Source: Acidobacteriota bacterium
Lineage (GTDB): Bacteria; Acidobacteriota; Terriglobia; Acidiferrales; UBA7541
Reading direction: 5' to 3'
Assembly: GCA_003223325.1 (NCBI GenBank)
Contig: QHYS01000051.1
Span: forward strand, 1 to 43,267
Length of the DNA stretch: 43,267 nt
The position numbers were made by a program, and so were the translations under genes. Below, in pieces: positions 1 to 43,267 of this stretch. A model generated the notes under the pieces. The model was not told the origin of the DNA. It did no database searches and worked only from the letters and a program-made list of their open reading frames with translations. Position 1 is the stretch's first letter, and the number at the start of each line of letters is the position of its first letter.

Positions 1-924
1 CAGAGAGGAATACCGCGGCCGCCAGCCGAGGAGCTCTTTGGCTTTCGCCGCATCGGCGACGAGTTCGGGCGGGTCGCCGGCGCGACGCGGCGCTTCGTGA
101 ATCGGGACTCGGCGTCCACTCGCTTGCTCGACCGCTGCAACCACTTGGCGAACCGAATGTCCATTTCCCGTGCCAAGGTTAATTGCCGCGTTCTCTTGGC
201 TCCTGTGCATGTGCCTGAGGGCTGCAACATGCGCCTCGGCCAGATCCATAACATGGGTGTAGTCGCGAATTGCGGTGCGGTCTGGCGTGAGGTAATCCGT
301 CCCGTATATCTCGAGAGCCGGTTTCTCTCTCAGAGCTGCTTGAATGGCGAGTGGAATAAGGTGAGTTTCCGGTGAGTGGTCCTCTCCGAGCTCACCATCA
401 GGGTCGGCACCGGCCGCGTTGAAATAACGCAGCGCTGTCCAGCGCAAGCCGTAAGCCTCACCGTACCAAGCGAGGATGCGTTCGACCATCCTCTTCGATT
501 CACCGTATGGATTAATTGGCGTCTGGACCTGCTCCTCGCGAATGGGGACGCTTGTAGGAATGCCGTAGGTCGCGCAGCTGGACGAAAAAACGATGTGTTT
601 TACCGACATATCTGTCATTGCGTCCAGCAGTCTGAGCGTGTAGGTCACGTTGTTGCGAAAATATTGCCGCGGGCGCTGCATGGACTCTCCCACGTAGGCG
701 AAACCGGCAAAATGGACAACGGCTTGCACCCTGTGGGTTCTGATTACTTCGCGAATCAATGCGGAATCTCCTAGATCTCCTTCGATCAGCGGCCCCCATT
801 TCACGGCCCACCGGTGCCCGCTTGACAGGTTGTCGAGCACGATCGGTTCCAACCCTGAGCGGGCCAAAGCTTTGGCAGTATGGCTTCCGATGTAGCCCGC
901 CCCGCCGGTCACGAGTACCCGCAT
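1..924 (-). CDS. galE: UDP-glucose 4-epimerase, 3' end cut by window edge
   Basis: Interconverts UDP-glucose and UDP-galactose in the cytoplasm, feeding envelope polysaccharide synthesis. The 308 codons present read without a stop off the left edge; family length is about 330, so only some 20-25 residues are missing. The N-terminus has the NAD-binding Rossmann signature TGGAGYIGS (residues 6-14). The SSCATYG stretch carries the catalytic Ser, and NPYGESK holds the YxxxK catalytic pair. RYFNAAGAD and IRDYTHVMDLA are further typical GalE signatures. The start ATG is preceded by GGAGG about 8 bases upstream. It has no close partner on the same strand inside the window. A related NDP-sugar epimerase is possible, but the motif set fits GalE well. 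Confidence 0.93.
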   Translation of the reverse strand, partial: MRVLVTGGAGYIGSHTAKALARSGLEPIVLDNLSSGHRWAVKWGPLIEGDLGDSALIREVIRTHRVQAVVHFAGFAYVGESMQRPRQYFRNNVTYTLRLLDAMTDMSVKHIVFSSSCATYGIPTSVPIREEQVQTPINPYGESKRMVERILAWYGEAYGLRWTALRYFNAAGADPDGELGEDHSPETHLIPLAIQAALREKPALEIYGTDYLTPDRTAIRDYTHVMDLAEAHVAALRHMHRSQENAAINLGTGNGHSVRQVVAAVEQASGRRVPIHEAPRRAGDPPELVADAAKAKELLGWRPRYSSL

Positions 925-1034
925 CCTTCCCTCCTCCGCCAAAACTAGAATCTCCGCCACAACCTCAGCTGGGGCGGAGATCGCAATACTCTATGATTTC
1001 AATACTGCGGCACTCTACTAGCGCCATTCATCTC

Positions 1035-1055
1035 GCATTAACACCCTATTAATGC
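1035..1055. promoter_or_regulatory. 7-bp perfect inverted repeat upstream of galE
   Basis: GCATTAA at 1035-1041 and TTAATGC at 1049-1055 form a perfect dyad with a 7-base AT-rich centre, about 110 bases upstream of the galE start. The geometry (21 bp, centre-to-centre 14) resembles an operator for a dimeric regulator. No regulator can be assigned. Confidence 0.35.
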
Positions 1056-1150
1056 GGAAGGGCTGCGTCAATTACCTGAAAGAAGTAACCTAGGAGGTTA
1101 GTACCGGCTAGGTGGGCTATTTACGAAATGAAGATAAATGGCACGATGAA

Positions 1151-1453
1151 TTAGAGGGCATACTGCAGGCCGATTCGGTACCGGCGCCCGGGCGCCACTG
1201 GCTGTACCCAGCGCACTTGAACGAGAGTAGGGATTTTCGCGGGCATCCGGGCGAGCCGAAGTCGGCCTTGAAGAAGCCCAGAAATTTGTATGGGGTGGGT
1301 AGCAACCATAGAGAACCCACCGTCGGAAATGTTTGTCACTGTTCCTTGAGTGATTTCTGACCCTTCCTGCCCGCGAAGTGACGGTAATGGGCTGCCCGTG
1401 AATCGTCCATTCGCCGGGTGTCGGGAATGAGCGCGCTTTTCCTTACTATTCAT
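1151..1453 (-). CDS. PilZ-domain protein (putative c-di-GMP receptor)
   Basis: A 100-residue single-domain PilZ protein. It carries the N-terminal basic RxxxR motif (RAHSR, residues 7-11) and, further on, the NISDGGFSM stretch, which matches the second c-di-GMP binding motif ([D/N]xSxxG). The rest is the predicted beta-barrel core ending in RYRIGLQYA. Such proteins bind cyclic di-GMP and modulate motility, polysaccharide export or transcription. The ATG at 1453 was chosen because the PilZ motif begins just after it; a GTG at 1519 in the same frame would add 22 residues without similarity to the domain. A small dyad sits directly in front of the start. A LuxR-type regulator gene lies upstream on the same strand, 75 bases away. 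Confidence 0.8.
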   Translation of the reverse strand: MNSKEKRAHSRHPANGRFTGSPLPSLRGQEGSEITQGTVTNISDGGFSMVATHPIQISGLLQGRLRLARMPAKIPTLVQVRWVQPVAPGRRYRIGLQYAL

Positions 1454-1468
1454 AGTACGTATAGTACT
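1454..1468. promoter_or_regulatory. AGTAC-N5-GTACT dyad at the PilZ gene start
   Basis: AGTAC (1454-1458) and GTACT (1464-1468) form a perfect 5-bp dyad touching the proposed start codon of the PilZ gene. A bound protein or mRNA hairpin here would mask the translation start. A similar AGTACTACGTAC stretch lies near 18405 upstream of another gene. Functional role is unproven. Confidence 0.25.
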
Positions 1469-1528
1469 GCACTTCGGCGCCGAGGTCATCCCCCTCAGGA
1501 GCAAGCGCAGGACGAGCACAGCATGAAA

Positions 1529-2239
1529 CTAGCGGAAGCTCCCCCCATTGATTGCTTGCGATGCCTGCAGCATTTTCCCGATGATGCCGTGCCTGTACTC
1601 CGCTCCCACCTTGATCATGACGGATCGTAAAAAAGCCTTTGCCGTGTTTGGACTGATGCCCATCCGGCTTGCGATCTGCTTGGTGCCCAGTCCCTGCACC
1701 AGGAAATCGACGGTTTCAGTTTCTCGCGGCGTCATGCGGAGTTTCCGAGCTAAGGTTTGGAGGTGAAGAATGCCTCGGTGATTTCGTTCGAGTAAGAGCG
1801 CTACGGCAGGTCGCTGCCCGCTTTTGAGATTCGATTTAACCGGAAAGGCCCGCACCTCGTAGCACCTTTTCCCCGAGGCGAATTCATTCGGAAATTTGGA
1901 AGGTGAGAGACCGTTATGACCGCCATTGCTGGGAAGTAGCGATTGAATCCTTCTTTGTAGCAAATTTTCAAACCCTTTGTTTTTGGATGGAACTCGCGGA
2001 TAAGCAAGGATCGCCAGGGCCTCCTCGCTCGCGCAGATGAGCCGGAAGCATGCATCCAAAAGGATAAATCCCATGCCTAGCGAATCTGCCTGCAGATGAC
2101 TTGAAACATGACCGTTCCCAGAGCTCATATCGATTGCATGATGAAACTGTTCCGCAGAAACAGCACCGAATCGCCCTAAAGGATTTCGCAGTTTTTCGGG
2201 GAATGGCCCTGATGAATTTGACTTTCTCGTTGCTAACAT
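1529..2239 (-). CDS. LuxR-family transcriptional regulator with N-terminal PAS-like sensor
   Basis: A 236-residue regulator. The N-terminal two thirds (about 55-150) has a PAS-like layout around MGFILLDACFRLICASEEALAIL-type sequence, the usual start of a PAS fold. The C-terminal 60 residues form a GerE/LuxR helix-turn-helix: LRMTPRETETVDFL, then GLGTKQIASRMGIS and SPNTAKAFLRSVMIKVG. No receiver-domain aspartate pattern is visible, so it is not an obvious NarL-type response regulator. The ATG at 2239 is preceded by a G-rich stretch (GGGGG) about 7 bases upstream; an in-frame TTG lies 12 bases further up. It sits upstream of the PilZ gene on the same strand and could control it or galE. The ligand is unknown. 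Confidence 0.8.
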   Translation of the reverse strand: MLATRKSNSSGPFPEKLRNPLGRFGAVSAEQFHHAIDMSSGNGHVSSHLQADSLGMGFILLDACFRLICASEEALAILAYPRVPSKNKGFENLLQRRIQSLLPSNGGHNGLSPSKFPNEFASGKRCYEVRAFPVKSNLKSGQRPAVALLLERNHRGILHLQTLARKLRMTPRETETVDFLVQGLGTKQIASRMGISPNTAKAFLRSVMIKVGAEYRHGIIGKMLQASQAINGGSFR

Positions 2240-2251
2240 CAGCACCCCCAA

Positions 2252-3059
2252 TTGCGATGGTCACACCCTTCATTAGGACCGATTGCGAAGAACAGATCTG
2301 AAAACGTGCGCTCCTCGTGGAGGACGCGCAGTATCTCTTTCTGTGGTCGTTAGCTGTCACCTGTCCGGAGAAGTTTCATTGGGTTCGGCGTCTGAGTCAA
2401 CCTCTGCCGCTTTGCCGTCCCACGTAGCAGGCCCGCCACGACGCTAAACCTATCGCTGATCGCGCCCCCGCACCCACTCACGCCAGGACACGCCCATAGG
2501 TCCGATATGGCGGTACCTCTCGTACCGAGTCGCTACTAGGCGCCGCGGCGAAACCGTGGTACAGGTGCCCATGTTATGACTCAAGATGATCCATTCGAGG
2601 CGCACAAACAAGCGGGTGAATCCATGCATCGGAATTAAGTGAATTGCTCACTTCCAAGTGCGTAGATGTAGATTCCAAGAAAACGGCCAATTAGGGTTGA
2701 ATTAGACCCTTCCCAACAGCGTAACGTAGCGGACCAGACCGGCGCCTTCGTGGATATCCAGCTTTCGCATGAGCCGCGACCATTGAGAAGATTGCCAAGG
2801 CATTGCACGTTCGGCTTTTAGAACTGTTGCAAAAATCGGGGTACACGGTATGACTATTACGGCTTACGTGACAAGCGAGGAAACTCTGTAGTTTGCGTTC
2901 GGCAAGTCCCTTAGTACTAGAGTCTGACTCCTTTCCAATTCCAAAAGTATACTCGGCGCAGCTACAGGCTATAACGGGGTAGCCAAGAGCGGGAAGAACA
3001 GGAAGAGGTAGATGAATTACAGGTATCTTCACCATTCTTTTTTTGGACTGACCTGCTTC
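2252..3059. other. Gene-poor spacer, about 0.8 kb
   Basis: No open frame here has a recognisable domain. A minus-strand open frame at 2691-3035 (114 codons) starts next to AAAGA, but its translation is low-complexity Cys/Ser/Arg-rich and matches nothing I know. A 6-bp hairpin CGGTAC-CTCTC-GTACCG lies near 2511-2527. The stretch may be an eroded gene or simple spacer. Confidence 0.4.
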
Positions 3060-3452
3060 TCAAGCGAGGCTGGGAGCGGCCTCGGTGACCGTGACCTCTT
3101 GCACGACGCTTCCCACCTGTAACGTCAAATTCACCACGGCTTCCTGAGCCACGACCAGGTTAATTCCGCGCCGCACTTCCCGCCGGAATCCCATCTTTTC
3201 GGCTGTCAGTTCATACTCTCCAACCGGCAGTGAGGGAATGCTGTAGTTCCCACTGGGGTCCGCCTCCACTGCGCGCGTCAGCCCAGTCTCCAGGTGTTTG
3301 ACGCTAACCATAGTGCCTGGCAGCACGGCTCCAGATGTGTCCGTGACCGTGCCCGTGATAGCCCCCGCGAAACCCTGGGCAAACATCCCAGAATTGCCCA
3401 ATAGGATCAGGCCAATCAGTCCGACGATACTCGCTGCCAATCTCGGCCGCAT
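3060..3452 (-). pseudogene. Orphan N-terminal stub of a TonB-dependent receptor (carboxypeptidase-regulatory domain only)
   Basis: 130 residues. It has a signal peptide (basic MRPR, hydrophobic core IVGLIGLILLG, cut after MFAQ) followed by one carboxypeptidase regulatory-like beta-sandwich (GAITGTVTDTSGAVLPG through GEYELTAEKMGFR to VGSVVQEVTVTEAAP). In Acidobacteriota this is the standard N-terminus of Oar/TonB-dependent receptors of about 1,000 residues; the plug and 22-strand barrel should follow TEAAP. Here a TGA comes four residues later and no barrel sequence follows. The start ATG has GGGAGAGG at good spacing. It is either a truncated receptor remnant or, less likely, a free-standing exported CarboxypepD_reg protein. 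Confidence 0.75.
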
Positions 3453-3509
3453 GTATGAGCCTCTCCCTATGTTATTTGTCACAGCCCCTCCTTTTAGAAC
3501 GCAACGCAT

Positions 3510-4093
3510 CCAGCTGGAACCATCGCGTCATGTGGCTGACCCCGAAAATTACAATCGCGAGTGGCAGCACTTACCAATCTCCCCGGCTTCGTCGTCCTCT
3601 GAGCTCCCCTGGTTTGTCCTAGAGTTTGTAAAACGAGGAGATGGATCAAATTCGGCGAACTTCTCAAGATTCGCGGCGCCGGGAGGAATCCTCATCGCTC
3701 ACACCTCGTTGATGACCCCGCAGGATTCGGAGAGAACCTTGCCGTCTTGTTAGTGGTTCGTCTCCGACGGTTGATCGGACTTCTACGCTCCTCTGCCGAG
3801 CTTGTCAAGGGATGTCAGGGTGTCGAGGGTGCCGGGCAGTCCCGCGTCCAAGCGTCAGGTATGATGTCCTGTTGAGTGCGACAGGGATGAATCCGGGTCA
3901 GGCAAGAGAGAGCAAGTCGCATCAGGCGGATGCACTCTCCAACGGTGTTGCCTCCAATTGACTCAAAGGTATGGCGGGCGTATGGTTGCCGCAATTTGAC
4001 CGTCTGGCGAGTCTGTCACGTGCCCCACTTGTGGCAGTGTGGCGACTCTTGGCAGGTGGACGCCCTCGATTCCAAAGTCGCGGAGGCACCGAA
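3510..4093. other. Divergent intergenic region
   Basis: Lies between the minus-strand receptor stub and the plus-strand NHL-propeller gene. No frame gives a recognisable protein. It should hold the outward promoters of both genes, but I see no confident -35/-10 pair. Confidence 0.4.
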
Positions 4094-5419
4094 ATGAAAG
4101 GACGAACGCTAAAGATTGGGGCTGTATCCATGGTTTTGCTCGCCGTGATTCTGGTGACTAACCAGTTCGGCATCGTCCGGGGACAGCAGAAGAAGACGCC
4201 CGGAGAAGGGTTCGCGGCTGTCCCCGGACTCAAGGGCGGACAAGACGTTTTCGGCCCATACGATCCGGTGCAGAACTGGCCGAAGCCGCTGTCGGAGAGC
4301 CTACCCAACCACGAGGGGTGGACCTGGTCGCAGTCCACCAATATTTTTCCTGAGAGTCCCGACCGTGTGCTTGTGACGCAGAAAGGCGAGCTGCCTGTGC
4401 TCCCGACGAGGTTCAAGACCACCTGGCTTCCTGACATTGGGCCCAGCATCAAGTTCCCCGTAGGTCCCGGCGTGCCCCTGCGAGAAACCGCCAGCGCTAC
4501 CCCAAGCTGCGGCGGCATTCCCAACTCCGCAGGGATGCCAAAGAACCCAAATTGCCCCGACGCCCGAGATGGGCACGACGGCCGGCCGGGCGTTGATTGG
4601 CGATGGGAGCACGTCATTGTGGTGTTCGATCGAAACGGCAAAATGATCGAAGACTGGTCGCAATGGGACAAAATCTGGGGCCGGCCGCATGACGTCGAGA
4701 TCAGCCCCTACGACCCGGACAAAAATATTTGGATCGTGGATGCCGACAACCACTTCGTCAGCGAGTTCACGCATGACGGCAAGCAGCGCATCCTGACGCT
4801 GGGCACGCCGGGCGTGCCGGGCGCCGATGATACGCATTTCAGCCGCCCGACGTTCATGGCCTTCATGGACGCCAACACGTCGTATCTGGCTGATGGCTAC
4901 GACGGCACGCGCGTCATCAAGTACGACATGCATGGCAAGAAACTCTTACAGTGGGGGTTGAAGGGCAATCCTCCGAACGAAACGCGTCCCGGGTATTTCA
5001 ACAGCGTGCATGGAATCGCCGTCGACCCGACCACGCGGCGCGTTTACGTGAACGACCGCAACAACGGCCGCGTGCAAGTGTTCGACGAAAACGGCAAGTT
5101 TTTCGACCAGTGGAGTTTCGGTCCGCGCCCGCCGATGAATATTCACAGCATCTACATGGGCTCTGACCATATTCTCTGGGCCGCCGACCAAGGATCGAAC
5201 AAGCTCCTGGCCTATGATGCCGATGGACACTTCCTCTATTCGTGGGGAACATTTGGCACGTGCCAGGGCTGCATGTGGGGTGTGCACGGGTTCGCGACAG
5301 ACAAAGAGGGCAATCTCTACACGGCCGAGGTGAGAACCGGCCGAGTACAGAAGTACACGCCGCGCAAAGGCGCCAACCCCGCGTTTCTCGTGGGCAAACC
5401 CTGGCCGGGTGTGTGGTAG
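4094..5419 (+). CDS. Exported NHL-repeat beta-propeller protein
   Basis: A 441-residue protein. An N-terminal signal segment (MKGRTLKIG then a hydrophobic run VSMVLLAVILV) sends it out of the cytoplasm. The mature part is a series of NHL/six-bladed propeller repeats, each with a hydrophobic strand and a D-x-D/N-G turn (VFDRNGKM, IWIVDADNHFVSEF, YLADGYDGTRVIKYD, VYVNDRNNGRVQVFD, LWAADQGSNKLLAYD, LYTAEVRTGRVQKY). Two Cys pairs (SCGG...NCPD near 137-153 and CQGC near 395) may form disulfides. The start has GGAGG at 4082-4086. An in-frame ATG further upstream at 3971 lacks a signal-like N-terminus. Catalysis or ligand cannot be inferred; relatives include peptidyl-amidoglycolate-lyase-like and scaffold proteins. 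It faces the exported trio at 5.9-7.5 kb in the same direction. Confidence 0.8.
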   Translation: MKGRTLKIGAVSMVLLAVILVTNQFGIVRGQQKKTPGEGFAAVPGLKGGQDVFGPYDPVQNWPKPLSESLPNHEGWTWSQSTNIFPESPDRVLVTQKGELPVLPTRFKTTWLPDIGPSIKFPVGPGVPLRETASATPSCGGIPNSAGMPKNPNCPDARDGHDGRPGVDWRWEHVIVVFDRNGKMIEDWSQWDKIWGRPHDVEISPYDPDKNIWIVDADNHFVSEFTHDGKQRILTLGTPGVPGADDTHFSRPTFMAFMDANTSYLADGYDGTRVIKYDMHGKKLLQWGLKGNPPNETRPGYFNSVHGIAVDPTTRRVYVNDRNNGRVQVFDENGKFFDQWSFGPRPPMNIHSIYMGSDHILWAADQGSNKLLAYDADGHFLYSWGTFGTCQGCMWGVHGFATDKEGNLYTAEVRTGRVQKYTPRKGANPAFLVGKPWPGVW

Positions 5420-5790
5420 ATGTTGCCAGCAAATCGCAGACGGTTCAGACCTGCGCGCGGGGGGATGCGCTTGCCGGCCAGTATCGTCCGACTCGGGAAC
5501 GGCCTCAGGTGGCCGGTGATCTTGTTCTCGTAGTTGTCGAGGAATTGCCCGCTCTGACGCATAGTGTCTCCTCTTATTCCATTTCTCACTGCTTGATAGG
5601 TCAGGTTTTCAGAATGTTCGTGCTCACTGCACGTGATGGCTTGCAGGGGGAGTGGCCCCACAATCGCATTTAGATTTCGGGCACGTCGGTGCGTGGCCGA
5701 GTAAGCCTTGGTGTTCTTCAATCATTTGTTATTTTTTCTGGTAGCGGTGGCGGCGTTTTACTTGACTAACTAGAGTGGGGTGAGCCTTGC
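5420..5790 (+). other. Spacer before the exported trio
   Basis: About 370 bases without a credible gene; open frames here give no recognisable protein. It ends at the promoter of the next operon. Confidence 0.4.
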
Positions 5791-5819
5791 TTGACGCCGG
5801 ATAACGCAAAGCGTATAAG
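5791..5819 (+). promoter_or_regulatory. Sigma-70-type promoter of the exported trio
   Basis: TTGACG at 5791-5796 and TATAAG at 5814-5819 are separated by exactly 17 bases, 5 of 6 matches in each box to the vegetative consensus. Transcription would start near 5826, giving a leader of about 37 bases with GGAGGTGA at 5851-5858 before the ATG at 5863. Confidence 0.7.
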
Positions 5820-5862
5820 CGAGACGATTATTTCCCCTTGTGTTTTGTCTGGAGGTGAATCG

Positions 5863-6243
5863 ATGCGTAAGCTATGTGCGGTATTCGCAGTTGCTGGGTT
5901 GGTTTTTGCTCTCGGTGCGTCGGCATTTGCTGCGACGCAAACGATCACCGGTCAGCTCATCGACCAGACCTGCTACAAGGCGAACAAGGCGAACACTGGG
6001 GTGGATCACAAAATGCCCGAAGACACGCCGGGCTGCGCCACGACGTGCGCTAAGATGGGTCAACCTGTAGCGCTCCTTACCGCTGACGGCAAGGTTTACA
6101 CCGTGACGGGCGACCTCGCCGCGAATAACAATGCCAAGCTCATCCCCCACATGAGCCACAAGGTCGAGCTGACCGGTGACGTTACTGAAAAGGGCAGCAC
6201 AATGACGATTGCCGCCAGCAGTCTGAAGATGATCAGCAGGTAG
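5863..6243 (+). CDS. Small exported protein, OB-like fold suspected
   Basis: 126 residues with a clear signal peptide (MRKLCAV, hydrophobic core, cut after ASAFA). The mature part reads TQTITGQLIDQTCY, then a Cys-containing loop (CATTCAKMG), then QPVALLTADGKVYTVTGDL and a strand-rich end (HKVELTGDVTEKGSTMTIAASS). This pattern (G-x-L/I-x-D..C, a Cys pair, A-x-L-x-x-D-G-K-V-Y) recurs in short exported proteins of Acidobacteriota that look like OB-type barrels; no function is known to me. Three cysteines at the start of the mature domain could bind metal or form a disulfide. First gene of a three-gene run (19-base gap to the next) behind a strong promoter and an excellent ribosome site. Confidence 0.75.
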   Translation: MRKLCAVFAVAGLVFALGASAFAATQTITGQLIDQTCYKANKANTGVDHKMPEDTPGCATTCAKMGQPVALLTADGKVYTVTGDLAANNNAKLIPHMSHKVELTGDVTEKGSTMTIAASSLKMISR

Positions 6244-6262
6244 CTAAGGCTAGAGGTGCGAT

Positions 6263-6658
6263 ATGAAAACTAAGTTGGGCCTCTTGGTTGGCGGTATCGG
6301 CTTGCTTGTCGCGGCGCTCCCGGCGCTGGCGCATCATGCGTTTGTAGCCCAGTACGACGCCAGCAAATCGACGACGTTGCACGGCGTGGTGACCAAGGTC
6401 GAGTGGACCAATCCTCACGCCCGTTTCTACGTCGATGTAAAAGACACGAGCGGAAAAGTCATCAACTGGAACCTGGAACTCGCCAGCCCCAACGCGCTTC
6501 GGCGGCTGGGCTGGACCAGAGATATCCTCAAAGTCGGCGATCAGGTCAGCGTGTTCGTCGCTCCTGCCAAAGACGGCACCAAAATGGCCAATGCCAGAAC
6601 GGTTACGCTCTCCGACGGCCGGAAGATGGTGGCCGGATTGGCACCCGAGCAGCAGTAA
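6263..6658 (+). CDS. DUF6152 family exported protein
   Basis: 131 residues with a signal peptide ending LPALA, then HHAFVAQYDASKSTTLHG, VTKVEWTNPHARFYVDV, a WNLELASPNALRRLGW block and the closing TVTLSDGRKMVAG. This is the full motif series of DUF6152 proteins, short exported beta-rich proteins abundant in Acidobacteriota and Proteobacteria, with no assigned activity. The HH pair at the mature N-terminus is conserved in the family and could bind a metal (inference). Its TAA lies inside the ribosome site of the next gene, so the two are likely translationally coupled. Confidence 0.85.
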   Translation: MKTKLGLLVGGIGLLVAALPALAHHAFVAQYDASKSTTLHGVVTKVEWTNPHARFYVDVKDTSGKVINWNLELASPNALRRLGWTRDILKVGDQVSVFVAPAKDGTKMANARTVTLSDGRKMVAGLAPEQQ

Positions 6659-6669
6659 GGAGGCGCATG

Positions 6670-7479
6670 ATGAGAAAGGATCTCGCTCGCTCGATCGTGA
6701 CCGCGCTTTCTGTGGCAGCCCTTTTGGCCCTGTCCGCGACTTCAGCCATCGGCCAGGGCCAACCTGAACCGGCAGGTGTCAATCCAGCGGGCGGAGGCGT
6801 ACCGATGCGTAGCTTGGAGCGCCTGAAGGCCAAGTCGGCCGGGCCAGCGCCGCGCACTGCCGATGGCAAGCCAGACCTGTCCGGACTGTGGGGGCCGGCG
6901 CCCAACTTCGGCCGTGATATTTCGGCCACCCTCAAACCTGGCGAGAAGCTCCCCTTACAGCCCTGGGCGCTCAAGCTCACCCAAGAGCGGCTGCCGAAGG
7001 ACGATCCGGAAGCGAGTTGCCTACCCGCGGGCATACCACGCATGTCTCCGTTTCCATGGAAGATTATCCAGACCCCACAGCTGATCGTCTTTCTGATCGA
7101 AGGGAACGTGCATACTTACCGGCAGATCTTCCTGGACGGGAGCGGCCATCCCAAGGACCTGGATCCCACCTGGTACGGCGATTCCCGGGGTACGTGGCAG
7201 GGAGACACGCTGGTCGTAGACACGGTGGGATTCAACGACAAGTTTTGGTTCGATGGGCTCGGCCACCCGCACACTGAGAAGCTGCATATAATCGAGCGCT
7301 ACCGCCGTCTCGATTTTGGGCACTTGGATTTCGAGGTCACCATCGACGATCCCGGCGCCTATACCCGGCCTTTCACGATGTACGGGCAGTCACCCTTGCT
7401 TCAGAACACCGAAATCATGGAATACTTCTGTGTCGAAAACAACCAAGACGTCAGCCACATAATCGGTAAAACGAGGTAG
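6670..7479 (+). CDS. Exported PDLSGLW-type protein of unknown function
   Basis: 269 residues with a signal peptide (MRKDLARS, hydrophobic run, cut near SAIGQ). It has the tag RTADGKPDLSGLW at the start of the mature domain, a DPEASCLPAGIPRM segment, then QTPQLIVFLIEGNVHTYRQIF, DPTWYGDSRGTWQGDTLVVDTVGFND, the HTEKLHIIERYRR block and DPGAYTRPFTM near the end. Proteins with this motif order are numerous in Acidobacteriota and often sit next to DUF6152 genes; no enzymatic role is established. AAGGAGG at 6657-6663 serves either ATG at 6667 or 6670; 6670 has better spacing. Third gene of the trio. Confidence 0.8.
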   Translation: MRKDLARSIVTALSVAALLALSATSAIGQGQPEPAGVNPAGGGVPMRSLERLKAKSAGPAPRTADGKPDLSGLWGPAPNFGRDISATLKPGEKLPLQPWALKLTQERLPKDDPEASCLPAGIPRMSPFPWKIIQTPQLIVFLIEGNVHTYRQIFLDGSGHPKDLDPTWYGDSRGTWQGDTLVVDTVGFNDKFWFDGLGHPHTEKLHIIERYRRLDFGHLDFEVTIDDPGAYTRPFTMYGQSPLLQNTEIMEYFCVENNQDVSHIIGKTR

Positions 7480-7502
7480 GGTCGCCAAGCTCCCTGACCT
7501 TT

Positions 7503-7628
7503 TCTGACGGCGCCAAGCTGCTGTGTCTAACCAAAGAAACCATTCAAACCGATGTCGGGCTGAAACTGCGGCTGGCGGGAGTACGTGTCTTGACAGAGGA
7601 AAAAGGCACTGAGCCCTGCCGAAGATAG
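7503..7628 (+). pseudogene. Fragment of an exported hypothetical protein (IQTDVxLKLRLAGVRVL type)
   Basis: Read from 7503 in frame, the DNA gives a 41-residue piece beginning SDGAKLLCLTKETIQTDVGL and continuing KLRLAGVRVLTEEKG to a TAG at 7626. The IQTDV-x-LKLR-x-AG-x-x-V block is, as I recall it, the N-terminal core of a family of roughly 150-residue exported hypotheticals in Acidobacteriota. No start codon or signal peptide precedes it, and the conserved middle (YLYVNV-type strand) does not follow. It is best explained as a remnant left beside the decayed cluster downstream. Confidence 0.4.
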
Positions 7629-7703
7629 CCGAGCATAAGCCACACACGGCAACGAGGCCAAGAAATCCAGGAGAGAAAATCATGTGCTATCTTCACACCC
7701 GTC

Positions 7704-7898
7704 TCAAAACATACGCAACCCCCTACCGCGATTGCTACCACGATGAGCAGTCAGAAAGCGGCGATATTTTGGAATACGGCGCAGGGCTCGCGGTGAGGCC
7801 AGGTACGCAACCCCTTGGTCTTTGGGCGCGTATTGCCGCAATATGATTGCCGCCACTACGAGGAATGCGACAACGATGGCATAAGCACGAATTTTCAT
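7704..7898 (-). CDS. Small membrane-anchored protein, C-terminus possibly frameshifted
   Basis: 64 codons. It opens with a basic MKIRAY, then a hydrophobic helix AIVVAFLVVAAIIL, then QYAPKDQG. After that the frame becomes Arg-rich (RALRRIPKYRRF) and unlike a natural tail. The alternative frame gives VPGLTASPAPYSKISPLSDC before a TAG, a more natural exported sequence, so a frameshift near 7805 is likely. Its ATG lies 9 bases beyond the TAA of the upstream frameshifted gene, so it is the last gene of that cluster. Function unknown. Confidence 0.4.
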   Translation of the reverse strand: MKIRAYAIVVAFLVVAAIILRQYAPKDQGVAYLASPRALRRIPKYRRFLTAHRGSNRGRGLRMF

Positions 7899-7907
7899 TC
7901 AGGCACT

Positions 7908-8577
7908 TTATCGCAAAGACGCCAGATCGAATTCTGCTGATACCATCTGCCCATCAGGTGTGGTAACCGTAACGCGCAATGGTGCCGAAGCGACATCCTC
8001 CGTTCTGAATGCGGACCAGACGTCCCCTCCCACCAGTGTCGAACCGCCGCCAGAATGATTGACAACCCGTAGGACGATTTTGGTTTGAGGTCCTTCTCCT
8101 GGCTGAACCGGAAGTGAAAATCTCGGAAGCAGTGTTCAACGAGCGCATGCGTAGTAATACGCCTCCGCAGGCTTCTTGTCGTAATTCCTCCCAGCGCGCA
8201 TCCCCGGTTACCGACCGCGGCAGATCGGCAAGCTGTAAGATGGAGAAGGTCGCGGTATTGAGGATTTGCACGCGCACCTGGACCGTGTCCGGATTTTTCC
8301 TGTAGTCCTGCGCGGCTTGTTCGGCGCTATAGCCAACAGATTCGTGTGAGCTTACGACAACATGCGCGAACGGAGTCCGCACCTCAACTTGTGCGACATG
8401 CGGCCCGGTCTTTGGTACGGGCAGATTTTTTGTATAGGCGCTCAGGAATTCAGTGTACCTGCCGCCGCTGCCCATGAAGTAGGCTTCACGGAATGCTGAT
8501 GATCGAAGCGGATGATCGTAGGCCGCAGCCTGGATTGCGACAAGAATAGTGAGCAACGTTCGTGCAGTCGTTTTCAT
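7908..8577 (-). pseudogene. Exported protein gene broken by one frameshift
   Basis: The first frame starts at ATG 8577 with a signal peptide (MKTTARTLLTILVAIQAAA) and reads well through QVEVRTPFAHVVVSSHE and VQVRVQILNTATFSILQLAD to about 8140. It then turns into Arg-rich nonsense ending at 7954. Another frame, blocked upstream by a TGA at 8136-8138, becomes sensible at the same place: LPRFSLPVQPGEGPQTKIVL, RVVNHSGGG, then PLRVTVTTPDGQMVSAEFDL to TAA at 7908. Joined, the parts give one exported protein of about 220 residues with beta-rich ends; a single-base indel between 8138 and about 8100 explains the break. No known family is recognised. Neighbours share the same decay. Confidence 0.65.
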
Positions 8578-8604
8578 TCCGTTGGGGTGTGATGCGCAAA
8601 TGTC

Positions 8605-9050
8605 TCAATTATCCGGTTTTATCTCAGTTTCGGTGAGTTTTGTTGCAGACTCGCGGTCTACCGAAACTATGAAGTCGAACTCAATGAAATTCACGCCGGA
8701 TCTAAGAATTCGAGTGAGCTTCATCCCAGCGGGGATTTGGAAAATAACCGGGATTTGCGGATTTCACTGTCTGGGCGTCCTTAAAGTTGATTGCTACCGA
8801 ATCCGCTCAGTCCGTACTGCAGTGATTGTTTTCCACGGGACCTCAAACTTGTATCCGAAATATGCGAGAGTTGTACCCTCAGCGGTAGAAACCGTGCTGA
8901 CGTCCAGAGGCAGGAGTGGGGAGTCCAGACCCGTGGCCAAGCCGGCCTGATCTGAGTCACTCCGAGATTTCGAACCTGCGGCCCGAAATAGGCACCGAAC
9001 GAGCCGATGACCACGACCAGCGTGCTCAGCCAGATCAGCCATTTCCGCAT
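8605..9050 (-). pseudogene. Membrane-anchored protein gene with multiple frameshifts
   Basis: Starts at ATG 9050, three bases after the channel-gene remnant, with an anchor MRKWLIWLSTLVVVIGSFGA then YFGPQVRNLGVTQ. Near 8950 the sense moves to another frame: AGLATGLDSPLLPLDVSTVS, TLAYFGYKFEVPWKTITAVR, ending in TAG at 8794. Beyond it, in a third frame, NPQIPVIFQIPAGMKLTRIL and SGVNFIEFDFIVSVDRESAT continue to a TGA at 8605. The pieces join into one anchored protein of about 145 residues if two or three small indels are repaired. The family is not recognised. Confidence 0.6.
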
Positions 9051-9053
9051 TCG

Positions 9054-9447
9054 TTAACGTGTCCGTTTCATTGCCTGGAACCCAGAGAGATACGTCGAAA
9101 TTGCGTCGAGAGAGTTGTTCATTTCCAGGTCAAGCGCTTCCAGTAGGCTGGTGAAGTAGTTGAACGCCCACACCGCGGGAACCGCGACCAAAAGGCCAAG
9201 ACTTGTCGTGACCAACGCTTTGGCAATTCCGCCCGCCGTTACAGAAAGAATCACATCCGGTGCAGCACTCTAGCCTCTGAAACTGTTGATAATACCTATG
9301 ACGGTCCCGAATAAGCCCACGAACGGAGCCGTCGAGCCTATCGTTGCCAGTGTGTTGAGCCCTTGCTTGAGTTTTCTGGTGCGTGCGACTGATCGAACAC
9401 TCCATGGAACGCCTAGCAGCTTCCATAATTCGATCTTCAGATGTCAT
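9054..9447 (-). pseudogene. ExbB/TolQ/MotA-type proton channel remnant
   Basis: Residues after the repair read [45 protein letters not shown], then SVTAGGIAKALVTTSLGLLV and AVPAVWAFNYF. This is the two-helix core of the MotA/TolQ/ExbB family, including the conserved [16 protein letters not shown] and the EAL-x-TTS/GL-x-VAIPA-type segment. Two lesions are visible: a frameshift near 9380 (CGCACGCACC, one extra base restores R-T-T-R-K-L-K) and an in-frame TAG at 9270-9272. The N-terminal helix expected before EAARR is not recognisable between 9447 and 9643. The intact protein would form a proton-driven inner-membrane motor with the TonB-like protein encoded upstream. Confidence 0.75.
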
Positions 9448-9736
9448 GTTGACCCCGCATTCGCTCTTTGGGTTAGACACCGACAGAGGCAAGCCAGTGC
9501 CATGCTCCGATGCAGCGTTTCATTCGTCTTCGGTCTATGTTTCAAAAAGAACGATGGCAAAGGCCATGGGGCGTTCGTACTACCGCGCAGCACTGGGCAG
9601 TGGCCGATTGAGCAAGACGGGTTCGGCGAAGTACCACGCGCCGCTACTTCTGATAGAACACCAGGAGCACCAGCACAACCGCCGACAAAAGTGCGATTCC
9701 GCCAAGCAATAATCCCCAAGACTGATCGGGGCTTCT

Positions 9737-10408
9737 TTACTGGACACCGGCCGCGATCTTTGCATCCTTGACAATTTGAGCGGCGCATTTCGCAAGGGCG
9801 TCGTCCCAGCAGGACCCCTTGCTTCCGCCAAGATTCTGACCCTCGGATGCAAAGTCCGCCGTGTAAAGCACCTGGGTTCGCCCGCCGACCTGCTTCCATC
9901 CGACGTTGCTGGGGAGCGTTATAACCAATGTTCCTGGCTTTTCCCCACTGCTCAAATGAAAGTCTGCGGACGACCTGAACGCATCTTTGAGCGCGTCTCT
10001 GAACCTGACAGTCAATGCATCATCGCCGCCACCCCAGACCTCAACGAGTTGTTTTGGTTTACCCGAAGCCCCTTCTGTCGATCCCAGGGCATGATCGTAC
10101 GCTACAAAGCTTTGGCTTTGTGCTGACTTTGGTTGCAGGGGCCGAAAGATGGGCTGCTGGTTTTCCGCTGCAATGACTGGCTGCTGGTTTTCCGGTTCAA
10201 ACGTTGTGACGTCGGAGGCCTGCGGCTTTGGCCGGGGCTGGGTCCGCCGTCCGGGCCGCGGTGTTGATGGCGGCCGCAGCGGCGGCTGCGGGTTTGACGC
10301 CTGCGGTTTTTCTGCTGGCGGTTCCCTGATCTCACGGGGCTTCGAGAAAATCACAAAGGCCAGTACCACGATGCCCACGAAACAGAGGGTTCGAGAAAGA
10401 ATCATCAT
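9737..10408 (-). CDS. TonB-like Pro-rich periplasmic protein with one inner-membrane anchor
   Basis: About 223 residues from ATG 10408. It has a single N-terminal helix (LCFVGIVVLAFVIF), a long Pro/Gln-rich linker (PPLRPPSTPRPGRRTQPRP and repeats of ENQQPVIAA/ENQQPIF), then a globular domain of about 110 residues with VEVWGGGDDALTVRFRDALK, LVITLPSNVGWKQVGG, QVLYTADF and SCWDDALAKCAAQIV. The layout matches TonB/TolA-type energy transducers, though the C-terminal domain is not a recognisable TonB_C. The TAA at 9737 is followed in frame by a hydrophobic stretch SWGLLLGGIALLSAVVLVLL ending at a TAG at 9644, so the original protein may have had a C-terminal helix, or a tiny separate membrane protein follows. 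It heads the decayed cluster and may itself be on the way out. Confidence 0.6.
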   Translation of the reverse strand: MMILSRTLCFVGIVVLAFVIFSKPREIREPPAEKPQASNPQPPLRPPSTPRPGRRTQPRPKPQASDVTTFEPENQQPVIAAENQQPIFRPLQPKSAQSQSFVAYDHALGSTEGASGKPKQLVEVWGGGDDALTVRFRDALKDAFRSSADFHLSSGEKPGTLVITLPSNVGWKQVGGRTQVLYTADFASEGQNLGGSKGSCWDDALAKCAAQIVKDAKIAAGVQ

Positions 10409-10586
10409 GTGCGTACCAACTCCGACTCGGATTGACAAAAACGACCCAGGCCCGGGCCGATAGGTGAGACTTCAGAATCCTAGCCGCGGGACTCTAATTC
10501 CATTCATTTGCAGCCTCTGTGCCGTTGGTCTTTCTTCTTTGAATGATTACGGCTGAGACACGAGAAGTACGCCCCACAAAACCTCT

Positions 10587-10982
10587 TTATGAGAGACGTC
10601 TAATGCCAGGAAAGCCATCAAACCCTGAATAGAAGGTCATGATTTGCTCGACTCCGTGGTGTTGCATAACGGCAAGATGTACGGCATCGCGCGCAGACAG
10701 CTGCCGATACCCCAATACAATTTGTTTCGCAAGCTCTGCGATCGACCGATCAACAGCCAGGACTTGATCCACGATGCCGAGCAGAGCGTCGAACACGGGT
10801 TGGATTGCGTCGCGACGGTCGATAGCGACGTAGCGGTGCAGGATCTCCTGGAGAACCTCGGCGTCCGTAACCAGGCGCTGGCGCTCGGTGACCACTTTTT
10901 CGAGTAATCGTCTCGCGTCGCTTTTGTGGGCATGAGGAGCGCCAACCAGGTACATGGGAATATTCGAGTCGACCAGAATCAC
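10587..10982 (-). CDS. vapC: VapC-family PIN-domain toxin ribonuclease
   Basis: 131 residues forming one PIN domain. The acidic set that binds Mg2+ is visible: Asp4 in VDSNIPMY, a Glu in VLQEILHRY (about residue 46), and Asp near 99 in [11 protein letters not shown], with [12 protein letters not shown] at the end. PIN toxins of toxin-antitoxin systems cut tRNA or rRNA when the antitoxin is degraded. The ATG overlaps the antitoxin stop by 4 bases (ATGA), so translation is coupled. Intact in length and motifs. Confidence 0.9.
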
Positions 10983-11236
10983 GGATGCGCGCCCGCTCCG
11001 TATCCCCTTTCGATCTCGGCCAGCATGCCGTCGATATCACTCACGGGATAGGCATATTGTGCTGCCGCGTGGATGACTTCGAGCTTCTTGCTGACACCAC
11101 CGATAGGATCGCGGCGGCAGGCTAGGTCCAGCGCTTGCCGGACCCACTCGGCGACCGACATATGGCGTGAACGCGCCACGCGTTGAATCTCCCGGTATTC
11201 GGGATCCTTCACAATCACTTGCAGCCGTTTACTCAT
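10979..11236 (-). CDS. vapB: Ribbon-helix-helix-type antitoxin of the VapC pair
   Basis: 85 residues. The N-terminus [20 protein letters not shown] then [11 protein letters not shown] is a ribbon-helix-helix pattern (beta strand with alternating residues, then two helices), the DNA-binding half of many VapB/RHH antitoxins. The C-terminal tail ([14 protein letters not shown]) is acidic and would wrap the toxin active site. It precedes vapC with a 4-base overlap. A cluster of CTCAT/ATGAG half-sites overlaps its own start, as expected for autorepression. Confidence 0.85.
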
Positions 11237-11269
11237 AGCATGAGCCTATCTGACTCTCGCTATGAGTCA
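11231..11269. promoter_or_regulatory. Palindromic operator candidate of the vapBC operon
   Basis: ACTCATAGC (11231-11239) is the exact reverse complement of GCTATGAGT (11259-11267). Nested in it are CTCAT-AGC-ATGAG (11232-11244) and TGACTC-N7-GAGTCA (11251-11269). On the minus strand, TTGACT (complement of 11264-11270 region) is a -35 candidate inside the dyad. Overlap with the promoter and the antitoxin start codon suits autoregulation by the antitoxin-toxin complex. Confidence 0.6.
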
Positions 11270-11366
11270 AGTAGTTCCGTCCTGTTGGTCCTGTTGACAG
11301 AAACTTCGCATAGCGCGTCTCGGTGATCATTCATAGGTCTGTGAAGACGGCAGTTACCCACCGCAG

Positions 11367-11756
11367 GTGGTGTGGGGCAGATTCGCACGGTGTTTTGCGC
11401 ACCGTCGGCGGCATGTCAAGGGCATGAGTGGGCTGTCCAAGCGGCGCAGGGGAACAAGCGGCCGGGCTCAGTGGATGAGTGAGGTCGAGTATAGGCTTGG
11501 CGTCGCCCAGTCCCGCCAGAGGGCAAGCTATGAGAGTTGGCTCCGCAAATGGATTGCTGCGGTTTTGGTTCTGGACGTCGACGAGGAAACTACTCACCCC
11601 TACGTGGCCATCGGCCTGCAGCTGAAAAAGAAGGGCAGAGCCATTCCCGCCAACGATCTGTGGGTCGCCGCGCTTTGCCGCCAACATTCTCTGCCGCTAC
11701 TGAGCCGGGACCGGCACTTCGATCTTGTCTCCGGCCTCCGGCGCCTCGATTCGTGA
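11367..11756 (+). pseudogene. Remnant of a second vapC-like PIN toxin
   Basis: The open frame of 129 codons carries, from about residue 37, a PIN-domain second half: SEVEYRLGVAQ, VLVLDVDEETTHPYVAIGL, GRAIPANDLWVAALCRQHSL and PLLSRDRHFDLVSGLRRL. The catalytic Asp of ND-L-W and the RDRHFD motif are present. The first 30-40 residues are Arg-rich and lack the essential DTN/DSN aspartate near the N-terminus. No antitoxin frame lies upstream. It is therefore a 5'-truncated toxin gene, facing the intact vapBC pair on the other strand. Confidence 0.65.
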
Positions 11757-11868
11757 TTCGCCAGAGGAGTGCGCGCTGTCGCCATGTGAACCTCCTCCCT
11801 ATTTGGCGACGCGAAACCGTTTCTGGCACAAATCAAAATCGATAGCGGCATCGGTTAACGAATGCGGA

Positions 11869-12432
11869 TTAAACGGCATGACCCACCAGTTTTCGGGCTG
11901 CCAGCGAGAACATAAGACGACTGATCCCACTGAAGAGCATGCTGACTCCCACAAGGGTGCCCAGAACCCAGGCGGTGCTGAAGGGCCAAGTGCGCCAAAT
12001 CATGACCGCAAGAATTAAGGTAATGACGCCATCCACGAATAGCCAGCCGGAGCCGCGACGAGGCCGAAGTTGGAATCCCAGGACGAATTCGAGGACGGCC
12101 TCTGCGAAAAGATAGATCGCAAGCGCTAGGGTGAGCGATGCCATGCCCAATAGCGGATGGGACAGCACGTACCCACCCACAAACGCGTACGCGATCCCCA
12201 CTAGAATCTCCCAAATAATCGCGCCGGTACCACGCGTATGCCAAGCATAGACAAAATGCATCAGACCGCTTAAGACGAGTAGCCATCCGACGAGGATTGT
12301 GACGGCAATTCCAGCGACCGGGGGAATGATGATGGCGAGCACGCCCGCCACAATCATGAGCACACTGAGAGTGATCGACCAAACAATGGATTTCCTAACT
12401 AAGGCGGGCAGGCCCATTGATGTGGTGTTCAT
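11869..12432 (-). CDS. hdeD: HdeD/DUF308 family membrane protein
   Basis: 187 residues with six predicted membrane helices arranged as three hairpins: SITLSVLMIVAGVLAIIIPP, GWLLVLSGLMHFVYAW, EILVGIAYAFVGGYVL, SLTLALAIYLFAEAVLEFVL, FVDGVITLILAVMIW and LGTLVGVSMLFSGISRLMF. Repeated GxxxxxxGxxxxxxP patterns typify DUF308, the family of the E. coli acid-resistance protein HdeD. In acid-soil Acidobacteriota such genes are frequent; a role in acid tolerance is by analogy only. The start has GAGAGGTGA seven bases upstream. Two small zinc-ribbon genes lie upstream on the same strand. Confidence 0.85.
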   Translation of the reverse strand: MNTTSMGLPALVRKSIVWSITLSVLMIVAGVLAIIIPPVAGIAVTILVGWLLVLSGLMHFVYAWHTRGTGAIIWEILVGIAYAFVGGYVLSHPLLGMASLTLALAIYLFAEAVLEFVLGFQLRPRRGSGWLFVDGVITLILAVMIWRTWPFSTAWVLGTLVGVSMLFSGISRLMFSLAARKLVGHAV

Positions 12433-12446
12433 AACTTCACCTCTCT

Positions 12447-12671
12447 CTAGTTCAATCCGACAACACGGACCTTAGGAGTTCCGATATTCGGCATATCCTG
12501 GCCGTCTTTGATTTTGTCTGCTGGGTAAGGTGCCTCCTTGCCGCATCGCTGGCACCGGATGAGAGAAACCCGTGGATCATCGGCAAGTCGGTTTTCGGGG
12601 GCGGGAGTAAGCAGCCCACAAAAAAGGCACACAACTGCTCGGCGATTTTTCCGGCCTGCTGTCTGATTCAT
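12447..12671 (-). CDS. Small zinc-ribbon protein
   Basis: 74 residues. Two Cys knuckles, CLFC (about 15-18) and CQRC (about 41-44), separated by some 22 residues, make a likely four-Cys zinc ribbon; the tail is lysine-rich (YPADKIKDGQDMP). The ATG at 12671 was chosen because a GGAGG lies seven bases upstream; a longer reading to 12794 is Pro/Phe-rich and unlikely. It ends 14 bases before the HdeD-like gene and could share its transcript. No specific family is recognised. Confidence 0.65.
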   Translation of the reverse strand: MNQTAGRKNRRAVVCLFCGLLTPAPENRLADDPRVSLIRCQRCGKEAPYPADKIKDGQDMPNIGTPKVRVVGLN

Positions 12672-12841
12672 GGGCTGTTCCTCCATAAAACATAAAGCTT
12701 CTGGGGATCCCGAGGGGCCGCGATAGTACATCCTCCCCAGGCCAATGTCTATCGTGGCGAAAAACGATATTGGGCTTACCGGAAACTGGGCCACTGGCCC
12801 ACGGTTCTCGCCTTGCTATCCTGCTCTGGTTGCTGCGGAAT

Positions 12842-13057
12842 TCACCGCCTATTGAGTCTCCGGTCCGGGTCGGCCGCTTTTTCGACCTGGAGTAACTGCC
12901 CTGGAATTTCCTGCGTCCAATTGTGGCCGCACCACGGACAGGAAATTGTTTCTGTAGGAAAAGAAAGAGCAGCCGTTTGGCTCGCTCGGTAAGTTATTCT
13001 CACAGGTTTGCTGCAGCGGGTGCAGTGCTCATCTCTCTTGAACACGGTCTCGCGCAT
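12842..13057 (-). CDS. Small zinc-ribbon protein, second copy type
   Basis: 71 residues with two Cys pairs, CTRC (12-15) and CPWC (40-43), in a four-Cys ribbon, followed by GHNWTQEIPGQLLQVEKA. It resembles its downstream neighbour in architecture but not closely in sequence. The ATG at 13057 has AAGG about 8 bases upstream. Possibly a DNA- or RNA-binding accessory protein; nothing more can be said. Confidence 0.6.
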   Translation of the reverse strand: MRETVFKRDEHCTRCSKPVRITYRASQTAALSFPTETISCPWCGHNWTQEIPGQLLQVEKAADPDRRLNRR

Positions 13058-13482
13058 AGTAAAGCCTTATGCTCGGTCGGTCGCAGTTGTTAAAAAAATG
13101 CGTTAAGCCTGCCAAACCTCGCGCAGGTTCAAAAGTTACAGGCTTAGTGAAGTGTCAAAGGAATTTGACCCTGTCGTTCAGGGCCAGAATGCTGTTCAGA
13201 TTGGCCTAACGCTCGGTCCTGGTTCGTGCGCGTCCAGTGAACCCAGGTGAGAGGTGGTTCGTACTTGGTGGATTGAGTGGACCGGGTACGGGTACGGAGA
13301 CCTGTGAAAAGAGTGGAAGATGAATTAGGAAAAACCCGATGAGCGAGAAATTGAGAGTCAATATGGCTTTCACGTGGCCTCCACCACCAGCATAGCCACG
13401 CCGAGTTAAAAGCTTGGAGGCAAAGAATCAATCGGTGCTATTCAAAATATCGTTCCCATTGGGGAGTCAACGCGAGAATGAA
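13058..13482. other. Spacer without recognisable gene
   Basis: About 425 bases. A minus-strand open frame at 13144-13431 gives a Trp/Ser/Arg/Thr-rich translation with no signal or domain and is not credible. It contains nothing else I can name. Confidence 0.4.
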
Positions 13483-14199
13483 CTAGAGACTCAATAACGA
13501 ATCGCAGGAATAATTGATGTGCAGCGAGTCATTTCCGGTTTCGAAAGCGTTAATCCAGTAGCTGTAGGATGTTCACGCGCGAACGGAACCGAACTTTTGG
13601 ACTGAGATTCTCCAAGCCCCGAGTTCCGGGAAGGGCTGGTGCGTGAACGCGTTGGTAGCGACGATGACTGACCGCGCCAACAGCGAGCCCCCATCGGTCT
13701 GGATCACGTGCCGACCGTCGCTCGCGCTATGTATTCGTCGCACGGGCACGCCGGTGTATAGCTCGACCCCCGCATTCACCGCCACCTGCAGCACGCCGTA
13801 CGCGAATTTCGCCGGATGGTAGGTGCCGTCGCCGGGCACAAAGCGCCCGATGAACCCGCGCTCGAAGCCGAGTTCGTGGCGGATTTTCATCCGCGACCAG
13901 ATTTCGACTTACGGGTCGTGCTCGGTGGCCAGCCACCTCTTCGCAGATTGCCTGCTCTTCGCGCTCGGTGTGAGCAAGGTAGAGCCAGCCCTTGGGCGAA
14001 AATCGCAGGCCAGCCGTTCCTGCTCGATGATCTGCTTGAGCCGGTCCCGATTGCGCACGGCGAAAGAGAAGACCAGCGATGCCTGGCGCCCGGCGTCCAC
14101 GCGCAACACCTCACGTGGGATGGCTGGGTAACAACGGCTCAGGAAGTGCAGGCGTTCGCGGGCCAGGCGGTCGTAAGTGCCTACCGAATTCTGCGGCTT
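13483..14199 (-). pseudogene. Broken FAD-dependent oxidoreductase (DAO family)
   Basis: Reading from 14199: GTYDRLARERLHFLSRCYPA, EVLRVDAGRQASLVFSFAVR, RLKQIIEQERLACDFRPRAG. An in-frame TAA at 13909-13911 follows. The same frame goes on with ELGFERGFIGRFVPGDGTYH, PAKFAYGVLQVAVNAGVELY, VPVRRIHSASDGRHVIQTDG and ARSVIVATNAFTHQPFPELG. This is the central part of a glycine/D-amino-acid oxidase-type (DAO) flavoprotein; AKFAYGVLQVAV and VIVATNAF are signature segments. The N-terminal GxGxxG FAD site is missing and the C-terminus dissolves into other frames (a piece SYSYWINAFETGNDSLHI up to 13483). One stop, a 5' truncation and a 3' frameshift make it a pseudogene. Confidence 0.75.
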
Positions 14200-14590
14200 T
14201 CAGCCTGCGCACGTGCTCGCGGCTGATACGCCTGCCTTGCGAGCCGGCGTCGCTAAGAACGCAAAGCAACTTGGCGAGTTCAGCGTGGGAAGTGGACGGA
14301 GCAGGACCCCGGCTGGAGGTCTGCATGCTGTGTCAGGCTCGGGGGCCAAGTAGTGCGATAAATTCCCGGAGCGCTGTAAGTTCGCGCATCTGGTATGACT
14401 GCCGCGGCTGCGCAACAGCATTGACCGCCTCTAGCCGCGGGGGCGAACATGCCAAGGACACAAAACTCGGTCGCGAAGTCGCGATCCTGGTGGCTGGGCA
14501 AGGATGGCTATAGGAACACGACTGTCTTGCATTAGGATCCGGAACGGGAGGATGATAATTCCTAAATTACCCATTCCAAGGGAGAAGCTG
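14200..14590. other. Spacer between the broken oxidoreductase and the haem-propeller gene
   Basis: About 390 bases. No frame yields the missing FAD-binding N-terminus or any other recognisable protein. It should contain the promoter of the downstream plus-strand gene; TTGCAT near 14528 and GATAAT near 14555 are visible, but their spacing (21) is poor. Confidence 0.35.
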
Positions 14591-16264
14591 ATGGAAATCA
14601 AGCGAGTCTTGCTTACCGCAGGTGGTGCTCTTGCTGCCATCCTTCTTCAAACCGCGTTTGCTCGACTTCACGCAGAGGCTCGGACGGCATCAGCGTTGAG
14701 CGGGCAGGTCGCCTCCGCTGAGGAAGGTCCGATGGAAGGTGTGGTGGTCAGCGCGAAGAAGGACGGTTCGACGATCAGCATCAGCGTTGTGACCGATGCC
14801 GCGGGCCGCTTTGCTTTCCCAGTCGCAAGACTCGAACCCGGACACTACGTATTGAAAGCCCGCGCGGCCGGCTATGAGCTGGACGGAGCAAGCGCCGCGG
14901 ATGTCACCTCAGGCAAGGAAGCCAAGGCTGACATCAAGCTCAAAAAAGTGAAGAACTTGTCCGCCCATCTCACCAATGCCGAATGGTTGATCAGCATGCC
15001 CGGCACGGACGAGCACAAACGCTTCCTGCTCAATTGTACCGGCTGTCACACGCTCGAGCGCATCATGAAGTCGACGCATGACGCCGACGGCTTCATGGAA
15101 GTCATCCAGCGGATGAGCCTCTATTATCCCGGCAGCACTCCCCTAAAGCCGCAGCGCCTCGTCGGCACTGCAACTCGCGATGTTGAACGCGGCGGCAACG
15201 GCAGGAAGACCGCGGAATGGCTCGCCAGCGTCAATTTGAGCGAGGCGCCGACCTGGGCTTTCCCTCTTAAGACCCAGCCGCGGCTCACGGGCAAGTCCAC
15301 GCATGTGATTGTCACCGAATACGATTTGCCAAATCCATTGATCCAGCCGCACGACGTGATGCTCGATCGCGAAGGCAACGTCTGGTACTCCGATTTCGGT
15401 CAGATGTTCCTCGGGAAGATGGACCCGAAGACCGGCAAGGTGATGCAATACCCAATCCCGGTCGTCAAGCCGGGATGGCCGGAAGGCACGCTCGATCTCG
15501 AATTCGACAAGGACGACAATCCTTGGGTCGGCGTGATGTACCAGAACGCCATCGCGAAGTTCGACAAGAAGACTGAGAAGTTCCAGATGTGGACGACGCC
15601 CAAGGAATGGGACACTGACGGCGGCCAACTCGGGCATCTCGCAATCGAAGGCACTCCTATCGACAATAAGGTGTGGATCAAGAACTCTGATGAAGGCTAC
15701 ATCTACCGGCTCGATCTGATCTCCAACAAGATGGAGAACCTCGGCAATTTCAAGGATCCCCAGACCGGCAAGCGCATCGGGACCTACGGCATCCACTCGG
15801 ACGCGCAAAACAACGCCTATCTGCTCGATTTTTCGGCCGGCAATATCGTCAAGATCGATGCAAAGACGAAGAATGCGACTGTCTACCAGACCCCGACCCC
15901 GGACTCCCGTCCGCGGCGCGGTCGGGTCGATCGCGAAGGCCGGTTGTGGTTTGCCGAATATCAGGGCAACGCGATTGGCAGGTTCGATCCCAAGACTGAA
16001 CGCATGACCGAGTGGAAGGTGCCAACGCCATGGAGTGCGCCGTATGACGTCGTGGCCGACCGCAACGGTGACGCGTGGACCGGGTCCATGCTAACCGACC
16101 GTGTGGCACGTCTTGATATTGAGAGCGGCCAGTATACGGAATACATGCTGCCGCGCCCGACCAACATCCGCCGCGTATATGTCGACGATTCGAAGAACCC
16201 CGGCACGCTTTGGATCGGTAGCAACCACGGCGCATCGATTGTCAAGGTCGAACCGCTCGACTAG
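14591..16264 (+). CDS. Exported fusion: carboxypeptidase-regulatory domain, CxxCH haem site, Vgb-like propeller
   Basis: 557 residues. Signal peptide MEIKRVLLTAGGALAAILLQ with cut near FARLHAEA. Residues about 35-118 are a carboxypeptidase-regulatory beta-sandwich (SALSGQVASAEEGPMEGVVV to HYVLKARAAGYELDG). Residues about 125-225 hold NCTGCHTLERI with C149-x-x-C152-H153, a c-type haem attachment site in a short cytochrome-like module. From about 235 a seven-bladed Vgb/streptogramin-lyase-type propeller follows, with repeats such as IQPHDVMLDREGNVWYSDFG, ARPRRGRVDREGRLWFAEYQ-type and PYDVVADRNGDAWTGSMLTD. Families of this kind are annotated as virginiamycin B lyase-like, but the haem module suggests a periplasmic redox or sensing role rather than antibiotic cleavage. 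Start has GGGAGAAG upstream. Length and frame are intact. Confidence 0.85.
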   Translation: MEIKRVLLTAGGALAAILLQTAFARLHAEARTASALSGQVASAEEGPMEGVVVSAKKDGSTISISVVTDAAGRFAFPVARLEPGHYVLKARAAGYELDGASAADVTSGKEAKADIKLKKVKNLSAHLTNAEWLISMPGTDEHKRFLLNCTGCHTLERIMKSTHDADGFMEVIQRMSLYYPGSTPLKPQRLVGTATRDVERGGNGRKTAEWLASVNLSEAPTWAFPLKTQPRLTGKSTHVIVTEYDLPNPLIQPHDVMLDREGNVWYSDFGQMFLGKMDPKTGKVMQYPIPVVKPGWPEGTLDLEFDKDDNPWVGVMYQNAIAKFDKKTEKFQMWTTPKEWDTDGGQLGHLAIEGTPIDNKVWIKNSDEGYIYRLDLISNKMENLGNFKDPQTGKRIGTYGIHSDAQNNAYLLDFSAGNIVKIDAKTKNATVYQTPTPDSRPRRGRVDREGRLWFAEYQGNAIGRFDPKTERMTEWKVPTPWSAPYDVVADRNGDAWTGSMLTDRVARLDIESGQYTEYMLPRPTNIRRVYVDDSKNPGTLWIGSNHGASIVKVEPLD

Positions 16265-16629
16265 AGTTCGTTCCGATTTGCGCGTTTGGTTTTGGATGCC
16301 TCCGACGAAATGAACTGATCTTCAAGGAATTCATTTCGGGAATTCTTTACAGGCTTCGGTCTTGGAGCCCCGGAATTCGACGCACTTGGCTCGATGCTGG
16401 AAGCTTCGGTCTTGGCTAGCTAACTAGACGTCGCCGCAAGTGTAGTTCGCTCTGAGAAAAATACCGGCAACTCCCGTTTACTCAGCTCACCGGACATTAG
16501 GCGTTTAGCGGAGCCACAAGGTTGGGCCTCAATGTCGGGCCCTGGTTGCCTGGGAGCACATCTGCCCCTCCGGGCAGGTGTTTGCGCGTCTCCGCGTGTC
16601 ACAGTGGAGGTTGAGCCCGGAGGAACCAC
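16265..16629. other. Spacer with a 13-bp direct repeat
   Basis: GCTTCGGTCTTGG occurs at 16353-16365 and again at 16403-16415, 50 bases apart (five helical turns). GAATTC palindromes flank CATTTCGG near 16328-16345. No gene is seen. It may hold the promoter of the following small gene; GGAGG at 16619-16623 is its ribosome site. Confidence 0.4.
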
Positions 16630-16884
16630 ATGGCGCAAACAATCTGGATTCACAAGCTCACTGACGCGCAAAAGGCGGAGGCCGATGGAATGGCCTACAT
16701 CTGCGAGCACCTGTTTCAGGCGTTGACGCAGACTGGGAAGCTCACCAAGGTAAAGGGTTGGAACCCGTTGCAGAACGCCAGCACGAAAGATGGCACCACG
16801 TATCGGGCGCTGTTCTGCGATTCATGTGCAAAGAACTACAACAACGGCCATGTGAGAATGGCAAAGGAGCCAGTGCTGGTGTAA
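16630..16884 (+). CDS. Small soluble protein of unknown function
   Basis: 84 residues beginning MAQTIWIHKLTDAQKAEADG, with cysteines at ICEHL and CDSCAKN (CxxC) and the motif TYRALFCDSCAKNYNNGHV. No signal peptide. The C-x2-C pair plus the earlier Cys-x-His could coordinate a metal. The ribosome site GGAGG lies six bases before the ATG, and codon use looks like neighbouring genes, so it is probably expressed. Not recognised. Confidence 0.6.
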   Translation: MAQTIWIHKLTDAQKAEADGMAYICEHLFQALTQTGKLTKVKGWNPLQNASTKDGTTYRALFCDSCAKNYNNGHVRMAKEPVLV

Positions 16885-17038
16885 ACCCGCTCTTGGCAGG
16901 AGTAATTCCCGATTAGTCCTAGTCCGCTAATCGGAATGTGCGCACACCCTGGAAGTTGCGCTTTCTCAGATCGGTCCGCTTCCGTAAATTCGTGTTTCGA
17001 TTGCTCGACCACATCGCCCAGGAGTTACTCCCGTTCTG

Positions 17039-18274
17039 TCAGGGCACAGGCAGCAGGGGTTTCTGGCCCTCGGGCAAGCGCTGATCGAACGCGGTCAGCA
17101 ACGTCGCGTCGGTGGAATGCTGAGCCATCAAATCAACCAGGTCCACCAGGTCCGTCTCGCCGAAGATTTTCAAGGCGCGAGCGTAGGTCTCGGCAGTCAC
17201 CATATGCTTGCCGAAGAGCTCACGACCGAATTGGATAATAGCAGCTTCTTTTTCGCCTATTCCCCTCGGCGGCCTGCGGTCGCGCACAGTGTCAATAATC
17301 ATCGGTTCCAGGCCGTCCTCGCGCGCCATAGGCTCATTCATTGTCCAGTCATACTGCTGATCATGCTCGCGGGCCGTCACCAGGATCGCCAGCCTCATCA
17401 AACGCTGCCCGACGTGGGCTTCCAGCGACTTGCGTCCTCCTTGGTGGAGCCTGATCTGTCCAGGCCCGGTGCCCGTGGGCGCAAGCTCGCGGCTGTAAAG
17501 AATGGCCGGCGTCTGCGTTTGCGTCTTGATCAAGGGCAGGCGGCTTCTCGAATCAGGGTAGATGTCATCGGGCGGAGTGAAAGGCAACGGCAAGAACTGC
17601 CTCATCTGAGGGGGCATCTGCTGGTTGAATGCGGTGAGTCTCGCGGCCGTCCCCGCGTACTGAGCCATCAATAAAACGATGTCAACAAGGTCGCTCTCCC
17701 CCAGGAGTTTCAAGGTACGTGCGTAGGTCTCAGAGCTGAGTTTGTGTTTGCCGACGATTTCACGATTCAGCTGAACGACTATTACTTCCTTGTCGCCGAA
17801 TCCTGTGAGGGGTTTGTGATGGCGGACTACATCGATGACCGCAGGATCCAATCCCACGGCGACCGCTTCCATCTCATGAAGCGACCACTCGTACGGCTGG
17901 TCGCACTCGCGGGCCGTCGTTACAATAGCCAATTCCGTCAGCCGACGCCCGAGCGGGGACGCCCAGCGAACATCTACTCCTGAACCATGGAGGCGTATCG
18001 CGGCTACCCCTTGTGGCTCCCCGGACTTCGAGCTGGAGGCGGCAACGGCGTCGTCAGAGGCCTTCCTGCCGCGTTCATCCAAGCCTTCTCGTTTGATCAG
18101 AGGAAGTCGGTTGCGTGAATCCGGAAAGATGTCCTTGGGAAGTGTTCCCTCGGCTTCAAGAACAGCTCTTCCGATACTACCGGAAGGTACCTGCGCCGAT
18201 AGCTTGAGTTCCGACGCGGCCCCGCTCGCTCCCGCCACAAGCAACAAACCCGCAAGAACCTGGACTGACCTCAT
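17039..18274 (-). CDS. Exported tandem AhpD/carboxymuconolactone decarboxylase-like protein
   Basis: 411 residues with a signal peptide (MRSVQVLAGLLLVAGASGAA). Two copies of one domain follow, from about 48 to 235 and about 238 to 411. Each opens with DI[F/Y]PDSR[N/S]RLPLIK, then has a RLHxxG/QGG loop, GRRLTELAIVTTARECDQPY versus GQRLMRLAILVTAREHDQQY, a GLDPAVIDVVRHHKP / GLEPMIIDTVRDRRP block, and TYARTLKLLGESDLVDIVLL versus TYARALKIFGETDLVDLVDL. This is the carboxymuconolactone decarboxylase/AhpD helical fold. The CxxC redox pair of AhpD is absent in both copies; only ECDQ keeps one Cys. Export of this fold is unusual. The gene stands alone between opposite-facing or distant neighbours. Confidence 0.8.
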   Translation of the reverse strand: MRSVQVLAGLLLVAGASGAASELKLSAQVPSGSIGRAVLEAEGTLPKDIFPDSRNRLPLIKREGLDERGRKASDDAVAASSSKSGEPQGVAAIRLHGSGVDVRWASPLGRRLTELAIVTTARECDQPYEWSLHEMEAVAVGLDPAVIDVVRHHKPLTGFGDKEVIVVQLNREIVGKHKLSSETYARTLKLLGESDLVDIVLLMAQYAGTAARLTAFNQQMPPQMRQFLPLPFTPPDDIYPDSRSRLPLIKTQTQTPAILYSRELAPTGTGPGQIRLHQGGRKSLEAHVGQRLMRLAILVTAREHDQQYDWTMNEPMAREDGLEPMIIDTVRDRRPPRGIGEKEAAIIQFGRELFGKHMVTAETYARALKIFGETDLVDLVDLMAQHSTDATLLTAFDQRLPEGQKPLLPVP

Positions 18275-18497
18275 CTTTGGCCTCCTCGGTACGCGTCGAA
18301 TCGTCGCTTAAGCATTGACGCTCAAACCTTGTAGCCCGATCTGTATAGGGTCGCTCCCGTCGTCGACACCTCTTCCGATGCACGCCGGATTTGTATCAAG
18401 AGAGTGAGTACTACGTACAGTATTACTTTATTGTGGTAAACGGGCTGATTATCGGAGACGCGGGATGATTAGTTCTAGAAGCGCACGCGGGCGTGGC

Positions 18498-20765
18498 TCA
18501 GTCGCATTTGGGCGCTCGCGTTCTTTGATCCCGAATCTCGCGCAGATGCTGGCGCAGCCGCTCGAGCACCTCTTCCCCGCCCGAGTTACGTGTTTCCCGC
18601 AGCAATTCGTTTAGAGCAAAGTGCACCACATCGCGATGGTGCAATTCATCAGGAGCGACATCATTGCTGAATTCGAGCCAAAGACTATGCAAGAGATCGA
18701 TTTCCTTGGGGGTGAGATGGGGCGCATGCGGCCCCAGGTAAAAGACGTGTTCCTGGCCGTTCGGAGAATGGATTTCGAGCGTCAATTGCGGCTTAGGCGG
18801 AGGGAGGGCTTCCCAAGCCAGCCCTGCTATACGTGCCTCCTCGGCGATCGACCGCCGGGGAGAAAGCCCCAGAACCACCGTCGATGATTTCAGGCCCTGC
18901 GCGGCCCGGAGGATGCCGTCCCACTTTTCCGTGGCCGGAGCGACCGCGAGGCGCACGGTCTTGCCCATCTTTTCCGCCAAGTTCAGGCAGCGAGTAAACA
19001 ATTCCTGTTCTTCGCGGCTAAAGAGTTGCTCCGGTTCGAGTTCGTGCTCGCCCGAAGCGGCGCGTTCGAGAAGCCGGAGATGCAGCACGGCGATATCCTG
19101 TTTCTGCGTGTTCGTCCTTCGAAGGATCGCGCCGAGGTGGTAGAGCGTGTTGTAGTTGCGGACCATCACCAAGATGTTTCCGGGCCGGACACCCACCGCC
19201 TCCGGAGTTAGTTCCCCGCCCGGCTCGAGGTTGAACTGATCCAATTCCACGTGAGCCGCGCCGCGCTTTTGGGTAATCTTTTCGGATATCTCGAATACCG
19301 CGAAAAATGCGATTGTGAAGGCGACCCCCGAGATCGTGGCGACCTGCTTGGTGAAAAGATTTACCACGCAGAGCGCAACCAGAACCAACGTAACGAAACC
19401 TAAACCCACGGGAATCTCCACACCTGAAATTTTTAGGTTCAGAGGGACGCGAAATTCCCGCTGGCCCGGCTCCTTATAGCGCAGAACCAAGACCGCCAGC
19501 CCCTTCATGGCGAAGCTCCACATCACCCCAAACGCGTACGCCTCACCGAGGATAAATATGTTTCCACCGCTCAGGATAATCGTGAGGAGTTGCAGGCCCA
19601 CAACTAAGTTTAGGATGCGGTGAGAAGTCCCAAAGCGGTGATGCGGCCGCCGGAACCAGTCCGGTAGAATCCCATCCTCGGAAACCCGGTTGAGCACTCC
19701 GTTCGACCCTACGATCGCCGTATTCACGGCTCCCGCGAGCATCAGGACGCCCACAATGACCACAAATGCGCGGAACGCCAGCCGCAGAAGCAACGGCCCT
19801 GATAGGTACATGGCCAGGCCGCCGATCGGGTTGTCGTAGAAGTTTCCGCGGACGTCGTCCGGGATAATCATCACCGCGAAAAACGCCACCCCGGCGGTGA
19901 AGATGAGGCTGTAGAGAAAAATGATGAAGCCTGCTTTTTCCAGATTGCGCAGCTTGGGGTGTTCGATCTCCCGATATACCTGGGCCATGGTCTCTTCGCC
20001 GCTCATCGCCAGAACCGAATGGCCCAGTCCAATCAGGATTCCGACCAATCCCACGGTATAGGGCAGCCGCGTGTGTTTTAACCACCCTAAAGCATCCGTA
20101 GAAAATGTCAGATTGCGCAGCGAGGGCACGGGCGGCAGGTGAGCGCCTTTCATCCACAGCGTATACACGCACCAGACCAGCATGAAGACCACCATCACTG
20201 TGGTCACGTACATGATTCGCAGAGCTTTTTGGCTCGATTCTGGGATGCCTTTGATGTTTTCCCACCAGAAATAAAGGGTCACCAAAATCGCAAAAACAGC
20301 CGCTGTAGCGTTCACCGGTAGAACAAATTGGTAATGCGCGTAATGCAGGAGTTCATTGAGAAGCCCTACCAGATACAGGCCCGCGGATACGCCGCTGATC
20401 GGCCCCGTCAGGATGTAATCGAACATCAATGCCGATACAGAAAATTTCGCCAGCGTCGATCCCATGGCCTCCTTGACCACGCGGTAGACGCCGCCACGCA
20501 CAAACATGCTGCAGCTCTCGATGTAAACCGCTCGCACGGCATAGGCCAGGCACATGATCGCGAGGATGAACCACGGACCCGCCTTCCCGACGAAGTGTTC
20601 CGCAATAGCTCCGGCGTAAAAAGCGGAGGATCCCATGTCGTTGAGTACAATGGCCGCGGCGCGCCAGAACGAAATGAACGCGAGCATGGCCGTGGTGGCC
20701 ACCAGCACGCGAGGCGCGCCGGACGTTCTTCTTTGCTGGGACGAGGTAGCCGAATCGCTCTTCAT
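18498..20765 (-). CDS. APC-superfamily permease with C-terminal Usp-like domain
   Basis: 755 residues. Residues 20-480 form about 12 membrane helices of the amino acid/polyamine/organocation superfamily: helix 1 region VLVATTAMLAFISFWRAAAI, the AMSGEETMAQVYREIEHPK segment near helix 6 with the typical SGEE-x-x-A loop, and AGAVNTAIVGSNGVLNRVSE. The final 250 residues are soluble and contain NILVMVRNYNTLYHLGAIL, DIAVLHLRLLE and KSSTVVLGLSPRRS, resembling a universal-stress-protein fold as in other long APC transporters. The last 90 residues (HLTPKEIDLLHSLWLEFSND and after) are helical and not recognised. Substrate is unknown. No clear ribosome site before the ATG. Confidence 0.85.
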   Translation of the reverse strand: MKSDSATSSQQRRTSGAPRVLVATTAMLAFISFWRAAAIVLNDMGSSAFYAGAIAEHFVGKAGPWFILAIMCLAYAVRAVYIESCSMFVRGGVYRVVKEAMGSTLAKFSVSALMFDYILTGPISGVSAGLYLVGLLNELLHYAHYQFVLPVNATAAVFAILVTLYFWWENIKGIPESSQKALRIMYVTTVMVVFMLVWCVYTLWMKGAHLPPVPSLRNLTFSTDALGWLKHTRLPYTVGLVGILIGLGHSVLAMSGEETMAQVYREIEHPKLRNLEKAGFIIFLYSLIFTAGVAFFAVMIIPDDVRGNFYDNPIGGLAMYLSGPLLLRLAFRAFVVIVGVLMLAGAVNTAIVGSNGVLNRVSEDGILPDWFRRPHHRFGTSHRILNLVVGLQLLTIILSGGNIFILGEAYAFGVMWSFAMKGLAVLVLRYKEPGQREFRVPLNLKISGVEIPVGLGFVTLVLVALCVVNLFTKQVATISGVAFTIAFFAVFEISEKITQKRGAAHVELDQFNLEPGGELTPEAVGVRPGNILVMVRNYNTLYHLGAILRRTNTQKQDIAVLHLRLLERAASGEHELEPEQLFSREEQELFTRCLNLAEKMGKTVRLAVAPATEKWDGILRAAQGLKSSTVVLGLSPRRSIAEEARIAGLAWEALPPPKPQLTLEIHSPNGQEHVFYLGPHAPHLTPKEIDLLHSLWLEFSNDVAPDELHHRDVVHFALNELLRETRNSGGEEVLERLRQHLREIRDQRTRAPKCD

Positions 20766-21027
20766 CAGAAAACCGCGGAGAATCGCGCAGAGTTCGGCGT
20801 TTCGTTCAAGAATTCGTAGTAGATTCGACGGCAGATTTTACACGTCACCGATGAACCCGGGCCAGCACACAGCCGCCTCCCAATCCCAAACACTTATATC
20901 ACTAAGAAGTCCTGAAGATGAAATAAGGATTTGGTTCTGAGTTCTGACCAGCACCGAGGACAGAGGATCGGCGGGGTGAGATTCCCAAAAAGCGATGAGG
21001 ATTCTCAGAAATGAGGCCGGGATCCGC
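20766..21027. other. Spacer between the permease gene and kdsC
   Basis: About 260 bases. No gene is visible. The permease promoter (minus strand) would lie beyond its start at 20765, in this stretch; I see no convincing boxes. Confidence 0.35.
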
Positions 21028-21600
21028 CTAGGCGCGTGCCCCCTTCGCGACCGCGCGCCACTTACCTTGAGCCTTGAGGATGCCTTCAATGGCCTCTCGC
21101 ACGCCGGCGTCGCCTCCGGTCCGTCGGGTGACATGATGAACGGCGCGGCGCACCTCGTCGACCGCATTGGCCACCGCAATCGCCAGACCCACCCGCTGCA
21201 GGATCGGCAAGTCGGGCAGATCGTCGCCGATGTAGGCGACTTCGGAATCGCGCACGCCCGCGATTCGCAGAATCTCTTCGTACGCTGCTACCTTTTCGCT
21301 GCGGCCCTGAAACACAAATTCCATTCCGACCTCTTCGGCGCGGCGCGTCATCGCCGCCGATTGGCGCCCGGAGATCACTCCCGTGCGCAATCCAGCATCC
21401 CGCGCCAATTTCAAACCGGCGCCGTCTTGCGAATGAAAAGCCTTCATCTCGACCGCCACGCCGTCCGCGAGCGGCAGGAGATAGACCTGGCCTGCAGTGA
21501 GCACGCCATCCACATCCATCAGCAAGACACGGATTTTGCGCGCGCGGGCTGCCACTGCAGGCGGGAATCCATCTGAGCTGTCGCGAATGCGGCGAACCAA
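21028..21600 (-). CDS. kdsC: 3-deoxy-D-manno-octulosonate 8-phosphate phosphatase
   Basis: 190 residues, HAD family without a cap. Motif I is LLMDVDGVLTAG (nucleophile and acid/base Asp), followed by the KAFHSQDGAGLKLARDAGL block specific to KdsC, motif II in VISGRQSAAMTRRA, the RSEK lysine and motif IV YIGDDLPDLPIL. It hydrolyses Kdo-8-phosphate to Kdo. The TTG start is supported by AGGAGAG five bases upstream; the next internal Met comes too late for the nucleophile strand. Last gene of the Kdo run, 162 bases after kdsD with a repeat element in between, so its transcription may be partly separate. Confidence 0.93.
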   Translation of the reverse strand: MVRRIRDSSDGFPPAVAARARKIRVLLMDVDGVLTAGQVYLLPLADGVAVEMKAFHSQDGAGLKLARDAGLRTGVISGRQSAAMTRRAEEVGMEFVFQGRSEKVAAYEEILRIAGVRDSEVAYIGDDLPDLPILQRVGLAIAVANAVDEVRRAVHHVTRRTGGDAGVREAIEGILKAQGKWRAVAKGARA

Positions 21601-21634
21601 GAGTCTCTCCTAGCTGCCAACCCCGAAGGAACTG

Positions 21635-21722
21635 TCATGCCAAGCGCCGATTTTTGGCGCGAGGAATCTCCTGTTCAATTAGGCGCGGTAAAGGACATCC
21701 CTCGTCCGCCTAAGGCGGACTC
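21635..21722. repeat. Intergenic repeat element with two hairpins, between kdsD and kdsC
   Basis: Begins GTCATGCCAAG and contains GCGCC-N7-GGCGC (21644-21660), then GAGGAATCTC, then the near-perfect palindrome GTCCGCCT-A-AGGCGGAC (21704-21720). The GTCAT...GAGGAATCT frame recurs at 40.05 kb and, more weakly, at 28.4 and 39.9 kb; the GTCCGCC/GGCGGAC hairpin recurs at 33.24 kb. It looks like a dispersed chromosomal element lying inside an operon. Confidence 0.6.
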
Positions 21723-21762
21723 AAAATCACATCACAGAAACGTCGCATCGTTGTGCAGAACG

Positions 21763-22722
21763 CTAAAAAAGTTCCAGCGTCCATAGGTCATGAAGATGGA
21801 CGACGCCCACGACTCGCCGCGTACCATCGAGCACGACCACCGACGTAATCTTGCGCTGCTCCATCAGCCGCAGTGCGGCGCTGGCAAATTCGTCCGAAGC
21901 AATGGTCACCGGATTCGCGGACATACACTCCTCGGCCGTGAGCTCGAGGACCGCCCCTCGCCGCTTTTGCATCAACCGGCGCAAATCGCCGTCCGTGATA
22001 ATTCCGGCCAGCGTGCCGCCCGCGTCGACTACGGTGGTCATTCCCAGACCTTTGCGGCTCATTTCATAAATTACGTCGGGCATTTTCGCGCTGCGCGCCA
22101 CACTCGGCAGCGCCTCGCCGGCGTGCATAAGGTCGCGAACGCGGAGCAGCTTTTTGCCCAACCGCCCGCTCGGGTGGAGCGCGGCGAAATCGTCGTGATT
22201 GAAGCCCCGTCGCTCGAGCAACGCGATCGCCAAGGCATCGCCCAGGGCCATGGCGGCTGTTGTGGATGCCGTAGGCGCCAGGTTCAGCGGGCAGGCCTCT
22301 TCGCGTACGCTCGTGTCCAGCACCACATCGCTTGCCTGCGCCAGAGTCGAGCGTGTGTTTCCGGTGAGGGTCACCAGCGGGAGGCCCAGCCGTTTCATCG
22401 TGGCCAACAGAGCGACGATCTCTTCGGTTTCACCTCCGTAGGAGACCGCCAGCACGGCATCGCCCGCCAGCAGCATTCCCAGGTCGCCATGCAGGGCCTC
22501 GGCCGGATGCAGAAAAACCGAAGGCGTGCCCGTAGACGAAAACGTTGCTGCAATCTTGCGTCCGATCAGTCCTGACTTGCCCATACCTGTGACCACAACC
22601 CGCCCTTTGCAGGCGAGCAACACCTCCACAGCCCGCTCGAATCCCGCATCGAGGCGCGCCTGCAATTCCTTCAGCGCTTCGGCCTCGATCCCCAGAACAC
22701 GTTTTGCCGTCTCCAGGCTCAC
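21763..22722 (-). CDS. kdsD: Arabinose-5-phosphate isomerase (KpsF/GutQ family)
   Basis: 319 residues. The SIS sugar-isomerase domain (about 30-180) carries GRVVVTGMGKSGLIGRKIAA, the phosphate-binding VSYGGETEEIV and the ALGDALAIALLERRGF segment. Then HPSGRLGKKLL leads into two CBS domains (about 200-319). It converts ribulose-5-phosphate to arabinose-5-phosphate, the first committed step to Kdo. The start is GTG, overlapping the kdsA stop by a single base (TAGTG), so translation is coupled to kdsA. Confidence 0.95.
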   Translation of the reverse strand: MSLETAKRVLGIEAEALKELQARLDAGFERAVEVLLACKGRVVVTGMGKSGLIGRKIAATFSSTGTPSVFLHPAEALHGDLGMLLAGDAVLAVSYGGETEEIVALLATMKRLGLPLVTLTGNTRSTLAQASDVVLDTSVREEACPLNLAPTASTTAAMALGDALAIALLERRGFNHDDFAALHPSGRLGKKLLRVRDLMHAGEALPSVARSAKMPDVIYEMSRKGLGMTTVVDAGGTLAGIITDGDLRRLMQKRRGAVLELTAEECMSANPVTIASDEFASAALRLMEQRKITSVVVLDGTRRVVGVVHLHDLWTLELF

Positions 22723-23558
22723 TAGGAACTCCAGGAACGCACCAGCTTTGCGATCGGCGTCAGCTTCGCCAGCAGTCCCGAAAGCCGGTCTAGCCGCAGG
22801 GCGTTCGAGCCGTCCGCTAGCGCCCGCTCGGGTCGCTCATGCACCTCAAGAAAGATTCCATCCACACCCATGGCCGTTCCTGCCCGCGCCAACGGTTCGA
22901 TAAATTCCGGCTGTCCTCCGCTGGATTTGCCTTGCCCTCCCGGCAACTGTACGGAATGCGTCACGTCAAACACAACCGGGCATCCGGTCTTGGCCAGGAT
23001 GGGAAACGAACGCATATCCACAACCAGATTGTTGTATCCGAAACAGACGCCTCGCTCCGTGATCATCACGCTGTTGTTTCCCGTACTCTTCACTTTTTCT
23101 ACGGCGTTGGCCATCTCCCAGGGTGACAAAAACTGCCCTTTCTTCAGGTTCACCGCTCGCCCCGTCTCTCCCGCGGCGATCAGTAAATCCGTCTGGCGTG
23201 AAAGAAAAGCAGGTACCTGGAGCACGTCGCAAACCTCGGCCGCCGCGCGCGCTTGAGCAGGCTCATGGACATCAGTCAGCACCGGCACTCGGAAGCGATC
23301 TCTGATTTTGCGTAGGATTTCGACCCCCCCTGCCAGTCCGGGCCCGCGGAACGAGCGCAGCGACGAGCGGTTCGCCTTGTCGTAAGAGGCCTTAAAAATC
23401 AATGGAACTTTGCCCTTTGCCGCTATTTTCACCAGGCGCTCCGCCATTTTCATAGCGTGCCTCTCGTTCTCAATTACGCACGGTCCGGCGATCAGAACCA
23501 GCGGCTCGCCGGCACCGACGCGGAAGGCGCCAATAGAAATCGATCGAAGAAGCGGCAA
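22722..23558 (-). CDS. kdsA: 2-dehydro-3-deoxyphosphooctonate aldolase (Kdo-8-phosphate synthase)
   Basis: 278 residues, TIM-barrel. Signature segments are LIAGPCVIE near the N-terminus, FKASYDKANRSSLRSFRGPG, PVLTDVHEP, DVLQVPAFLSRQTDLL and VFDVTHSVQLPG. It condenses phosphoenolpyruvate with arabinose-5-phosphate. The Asn in KANRSS and the absence of a metal-binding Cys at the KANR-side position would be the way to tell metal-dependent from independent forms; I do not assign the class. A TTG start with GGAAG upstream gives the family N-terminus. It is coupled to kdsD by overlap and lies 109 bases after pyrG. Confidence 0.95.
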   Translation of the reverse strand: MPLLRSISIGAFRVGAGEPLVLIAGPCVIENERHAMKMAERLVKIAAKGKVPLIFKASYDKANRSSLRSFRGPGLAGGVEILRKIRDRFRVPVLTDVHEPAQARAAAEVCDVLQVPAFLSRQTDLLIAAGETGRAVNLKKGQFLSPWEMANAVEKVKSTGNNSVMITERGVCFGYNNLVVDMRSFPILAKTGCPVVFDVTHSVQLPGGQGKSSGGQPEFIEPLARAGTAMGVDGIFLEVHERPERALADGSNALRLDRLSGLLAKLTPIAKLVRSWSS

Positions 23559-23629
23559 GTGAACTTCCGGGCTCCTCAGGATTCTAAACTGCTTGCGTTC
23601 ATCGGGAGTCTAAGCCTATGCGGGACGCT

Positions 23630-23656
23630 GCGGATTTGCAATCCGCGCTTTGCGGA
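23630..23656. repeat. Overlapping alternative hairpins between pyrG and kdsA
   Basis: GCGGATT-TGC-AATCCGC (23630-23646) is a perfect 7-bp stem. TCCGC-GCTTT-GCGGA (23642-23656) shares its right arm, so the two structures exclude each other in RNA. It lies just after the pyrG stop on the minus-strand transcript. It may be a copy of a dispersed repeat or an attenuation device. Confidence 0.4.
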
Positions 23657-23667
23657 AGGAAAGGTCG

Positions 23668-25329
23668 CTAGCTTTGTTTCGCGGCTTGAACTGCTGCAGG
23701 CAAGCGTTCCGCGGCCACGACGCGATCCGCGGATTCGCGATGGCTCGCCGCTCCCACGAATGCGGCGAACAACGGATGCGGGGCCAGAGGTTTCGATTTG
23801 AACTCCGGATGAAATTGACAGCCCAAAAACCAGGGGTGATCGGCCACTTCAACGATTTCCACATAGGAGCCATCCGGCGTGCGTCCTGTGATTTGCAGAC
23901 CCGCAGCAGTCAATCGCTGTTCATAATCGCGGTTGAACTCATAGCGGTGCCGATGGCGTTCGCTGAGATCCATCGCACCGTATGCACGGAATGCGAAAGA
24001 ACCGGGCTCAATGTGGCATGGCCACGCCCCCAATCGCATGGTGCCGCCCATCTCATCGACTCCAAGCAGTTCGCGCAATTTGTAAATCACGCGGTGCGGC
24101 GTGTGCGCATCGAATTCGGTGCTGTTAGCGTCTGCGAGCCCGGCGACATTACGTGCATACTCAATCGTCGCGCACTGCATTCCCAGACAGATGCCAAAGT
24201 AAGGAACCTTTTGCTCCCGTGCGTACTGAATCGCGAAAATCATGCCTTGAATGCCGCGTTTCCCGAAACCGCCCGGCACGAGAATGCCGTCGACGCGCGC
24301 CAGCCGGCGTGCTGCAGTTTCCAGCGAATCAATCTCTTCCGCCTCGATCCATTCGATCACCGTGCGCAGGTGATGCGGTAATCCCCCATGCATCAAAGCT
24401 TCGCGCAAACTCTTGTAGGCGTCCTCCAACGCCACATATTTGCCCACCACGCCAATGCGCACTTCGCCCCGCGGGTGCTCCATGTTTTCCAGCAGCCCGA
24501 GCCAGCGGCTCATGTCCCGTGGCGCCGCGTCCAACTTCAGAAGCCGGAGAATTTGCTCGTCTAACCCTTCGGCCGCCAGACTCGCTGGCACGGCGTAGAT
24601 GGTATCCACGTCGCGCGCCGTCACTACGCACTGCTCCGGTATATTGCAGAAGAGAGCAATTTTTGCCTTCATCTCGCGTGGCAAAGGGCGATCGCTGCGG
24701 CAGAGCAAGAGGTCGGGTTGAATGCCGATACTCAGCATCTCTTTCACGCTGTGCTGCGTCGGTTTGGTCTTGAGTTCGCCCGCCGTGCTTATGAAGGGCA
24801 CCAGCGTAACATGCACGAAAATCGTATTTTCGGCCCCAAGCTCCAGGCGCATCTGGCGAATAGCCTCGAGAAACGGCAGCGACTCGATGTCTCCCACCGT
24901 GCCGCCAATCTCGACAATCACTACATCGACGTCGTGCGCGACCTTGCGAAAGGCCGCCTTGATCTCGTCGGTAACGTGCGGAATTACTTGCACGGTCTTG
25001 CCCAGAAAATCGCCGCGCCGCTCCCTCGAAAGGATCGCTTCGTAAATGCGGCCCGTAGTCCAGTTGTTATCGCGCGTGAGCCTGGCCGAGGTAAACCGTT
25101 CGTAGTGTCCCAGGTCCAGATCGGTTTCCGCACCGTCATCGGTGACGTAAACTTCGCCGTGCTGGTAAGGACTCATGGTCCCGGGATCGACGTTCAAGTA
25201 GGGATCGCATTTCTGTAGAGTGACTCGAAGGCACCGGCTTTCCAGCAGGCAGCCGATCGACGCGGCGGCGACGCCCTTGCCAAGGGAGGAAACCACACCG
25301 CCGGTTACAAAGATATACTTCGGACCCAT
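23668..25329 (-). CDS. pyrG: CTP synthase
   Basis: 553 residues with the full two-domain form. The amidoligase domain begins [20 protein letters not shown] and has the [20 protein letters not shown] and [10 protein letters not shown] signatures. The glutamine amidotransferase domain carries [13 protein letters not shown] with the nucleophile Cys, and [18 protein letters not shown] with the catalytic His and Glu. It makes CTP from UTP, ATP and glutamine. Placed between kdsB and kdsA, it supplies the CTP that KdsB uses to activate Kdo, a pairing also known from chlamydiae. Length and motifs are intact. Confidence 0.97.
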
Positions 25330-25426
25330 CCGCGCAGGTTACGCCCCGCTAAAGTCGCCTGCCGGGCGCGAAACTGTCTTTTGCCTCCTGGGAGAGTAGG
25401 TGTACAACGCATTTTACGGAGAACTG

Positions 25427-25450
25427 CCGCGGCGTGTCAACGCGCCGCGG
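25427..25450. terminator. GC-rich hairpin across the kdsB stop codon
   Basis: CCGCGGCG (25427-25434) and CGCCGCGG (25443-25450) form a perfect 8-bp stem around TGTCAACG, which contains the kdsB stop. There is no T-run, so it is at best a pause or mRNA-end stabilising structure between kdsB and pyrG. Confidence 0.3.
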
Positions 25451-26150
25451 CGCCGCCCGCGCCGCCCGCCAAAGCCTGTTCTACCCGCTTGACATCCTCC
25501 GGTGTATCTACTTCCACGGATTTGTATTCTGTTTCCGCGACCCGAATGCGATAGCCGTTCTCGAGCCACCTAAGCTGCTCGAGCTGTTCGATGCGCTCCA
25601 GATCCCCTTGCGGAAAGGTCGCAAATTCCAGAAGAGCCTCCCGGCGGAAAACGTAGAGTCCCAGATGCTTCAAATGTTTTGCGCGAACGGGCCCTCCTCG
25701 GTCTCTCAAGTCCAAAACGGTCTTCACGACGTTCGGATCCATAATCTCGGCGGGATTGGTGATGGGCACGGCCAGCGTCCCCAATCTCACATCCTCGTCG
25801 CCGCGGACTGTTTCGATGGCAGCATCAATGGCGTCAGGCTCGATCAGCGGCAAGTCGCCCTGCACGTTGGCCAGAATCTCCGCATCGGGGTGGGCGACGG
25901 CCACTTCAGCCACGCGTTCCGTGCCGGAGCGATGGTCGGCACGCGTGAGCACAGCCTCCCCGCCGAATGATTTCACTGCCTTAGCGATTCGCTCGTCGTC
26001 CGTGGCTACGATGACTCCCGAGACCAAACTGGCACGACGCACTCGTTCCCACACCCTCTCGATCATCGGCTTTCCCGCGATAGAAATGAGCGGCTTGCCG
26101 GGAAGGCGGGTCGATGCATAACGTGCCGGAATCACAGCCAGAACTTTCAT
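25437..26150 (-). CDS. kdsB: 3-deoxy-manno-octulosonate cytidylyltransferase (CMP-Kdo synthetase)
   Basis: 237 residues, nucleotidyltransferase fold. VIPARYASTRLPGKPL at the N-terminus, the VATDDERI and RADHRSGTERVAE blocks, VQGDLPLIEP and YVFRREALLEFA, and the closing VDTPEDVKRVE are the KdsB motif set. It couples Kdo to CMP, the form used by lipid A Kdo transferases. First gene of the Kdo run; ATG 26150 opens the operon next to the divergent VWFA genes. Confidence 0.95.
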   Translation of the reverse strand: MKVLAVIPARYASTRLPGKPLISIAGKPMIERVWERVRRASLVSGVIVATDDERIAKAVKSFGGEAVLTRADHRSGTERVAEVAVAHPDAEILANVQGDLPLIEPDAIDAAIETVRGDEDVRLGTLAVPITNPAEIMDPNVVKTVLDLRDRGGPVRAKHLKHLGLYVFRREALLEFATFPQGDLERIEQLEQLRWLENGYRIRVAETEYKSVEVDTPEDVKRVEQALAGGAGGAAAR

Positions 26151-26349
26151 CGTGAACAGGTTCGTCGTTGATTCTGATCCGGACTTTAGATTGTCTCTGT
26201 CTTGTTTTTATTTCATCTCAATTGTTGATGCCCGTCGCGACGATGCTAGCATAAGCGGCGCGAACTCCGTTCATCGTCTTGGCTGCGGTGCTCGCCGGTG
26301 CAGGTCATCGCTACAGTGATAGCTGAGGCTACCTACAACAAGCGCAGCC

Positions 26350-26377
26350 TTGCACAGGCCGTATCTAATGCTAAAAT
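26350..26377 (+). promoter_or_regulatory. Promoter candidate of the VWFA gene pair
   Basis: TTGCAC (26350-26355) and TAAAAT (26372-26377) are 16 bases apart, and the -10 is preceded by TGC, giving an extended -10 (TGCTAAAAT). Transcription from about 26384 gives a 45-base leader with GGGAGGGGG just before the start. The rest of the 26151-26428 divergent spacer shows no other clear signal. Confidence 0.55.
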
Positions 26378-26428
26378 AGCCCGGACTTACCCCGCAGCCG
26401 CCCGGCCAGGTTTGGGAGGGGGTTGCTC

Positions 26429-27403
26429 ATGGCAAAAGGGAAGGGACAACGGCTGCCATACTTGGCTGTCCTCCTACTTATCCTGTTTACAGCCCCTGCA
26501 TTTGCACAGATAACCGGCCCCGAAGCGCCGAATCAATCCTACGAACCAGATATCAAGAAATCCGCCGGCATCAAGATGAATGTCGAGATGGCCCTGGTCA
26601 ACGTGACCGTCACAGACCCCTATAGTCGGCTGGTGACAGGCCTGGACAAGGAGAACTTTCGCGTTTACGAAGATGGTATTGAACAGGAAATCTCTGCCTT
26701 CTCCAGCGAAGACGTTCCCATTTCCATTGGCTTGATCTTCGATATGAGCGGCAGCATGGCAGACAAGGTTGATAAAGCCCGCCAGGCCGCCATTCAGTTT
26801 CTGCGCACCGCGAATCCACGCGACGAGTTTTTTTTAGTCAGCTTCAATGATCGCGCGGAGCTAACCAGCCGCTTCACCTCCAGCATCGAGGAACTCGAGA
26901 ATCGCATGATGTTCACCATCGCCAAGGGTCGCACCGCCCTTCTGGATGCCATTTATCTCGGCTTGAGCCAGATGAGGGGTGCAAAGAACGGCAAACGTGC
27001 CTTGCTCATCATCTCGGATGGGGGCGATAATCATAGTCGCTATAACGAAGCGGACATCCGGAACTTCCTAAAGGAAGCAGATTGCCAGCTCTACGCCATG
27101 GGAGTTTTCGATGTCAACGATATGGGGCGAACCACCGAGGAGCGCTACGGACCCAGCCTGCTTTCCGAACTCGCCGAAATGACGGGTGGTCGCGTCTTTC
27201 CCGTCTCGAGCCTAGGCGATTTGCCCGATATCGCCGCCAAGATTGGAATGGAGTTGCGTAACCAATATGTCCTCGGATATAAACCAAGCGATGCGCGTCA
27301 CAACGGCACCTGGCGAAAAATCAAAGTTAAGCTGCTTGCGCCCAAAGGGCTACCGCCTCTCAACGTTTACGCCAAGACCGGATACTACGCCCCGGCTCAA
27401 TAG
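26429..27403 (+). CDS. Exported VWFA protein of the acidobacterial type
   Basis: 324 residues. Signal peptide ends at APAFAQ. Then come an IKMNVEMALVNVTVTDPYSR strand pair, NFRVYEDGIEQEISAFSSED, and a von Willebrand A domain with the MIDAS motif FDMSGSM (D-x-S-x-S, about residue 108), LLDAIYLGL, and the second metal region LLIISDGGDNHSR. The end RKIKVKLL to KTGYYAP is the typical close of the VWFA-related Acidobacterial family (TIGR03436). Role unknown, presumably adhesion or protein binding outside the cell. ATG 26429 is served by GGGAGGGGG; a TTG six bases upstream is less likely. Confidence 0.9.
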   Translation: MAKGKGQRLPYLAVLLLILFTAPAFAQITGPEAPNQSYEPDIKKSAGIKMNVEMALVNVTVTDPYSRLVTGLDKENFRVYEDGIEQEISAFSSEDVPISIGLIFDMSGSMADKVDKARQAAIQFLRTANPRDEFFLVSFNDRAELTSRFTSSIEELENRMMFTIAKGRTALLDAIYLGLSQMRGAKNGKRALLIISDGGDNHSRYNEADIRNFLKEADCQLYAMGVFDVNDMGRTTEERYGPSLLSELAEMTGGRVFPVSSLGDLPDIAAKIGMELRNQYVLGYKPSDARHNGTWRKIKVKLLAPKGLPPLNVYAKTGYYAPAQ

Positions 27404-28385
27404 GCTTTCCGCGTTCACGCTGGTTGTTGCAGCCGCAATCTCGGCGGCTCCGGTTTACGCCCAGCGCCCCTCGCAGCCTACTGCCCCACAAGCTCCCTTG
27501 GAGGGCCCGGACTATTCGATCAAGAAGGACGTAAATCTGGTCGTCCTGCACGTCTCCGTCGTGAATGATCGCGGCCAGTTCGTCCCCGGCCTGAAGCAGA
27601 GTGATTTCCGCGTCATGGAAGACAAGACCGACCAGACAATCTCGGTCTTCAGCCAGGAAGATGTGCCTGTAAGCATGGGCTTGGTGATCGACAATAGCGG
27701 CAGCATGCGCGACAAACGGCCCCAGGTAAACGCCGCTGCTTTGACGCTGGTGAAAACGAGCAATCCTCAGGATGAGGCCTTTGTCGTTAACTTCAACGAT
27801 GATTTTTATCTGGACACGGTCCACGACTTCACCAGCGACGTCAATGAAATGAGAGATGCCCTGGAGCGCATTGACGCCCGCGGCAGTACCGCGCTCTACG
27901 ATGCCGTGATCGGATCCCTCGATCATCTGAAGAAGGGAGCGAAGGACAAGAAAGTGCTCCTGGTGGTGACCGACGGCGTGGACAACGCCAGCCGCCGCAC
28001 CCTGGCCAACGTTGTACAGGAGGCCCAGCGCTCCGACGCCTTGATTTATTCGGTCGGAATCTTCAGCGATGACGATATCAAGCACAACCGGGGCGACATG
28101 AAAAAGGCCCAACGCGCGCTCACCGAACTGGCCACCTCAACCGGCGGGCTAGCCTTCTTCCCCGAAAACGTTGGGGACACCGAAGCCATTTGCTCGCAAA
28201 TTGCCCGTGATATCCGCAATCAGTACACCGTAGCCTATTACCCCACTAACTTGGCCCGCGACGGCACCTATCGCACCGTGCAGATCAGCGTTGCTCCCCC
28301 GCGCGGCTATGGCAAGCTTCAGGTGCGCACCCGCACCGGATACTACGCGCGCGGGCCCGCCCTCACCGCTGGCGCCGGAAATTGA
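27291..28385 (+). CDS. Second exported VWFA protein, start unresolved
   Basis: A paralogue of the preceding gene with the same order: NLVVLHVSVVNDRGQFVPGL, DFRVMEDKTDQTISVFSQED, MIDAS in VIDNSGSMRDK, LYDAVIGSLDHL, LLVVTDGVDNASRRT, and the closing YRTVQISVAPPRGYGKLQVR to TGYYARG. A signal-like segment, RLSAFTLVVAAAISAAPVYA, begins right at the stop codon of the first gene, but no ATG, GTG or TTG precedes it closely. The nearest in-frame ATG is at 27291, inside the first gene, which leaves a 113-base overlap and a long N-terminal extension. Either a rare start codon or reinitiation is used, or the start was lost when the genes were joined. Confidence 0.8.
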   Translation: MRVTTAPGEKSKLSCLRPKGYRLSTFTPRPDTTPRLNRLSAFTLVVAAAISAAPVYAQRPSQPTAPQAPLEGPDYSIKKDVNLVVLHVSVVNDRGQFVPGLKQSDFRVMEDKTDQTISVFSQEDVPVSMGLVIDNSGSMRDKRPQVNAAALTLVKTSNPQDEAFVVNFNDDFYLDTVHDFTSDVNEMRDALERIDARGSTALYDAVIGSLDHLKKGAKDKKVLLVVTDGVDNASRRTLANVVQEAQRSDALIYSVGIFSDDDIKHNRGDMKKAQRALTELATSTGGLAFFPENVGDTEAICSQIARDIRNQYTVAYYPTNLARDGTYRTVQISVAPPRGYGKLQVRTRTGYYARGPALTAGAGN

Positions 28386-28401
28386 TCATCCGATCAGAAT
28401 G

Positions 28402-28440
28402 GTCATCCCGAGTGAGAACATCGTGAGCGAGGGATCCGCC
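28402..28440. repeat. Degenerate copy of the GTCAT...GAGGAATCT-type element
   Basis: GGTCATCCCGAGTGAG followed by GTGAGCGAGGGATCCGCC has the same order as the elements at 21.64 and 40.05 kb (GTCATxCCGAG, spacer, GAGGxATC). It sits between the convergent VWFA and deoB genes. Confidence 0.45.
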
Positions 28441-28481
28441 TTGGAATACGTTCCGCTCTAGGCTGATCCAGGAACTGCGAA

Positions 28482-29666
28482 TCAGGTTGTCGCTGCTTCT
28501 AATTCTGCGAGAAAGCTCGTGCCGTGGGGAATCTCTCCGCCGAAATTGCGCGCCACCGTCTGTCCCATATCCGCCAGTGTTGCGTGCACGCCCAAGTCCC
28601 GGCCCTGCTGCCCTCCCGGGCTGTACGCCAAAATCGGCACGTATTCCCGAGAATGGTCGGTCGTCGGCCAGCGAGGATCGGGATCGCAGCCATGATCCGC
28701 GGTGATCATGAGCAGATCGGATTTCTCCAAGCCTAGGAGCAATGACCCAAGCTGATAGTCGAACTCCTCGAGCGACCGCGCAAATCCCTCCGCGTCTTTG
28801 CGGTGACCGTACAGCATATCGAAATCGACCAGGTTCGCAAAAACCAAGCCGCCCAGCTGCACCGCCAAAGCCCCGCACAAATGCTTCATCCCGTCCGCAT
28901 TGTTTTTTGTGGATACCCAGGCTCCCTTTCCGCGACCATGATAGATATCGTGGATCTTTCCGATCTCCAAGAGAGGAACGCTGCGCTCCGCTAGCACGTC
29001 CAGCAACATCGGCCCAGGTGGTTCTACCGCGTAGTCGTGTCGCCGTTCCGTGCGCCGGAAATTTCCAGGCGCACCCGTAAACGGCCGGGCGATCACTCGG
29101 CCCACGCGGTGAGGTCCATCCAGAATGTTCCGTGCAATTTCGCAGTAGCGGTAAAGCTCCGCAACCGGAACGACATCTTCGTGCGCAGCGATCTGGAACA
29201 CGCTGTCGCCAGAGGTGTATACGATCGGGTACCCCGTGAGCATGTGCTCGGCGCCCAGTTCTCTCAGAATCTCCGTCCCGCTCGCCGGCTTATTGCCAAG
29301 CGTCTTGCGCCCGATAGCGCGCTCGAATGCCTGCATGATTTCCGGCGGAAAGCCATCCGGGTACACCGGAAACGCCCGCTCCAACCAGATTCCAGCCATC
29401 TCCCAATGACCCGTCGTCGTATCCTTCCCGGGCGACCGCGTGGCGCCCTTGCCAAAGCAGCCGCTCGGCGCGCTAGCCGGCCATAAGTGCGCTAGCGGCT
29501 CGATATTCGCGAGCCCTAGCCGAACGAGATTTGGAATCGCGAGCGGCCGGGACTGCGCGATGTGCCCTAGAGTATTCCGGCCCGCATCACCATATTGCTC
29601 GGCGTCGGGCAGGGCGCCAATGCCCACGCTATCGAGCACCACCCACACAATTCTAGAAAACGCCAT
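28482..29666 (-). CDS. deoB: Phosphopentomutase
   Basis: 394 residues, alkaline-phosphatase superfamily. The metal ligands are seen in VVLDSVGIGALPDA near the N-terminus, GKDTTTGHWEMAG, ANLVDFDMLYGHRKD, ITADHGCDPD and TTDHSREYVPILAY. It moves phosphate between C1 and C5 of (deoxy)ribose in nucleoside salvage. The ATG at 29666 was preferred over one eight codons upstream, as GGAGG lies five bases before it and VWVVLDSVG must be near the N-terminus. No other salvage gene is adjacent. Confidence 0.95.
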   Translation of the reverse strand: MAFSRIVWVVLDSVGIGALPDAEQYGDAGRNTLGHIAQSRPLAIPNLVRLGLANIEPLAHLWPASAPSGCFGKGATRSPGKDTTTGHWEMAGIWLERAFPVYPDGFPPEIMQAFERAIGRKTLGNKPASGTEILRELGAEHMLTGYPIVYTSGDSVFQIAAHEDVVPVAELYRYCEIARNILDGPHRVGRVIARPFTGAPGNFRRTERRHDYAVEPPGPMLLDVLAERSVPLLEIGKIHDIYHGRGKGAWVSTKNNADGMKHLCGALAVQLGGLVFANLVDFDMLYGHRKDAEGFARSLEEFDYQLGSLLLGLEKSDLLMITADHGCDPDPRWPTTDHSREYVPILAYSPGGQQGRDLGVHATLADMGQTVARNFGGEIPHGTSFLAELEAATT

Positions 29667-29938
29667 CCCTGCCTCCGAAGTGCGAGCCAACCAGTATGAC
29701 GGAAATAGCTTGCATGAGCTGAGCCCCTGTTGGTCTCATTCCGAGCAAATTGGCGCGCGTTGTTGCCCGACCGTCAGAGCTGCAAGACCCCTCGCCCTTG
29801 TTCTTCTGAGCGAATTGGCCGCCTGCCGTTTCTTCGGCTTGGCCGTCGGGCGGGGCGCACCCGGGGTCCGGCACGCGCCTGTTGAGCGCGAGAACTCACG
29901 CGCTGAAATGAAAAAAGTCGCTTGTGCTTGCGTGCGAT

Positions 29939-29967
29939 TTGCCGCTCCCCCCCGCGCGTCGTATAAT
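29939..29967 (+). promoter_or_regulatory. uvrA promoter
   Basis: TTGCCG (29939-29944) and TATAAT (29962-29967, perfect -10) are exactly 17 bases apart. Transcription near 29974 leaves a leader of about 26 bases before ATG 30000, with no clear Shine-Dalgarno sequence. I see no convincing LexA-type operator here. Confidence 0.7.
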
Positions 29968-29999
29968 TTTTCGTTTAGGTTTCCCCAAAAATTCCGGCT

Positions 30000-32945
30000 A
30001 TGCAGGACCCCGTGCCAGATAAGCTCGAAGATAAGCCCGAAATTAAGGACGAACCCGCGTTCATTGCCGTTACCGGGGCGCGAGTACACAACCTCAAAAA
30101 CATCAGTCTGGAGATCCCTCACAACGCCATAACCGTGGTCACGGGCGTATCGGGATCGGGAAAATCTAGCCTGGCCTTCGATACCATCTATGCCGAAGGT
30201 CAGCGGCGCTATATCGAATCGCTCTCCGCCTACGCGCGGCAATTCCTCGAGCGCATTGAAAAGCCCGATGTCGACGAGATTTCCGGCATCGCCCCGGCCA
30301 TCGCCATCAAACAAAAGAATGCCACTCGCAACCCACGATCCACCGTCGCGACCGCCACGGAGATTTACGATTACCTGCGCCTGCTCTATGCCCGCGCCAG
30401 CCGCACGTTCTGCACGCGCTGCGGCAATGAAGTCTGCCGCGATACCATCGATTCTGTCACCATGCGCGTCCTGGCGCTCGAACCAGGCCTCAGATTCTAC
30501 GTTCTCTACCGCCTTGTCCTTCCTGAAGCCGCTAAAAAGCCGGCCTCGCGGAAGGTGGCGCGTCCCACGCCCCCGGCACCGGAGAGCGTCCAGCAAGCCT
30601 TGCTCGATCTTCAGAAGCGTGGATTCAACCGCCTTTATCAAGCAGGCCGGGTCCACGCATTCTCTTCTCCTGAAACTCTTCTCGACCTCGATTTCTCGCA
30701 ACCGATCTACGTGCTGGTGGATCGCCTCGCCGTATCGTCGGAAATCCGTTCGCGCCTGGCCGATTCCGTCGAAATCTGTTTCCGCGAAGGCAAGGGAGAA
30801 GCCATCCTGGAGTTTCTGCCCCCAGAAGCACCCTCAGAAATGCCGCCAGAAACCAACGTCGCGCCCGATTCGGCGCCCAGTCCCCTGCCCGACCGTCTCG
30901 TCTTCAGCGATCGGTTTGAGTGCAAGAAATGCGGCCTCGTGTATCAGGAGCCTGAGCCGCGCTTGTTTTCGTTCAACAATCCCTACGGCGCCTGCCCGCG
31001 TTGCCAGGGATTTGGCAATACCATCGATTTCGATCTGGACTTAGTCATCCCCGATCGCGGCAAGTCCATTAACGAAGGCGCTATTCAGCCTTGGACCAAG
31101 CCTCGTTATCGCCCGCTTTGGCAGGACCTCAAAAGGTTCGCCCGCACGCGCGGAATTCCTTTGGATGTGCCTTTCCGTGAGCTTACTGTCGAACAGAGAG
31201 AAAGCATCATCGAAGGCGATCGCGACGCAGGATTTCCTGGAGTTAAAGGCTTCTTTGCTTGGCTTGAGAGAAAGAAGTACAAGTTGCATGTTCGCGTCTT
31301 CCTCAGCCGCTACCGAGGTTATGCCACCTGCCCAGACTGCGGAGGCACGCGGCTTCGCGCCGAGGCTCGCGCGGTGCGCATCCATGGAAAATCAATTACC
31401 GAAGTCTGCTCGCTGACGATTGCCGAAGCGCGCCGGTTCTTTGATTCGCTCGAGTTGGCGCCCGAGGCGGCGGCCATAGCCGACAGGATTCTGCAGGAAA
31501 TTCAGCAGCGGCTTCGCTTTTTAGACCCAGTGGGACTCGAATATCTCACTCTCGATCGCCTTACCTCCACCCTTTCCGGTGGCGAAGCGCAGCGCATCCA
31601 GCTCGCCACGTCCTTGGGTTCTCAGTTGGTGGGCGCTCTCTACGTGCTCGATGAACCTTCCATTGGCCTGCATCCCCGCGATACGCACCGGCTGATCGAA
31701 ATTCTCAAAAGCCTCCGCGACTTAGGAAACACCATCCTCGTGGTCGAACACGATGCCGAAACGATCGCCGCCGCAGACTACGCACTCGATCTTGGACCCG
31801 GCGCCGGCGAGTTGGGGGGTAAGCTGCTTTTCTGCGGCCCGCGCCAGCATCTCCTCAATGCTCCGGACTCCCTCACGGCGCGCTATCTCAGCGGCGAACT
31901 GCGCATTCCCGTTCCTTCGCTGCGCCACAAACCTTCTCGTCGTGTTCTGCGCATATTCGGCGCGCGCGCGCATAACCTGCGCAATATCGACGTCATGTTC
32001 CCGCTAGGCACTATGGTCGCCGTGACCGGTGTCTCCGGTTCCGGCAAATCCACGCTGATCTATGACGTCCTCTACAAAGCACTCGAAGCCAAGCGCGCCG
32101 GTGTCAATTTCAAGGAACTGTGCGACCGTATCGAGGGCGATACGCTCCTCGAACAAATTGTTCTGGTCGACCAATCTCCGATCGGCCGCACTCCGAGCTC
32201 CAACCCCGCCACCTACCTGAAGGCCTTCGATTCCATACGCGAGGCCTTCGCGGCTACGCCCGACGCTAAGCGGCGTGGCTTCTGCCAGGGCGATGGCACG
32301 GTCACCGTGGAGATGCAATTTCTCGCCGATGTCGAGCTCATCTGCGAGGAATGCCGCGGCACTCGCTTCAAGAGCGCCGTGTTAGAAGTACGTTATCGCG
32401 ATAAAAACATCCACGAACTCCTTGGCCTCACGGTGCGCGAGGCCTTGCACTTCTTCGCCGGCGTGCCGCGCGTGATTTCTAAACTCAAAGTCCTCGATGA
32501 GGTAGGTCTGGGATATCTGCGCTTGGGTCAATCTGCCACCACGCTTTCCGGAGGCGAAGCGCAGCGGCTGAAGCTCGCCGCTCACCTCATTCACACCGCG
32601 AATCCCGGCGTTCTTTACATTTTCGACGAACCGACTACCGGATTGCACTTCGACGATATTCAGAAGCTTCTGACGGCCTTCCGCAAACTCCTGGACGGCG
32701 GAGCATCACTGGTGGTCATCGAGCACAATTTGGACATCATCAAATCCGCTGATTGGCTGATCGATTTAGGTCCGGAAGGCGGTGCCCAGGGAGGCACGAT
32801 CGTAGCCACGGGAACTCCCGAGCAAGTCGCGCGCAACGCGCACTCCTACACCGGCAAATATCTCGCCCGCGCGCTCAAGAATCACAATAGCGGCCGCGGC
32901 GACCCGCGGCTTTCTTCCAAAAGCAACACCGTTGCAAACGGCTAA
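30000..32945 (+). CDS. uvrA: Excinuclease ABC subunit A, with apparent loss of part of the C-terminal zinc finger
   Basis: 981 residues. The damage-recognition ATPase of nucleotide excision repair. First half: Walker A GVSGSGKSSLAF (about 45), RRYIESLSAYARQFLER, the zinc module CKKCGLVYQEPEPRLFSFNN-x-YGACPRCQGFG (about 308-345), CPDCGGTRLRAEA, signature LSGGEAQRIQLATSL and LDEPSIGLHP. Second half: GVSGSGKSTLIYDVL (about 680), DQSPIGRTPSSNPATY, the second LSGGEAQRLKLA and DEPTTGLHFDD. Near residue 758, RRGFCQGDGTVTVEMQF runs where relatives have about 16 more residues ending in FSFN-x-x-GGRCEAC; only one Cys of the first pair remains, while CEECRGTRF keeps the second pair. The zinc site important for damage-specific DNA binding would be incomplete. 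The reading frame is otherwise intact. UvrC is 4 kb downstream; uvrB is not in the window. Confidence 0.97.
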   Translation: MQDPVPDKLEDKPEIKDEPAFIAVTGARVHNLKNISLEIPHNAITVVTGVSGSGKSSLAFDTIYAEGQRRYIESLSAYARQFLERIEKPDVDEISGIAPAIAIKQKNATRNPRSTVATATEIYDYLRLLYARASRTFCTRCGNEVCRDTIDSVTMRVLALEPGLRFYVLYRLVLPEAAKKPASRKVARPTPPAPESVQQALLDLQKRGFNRLYQAGRVHAFSSPETLLDLDFSQPIYVLVDRLAVSSEIRSRLADSVEICFREGKGEAILEFLPPEAPSEMPPETNVAPDSAPSPLPDRLVFSDRFECKKCGLVYQEPEPRLFSFNNPYGACPRCQGFGNTIDFDLDLVIPDRGKSINEGAIQPWTKPRYRPLWQDLKRFARTRGIPLDVPFRELTVEQRESIIEGDRDAGFPGVKGFFAWLERKKYKLHVRVFLSRYRGYATCPDCGGTRLRAEARAVRIHGKSITEVCSLTIAEARRFFDSLELAPEAAAIADRILQEIQQRLRFLDPVGLEYLTLDRLTSTLSGGEAQRIQLATSLGSQLVGALYVLDEPSIGLHPRDTHRLIEILKSLRDLGNTILVVEHDAETIAAADYALDLGPGAGELGGKLLFCGPRQHLLNAPDSLTARYLSGELRIPVPSLRHKPSRRVLRIFGARAHNLRNIDVMFPLGTMVAVTGVSGSGKSTLIYDVLYKALEAKRAGVNFKELCDRIEGDTLLEQIVLVDQSPIGRTPSSNPATYLKAFDSIREAFAATPDAKRRGFCQGDGTVTVEMQFLADVELICEECRGTRFKSAVLEVRYRDKNIHELLGLTVREALHFFAGVPRVISKLKVLDEVGLGYLRLGQSATTLSGGEAQRLKLAAHLIHTANPGVLYIFDEPTTGLHFDDIQKLLTAFRKLLDGGASLVVIEHNLDIIKSADWLIDLGPEGGAQGGTIVATGTPEQVARNAHSYTGKYLARALKNHNSGRGDPRLSSKSNTVANG

Positions 32946-33283
32946 CACGCCGACCGAGGGTTTAAACCGAGCGCGTGTACGACTCACACCCGGCCTTCAG
33001 CGCGGCAGTCTTCCCCTGCGAATTCTCTGGGTCGCGGTCTTGAAACGCGACACTAATCGCCCCGAATGCCCTCATCCCGAGGGCGCGACCGGGTCCCCGG
33101 CACGCGTCGGTTTCACGGTGCTGGGGTGGAAGCCCGATGGATCTGCTTTCGCCTTTTCGGTTGCTCCATCCTTCGCATTTTGTGCGAAGAGGGGGTCCAG
33201 CGTTTTGTGGGTCGCGGCTTTAGCCGCGACATTAGTCCGCCTCGGGCGGACGAAGAGCTAATCGAAATCTCGTCGAGCTCGCC
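32946..33283. repeat. Repeat-rich spacer: two copies of a hairpin element
   Basis: Copy 1 (33029-33061) has GTCGCG...CGCGAC followed by ACTAATCGCC. Copy 2 (33209-33241) has the perfect stem GTCGCGGCT-TT-AGCCGCGAC (33211-33230), ATTAGTCCGCC, then GTCCGCC-TCG-GGCGGAC (33235-33251). The two copies align from GGGTCGCGG to TCxGCC. Near 33069 a CATCCCGAG piece resembles the other dispersed element. No gene is visible in the stretch. Confidence 0.6.
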
Positions 33284-33364
33284 CTGGTTGCTCTTTCCCT
33301 GTCATCGCACGGCTGGGCGGCACCTCGGCAGGGCCCTCGCTCAGCATCACTAGGCTCGCGATCT

Positions 33365-34606
33365 TTGCAACCAAAACCACAGCAAAGTTCCAGCCCGAGC
33401 GCAGACGCTCTCGCGCCGCTGCTCGCACAGGCCCAAGACGCGCTCGACCACAAGGACTTCGCCGCTGCCATTCCTTTGCTTGAAAAAATCGCCTCCGCCA
33501 AACCCAGCGATGCACTCCCTCACTTTGAACTTGGATTCGCCTATTCTGGTCTGAAGAAAAATCCAGAAGCCATCGCCGAGTATCGCAAGGCCATTTCGCT
33601 CGACCCCAATCTCGCCCCGGCGTATTTGAACCTGGGAATCGCGCTGCTCGACTCCGATCCTGCCGTGGCAGCCGAATCTCTTCGGCGTGCCACGGAACTT
33701 TTGCCCGATCAGGACCGCCCGATCTATCTGTTGGGAGAGGCCCTCGAACGCAGTGGCAAGCGTTCCGAGTCCATCGAGCAATATCGCGCCGCAGCGGCGC
33801 TTGTACCCAAGGACGATGCCGTTCTCTTTGCGCTCGCACGGACACTGCTAGCCGGCGGGCAAACCTCCGCCGCCGAATCTGATTTTCGCCAATTACTCGC
33901 TCTCAGGCCCGATTCCGCGCCTGGCCGACTCGGCTTGGCCGAATCCCTGCTCCGCCAGCAGAAGACCGCCGAGGCCGTTGACCTCCTCGTCGATTATCTG
34001 CAGAAGGTCCCCGATGACCGCCACGCCCGCTTCGAGCGCGCCGTGGCCTTGCAGGATCTGAACCGCTTCGACGAGTCCCTCAGAGAGTTGGATCGGCTCG
34101 ACCAGGGCGAGGTGCCCGCCGCTGAATCTCTCAAGCTTCGCGGCAGCATCTATCTGCAGCAGAAGAAGTGGACCGAAGCCAATTCCTCGTTCGAGAGAGT
34201 GCTATCCGCTTCGCCCGACGATGCTCAACTACATCTCTGGATGGGCCGGACAAAAATGGAATTGCATGATTACCCCGCGGCGGAAAAGGAATTGCTGCGC
34301 GCTCTCGAATTAGCGCCGGCGAATTCCGATGCCCTACGCCAGCTCGTTGGTGTCTACTACTTGGCTGCCCAGTACGAGGCCACGCTTTCCACTCTGGATC
34401 TTCTTGCACAACGCGAAACACCGGCCCCGCTAGACTGGTTTTTTCGCGCCTTGTCGTGCGATAAACTAAGGCGGAAACCCGAAGCCGCCGCCGCATATCA
34501 AAAGTTTCTCGAATTGGATCGAGGCGAACGTCCCGACCAAGAATTCCAGGCGCAAGCGCGGCTGAAACTTCTGCTGCGCGAGTTAGGCAGAGGTCCGAGG
34601 AAATAA
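33365..34606 (+). CDS. TPR-repeat protein, probable exported, N-terminus uncertain
   Basis: 413 codons from TTG 33365. About ten tetratricopeptide repeats, e.g. ALPHFELGFAYSGLKKNPEA, APAYLNLGIALLDSDPAVAA, RPIYLLGEALERSGKRSESI, ESLKLRGSIYLQQKKWTEAN, AQLHLWMGRTKMELHDYPAA. These form a protein-binding superhelix. In the same frame, upstream of the TTG, a clear signal peptide is encoded: LVALSLSSHGWAAPRQG from 33284. Between it and the TAG at 33233 there is no ATG, GTG or TTG, and the stretch consists of the right hairpin of a repeat element. So the gene either starts at a CTG, or lost its start codon to the repeat. Partner unknown. Confidence 0.8.
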   Translation: MQPKPQQSSSPSADALAPLLAQAQDALDHKDFAAAIPLLEKIASAKPSDALPHFELGFAYSGLKKNPEAIAEYRKAISLDPNLAPAYLNLGIALLDSDPAVAAESLRRATELLPDQDRPIYLLGEALERSGKRSESIEQYRAAAALVPKDDAVLFALARTLLAGGQTSAAESDFRQLLALRPDSAPGRLGLAESLLRQQKTAEAVDLLVDYLQKVPDDRHARFERAVALQDLNRFDESLRELDRLDQGEVPAAESLKLRGSIYLQQKKWTEANSSFERVLSASPDDAQLHLWMGRTKMELHDYPAAEKELLRALELAPANSDALRQLVGVYYLAAQYEATLSTLDLLAQRETPAPLDWFFRALSCDKLRRKPEAAAAYQKFLELDRGERPDQEFQAQARLKLLLRELGRGPRK

Positions 34607-34831
34607 TTGCAAGGGAAAGGCACCCTCTTCCCCGCGAACGTGTCCTCATCGCGGAAAGGTTACGGAGCGGCGAAAGTCTACCTCCAGGTTGAGCTTTCGC
34701 CGCAACGCAGATGTGCGCCTTTGCTACGGAACAAAGAGCAGCTTCGTATCGCGACTGGGTGGTGCTTTCGCTCTACAAGACTGGCTCGGCCTCCCCGTCA
34801 TGGCCACAGATTTTTCAGTTCCCTTTTAATC
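34607..34831 (+). other. Spacer, possible 5' extension of the next gene
   Basis: Open in the frame of the next gene but without a recognisable product. RHGHRFFSSLLI directly before ATG 34832 would make a better signal peptide n-region, so the true start may lie here at a non-ATG codon. Confidence 0.35.
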
Positions 34832-35302
34832 ATGACGAGCGTCGCCCTTTGCGCCTGCCTGAGTGTTACCGCTGCCGAGCAGGAATCGCGCGAGAAGTAT
34901 GAGGCGCAATTTCAATTAGAACGTGATCCCGTGGCCAAGGCCAAAATACTCGCCAAGTGGGGTCGCCTCGAGATTGACCAGGCACGCGCGGATTTAAAGG
35001 CAGATAGAGAGGAGCAGTCTCTTGCTGACCTCGAGCGCTACCGCGACCAGGTGGAGGGCACGGTTCAGGCGCTCTCGTCCACTGGCGTGAATGCGGAGCA
35101 GCACCCCGCCGGCTTCAAAGAGCTGCAAATCAGCCTTCGCGAAACGCTTCGGCGCATCGATGAACTGATCCTTCAGCTTCCGCTGGATAAGAGGCCCTGG
35201 TTCCAGGCGGTGCGCTCGGATTTGACCAAGTCCCAAAATTCCCTTATCGAGGCGCTCTTTCCGACCTTAGGCGATAGACGATCAAAGAAAGGAGATCCAT
35301 GA
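34832..35302 (+). CDS. Exported helical protein of unknown function, first of a coupled trio
   Basis: 156 residues from ATG 34832: a short hydrophobic leader (MTSVALCACLSVTAAE) then a highly charged helical protein, with KYEAQFQLERDPVAKAKILA, GRLEIDQARADLKADREEQS and QISLRETLRRIDELILQLPL. It looks like a coiled-coil or helical-bundle periplasmic protein. The leader lacks basic residues unless translation begins a little upstream. Its TGA overlaps the next start (ATGA), indicating coupling with two further genes. No family recognised. Confidence 0.6.
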   Translation: MTSVALCACLSVTAAEQESREKYEAQFQLERDPVAKAKILAKWGRLEIDQARADLKADREEQSLADLERYRDQVEGTVQALSSTGVNAEQHPAGFKELQISLRETLRRIDELILQLPLDKRPWFQAVRSDLTKSQNSLIEALFPTLGDRRSKKGDP

Positions 35303-35838
35303 TGAAGACCGCAATGCGTGCTCTGCCGTTCGTGCTTGCATCATTTCTATGCGCCTCCGGACTCGCTGCCGCCGTCTCTCCGGATTTCGCCCAAAAGAAG
35401 GACTATCTGTCGGAGTCCGAAGCGGACAAGATTCGTGATGCGGAAACCACTTCGGAGCGGATCAAGCTGTTCATCTCCTTCGCCGCCGATCGCATCAAGA
35501 AGCTGCAGTACGAATTCGCCCATCCCGGCGAATTGCACCGCGAAGAGCGCATCAACGCTCTGATCAATGCTTATGCCGGCTGCATCGATGACAGTTCGGA
35601 CTTGATTCAGCTTGGAGTCAATAAGCAGCAGGACATCCGCGATGCGATCAAGGAAATGCAAAGCCGCGCGCCCGAATTTCTGACGTACTTGAAAGAGTTA
35701 TCCGCGAAAGGTCAGGCCGTGGGGTCCTACAAAGACAATCTGAATGACGCCATCGACGCTACCAACGACGCTATCAGGGACGCGGCGGAGGCCATCAAAG
35801 AGAATGCTCCGCCTCCGGTGCGTCGCAGACCGCAATGA
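35299..35838 (+). CDS. Exported helical protein of unknown function, second of the trio
   Basis: 179 residues with a signal peptide (MMKTAMRALPFVLASFLCAS, cut near GLAAA). The mature part is helical and charged: KKDYLSESEADKIRDAETTS, RIKLFISFAADRIKKLQYEF, NALINAYAGCIDDSSDLIQL, then AIDATNDAIRDAAEAIKENA and a Pro-Arg tail. RIKLFI and DRIKKLQYEF recur in exported acidobacterial proteins of similar length; no function is known. AGGAGAT precedes the ATG. It overlaps the genes on both sides by 4 bases. Confidence 0.7.
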   Translation: MMKTAMRALPFVLASFLCASGLAAAVSPDFAQKKDYLSESEADKIRDAETTSERIKLFISFAADRIKKLQYEFAHPGELHREERINALINAYAGCIDDSSDLIQLGVNKQQDIRDAIKEMQSRAPEFLTYLKELSAKGQAVGSYKDNLNDAIDATNDAIRDAAEAIKENAPPPVRRRPQ

Positions 35839-36551
35839 GACGCGCATCCGAACGTCCCAGTCCCGTTTCCGGAGGCGCCGCGATCTTTCAAAGGGTTTAT
35901 ACGCGTTTGGGTTGCCGGGGGCGTCCGCCGCGCTTTGAAGTGGAATTTTATCCTTACGCCAATTTGATGCACACCATACGCCTGCGAGAAGAAGCCGCTC
36001 ACGTGCGCTTGTCGGATGCCTTGCGCGGGGCGCCCTCGGCGGTTCTGGAATCGGCCGCGGCGATTCTCCTGTCGCGCATTTATCGGCGGCGCGCGCCCAG
36101 CGAAATCCTTGGCGCCTATCGCCAATTTGTCCTCTTGCCACGGACTCGGCGGCGCGTTGCCGCGCTTCGCTGCGCCCGAGGCCGCCGCGTCCAGACCGGA
36201 CCTCGCGGACACATTTACGATCTCGCGCCGATGTTCACCGGCCTCAACCGGCGGTATTTCGGCGGGCGGCTGCATCGTCCGAGGCTTGGCTGGAGCAACC
36301 GGACCTGGCGGGCACAATTCGGCTGCTTCGATCCGGCGCTCGATCAGATCGTTATGAGCCGCTGGCTGGACCGATCCTCCGTACCGCGCTACGCCGTCGA
36401 ATACGTGCTCTTCCACGAAATGCTCCACGTGAAGCATCCACTGCGCGCGGCTCGATGCGGGATCGAAGCCCATTCCTTGAGATTTCGGCTGGAAGAAAAG
36501 CGGTATGCAAATTACGACCGCGCCCGGAAGTTTCTCGACCGTTTACCCTGA
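35835..36551 (+). CDS. SprT-like zinc metalloprotease-fold protein
   Basis: 238 residues, basic, no signal peptide. The active-site helix VEYVLFHEMLHVKHPL contains HExxH (about residue 195), and further features are LNRRYFGGRLHRPRLGWSNR and FGCFDPALDQIVMSRWLD, matching the SprT/M48-like core where a third ligand follows the helix. Related proteins act on DNA-protein crosslinks or other substrates, but the short bacterial ones are uncharacterised. The 4-base overlap with the upstream exported protein is odd for a cytoplasmic enzyme. Its last 9 bases overlap the convergent TPR gene. Confidence 0.75.
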   Translation: MRRASERPSPVSGGAAIFQRVYTRLGCRGRPPRFEVEFYPYANLMHTIRLREEAAHVRLSDALRGAPSAVLESAAAILLSRIYRRRAPSEILGAYRQFVLLPRTRRRVAALRCARGRRVQTGPRGHIYDLAPMFTGLNRRYFGGRLHRPRLGWSNRTWRAQFGCFDPALDQIVMSRWLDRSSVPRYAVEYVLFHEMLHVKHPLRAARCGIEAHSLRFRLEEKRYANYDRARKFLDRLP

Positions 36552-36992
36552 CTTTTGTTTCGAGGGCGCATGCCCGGATTGGCTTTCCAGCTTTTCGATG
36601 TGTTTGAGGATTTTCTCGCGGTCGGGTGCGGTGCGATAAACTTCCAGATACTTTCGATAAGCAGCCAAGGCCTTATCCACTTCTCCTTTTCGCTCGTAGG
36701 CCTCTCCCAGAAGAGAGTACGGCCGCGCTAACTTCGGCTGAAAGTGCGTGGCATCCTGGAAACGCTCGATCGCCGCGTCGTAGTTTCCGCGTTTCAGGTA
36801 GAACGTGCCGATCTCGACGCTTTTATCCGCTCGCAACGGATCGTACGTAGGCTCGGTAGGAGCAAGCGGAGGTTCCGGATCCGTGTATGGCGGCGCCGGC
36901 CCTTTGTCGAGCGCGGATTCCTGAGCCGCGGCCGGCCTCGCGGCAAAGCATGAAACCAGTAGCGCTGCGATTACCGCGAAAACCACTTTCAT
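36543..36992 (-). CDS. Exported TPR protein
   Basis: 149 residues from ATG 36992. Signal peptide MKVVFAVIAALLVSCFAARP with a cut near AAAQE (the Cys in VSCFA does not fit a lipobox well). A Pro-rich linker (PPYTDPEPPLAPTEPTYDPL) is followed by two tetratricopeptide repeats: VEIGTFYLKRGNYDAAIERF and ARPYSLLGEAYERKGEVDKA, then YRKYLEVY. Probably a periplasmic assembly or scaffold protein. Alternative starts upstream at 37022 or 37109 would put the signal too far inside. It converges with the SprT-like gene and diverges from uvrC. Confidence 0.8.
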   Translation of the reverse strand: MKVVFAVIAALLVSCFAARPAAAQESALDKGPAPPYTDPEPPLAPTEPTYDPLRADKSVEIGTFYLKRGNYDAAIERFQDATHFQPKLARPYSLLGEAYERKGEVDKALAAYRKYLEVYRTAPDREKILKHIEKLESQSGHAPSKQKSG

Positions 36993-37123
36993 GACATGCA
37001 TTCGATGCCACGCGCTTCGCATGGTTTTCGCAGGTGTGATTCGCTTTGCTATCATGAATGTTGCCTGCGGCACGAGATTCCCGGCCGTCGGGAACTCCCC
37101 TGCTGACAATTGTAACTCCGTCC

Positions 37124-38980
37124 ATGGAACTCCGGGAAAAAGTCGCCAATCTTCCCCATGACGCCGGTGTCTATCTTTTCAAGGACGCGCTCGGCGGCAT
37201 TCTCTACGTCGGCAAGGCCCGCGCGCTGCGGTCGCGCGTGCGTTCCTATTTCCTGGAAACGAGAGGGGCCGATGCGAAGACCGGATCGCTGGTGCGGGAA
37301 ATTGCCGATGTGGACTACATCGTCGTCGATAACGAACGTGAAGCTCTGGCGCTCGAAAATAATCTCATCAAGCAGTATCAGCCGAAATTCAATGTACTGC
37401 TGCGGGACGACAAGACCTATCCCTACATCCGATTCACCGCATTTGAAAAATACCCCCGCGTCTACGTGACGCGCCGGCTGCGCAAAGACGGCTCGATCTA
37501 TTTCGGCCCCTTTTTCCCGCACAGCCTCGCCTACCGCATCGTTCATTTCATTCACAAACACTTCCGCATTCCTTCTTGTACGGTGGACCTGACGAGACAA
37601 CATCCGCGCCCTTGCCTGCAATATTACATTCAGCGATGCTGGGGCCCTTGCGTTGCTGGTCTTGTTTCGGACGAGAAATACGCAGAGGCGGCGCGGGACA
37701 CGCGCACCTTTCTGGAAGGCCGCCGCCACGATCTGCTGGTCAGCCTCCGCGCTCGCATGATGCAAGCCTCCGAAGGACAGCGCTATGAACAGGCCGCGGG
37801 CTACCGCGACCTCCTCCACACTCTCGAAGAGATCGAGGAGCGCCAAAAGATCGCCGCTGCTGCCGGCGACGACACCGACGTGCTCGCTTGGTATGCCGAG
37901 CCTCCCCAGGTCGCCGTAAATCTCTTTCATATTCGCGCGGGCCGCGTGGTCGATCGCCGCGACTTTTATTGGGAAGACCTCGACCAATTCGATCCCGACG
38001 AATTTCTTCCCTCGGTGCTCAAACAGCTTTACCTCGACGCTGCCTATCTCCCGCGAGCGATTCACGTCATGCGCGATTTCGAGGACCACCAGTTGCTCGA
38101 AGGAATCCTTTCCGAGCGCGCCGAAACCCTGAACCTGCCCTACCGCCATGTGGAGATCGCCGTGCCGCAACGCGGCCCGAAACACGCCTTCCTGGATTTG
38201 GTGGAAAAAAATGCGCGCCATTCTTTCGAGCAGCGCTTCCGTGTGCTCAAGCCCAACTCAAAAGCCATTGCCGAGGCTCTGGAGTCCGCTCTGAACCTTC
38301 CCGCTCCTCCCAGACGCATCGAGAGCTTTGATATTTCCCATCTTCAGGGCACCGACACCGTCGCCTCCATGGTGGTCTGGGAAAACGGGTGCATGCGTAA
38401 ATCCGATTACCGCAAGTTCATCATTCGCGGAGAATGGGGTAACGACGATTTCGCCAGCATGCGCGAAGTGCTGGAACGCCGCTACCGCCGCGTGCAGAGC
38501 GAACAAAAAGAAATGCCCGGCCTGATTCTCATTGACGGCGGGCTGGGACAACTCCACGCCGCCGCGCAAGCCTTGGAAAAGCTGGAAATCATCAATCAGC
38601 CGGTGGCGGCAATCGCCAAACAGGAAGAGATTCTGTTCATCCTCGGCCAGGAGGACGAACCGATCCGCTTGGAAAGACATTCGCCGTTGCTGCATCTGAT
38701 TCAGCAGGTCCGCGACGAAACGCACCGCTTCGCCGTCGGTTTTCACCGGCAACGCCGCTCTCGCAGAACCTTGAAAGCGGAACTCGACGAAATTCCCGGC
38801 GTCGGTTCGCGAACCGTGCAGAAGCTGCTGCGAGAATTTGGAAGCATCGCCCGCCTGCGACTGGCCAGTGCCGAAGACCTCTCCCGGGTGGTATCGCGGC
38901 CGGTTGCCGCGCGCATCGCCGAACATCTTCATGGAAATCAACTCAGCAGCAGTGCACAAAAACCGGACCCGGCAGCCTGA
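37124..38980 (+). CDS. uvrC: Excinuclease ABC subunit C
   Basis: 618 residues. The N-terminal GIY-YIG nuclease domain has GVYLFKDALGGILYVGKARA with Tyr, Arg and later the Glu in EREALALENNLI. A UVR (UvrB-binding) helix follows near 200-240 (EGQRYEQAAGYRDLLHTL). The RNase H-like second nuclease has IESFDISHLQGTDTVASMVV and LILIDGGLGQLHAA. Two helix-hairpin-helix motifs end it (IPGVGSRTVQKLLREFG). It makes both incisions in nucleotide excision repair. ATG 37124 gives the family N-terminus; longer reading to 37058 is unlike UvrC. Confidence 0.96.
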   Translation: MELREKVANLPHDAGVYLFKDALGGILYVGKARALRSRVRSYFLETRGADAKTGSLVREIADVDYIVVDNEREALALENNLIKQYQPKFNVLLRDDKTYPYIRFTAFEKYPRVYVTRRLRKDGSIYFGPFFPHSLAYRIVHFIHKHFRIPSCTVDLTRQHPRPCLQYYIQRCWGPCVAGLVSDEKYAEAARDTRTFLEGRRHDLLVSLRARMMQASEGQRYEQAAGYRDLLHTLEEIEERQKIAAAAGDDTDVLAWYAEPPQVAVNLFHIRAGRVVDRRDFYWEDLDQFDPDEFLPSVLKQLYLDAAYLPRAIHVMRDFEDHQLLEGILSERAETLNLPYRHVEIAVPQRGPKHAFLDLVEKNARHSFEQRFRVLKPNSKAIAEALESALNLPAPPRRIESFDISHLQGTDTVASMVVWENGCMRKSDYRKFIIRGEWGNDDFASMREVLERRYRRVQSEQKEMPGLILIDGGLGQLHAAAQALEKLEIINQPVAAIAKQEEILFILGQEDEPIRLERHSPLLHLIQQVRDETHRFAVGFHRQRRSRRTLKAELDEIPGVGSRTVQKLLREFGSIARLRLASAEDLSRVVSRPVAARIAEHLHGNQLSSSAQKPDPAA

Positions 38981-39054
38981 TGTATCCTTTGCTACGCTTT
39001 CTTGCATCGAAGAAATGGGTGTGTTAGGTTGAGCCGCACGGGGGGGTTAGTCGA

Positions 39055-39348
39055 ATGGGCGATAGCACCGGATCCAAAATCAGTTACTTCATGGTAGGCC
39101 TCGGGATCGGCGCCTTTGTTGGCATTCTCTTTGCTCCCAAATCCGGCGACGAAACCCGCGAGTATCTGAGCCAGAGGGCCGAAGAAGGCAAGGAATATGC
39201 TCAGCGCAAGGCTCGCGAGTTGCGGGAAAGAGCCGAGGATCTAGTGGAACGCGGCAAGCAAGTTGCCGTCAGGCAGAAAGAGTCCATCTCTGCCGCGGTA
39301 GACGCGGGCCGCGATGCTTATCAGCGCGAAAAATCCAAGGAAATGTAG
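39055..39348 (+). CDS. YtxH-domain protein
   Basis: 97 residues. An N-terminal membrane helix SYFMVGLGIGAFVGILFAPK with the GxxxGxxxGILFAPKSG signature of YtxH, then a long charged helix (ETREYLSQRAEEGKEYAQRK to AAVDAGRDAYQRE). General stress-type membrane protein family without a known mechanism. A G-run lies about ten bases before the ATG. Eleven bases before the next gene, so likely cotranscribed with it. Confidence 0.85.
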   Translation: MGDSTGSKISYFMVGLGIGAFVGILFAPKSGDETREYLSQRAEEGKEYAQRKARELRERAEDLVERGKQVAVRQKESISAAVDAGRDAYQREKSKEM

Positions 39349-39359
39349 GGCCGAATTTG

Positions 39360-39872
39360 ATGCCAAACTGGGTGATGCCTCTTTTCGTCATCGTCGCGTC
39401 CGTATCTCTGTTCGTGCAAATGCTGATTTTCGGCGCAATGTTCCTGGAATTCCGCCGCATCAACCGGCGCATGGAGCAGATCGTTGACGATCTTCAGAGG
39501 CGCATCAATCCGATAATTACGCGGCTGCAAACGATCGTAGAAGAGGCGCAGCCGCGCATCTCCAGCATGATTTCCGACGCTACGGAGATCACCCAAGTCG
39601 CGCGCAGTCAGGTGCAGCGGGTGGATCGCATGCTCACTGAAGCCGTAGACCGCCTGCGCATGCAACTTGTGCACGCCGACCAAATCCTCACCGGAGCGCT
39701 GGAGACTGTCGAAGAGACCGGCGCGCGTATCCGCAATACGGTATGGCGGCCGGTGCAATCGTTCAGCGCCCTCGTGCGCGGAATTCAAACTGGCCTGGAT
39801 TTTTACCGCGGGCGGCAACGGCGCCGAGGCGAAGGACTCAGCGAGCAGCAGGACGAAGAACTTTTCATTTAG
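39360..39872 (+). CDS. DUF948-like membrane-anchored coiled-coil protein
   Basis: 170 residues. An N-terminal helix (VMPLFVIVASVSLFVQMLIF) is followed by long heptad-like helices (MEQIVDDLQRRINPIITRLQ, TRLQTIVEEAQPRISSMISD, VQRVDRMLTEAVDRLRMQ). This is the layout of DUF948 proteins, often found beside YtxH genes. Probably an envelope or stress-related scaffold. ATG 39360 was chosen over TTG three bases upstream. It ends before a large hairpin. Confidence 0.75.
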   Translation: MPNWVMPLFVIVASVSLFVQMLIFGAMFLEFRRINRRMEQIVDDLQRRINPIITRLQTIVEEAQPRISSMISDATEITQVARSQVQRVDRMLTEAVDRLRMQLVHADQILTGALETVEETGARIRNTVWRPVQSFSALVRGIQTGLDFYRGRQRRRGEGLSEQQDEELFI

Positions 39873-39907
39873 CCCGTCCGCGAATTCCGTTCGCCAACCG
39901 CTTCATT

Positions 39908-39946
39908 TGTCATTCTGAGTCCGCCTCGGCACCCGAAGAATCTCTC
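39908..39946. repeat. Dispersed element, copy at 39.9 kb
   Basis: TGTCATTCTGAG (39908-39919), a short GC-rich centre with TCCGCCTCGG, and GAAGAATCTC (39936-39945). It is close to the copy at 40.05 kb and follows the same layout as the ones at 21.6 and 28.4 kb. Confidence 0.6.
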
Positions 39947-39993
39947 TTCCTGTGCGCGTCAACCAGACAGATGATTCGCACGCCGCGGCGACC

Positions 39994-40024
39994 TCAGGGG
40001 CAAACACATTACATTTGCCCCTGA
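39994..40024. terminator. Strong 11-bp hairpin between convergent genes
   Basis: TCAGGGGCAAA (39994-40004) and TTTGCCCCTGA (40014-40024) form a perfect 11-bp stem with a 9-base loop. It lies between the ends of the plus-strand DUF948-like gene and the minus-strand mnmA. There is no T-run, so it may be a bidirectional transcription brake or another repeat element. Confidence 0.5.
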
Positions 40025-40049
40025 AGTCAGACGACGGTCCGCGGGAAAG

Positions 40050-40122
40050 GTGTCATTCCGAGGAGCGCCGCTAAACTCTCAAGCCGTCGGATATTCGGGG
40101 GGCGCAACGAGGAATCTGCTTT
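40050..40122. repeat. Dispersed element, best copy
   Basis: GTGTCATTCCGAGGAGCG at 40050 and GCAACGAGGAATCTGCTTTT about 50 bases on. This is the clearest version of the recurring GTCATTCCGAG...CGAGGAATCTGC element of the window. Confidence 0.6.
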
Positions 40123-40135
40123 TCGACTAGTGCGG

Positions 40136-41287
40136 TCAGCGGATCCAGCCGCCGCCGAGCACTTCGTCTCCGCGATAGAAAACGGCAGCTTGACCCGGCG
40201 TTATGGCGCGCTGCGCCGCATGAAATCTGACCCACACGGTCGTCGCGCCCACCGGCTCGATGCGAGCCGGTACGGGCTCATGCCGATAACGTATCTTCAC
40301 GCTCGCCTCTATAGGCTTATCCAAACTGGGCCAGGCAATCCAATTGATATCGCGAGCCTCGAAGCTATCGCCCCACAACTCCTTATCCTCGCCAACTGTG
40401 ACACGCCTCGCATCGGGATCGATCTGCAAAACGTAGAGCGGCCTGGGCGCGGCAATTCCCAAGCCGCGGCGTTGGCCCACGGTGAAATGCTGAACCCCGG
40501 AATGGGTGCCCACAACCTCGCCCGATGTGGTGACAAGTTCCCCTGCCCCGTCGTCCCCTCGGCTGGCTTTCTCTTCTTCCGCTAGTCTTCGCTCGCTGTT
40601 TTCGTGGCGGTAAGCCTTGATGAAATCCGTGTAGTTTCCGGAGGGCACAAAACAGATCTCCTGGCTCTCCGGCTTTTCCGCCACCGGTAAACGCGAGCGA
40701 CGTGCAATCTCGCGAACGGCCTGTTTCGAGAAGGTCCCCAGAGGAAATGCCGCATGAGCCAGCTGCCCCTGCGTCAGTCCAAACAGAAAATAAGATTGAT
40801 CCTTGGAGAGATCCACGGCGCGCAAAAGATTGTACCGGCCCGTTTGCGCGTTCCGCTCGATGCGAGCGTAGTGGCCTGTGGCAATGCGCGATGCGCCGAT
40901 CTGCCGTGCCGTCACCTGCAACTGATCGAATTTCACGTGATTGTTGCAAAGCGCGCAAGGAATCGGGGTACGGCCCGCCAGATAATCCTGCACGAATGGG
41001 CGCACGACGGTCTGCTCGAAGCGCCGTTCGAAATTGACGACGTAATGGGGAATGCCGACATGCTCGGCAACGCGCCGGGCGTCATAGACGTCGTCAAGCG
41101 AACAGCAGCGCTGCGGCGCGGCTGCGCCCGGGGAGAGTTCCGGAAAGCGGCGCTGGTTCCAGAGCTGCATCGTTAAGCCAACGACCGGTGCGCCTGATTC
41201 GTGCAGCATCGCCGCAACGGTCGAGCTATCGACGCCGCCGCTCATGGCTACGACGGTCAGTTCGCGAGAATGCGTCTCAGGATTCAT
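40136..41287 (-). CDS. mnmA: tRNA-specific 2-thiouridylase
   Basis: 383 residues. Puts sulfur on U34 of Lys, Glu and Gln tRNAs. PP-loop [15 protein letters not shown] at the N-terminus, the catalytic Cys in [13 protein letters not shown] (about residue 111), [30 protein letters not shown], and the second catalytic Cys in [13 protein letters not shown]. The beta-barrel end has [17 protein letters not shown] and [10 protein letters not shown]. The ATG overlaps the stop of the cysteine desulfurase gene by 4 bases (ATGA), so sulfur donor and acceptor enzymes are made together. Confidence 0.96.
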
Positions 41288-42474
41288 TGTGCCGCTGCGA
41301 CTTCGCGACTCGAGCCGACGTTGCGCTGGCGCTCAACCGCTGCCGCAATGATTTCGATCGCCCTGTCGATCTCCTCACGCGTGCTCGTGCGCCCCACGCT
41401 CAGACGCAGGCTGGCCCGCGCTTCCACCGGGTTCAGCCCAATGGCCGTGAGCACGTGCGAAGGATCCACGGCCCCGGACGAGCATGCCGCGCCAGCCGAG
41501 CAAGCCAGTCCCGCCAAATCCAGCGCGATGACCAGAGATTCGCTCTCTACGCCGGGCAGCATCAGGTTCGAGGTATTCGGCACGCGCCGAGCGCGATCGC
41601 CATTGACGCGAGCCCCGGGAATGCGCGCGAGCAGGCCCTGTTCCAAGCAATCGCGCAATTCGGAGACCTGGGCCGAGATTTCGGACAAATCAGCGCGCAC
41701 AAGTTCCGCGGCTTTGCCGAGACCGACGATTGCGGCGACGTTTTCAGTTCCGGCCCGGCGCCCGCGTTCGTTTGGTCCACCGTAGAGCAACGGATCGATT
41801 TCCACACCCTTTCGCACAAAAAGCGCGCCGGCTCCTTTCGGCCCATAAAATTTATGAGCCGAAAGAGAGAGGAGATTCACGCCCAAGCGGTTTACGTCGA
41901 CAGGAACTTTGCCGACCGACTGCACCGCATCGGTGTGAAAGACGATGCCCGCTTCGGCCGCGATCTCTCCAATTTCCTCGATAGGCTGCAGCGTACCGAT
42001 TTCGTTGTTTGCGCGCATGACGGAGATCAAAGCAGTCTCCGTGCATAACGCCGCGCGAATCGCACCCGGGCTTACGATTCCGTCGGGGCCGACGGGAACA
42101 TAAGTGACGGAAACACCCTGCGCTTCAAGAGCGCGGCACGTGTTCAGAACCGCGTCGTGTTCGATGGCCGTGGTGATCAGGTGCACAGGCGCAGCGGATC
42201 TCTGGTGCGCTCGCAGCGCATGCCCCACGACGCCGAAGATCGCGGTGTTGTCGGCCTCGCTGCCGCCGCTCGTAAATACGATTTCGGAGGAACGGGCGCC
42301 GATCGTAGCCGCGACGGCTTCGCGTGCCTGTTCGATGGCCTGCCTGGCCCGTTGACCGAAGTGGTGCGCAGAGCTGGGGTTGCCAAATTCGGCACCGAAA
42401 TAAGGCAGCATTGTCTCGAGCACGGCGGGGTGCACGGGCGTGGTAGCGTTATGATCGAGATAAATGCGCTGCAT
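41284..42474 (-). CDS. iscS: Cysteine desulfurase (IscS/NifS type)
   Basis: 396 residues, PLP-dependent aminotransferase class [21 protein letters not shown] is the typical N-terminus. The PLP set is seen in [21 protein letters not shown]-type [23 protein letters not shown] and [15 protein letters not shown] with the Schiff-base Lys. The mobile Cys loop is [18 protein letters not shown] near 325. It frees sulfur from cysteine as a persulfide for MnmA, Fe-S assembly or thiamine. ATG 42474 was chosen because the family begins there; the frame upstream is unrelated. Coupled to mnmA, 23 bases after the upstream gene. Some members also act on selenocysteine; sequence alone cannot tell. Confidence 0.94.
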
Positions 42475-42497
42475 TTGCGTTTTCTTACGAGGCCGTT

Positions 42498-43256
42498 TTA
42501 GACGCTGCGAGCCATGGCGGCCTTTTTGCTGGCCCTGAACTCGGCGCAAGCGCGCAGATATCCGAGGACGATCGGGTTGGGCTGTTCGACCCTGGAAGAA
42601 AGCTGCGGCTGAAAGAGCGTGGCGAGGAAGAAGCGCCTGCTGGGGAGATCGAAGGCGCGCATTTCGCCGCGGGGCCCGCGCGCGCCGACGCGCAATCCAG
42701 CCGCTTCCCATCGGGGCACGTATTCGGGATTCGTTTCGAAATTACAGAAAAACTGGCCGTGGATGGCGTCCGACCGGCACAAGTCATGCACCAGCGTGCC
42801 CTTGACCGGATGAACGGCATCTTCGCCATGCATCTGAGGTCCTGCGGGCGTGCGTGGCGGCAAGGGGCAAGCGACAGGTGTAATCACAATATTCTGCGAA
42901 TTTGAACTATTCTCGGCGCTGTCTGCATCACGCAGACCCAGCACATTGCGGGTGAATTCGATGAGCGCATACTGGAATCCGCCGCAGGTTCCCAAGTAGG
43001 GCAAGTCGCGCTGCCGAGCGAACTCAATACCGCGCAGCATGCCGACGAAGCTCCGATAGGGACTGCCGGGAGCGCCCCAGACGCCATCGAAGTGCGCGAG
43101 ACGATCCTGGGCGTCCAGGCTTTCGAGCGCTTCGGTGGGAAACCATCGCGGCTCAACGTCGAAGCTGAGCCAGGATGCGGTGTGGAACAGGGCTGCTTCC
43201 GTCGCCCAATGGGAGTGCTTCTGGGGATCGAAGTCACCTAATAACGCGATTCGCAA
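42498..43256 (-). CDS. CTP-synthase C-terminal-region-related (seleno)protein family, Cys form
   Basis: 252 residues from TTG 43256; the frame stays open to the right edge, so the start could lie outside. It resembles the glutamine amidotransferase half of CTP synthase without the synthase half: IALLGDFDPQKHSHWA, GVWGAPGSPYRSFVGMLRGI, YLGTCGGFQYALIEFTRNVL with Cys at the nucleophile elbow (TGC, not TGA), and RFFLATLFQPQLSS where true amidotransferases have FHPE. Thus the catalytic His and Glu are both replaced by Gln. As I recall the family, these replacements are shared, and some members carry selenocysteine in GTUGGFQ, which argues for a redox role rather than glutamine hydrolysis. Heads the run with iscS and mnmA. 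Confidence 0.8.
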   Translation of the reverse strand: MRIALLGDFDPQKHSHWATEAALFHTASWLSFDVEPRWFPTEALESLDAQDRLAHFDGVWGAPGSPYRSFVGMLRGIEFARQRDLPYLGTCGGFQYALIEFTRNVLGLRDADSAENSSNSQNIVITPVACPLPPRTPAGPQMHGEDAVHPVKGTLVHDLCRSDAIHGQFFCNFETNPEYVPRWEAAGLRVGARGPRGEMRAFDLPSRRFFLATLFQPQLSSRVEQPNPIVLGYLRACAEFRASKKAAMARSV

Positions 43257-43267
43257 TGCTTGTCGCA

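Follow-up and report, generated by a model that had tools for sequence, protein, structure and literature searches.

What does a protein do that carries a haem c attachment motif directly in front of a propeller of the kind found in antibiotic lyases? The question is raised by a single gene in a 43,267-nucleotide contig from an Acidobacteriota bacterium (QHYS01000051.1), the whole of which is referred to here as the window. The coding sequence was assigned to 14591-16264 on the forward strand, where the preliminary description had also placed the open reading frame. The longest open frame begins at 14504; the ATG at 14591 was preferred because GGGAGA lies upstream of it and because several of the closest homologues align from residue 1. 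The following features were assigned to the gene.

14591..16264, forward strand: coding sequence of the haem-propeller protein, 557 amino acids, stop included; closest homologues match from residue 1.
14591..14680, forward strand: predicted N-terminal export signal, a hydrophobic helix (from sequence; model helix at residues 4-26, low confidence at 21-30).
14696..14944, forward strand: CarboxypepD_reg beta-sandwich (PF13620), residues 36-118 (Pfam).
14954..15286, forward strand: putative cryptic c-type cytochrome module, residues 122-232 (conservation, models and profile match; no Pfam match in this member).
15035..15049, forward strand: CTGCH haem c attachment site, residues 149-153 (C149, C152 and H153 invariant in 60/60 sequences, the window protein counted).
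15113..15115, forward strand: Met175, proposed distal haem ligand (invariant in 60/60; spacing kept in 79/83 open reading frames with CxxCH).
15287..16261, forward strand: seven-bladed propeller of the Vgb fold, residues 233-557 (Pfam, fold match, alignment and blade motifs).

Two of these domains are recognized by Pfam: CarboxypepD_reg at residues 36-118 (50.8 bits; cut-off, 32.3) and Vgb_lyase in two stretches, the better of them in the C-terminal half (101.3 bits; cut-off, 50). No cytochrome family was matched by residues 119-235, which hold the CTGCH motif, and the module of the window protein scanned alone also matched no family. The AlphaFold model of the whole protein is confident (pLDDT 91.9, pTM 0.89). 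Export, as the preliminary description had claimed, is probable given the hydrophobic N terminus; its description of the sandwich as receptor-type was overstated, since PF13620 is a generic beta-sandwich.

Conservation of the haem site was assessed in an alignment of 60 distinct full-length sequences, including the window protein, with identities to it as low as 32%. All 60 carry C149, C152, H153 and M175, which are again invariant in an alignment of 55 sequences from the same set; at the sequence level, this conservation is beyond chance. In a wider set of 92 open reading frames matched by phmmer (85 distinct sequences), 83 contain CxxCH, and in 79 of these a methionine lies exactly 22 residues after the histidine of the last CxxCH. 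The remaining four comprise the first copies in L055 and L056, which have one extra residue and keep the Arg-Met pair, the truncated L082, and the distant L006, which has a tyrosine. The nine open reading frames without CxxCH are fragments and haem-free propellers, and the CxxCH-Met spacing also occurs in distant architectures. The invariance of all four residues supports the earlier reading of CTGCH as a haem c site and provides a candidate for the distal ligand, Met175, which probably occupies that position. Genes for cytochrome c maturation are also present in the window's genome, with a CcmE match well above threshold (79.7 bits; cut-off, 24.6) and three Cytochrom_C_asm matches over the cut-off. 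Maturation genes and a distal ligand were among the checks that the preliminary description had proposed, and both gave a positive result.

The module was also examined on its own. It folds with a pLDDT of 87.1, and its helices span residues 140-149, 155-159, 165-175 and 204-214. Foldseek returned seven weak matches, none at E ≤ 0.001, two of which are cytochromes (c550 and PsbV2). That quinohaemoprotein amine dehydrogenase and other cytochromes do not appear among the matches is no evidence against kinship with them. When 30 Foldseek candidates were re-aligned, only three reached Z ≥ 2, all of them monohaem cytochromes c: SorB (2blf_B; Z 5.2, rmsd 3.8, 72 aligned residues, a Z score within the range that the tool calls common), cytochrome c-553 (1c75; Z 3.8) and SorU (4pwa_D; Z 2.7). 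As a single sequence the module had no PDB match up to E 10. As a profile it matched cytochrome c 3a9f best (E 0.015), with CxxCH and Arg-Met in register, followed by a collagen adhesin, which is not a cytochrome (E 0.021); cytochromes c account for 29 of the 31 PDB sequences found with E no higher than 10. The missing Pfam match and the weakness of the fold matches would suit a different reading, in which CxxCH is a zinc site or a redox disulphide and no haem is present. Against that stand the invariant histidine and methionine partners, the Ccm-type genes and the exclusively cytochrome matches at Z ≥ 2, and we regard the haem-free reading as very unlikely. Binding of haem by the module is very likely.

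The propeller itself is of the seven-bladed lyase type, as first described. Besides the Pfam match, VIA-align aligned model residues 233-556 to the seven-bladed lyase; the best fold match is streptogramin B lyase (2qc5; Z 34.9, rmsd 2.1, 297 aligned residues), the next, unrelated propellers scoring Z 28.6. One motif per blade was located (W265, W312, W362, Y410, W453, W496 and W541) with a pattern written to fit. Six propeller residues, H254, D255, Y399, R443, Y485 and R527, are invariant in 60/60 sequences; their blade positions suggest that they line the funnel of the propeller.

Fold and family match would also be expected of a Vgb-type streptogramin lyase bearing an ornamental haem; this reading is contradicted by the residues at the active-site positions. 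Vgb H270 is identified by the title of 2z2p, which describes a catalytically inactive H270A variant; the other catalytic histidine is H228, located by counting in the alignment. With alignment ranges and blade order used to set the register, the places of H228 and H270 are occupied by the invariant Tyr485 and Arg527, and two catalytic histidines in adjacent blades are not conserved anywhere in the aligned family. Only one histidine at such a blade place is conserved, H254; H349 is present in 20/55 sequences. The NCBIfam models for Vgb(A) and Vgb(B) scored 76.2 and 72.3 bits, far below their cut-off of 600. We therefore rejected an identity as Vgb streptogramin lyase, to which we attach almost no credence even in its haem-bearing form, and the preliminary description was right to doubt the antibiotic lyase label: with Tyr485 and Arg527 at the catalytic-histidine positions, that label is wrong.

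The architecture, the conservation, the confident fold, the maturation genes and the loss of the lyase histidines are the foundation of the reading that we favor, with reasonable though far from complete confidence: a periplasmic monohaem cytochrome c fused to a Vgb-fold propeller, with the haem as an electron relay and the funnel as the site where a ligand binds or a partner docks. The protein would be exported to the periplasm with the CarboxypepD_reg sandwich ahead of the cytochrome module and propeller. Haem would be attached at CTGCH, ligated by His153 and probably by Met175, and would relay electrons, which might then be handed to periplasmic cytochromes. The polar funnel (His254, Asp255, Tyr399, Arg443, Tyr485 and Arg527) may hold a small ligand, probably an anion, or serve as the docking site for a redox partner; we infer the redox function, the direction of electron flow and the nature of the ligand from the features above.

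Haem with His/Met ligation normally serves to relay electrons, and this bears on the earlier suggestion that the protein is itself a dehydrogenase. No PQQ propeller domain was detected (at E 1, neither PF01011 nor PF13360 matched), and a PQQ dehydrogenase was rejected on this ground. With no PQQ family and a relay-type haem, any oxidizing center would sit in a propeller cofactor or in a partner protein, so that the term dehydrogenase, taken at face value, is a fair but unproven guess. The plant- or soil-derived substrate put forward in the preliminary description is conjectural. A true dehydrogenase would require that the funnel hold its own cofactor (a metal, a quinone or a modified tetrapyrrole) and feed the in-chain haem. 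The invariant set of His, Asp, Arg and Tyr residues would fit such a site, but neither PQQ nor any other cofactor family is matched by the protein.

The relatives of the protein form a modular series that bears on the same question. Three paralogues in the window's genome, L002, L003 and L004, have the same layout (56%, 50% and 44% identity). L010, in the same genome, has the haem module and propeller with no sandwich detectable by sequence, and its module reaches SorB (E 0.0042); L011 has a propeller 55% identical to that of L010 and no haem site. L005 (window's genome) and L081 carry a recognized cytochrome c (Cytochrome_CBB3) in front and thus have two haem sites in one chain, an arrangement that looks like an electron chain and would favor a dehydrogenase. 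In every member examined, the propeller follows the haem module immediately. Of the 17 distant rows with residues at the His-Asp pair of blade 1, 15 keep the pair, and the PRR and PY motifs and the blade 7 arginine are kept in most, but not all, distant rows, haem-free members included. Most of the funnel motif persists in the haem-free propellers L011 and L023, which shows that an in-chain haem is not required for it; this counts against the favored relay reading as well as against a funnel cofactor that feeds such a haem. Either the propeller function came first or it can use an external partner. L010, L011 and L023 also have a histidine, by eye, at the corresponding place of blades 1-3 (PHD, PHG and PHT), possibly a metal site, which is absent from the window protein.

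Gene neighborhoods point to no fixed operon partner, which also weighs against the relay reading; the neighbors vary between the loci of homologues. The window flanks look unrelated, with a CMD-domain protein at 17039-18274 and a permease at 18498-20765. The former (reverse strand) looks exported and appears by eye to have two carboxymuconolactone-decarboxylase-like halves, of which Pfam matches one stretch, just over its cut-off. At 13573-13890 (reverse strand) a 105-amino-acid piece matches FAD-dependent (DAO) oxidoreductase and is apparently a gene remnant. A secreted-looking family, named here after its PDLQGVW motif, lies beside homologues in 9/47 loci (raw counts), and the gene at 6403-7479 (forward strand) is a candidate member, judged by eye and by short tblastx matches; its product matched no Pfam or NCBIfam model. 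Members of this secreted-looking neighbor family begin with a start of the type PRTADGKPDLQGVW.

Neighboring genes were called mechanically by G+C bias, and antisense open reading frames polluted the first clustering. The 77 neighbors scanned were a manual selection, made up of 76 from the 153 that lie within two genes and of one third neighbor (L068, from a PQQ-type cluster). TctC receptors account for 8/77, and other propellers also recur. A PQQ quinohaemoprotein-type gene cluster, one member of which (L070) was scanned, is found in 8/47 related loci and lies directly upstream in L070, which would again favor a dehydrogenase. PQQ domains, however, occur in only 4/77 scanned neighbors, the 77 including the L068 gene added by hand, and they are abundant in the window's genome in any case (37 matches). 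Taken with the conserved funnel of the haem-free cousins, this makes a true dehydrogenase rather unlikely, and the monohaem relay fused to a propeller is the reading that we retain.

Another group of neighbors recurs near the paralogues. L002 and L003 adjoin propeller genes that mechanical gene calling split at an in-frame TGA. The genes are of about 700 codons; read through the TGA, one encodes 707 residues. The loci are as follows.

L121:3375-5495, reverse strand: propeller gene with in-frame TGA.
L154:3868-5757, reverse strand: propeller gene with in-frame TGA.
L154:9191-10990 and 11248-13083, forward strand: propeller genes with in-frame TGA.
L040, about 776-2881, forward strand: propeller gene with in-frame TGA, directly upstream of an 89% orthologue of the window gene, same strand.
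L128-L152 and L159-L167: further loci of TGA propellers.

Locus L154 (G000 C184:11000-27000) surrounds paralogue L002 and contains a small protein with two CxxCH motifs along with the three TGA propellers. Judged by eye alone, the locus also seems to encode a Rieske-type oxygenase, class II aldolase, transporter and amidohydrolase, which suggests an aromatic-degradation cluster.

A search of 61 genomes gave at least 56 TGA-propeller matches in eight genomes. Among the 56 listed, a single internal TGA is present in 54; of the other two, one carries a TAA in addition to its TGA, and the second ends before the site and has none. The family is multi-copy, with at least 18 matches in one genome (G055) and at least 14 in another (G059), both lower bounds because only 18 candidates were scored in each. 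Among 396 genomes of the phylum, including the window's own, seven have a TGA propeller, with at least 11 matches when at most two were scored per genome; nine of the 11 have one TGA, one has a TGA and a TAG, and one ends before the site. The TGA is at the same place in 36/36 distinct stretches that cover it, nearly always in the context LVPN-U-V..P....FA, and falls inside a blade when compared by eye with sister repeats. No TGA-free homologue covering the site was found among the matches of the genome searches within the phylum.

A hairpin follows the TGA. Six of its pairs are kept in 36/36 sequences with G-U pairs counted, one of them through compensatory change: pair 30-42, at which both partners are third codon positions, is always either T-A (13 sequences) or C-G (23 sequences). 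In a second, smaller hairpin, each pair is kept in 30 to 35 of the 36. The bSECIS model, in the available portion of PMC13188914, has 16-37 nt from UGA to the apical loop, a G in the first two loop positions and an energy of −7.5 kcal/mol or lower. The hairpin fits that version of the model, with 30 nt between UGA and loop and a fitting loop content, and the energies computed for six sequences (two plus four, one gene being in both sets) lie within the limit. A split gene, with a stop and a GTG restart, is unlikely: two of the 36 have GTA in place of GTG, the TGA by eye lies within a blade, and covariation in the hairpin falls on synonymous positions. G000, the only genome searched for them, has SelA and SelB; no tRNA-Sec match exceeded the Rfam score in this draft of 377 contigs, and all 14 weaker matches are ordinary tRNAs. 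For the TGA propeller, only NHL was over the cut-off in Pfam, no NCBIfam 20.0 model was over its cut-off, and nothing was found in the PDB at E 0.1; a plasmid search returned two weak, distant records. The TGA propellers are a probable unrecognized multi-copy selenoprotein family, probably exported. No propeller selenoprotein is named in the titles and abstract openings of the selenoprotein literature searched, and the word propeller is absent from the available portions of PMC13188914, PMC12013277 and PMC5029168. The available part of PMC12013277 gives three known and no new selenoproteins for one Acidobacteriota genome, which lends no support to a selenoprotein reading of the TGA propellers.

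These genes raise the possibility that the haem-propeller protein is the electron-accepting partner of neighboring TGA-containing, probably selenocysteine, propellers. The two are adjoining same-strand genes in L040 and in G000 C60 (gap of 136 nt), and of 34 haem-propeller places considered in seven genomes, 6 have a TGA propeller no more than 10 kb away, where about one would be expected at random; orthologous places are counted separately in this figure, and those within one genus are not independent. Set against this, the window itself has no TGA propeller. In G055, with its at least 18 TGA propellers, no haem propeller was found at E 1e-20; conversely, haem-propeller matches are numerous in G019 and G029, where the search at E 1e-40 gave no TGA propeller. 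We consider such a partnership doubtful. Equally tentative is its extension, in which the haem propeller would relay electrons in a soil redox system, with the multi-copy, exported selenocysteine beta-propellers, their selenocysteine inside a blade, as the catalytic partner.

The haem-propeller gene is patchily distributed. Matches at E 1e-20 were found in 12/61 genomes and module matches at 1e-10 in 10/247 genomes of the phylum, the window's own being included in both counts. The 47 loci collected come from Acidobacteriota, Beta- and Alphaproteobacteria and Rokubacteria, with origins taken from the titles of metagenome-assembled genomes, whose bins can be wrong. Betaproteobacterial bins hold sequences 79-88% identical (best segment) to the window protein, and in acidobacterial bins the identity reaches 94%. 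In the tree, the window gene lies in a well-supported clade of 25 rows, 18 of which are Pseudomonadota, and horizontal transfer of the gene is therefore likely. A tblastn search of PLSDB gave 17 records, all below 60% identity and none with 80% coverage; these plasmid relatives are labeled 'lyase' or 'virginiamycin B lyase'. The portions of the literature searched held nothing, beyond one AztD title, that joins these propellers with haem, cytochrome or Acidobacteria.

Exported propellers of the Vgb fold tend to be labeled 'lyase' or 'virginiamycin B lyase' or to be left unnamed. Our analysis indicates that a horizontally moving class of them is probably made up of cryptic cytochromes missed by the Pfam release used here, which bears on resistance-gene counts and on redox inventories of soil metagenomes. 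Standard gene calling, which takes the conserved TGA as a stop, would cut the TGA propeller genes in two; if the TGA does encode selenocysteine, some Acidobacteriota are richer in selenoproteins than their annotation shows.

Among known systems, the alpha subunit of quinohaemoprotein amine dehydrogenase combines cytochrome and beta-sandwich domains and works with a seven-bladed propeller subunit. Only 2/55 members of the present family touch PF09098 at E ≤ 1 (best, 0.0063), and the window member has no match at E 1. Cytochrome c 3a9f (database title 'Cytochrome c'), which we take to be the reaction-center cytochrome cz, aligns at CxxCH and Arg-Met in the profile search, at an E of only 0.015, and has no propeller. 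SorB of the Starkeya novella sulfite dehydrogenase (2blf_B) is likewise a small cytochrome c with a methionine soon after CxxCH, 24 residues after the histidine (counted in the alignment) compared with 22 in the haem-propeller protein; it is the best re-aligned fold match and is linked by sequence through L010. Unlike the haem-propeller protein, SorB has no propeller and is a separate subunit of a molybdenum enzyme. Virginiamycin B lyase (2qc5/2z2n) shares the seven-bladed fold along the entire propeller (Z 34-35) at 20-22% identity, whereas the haem-propeller protein does not conserve the lyase histidines and adds an N-terminal sandwich, a haem module and probable export.
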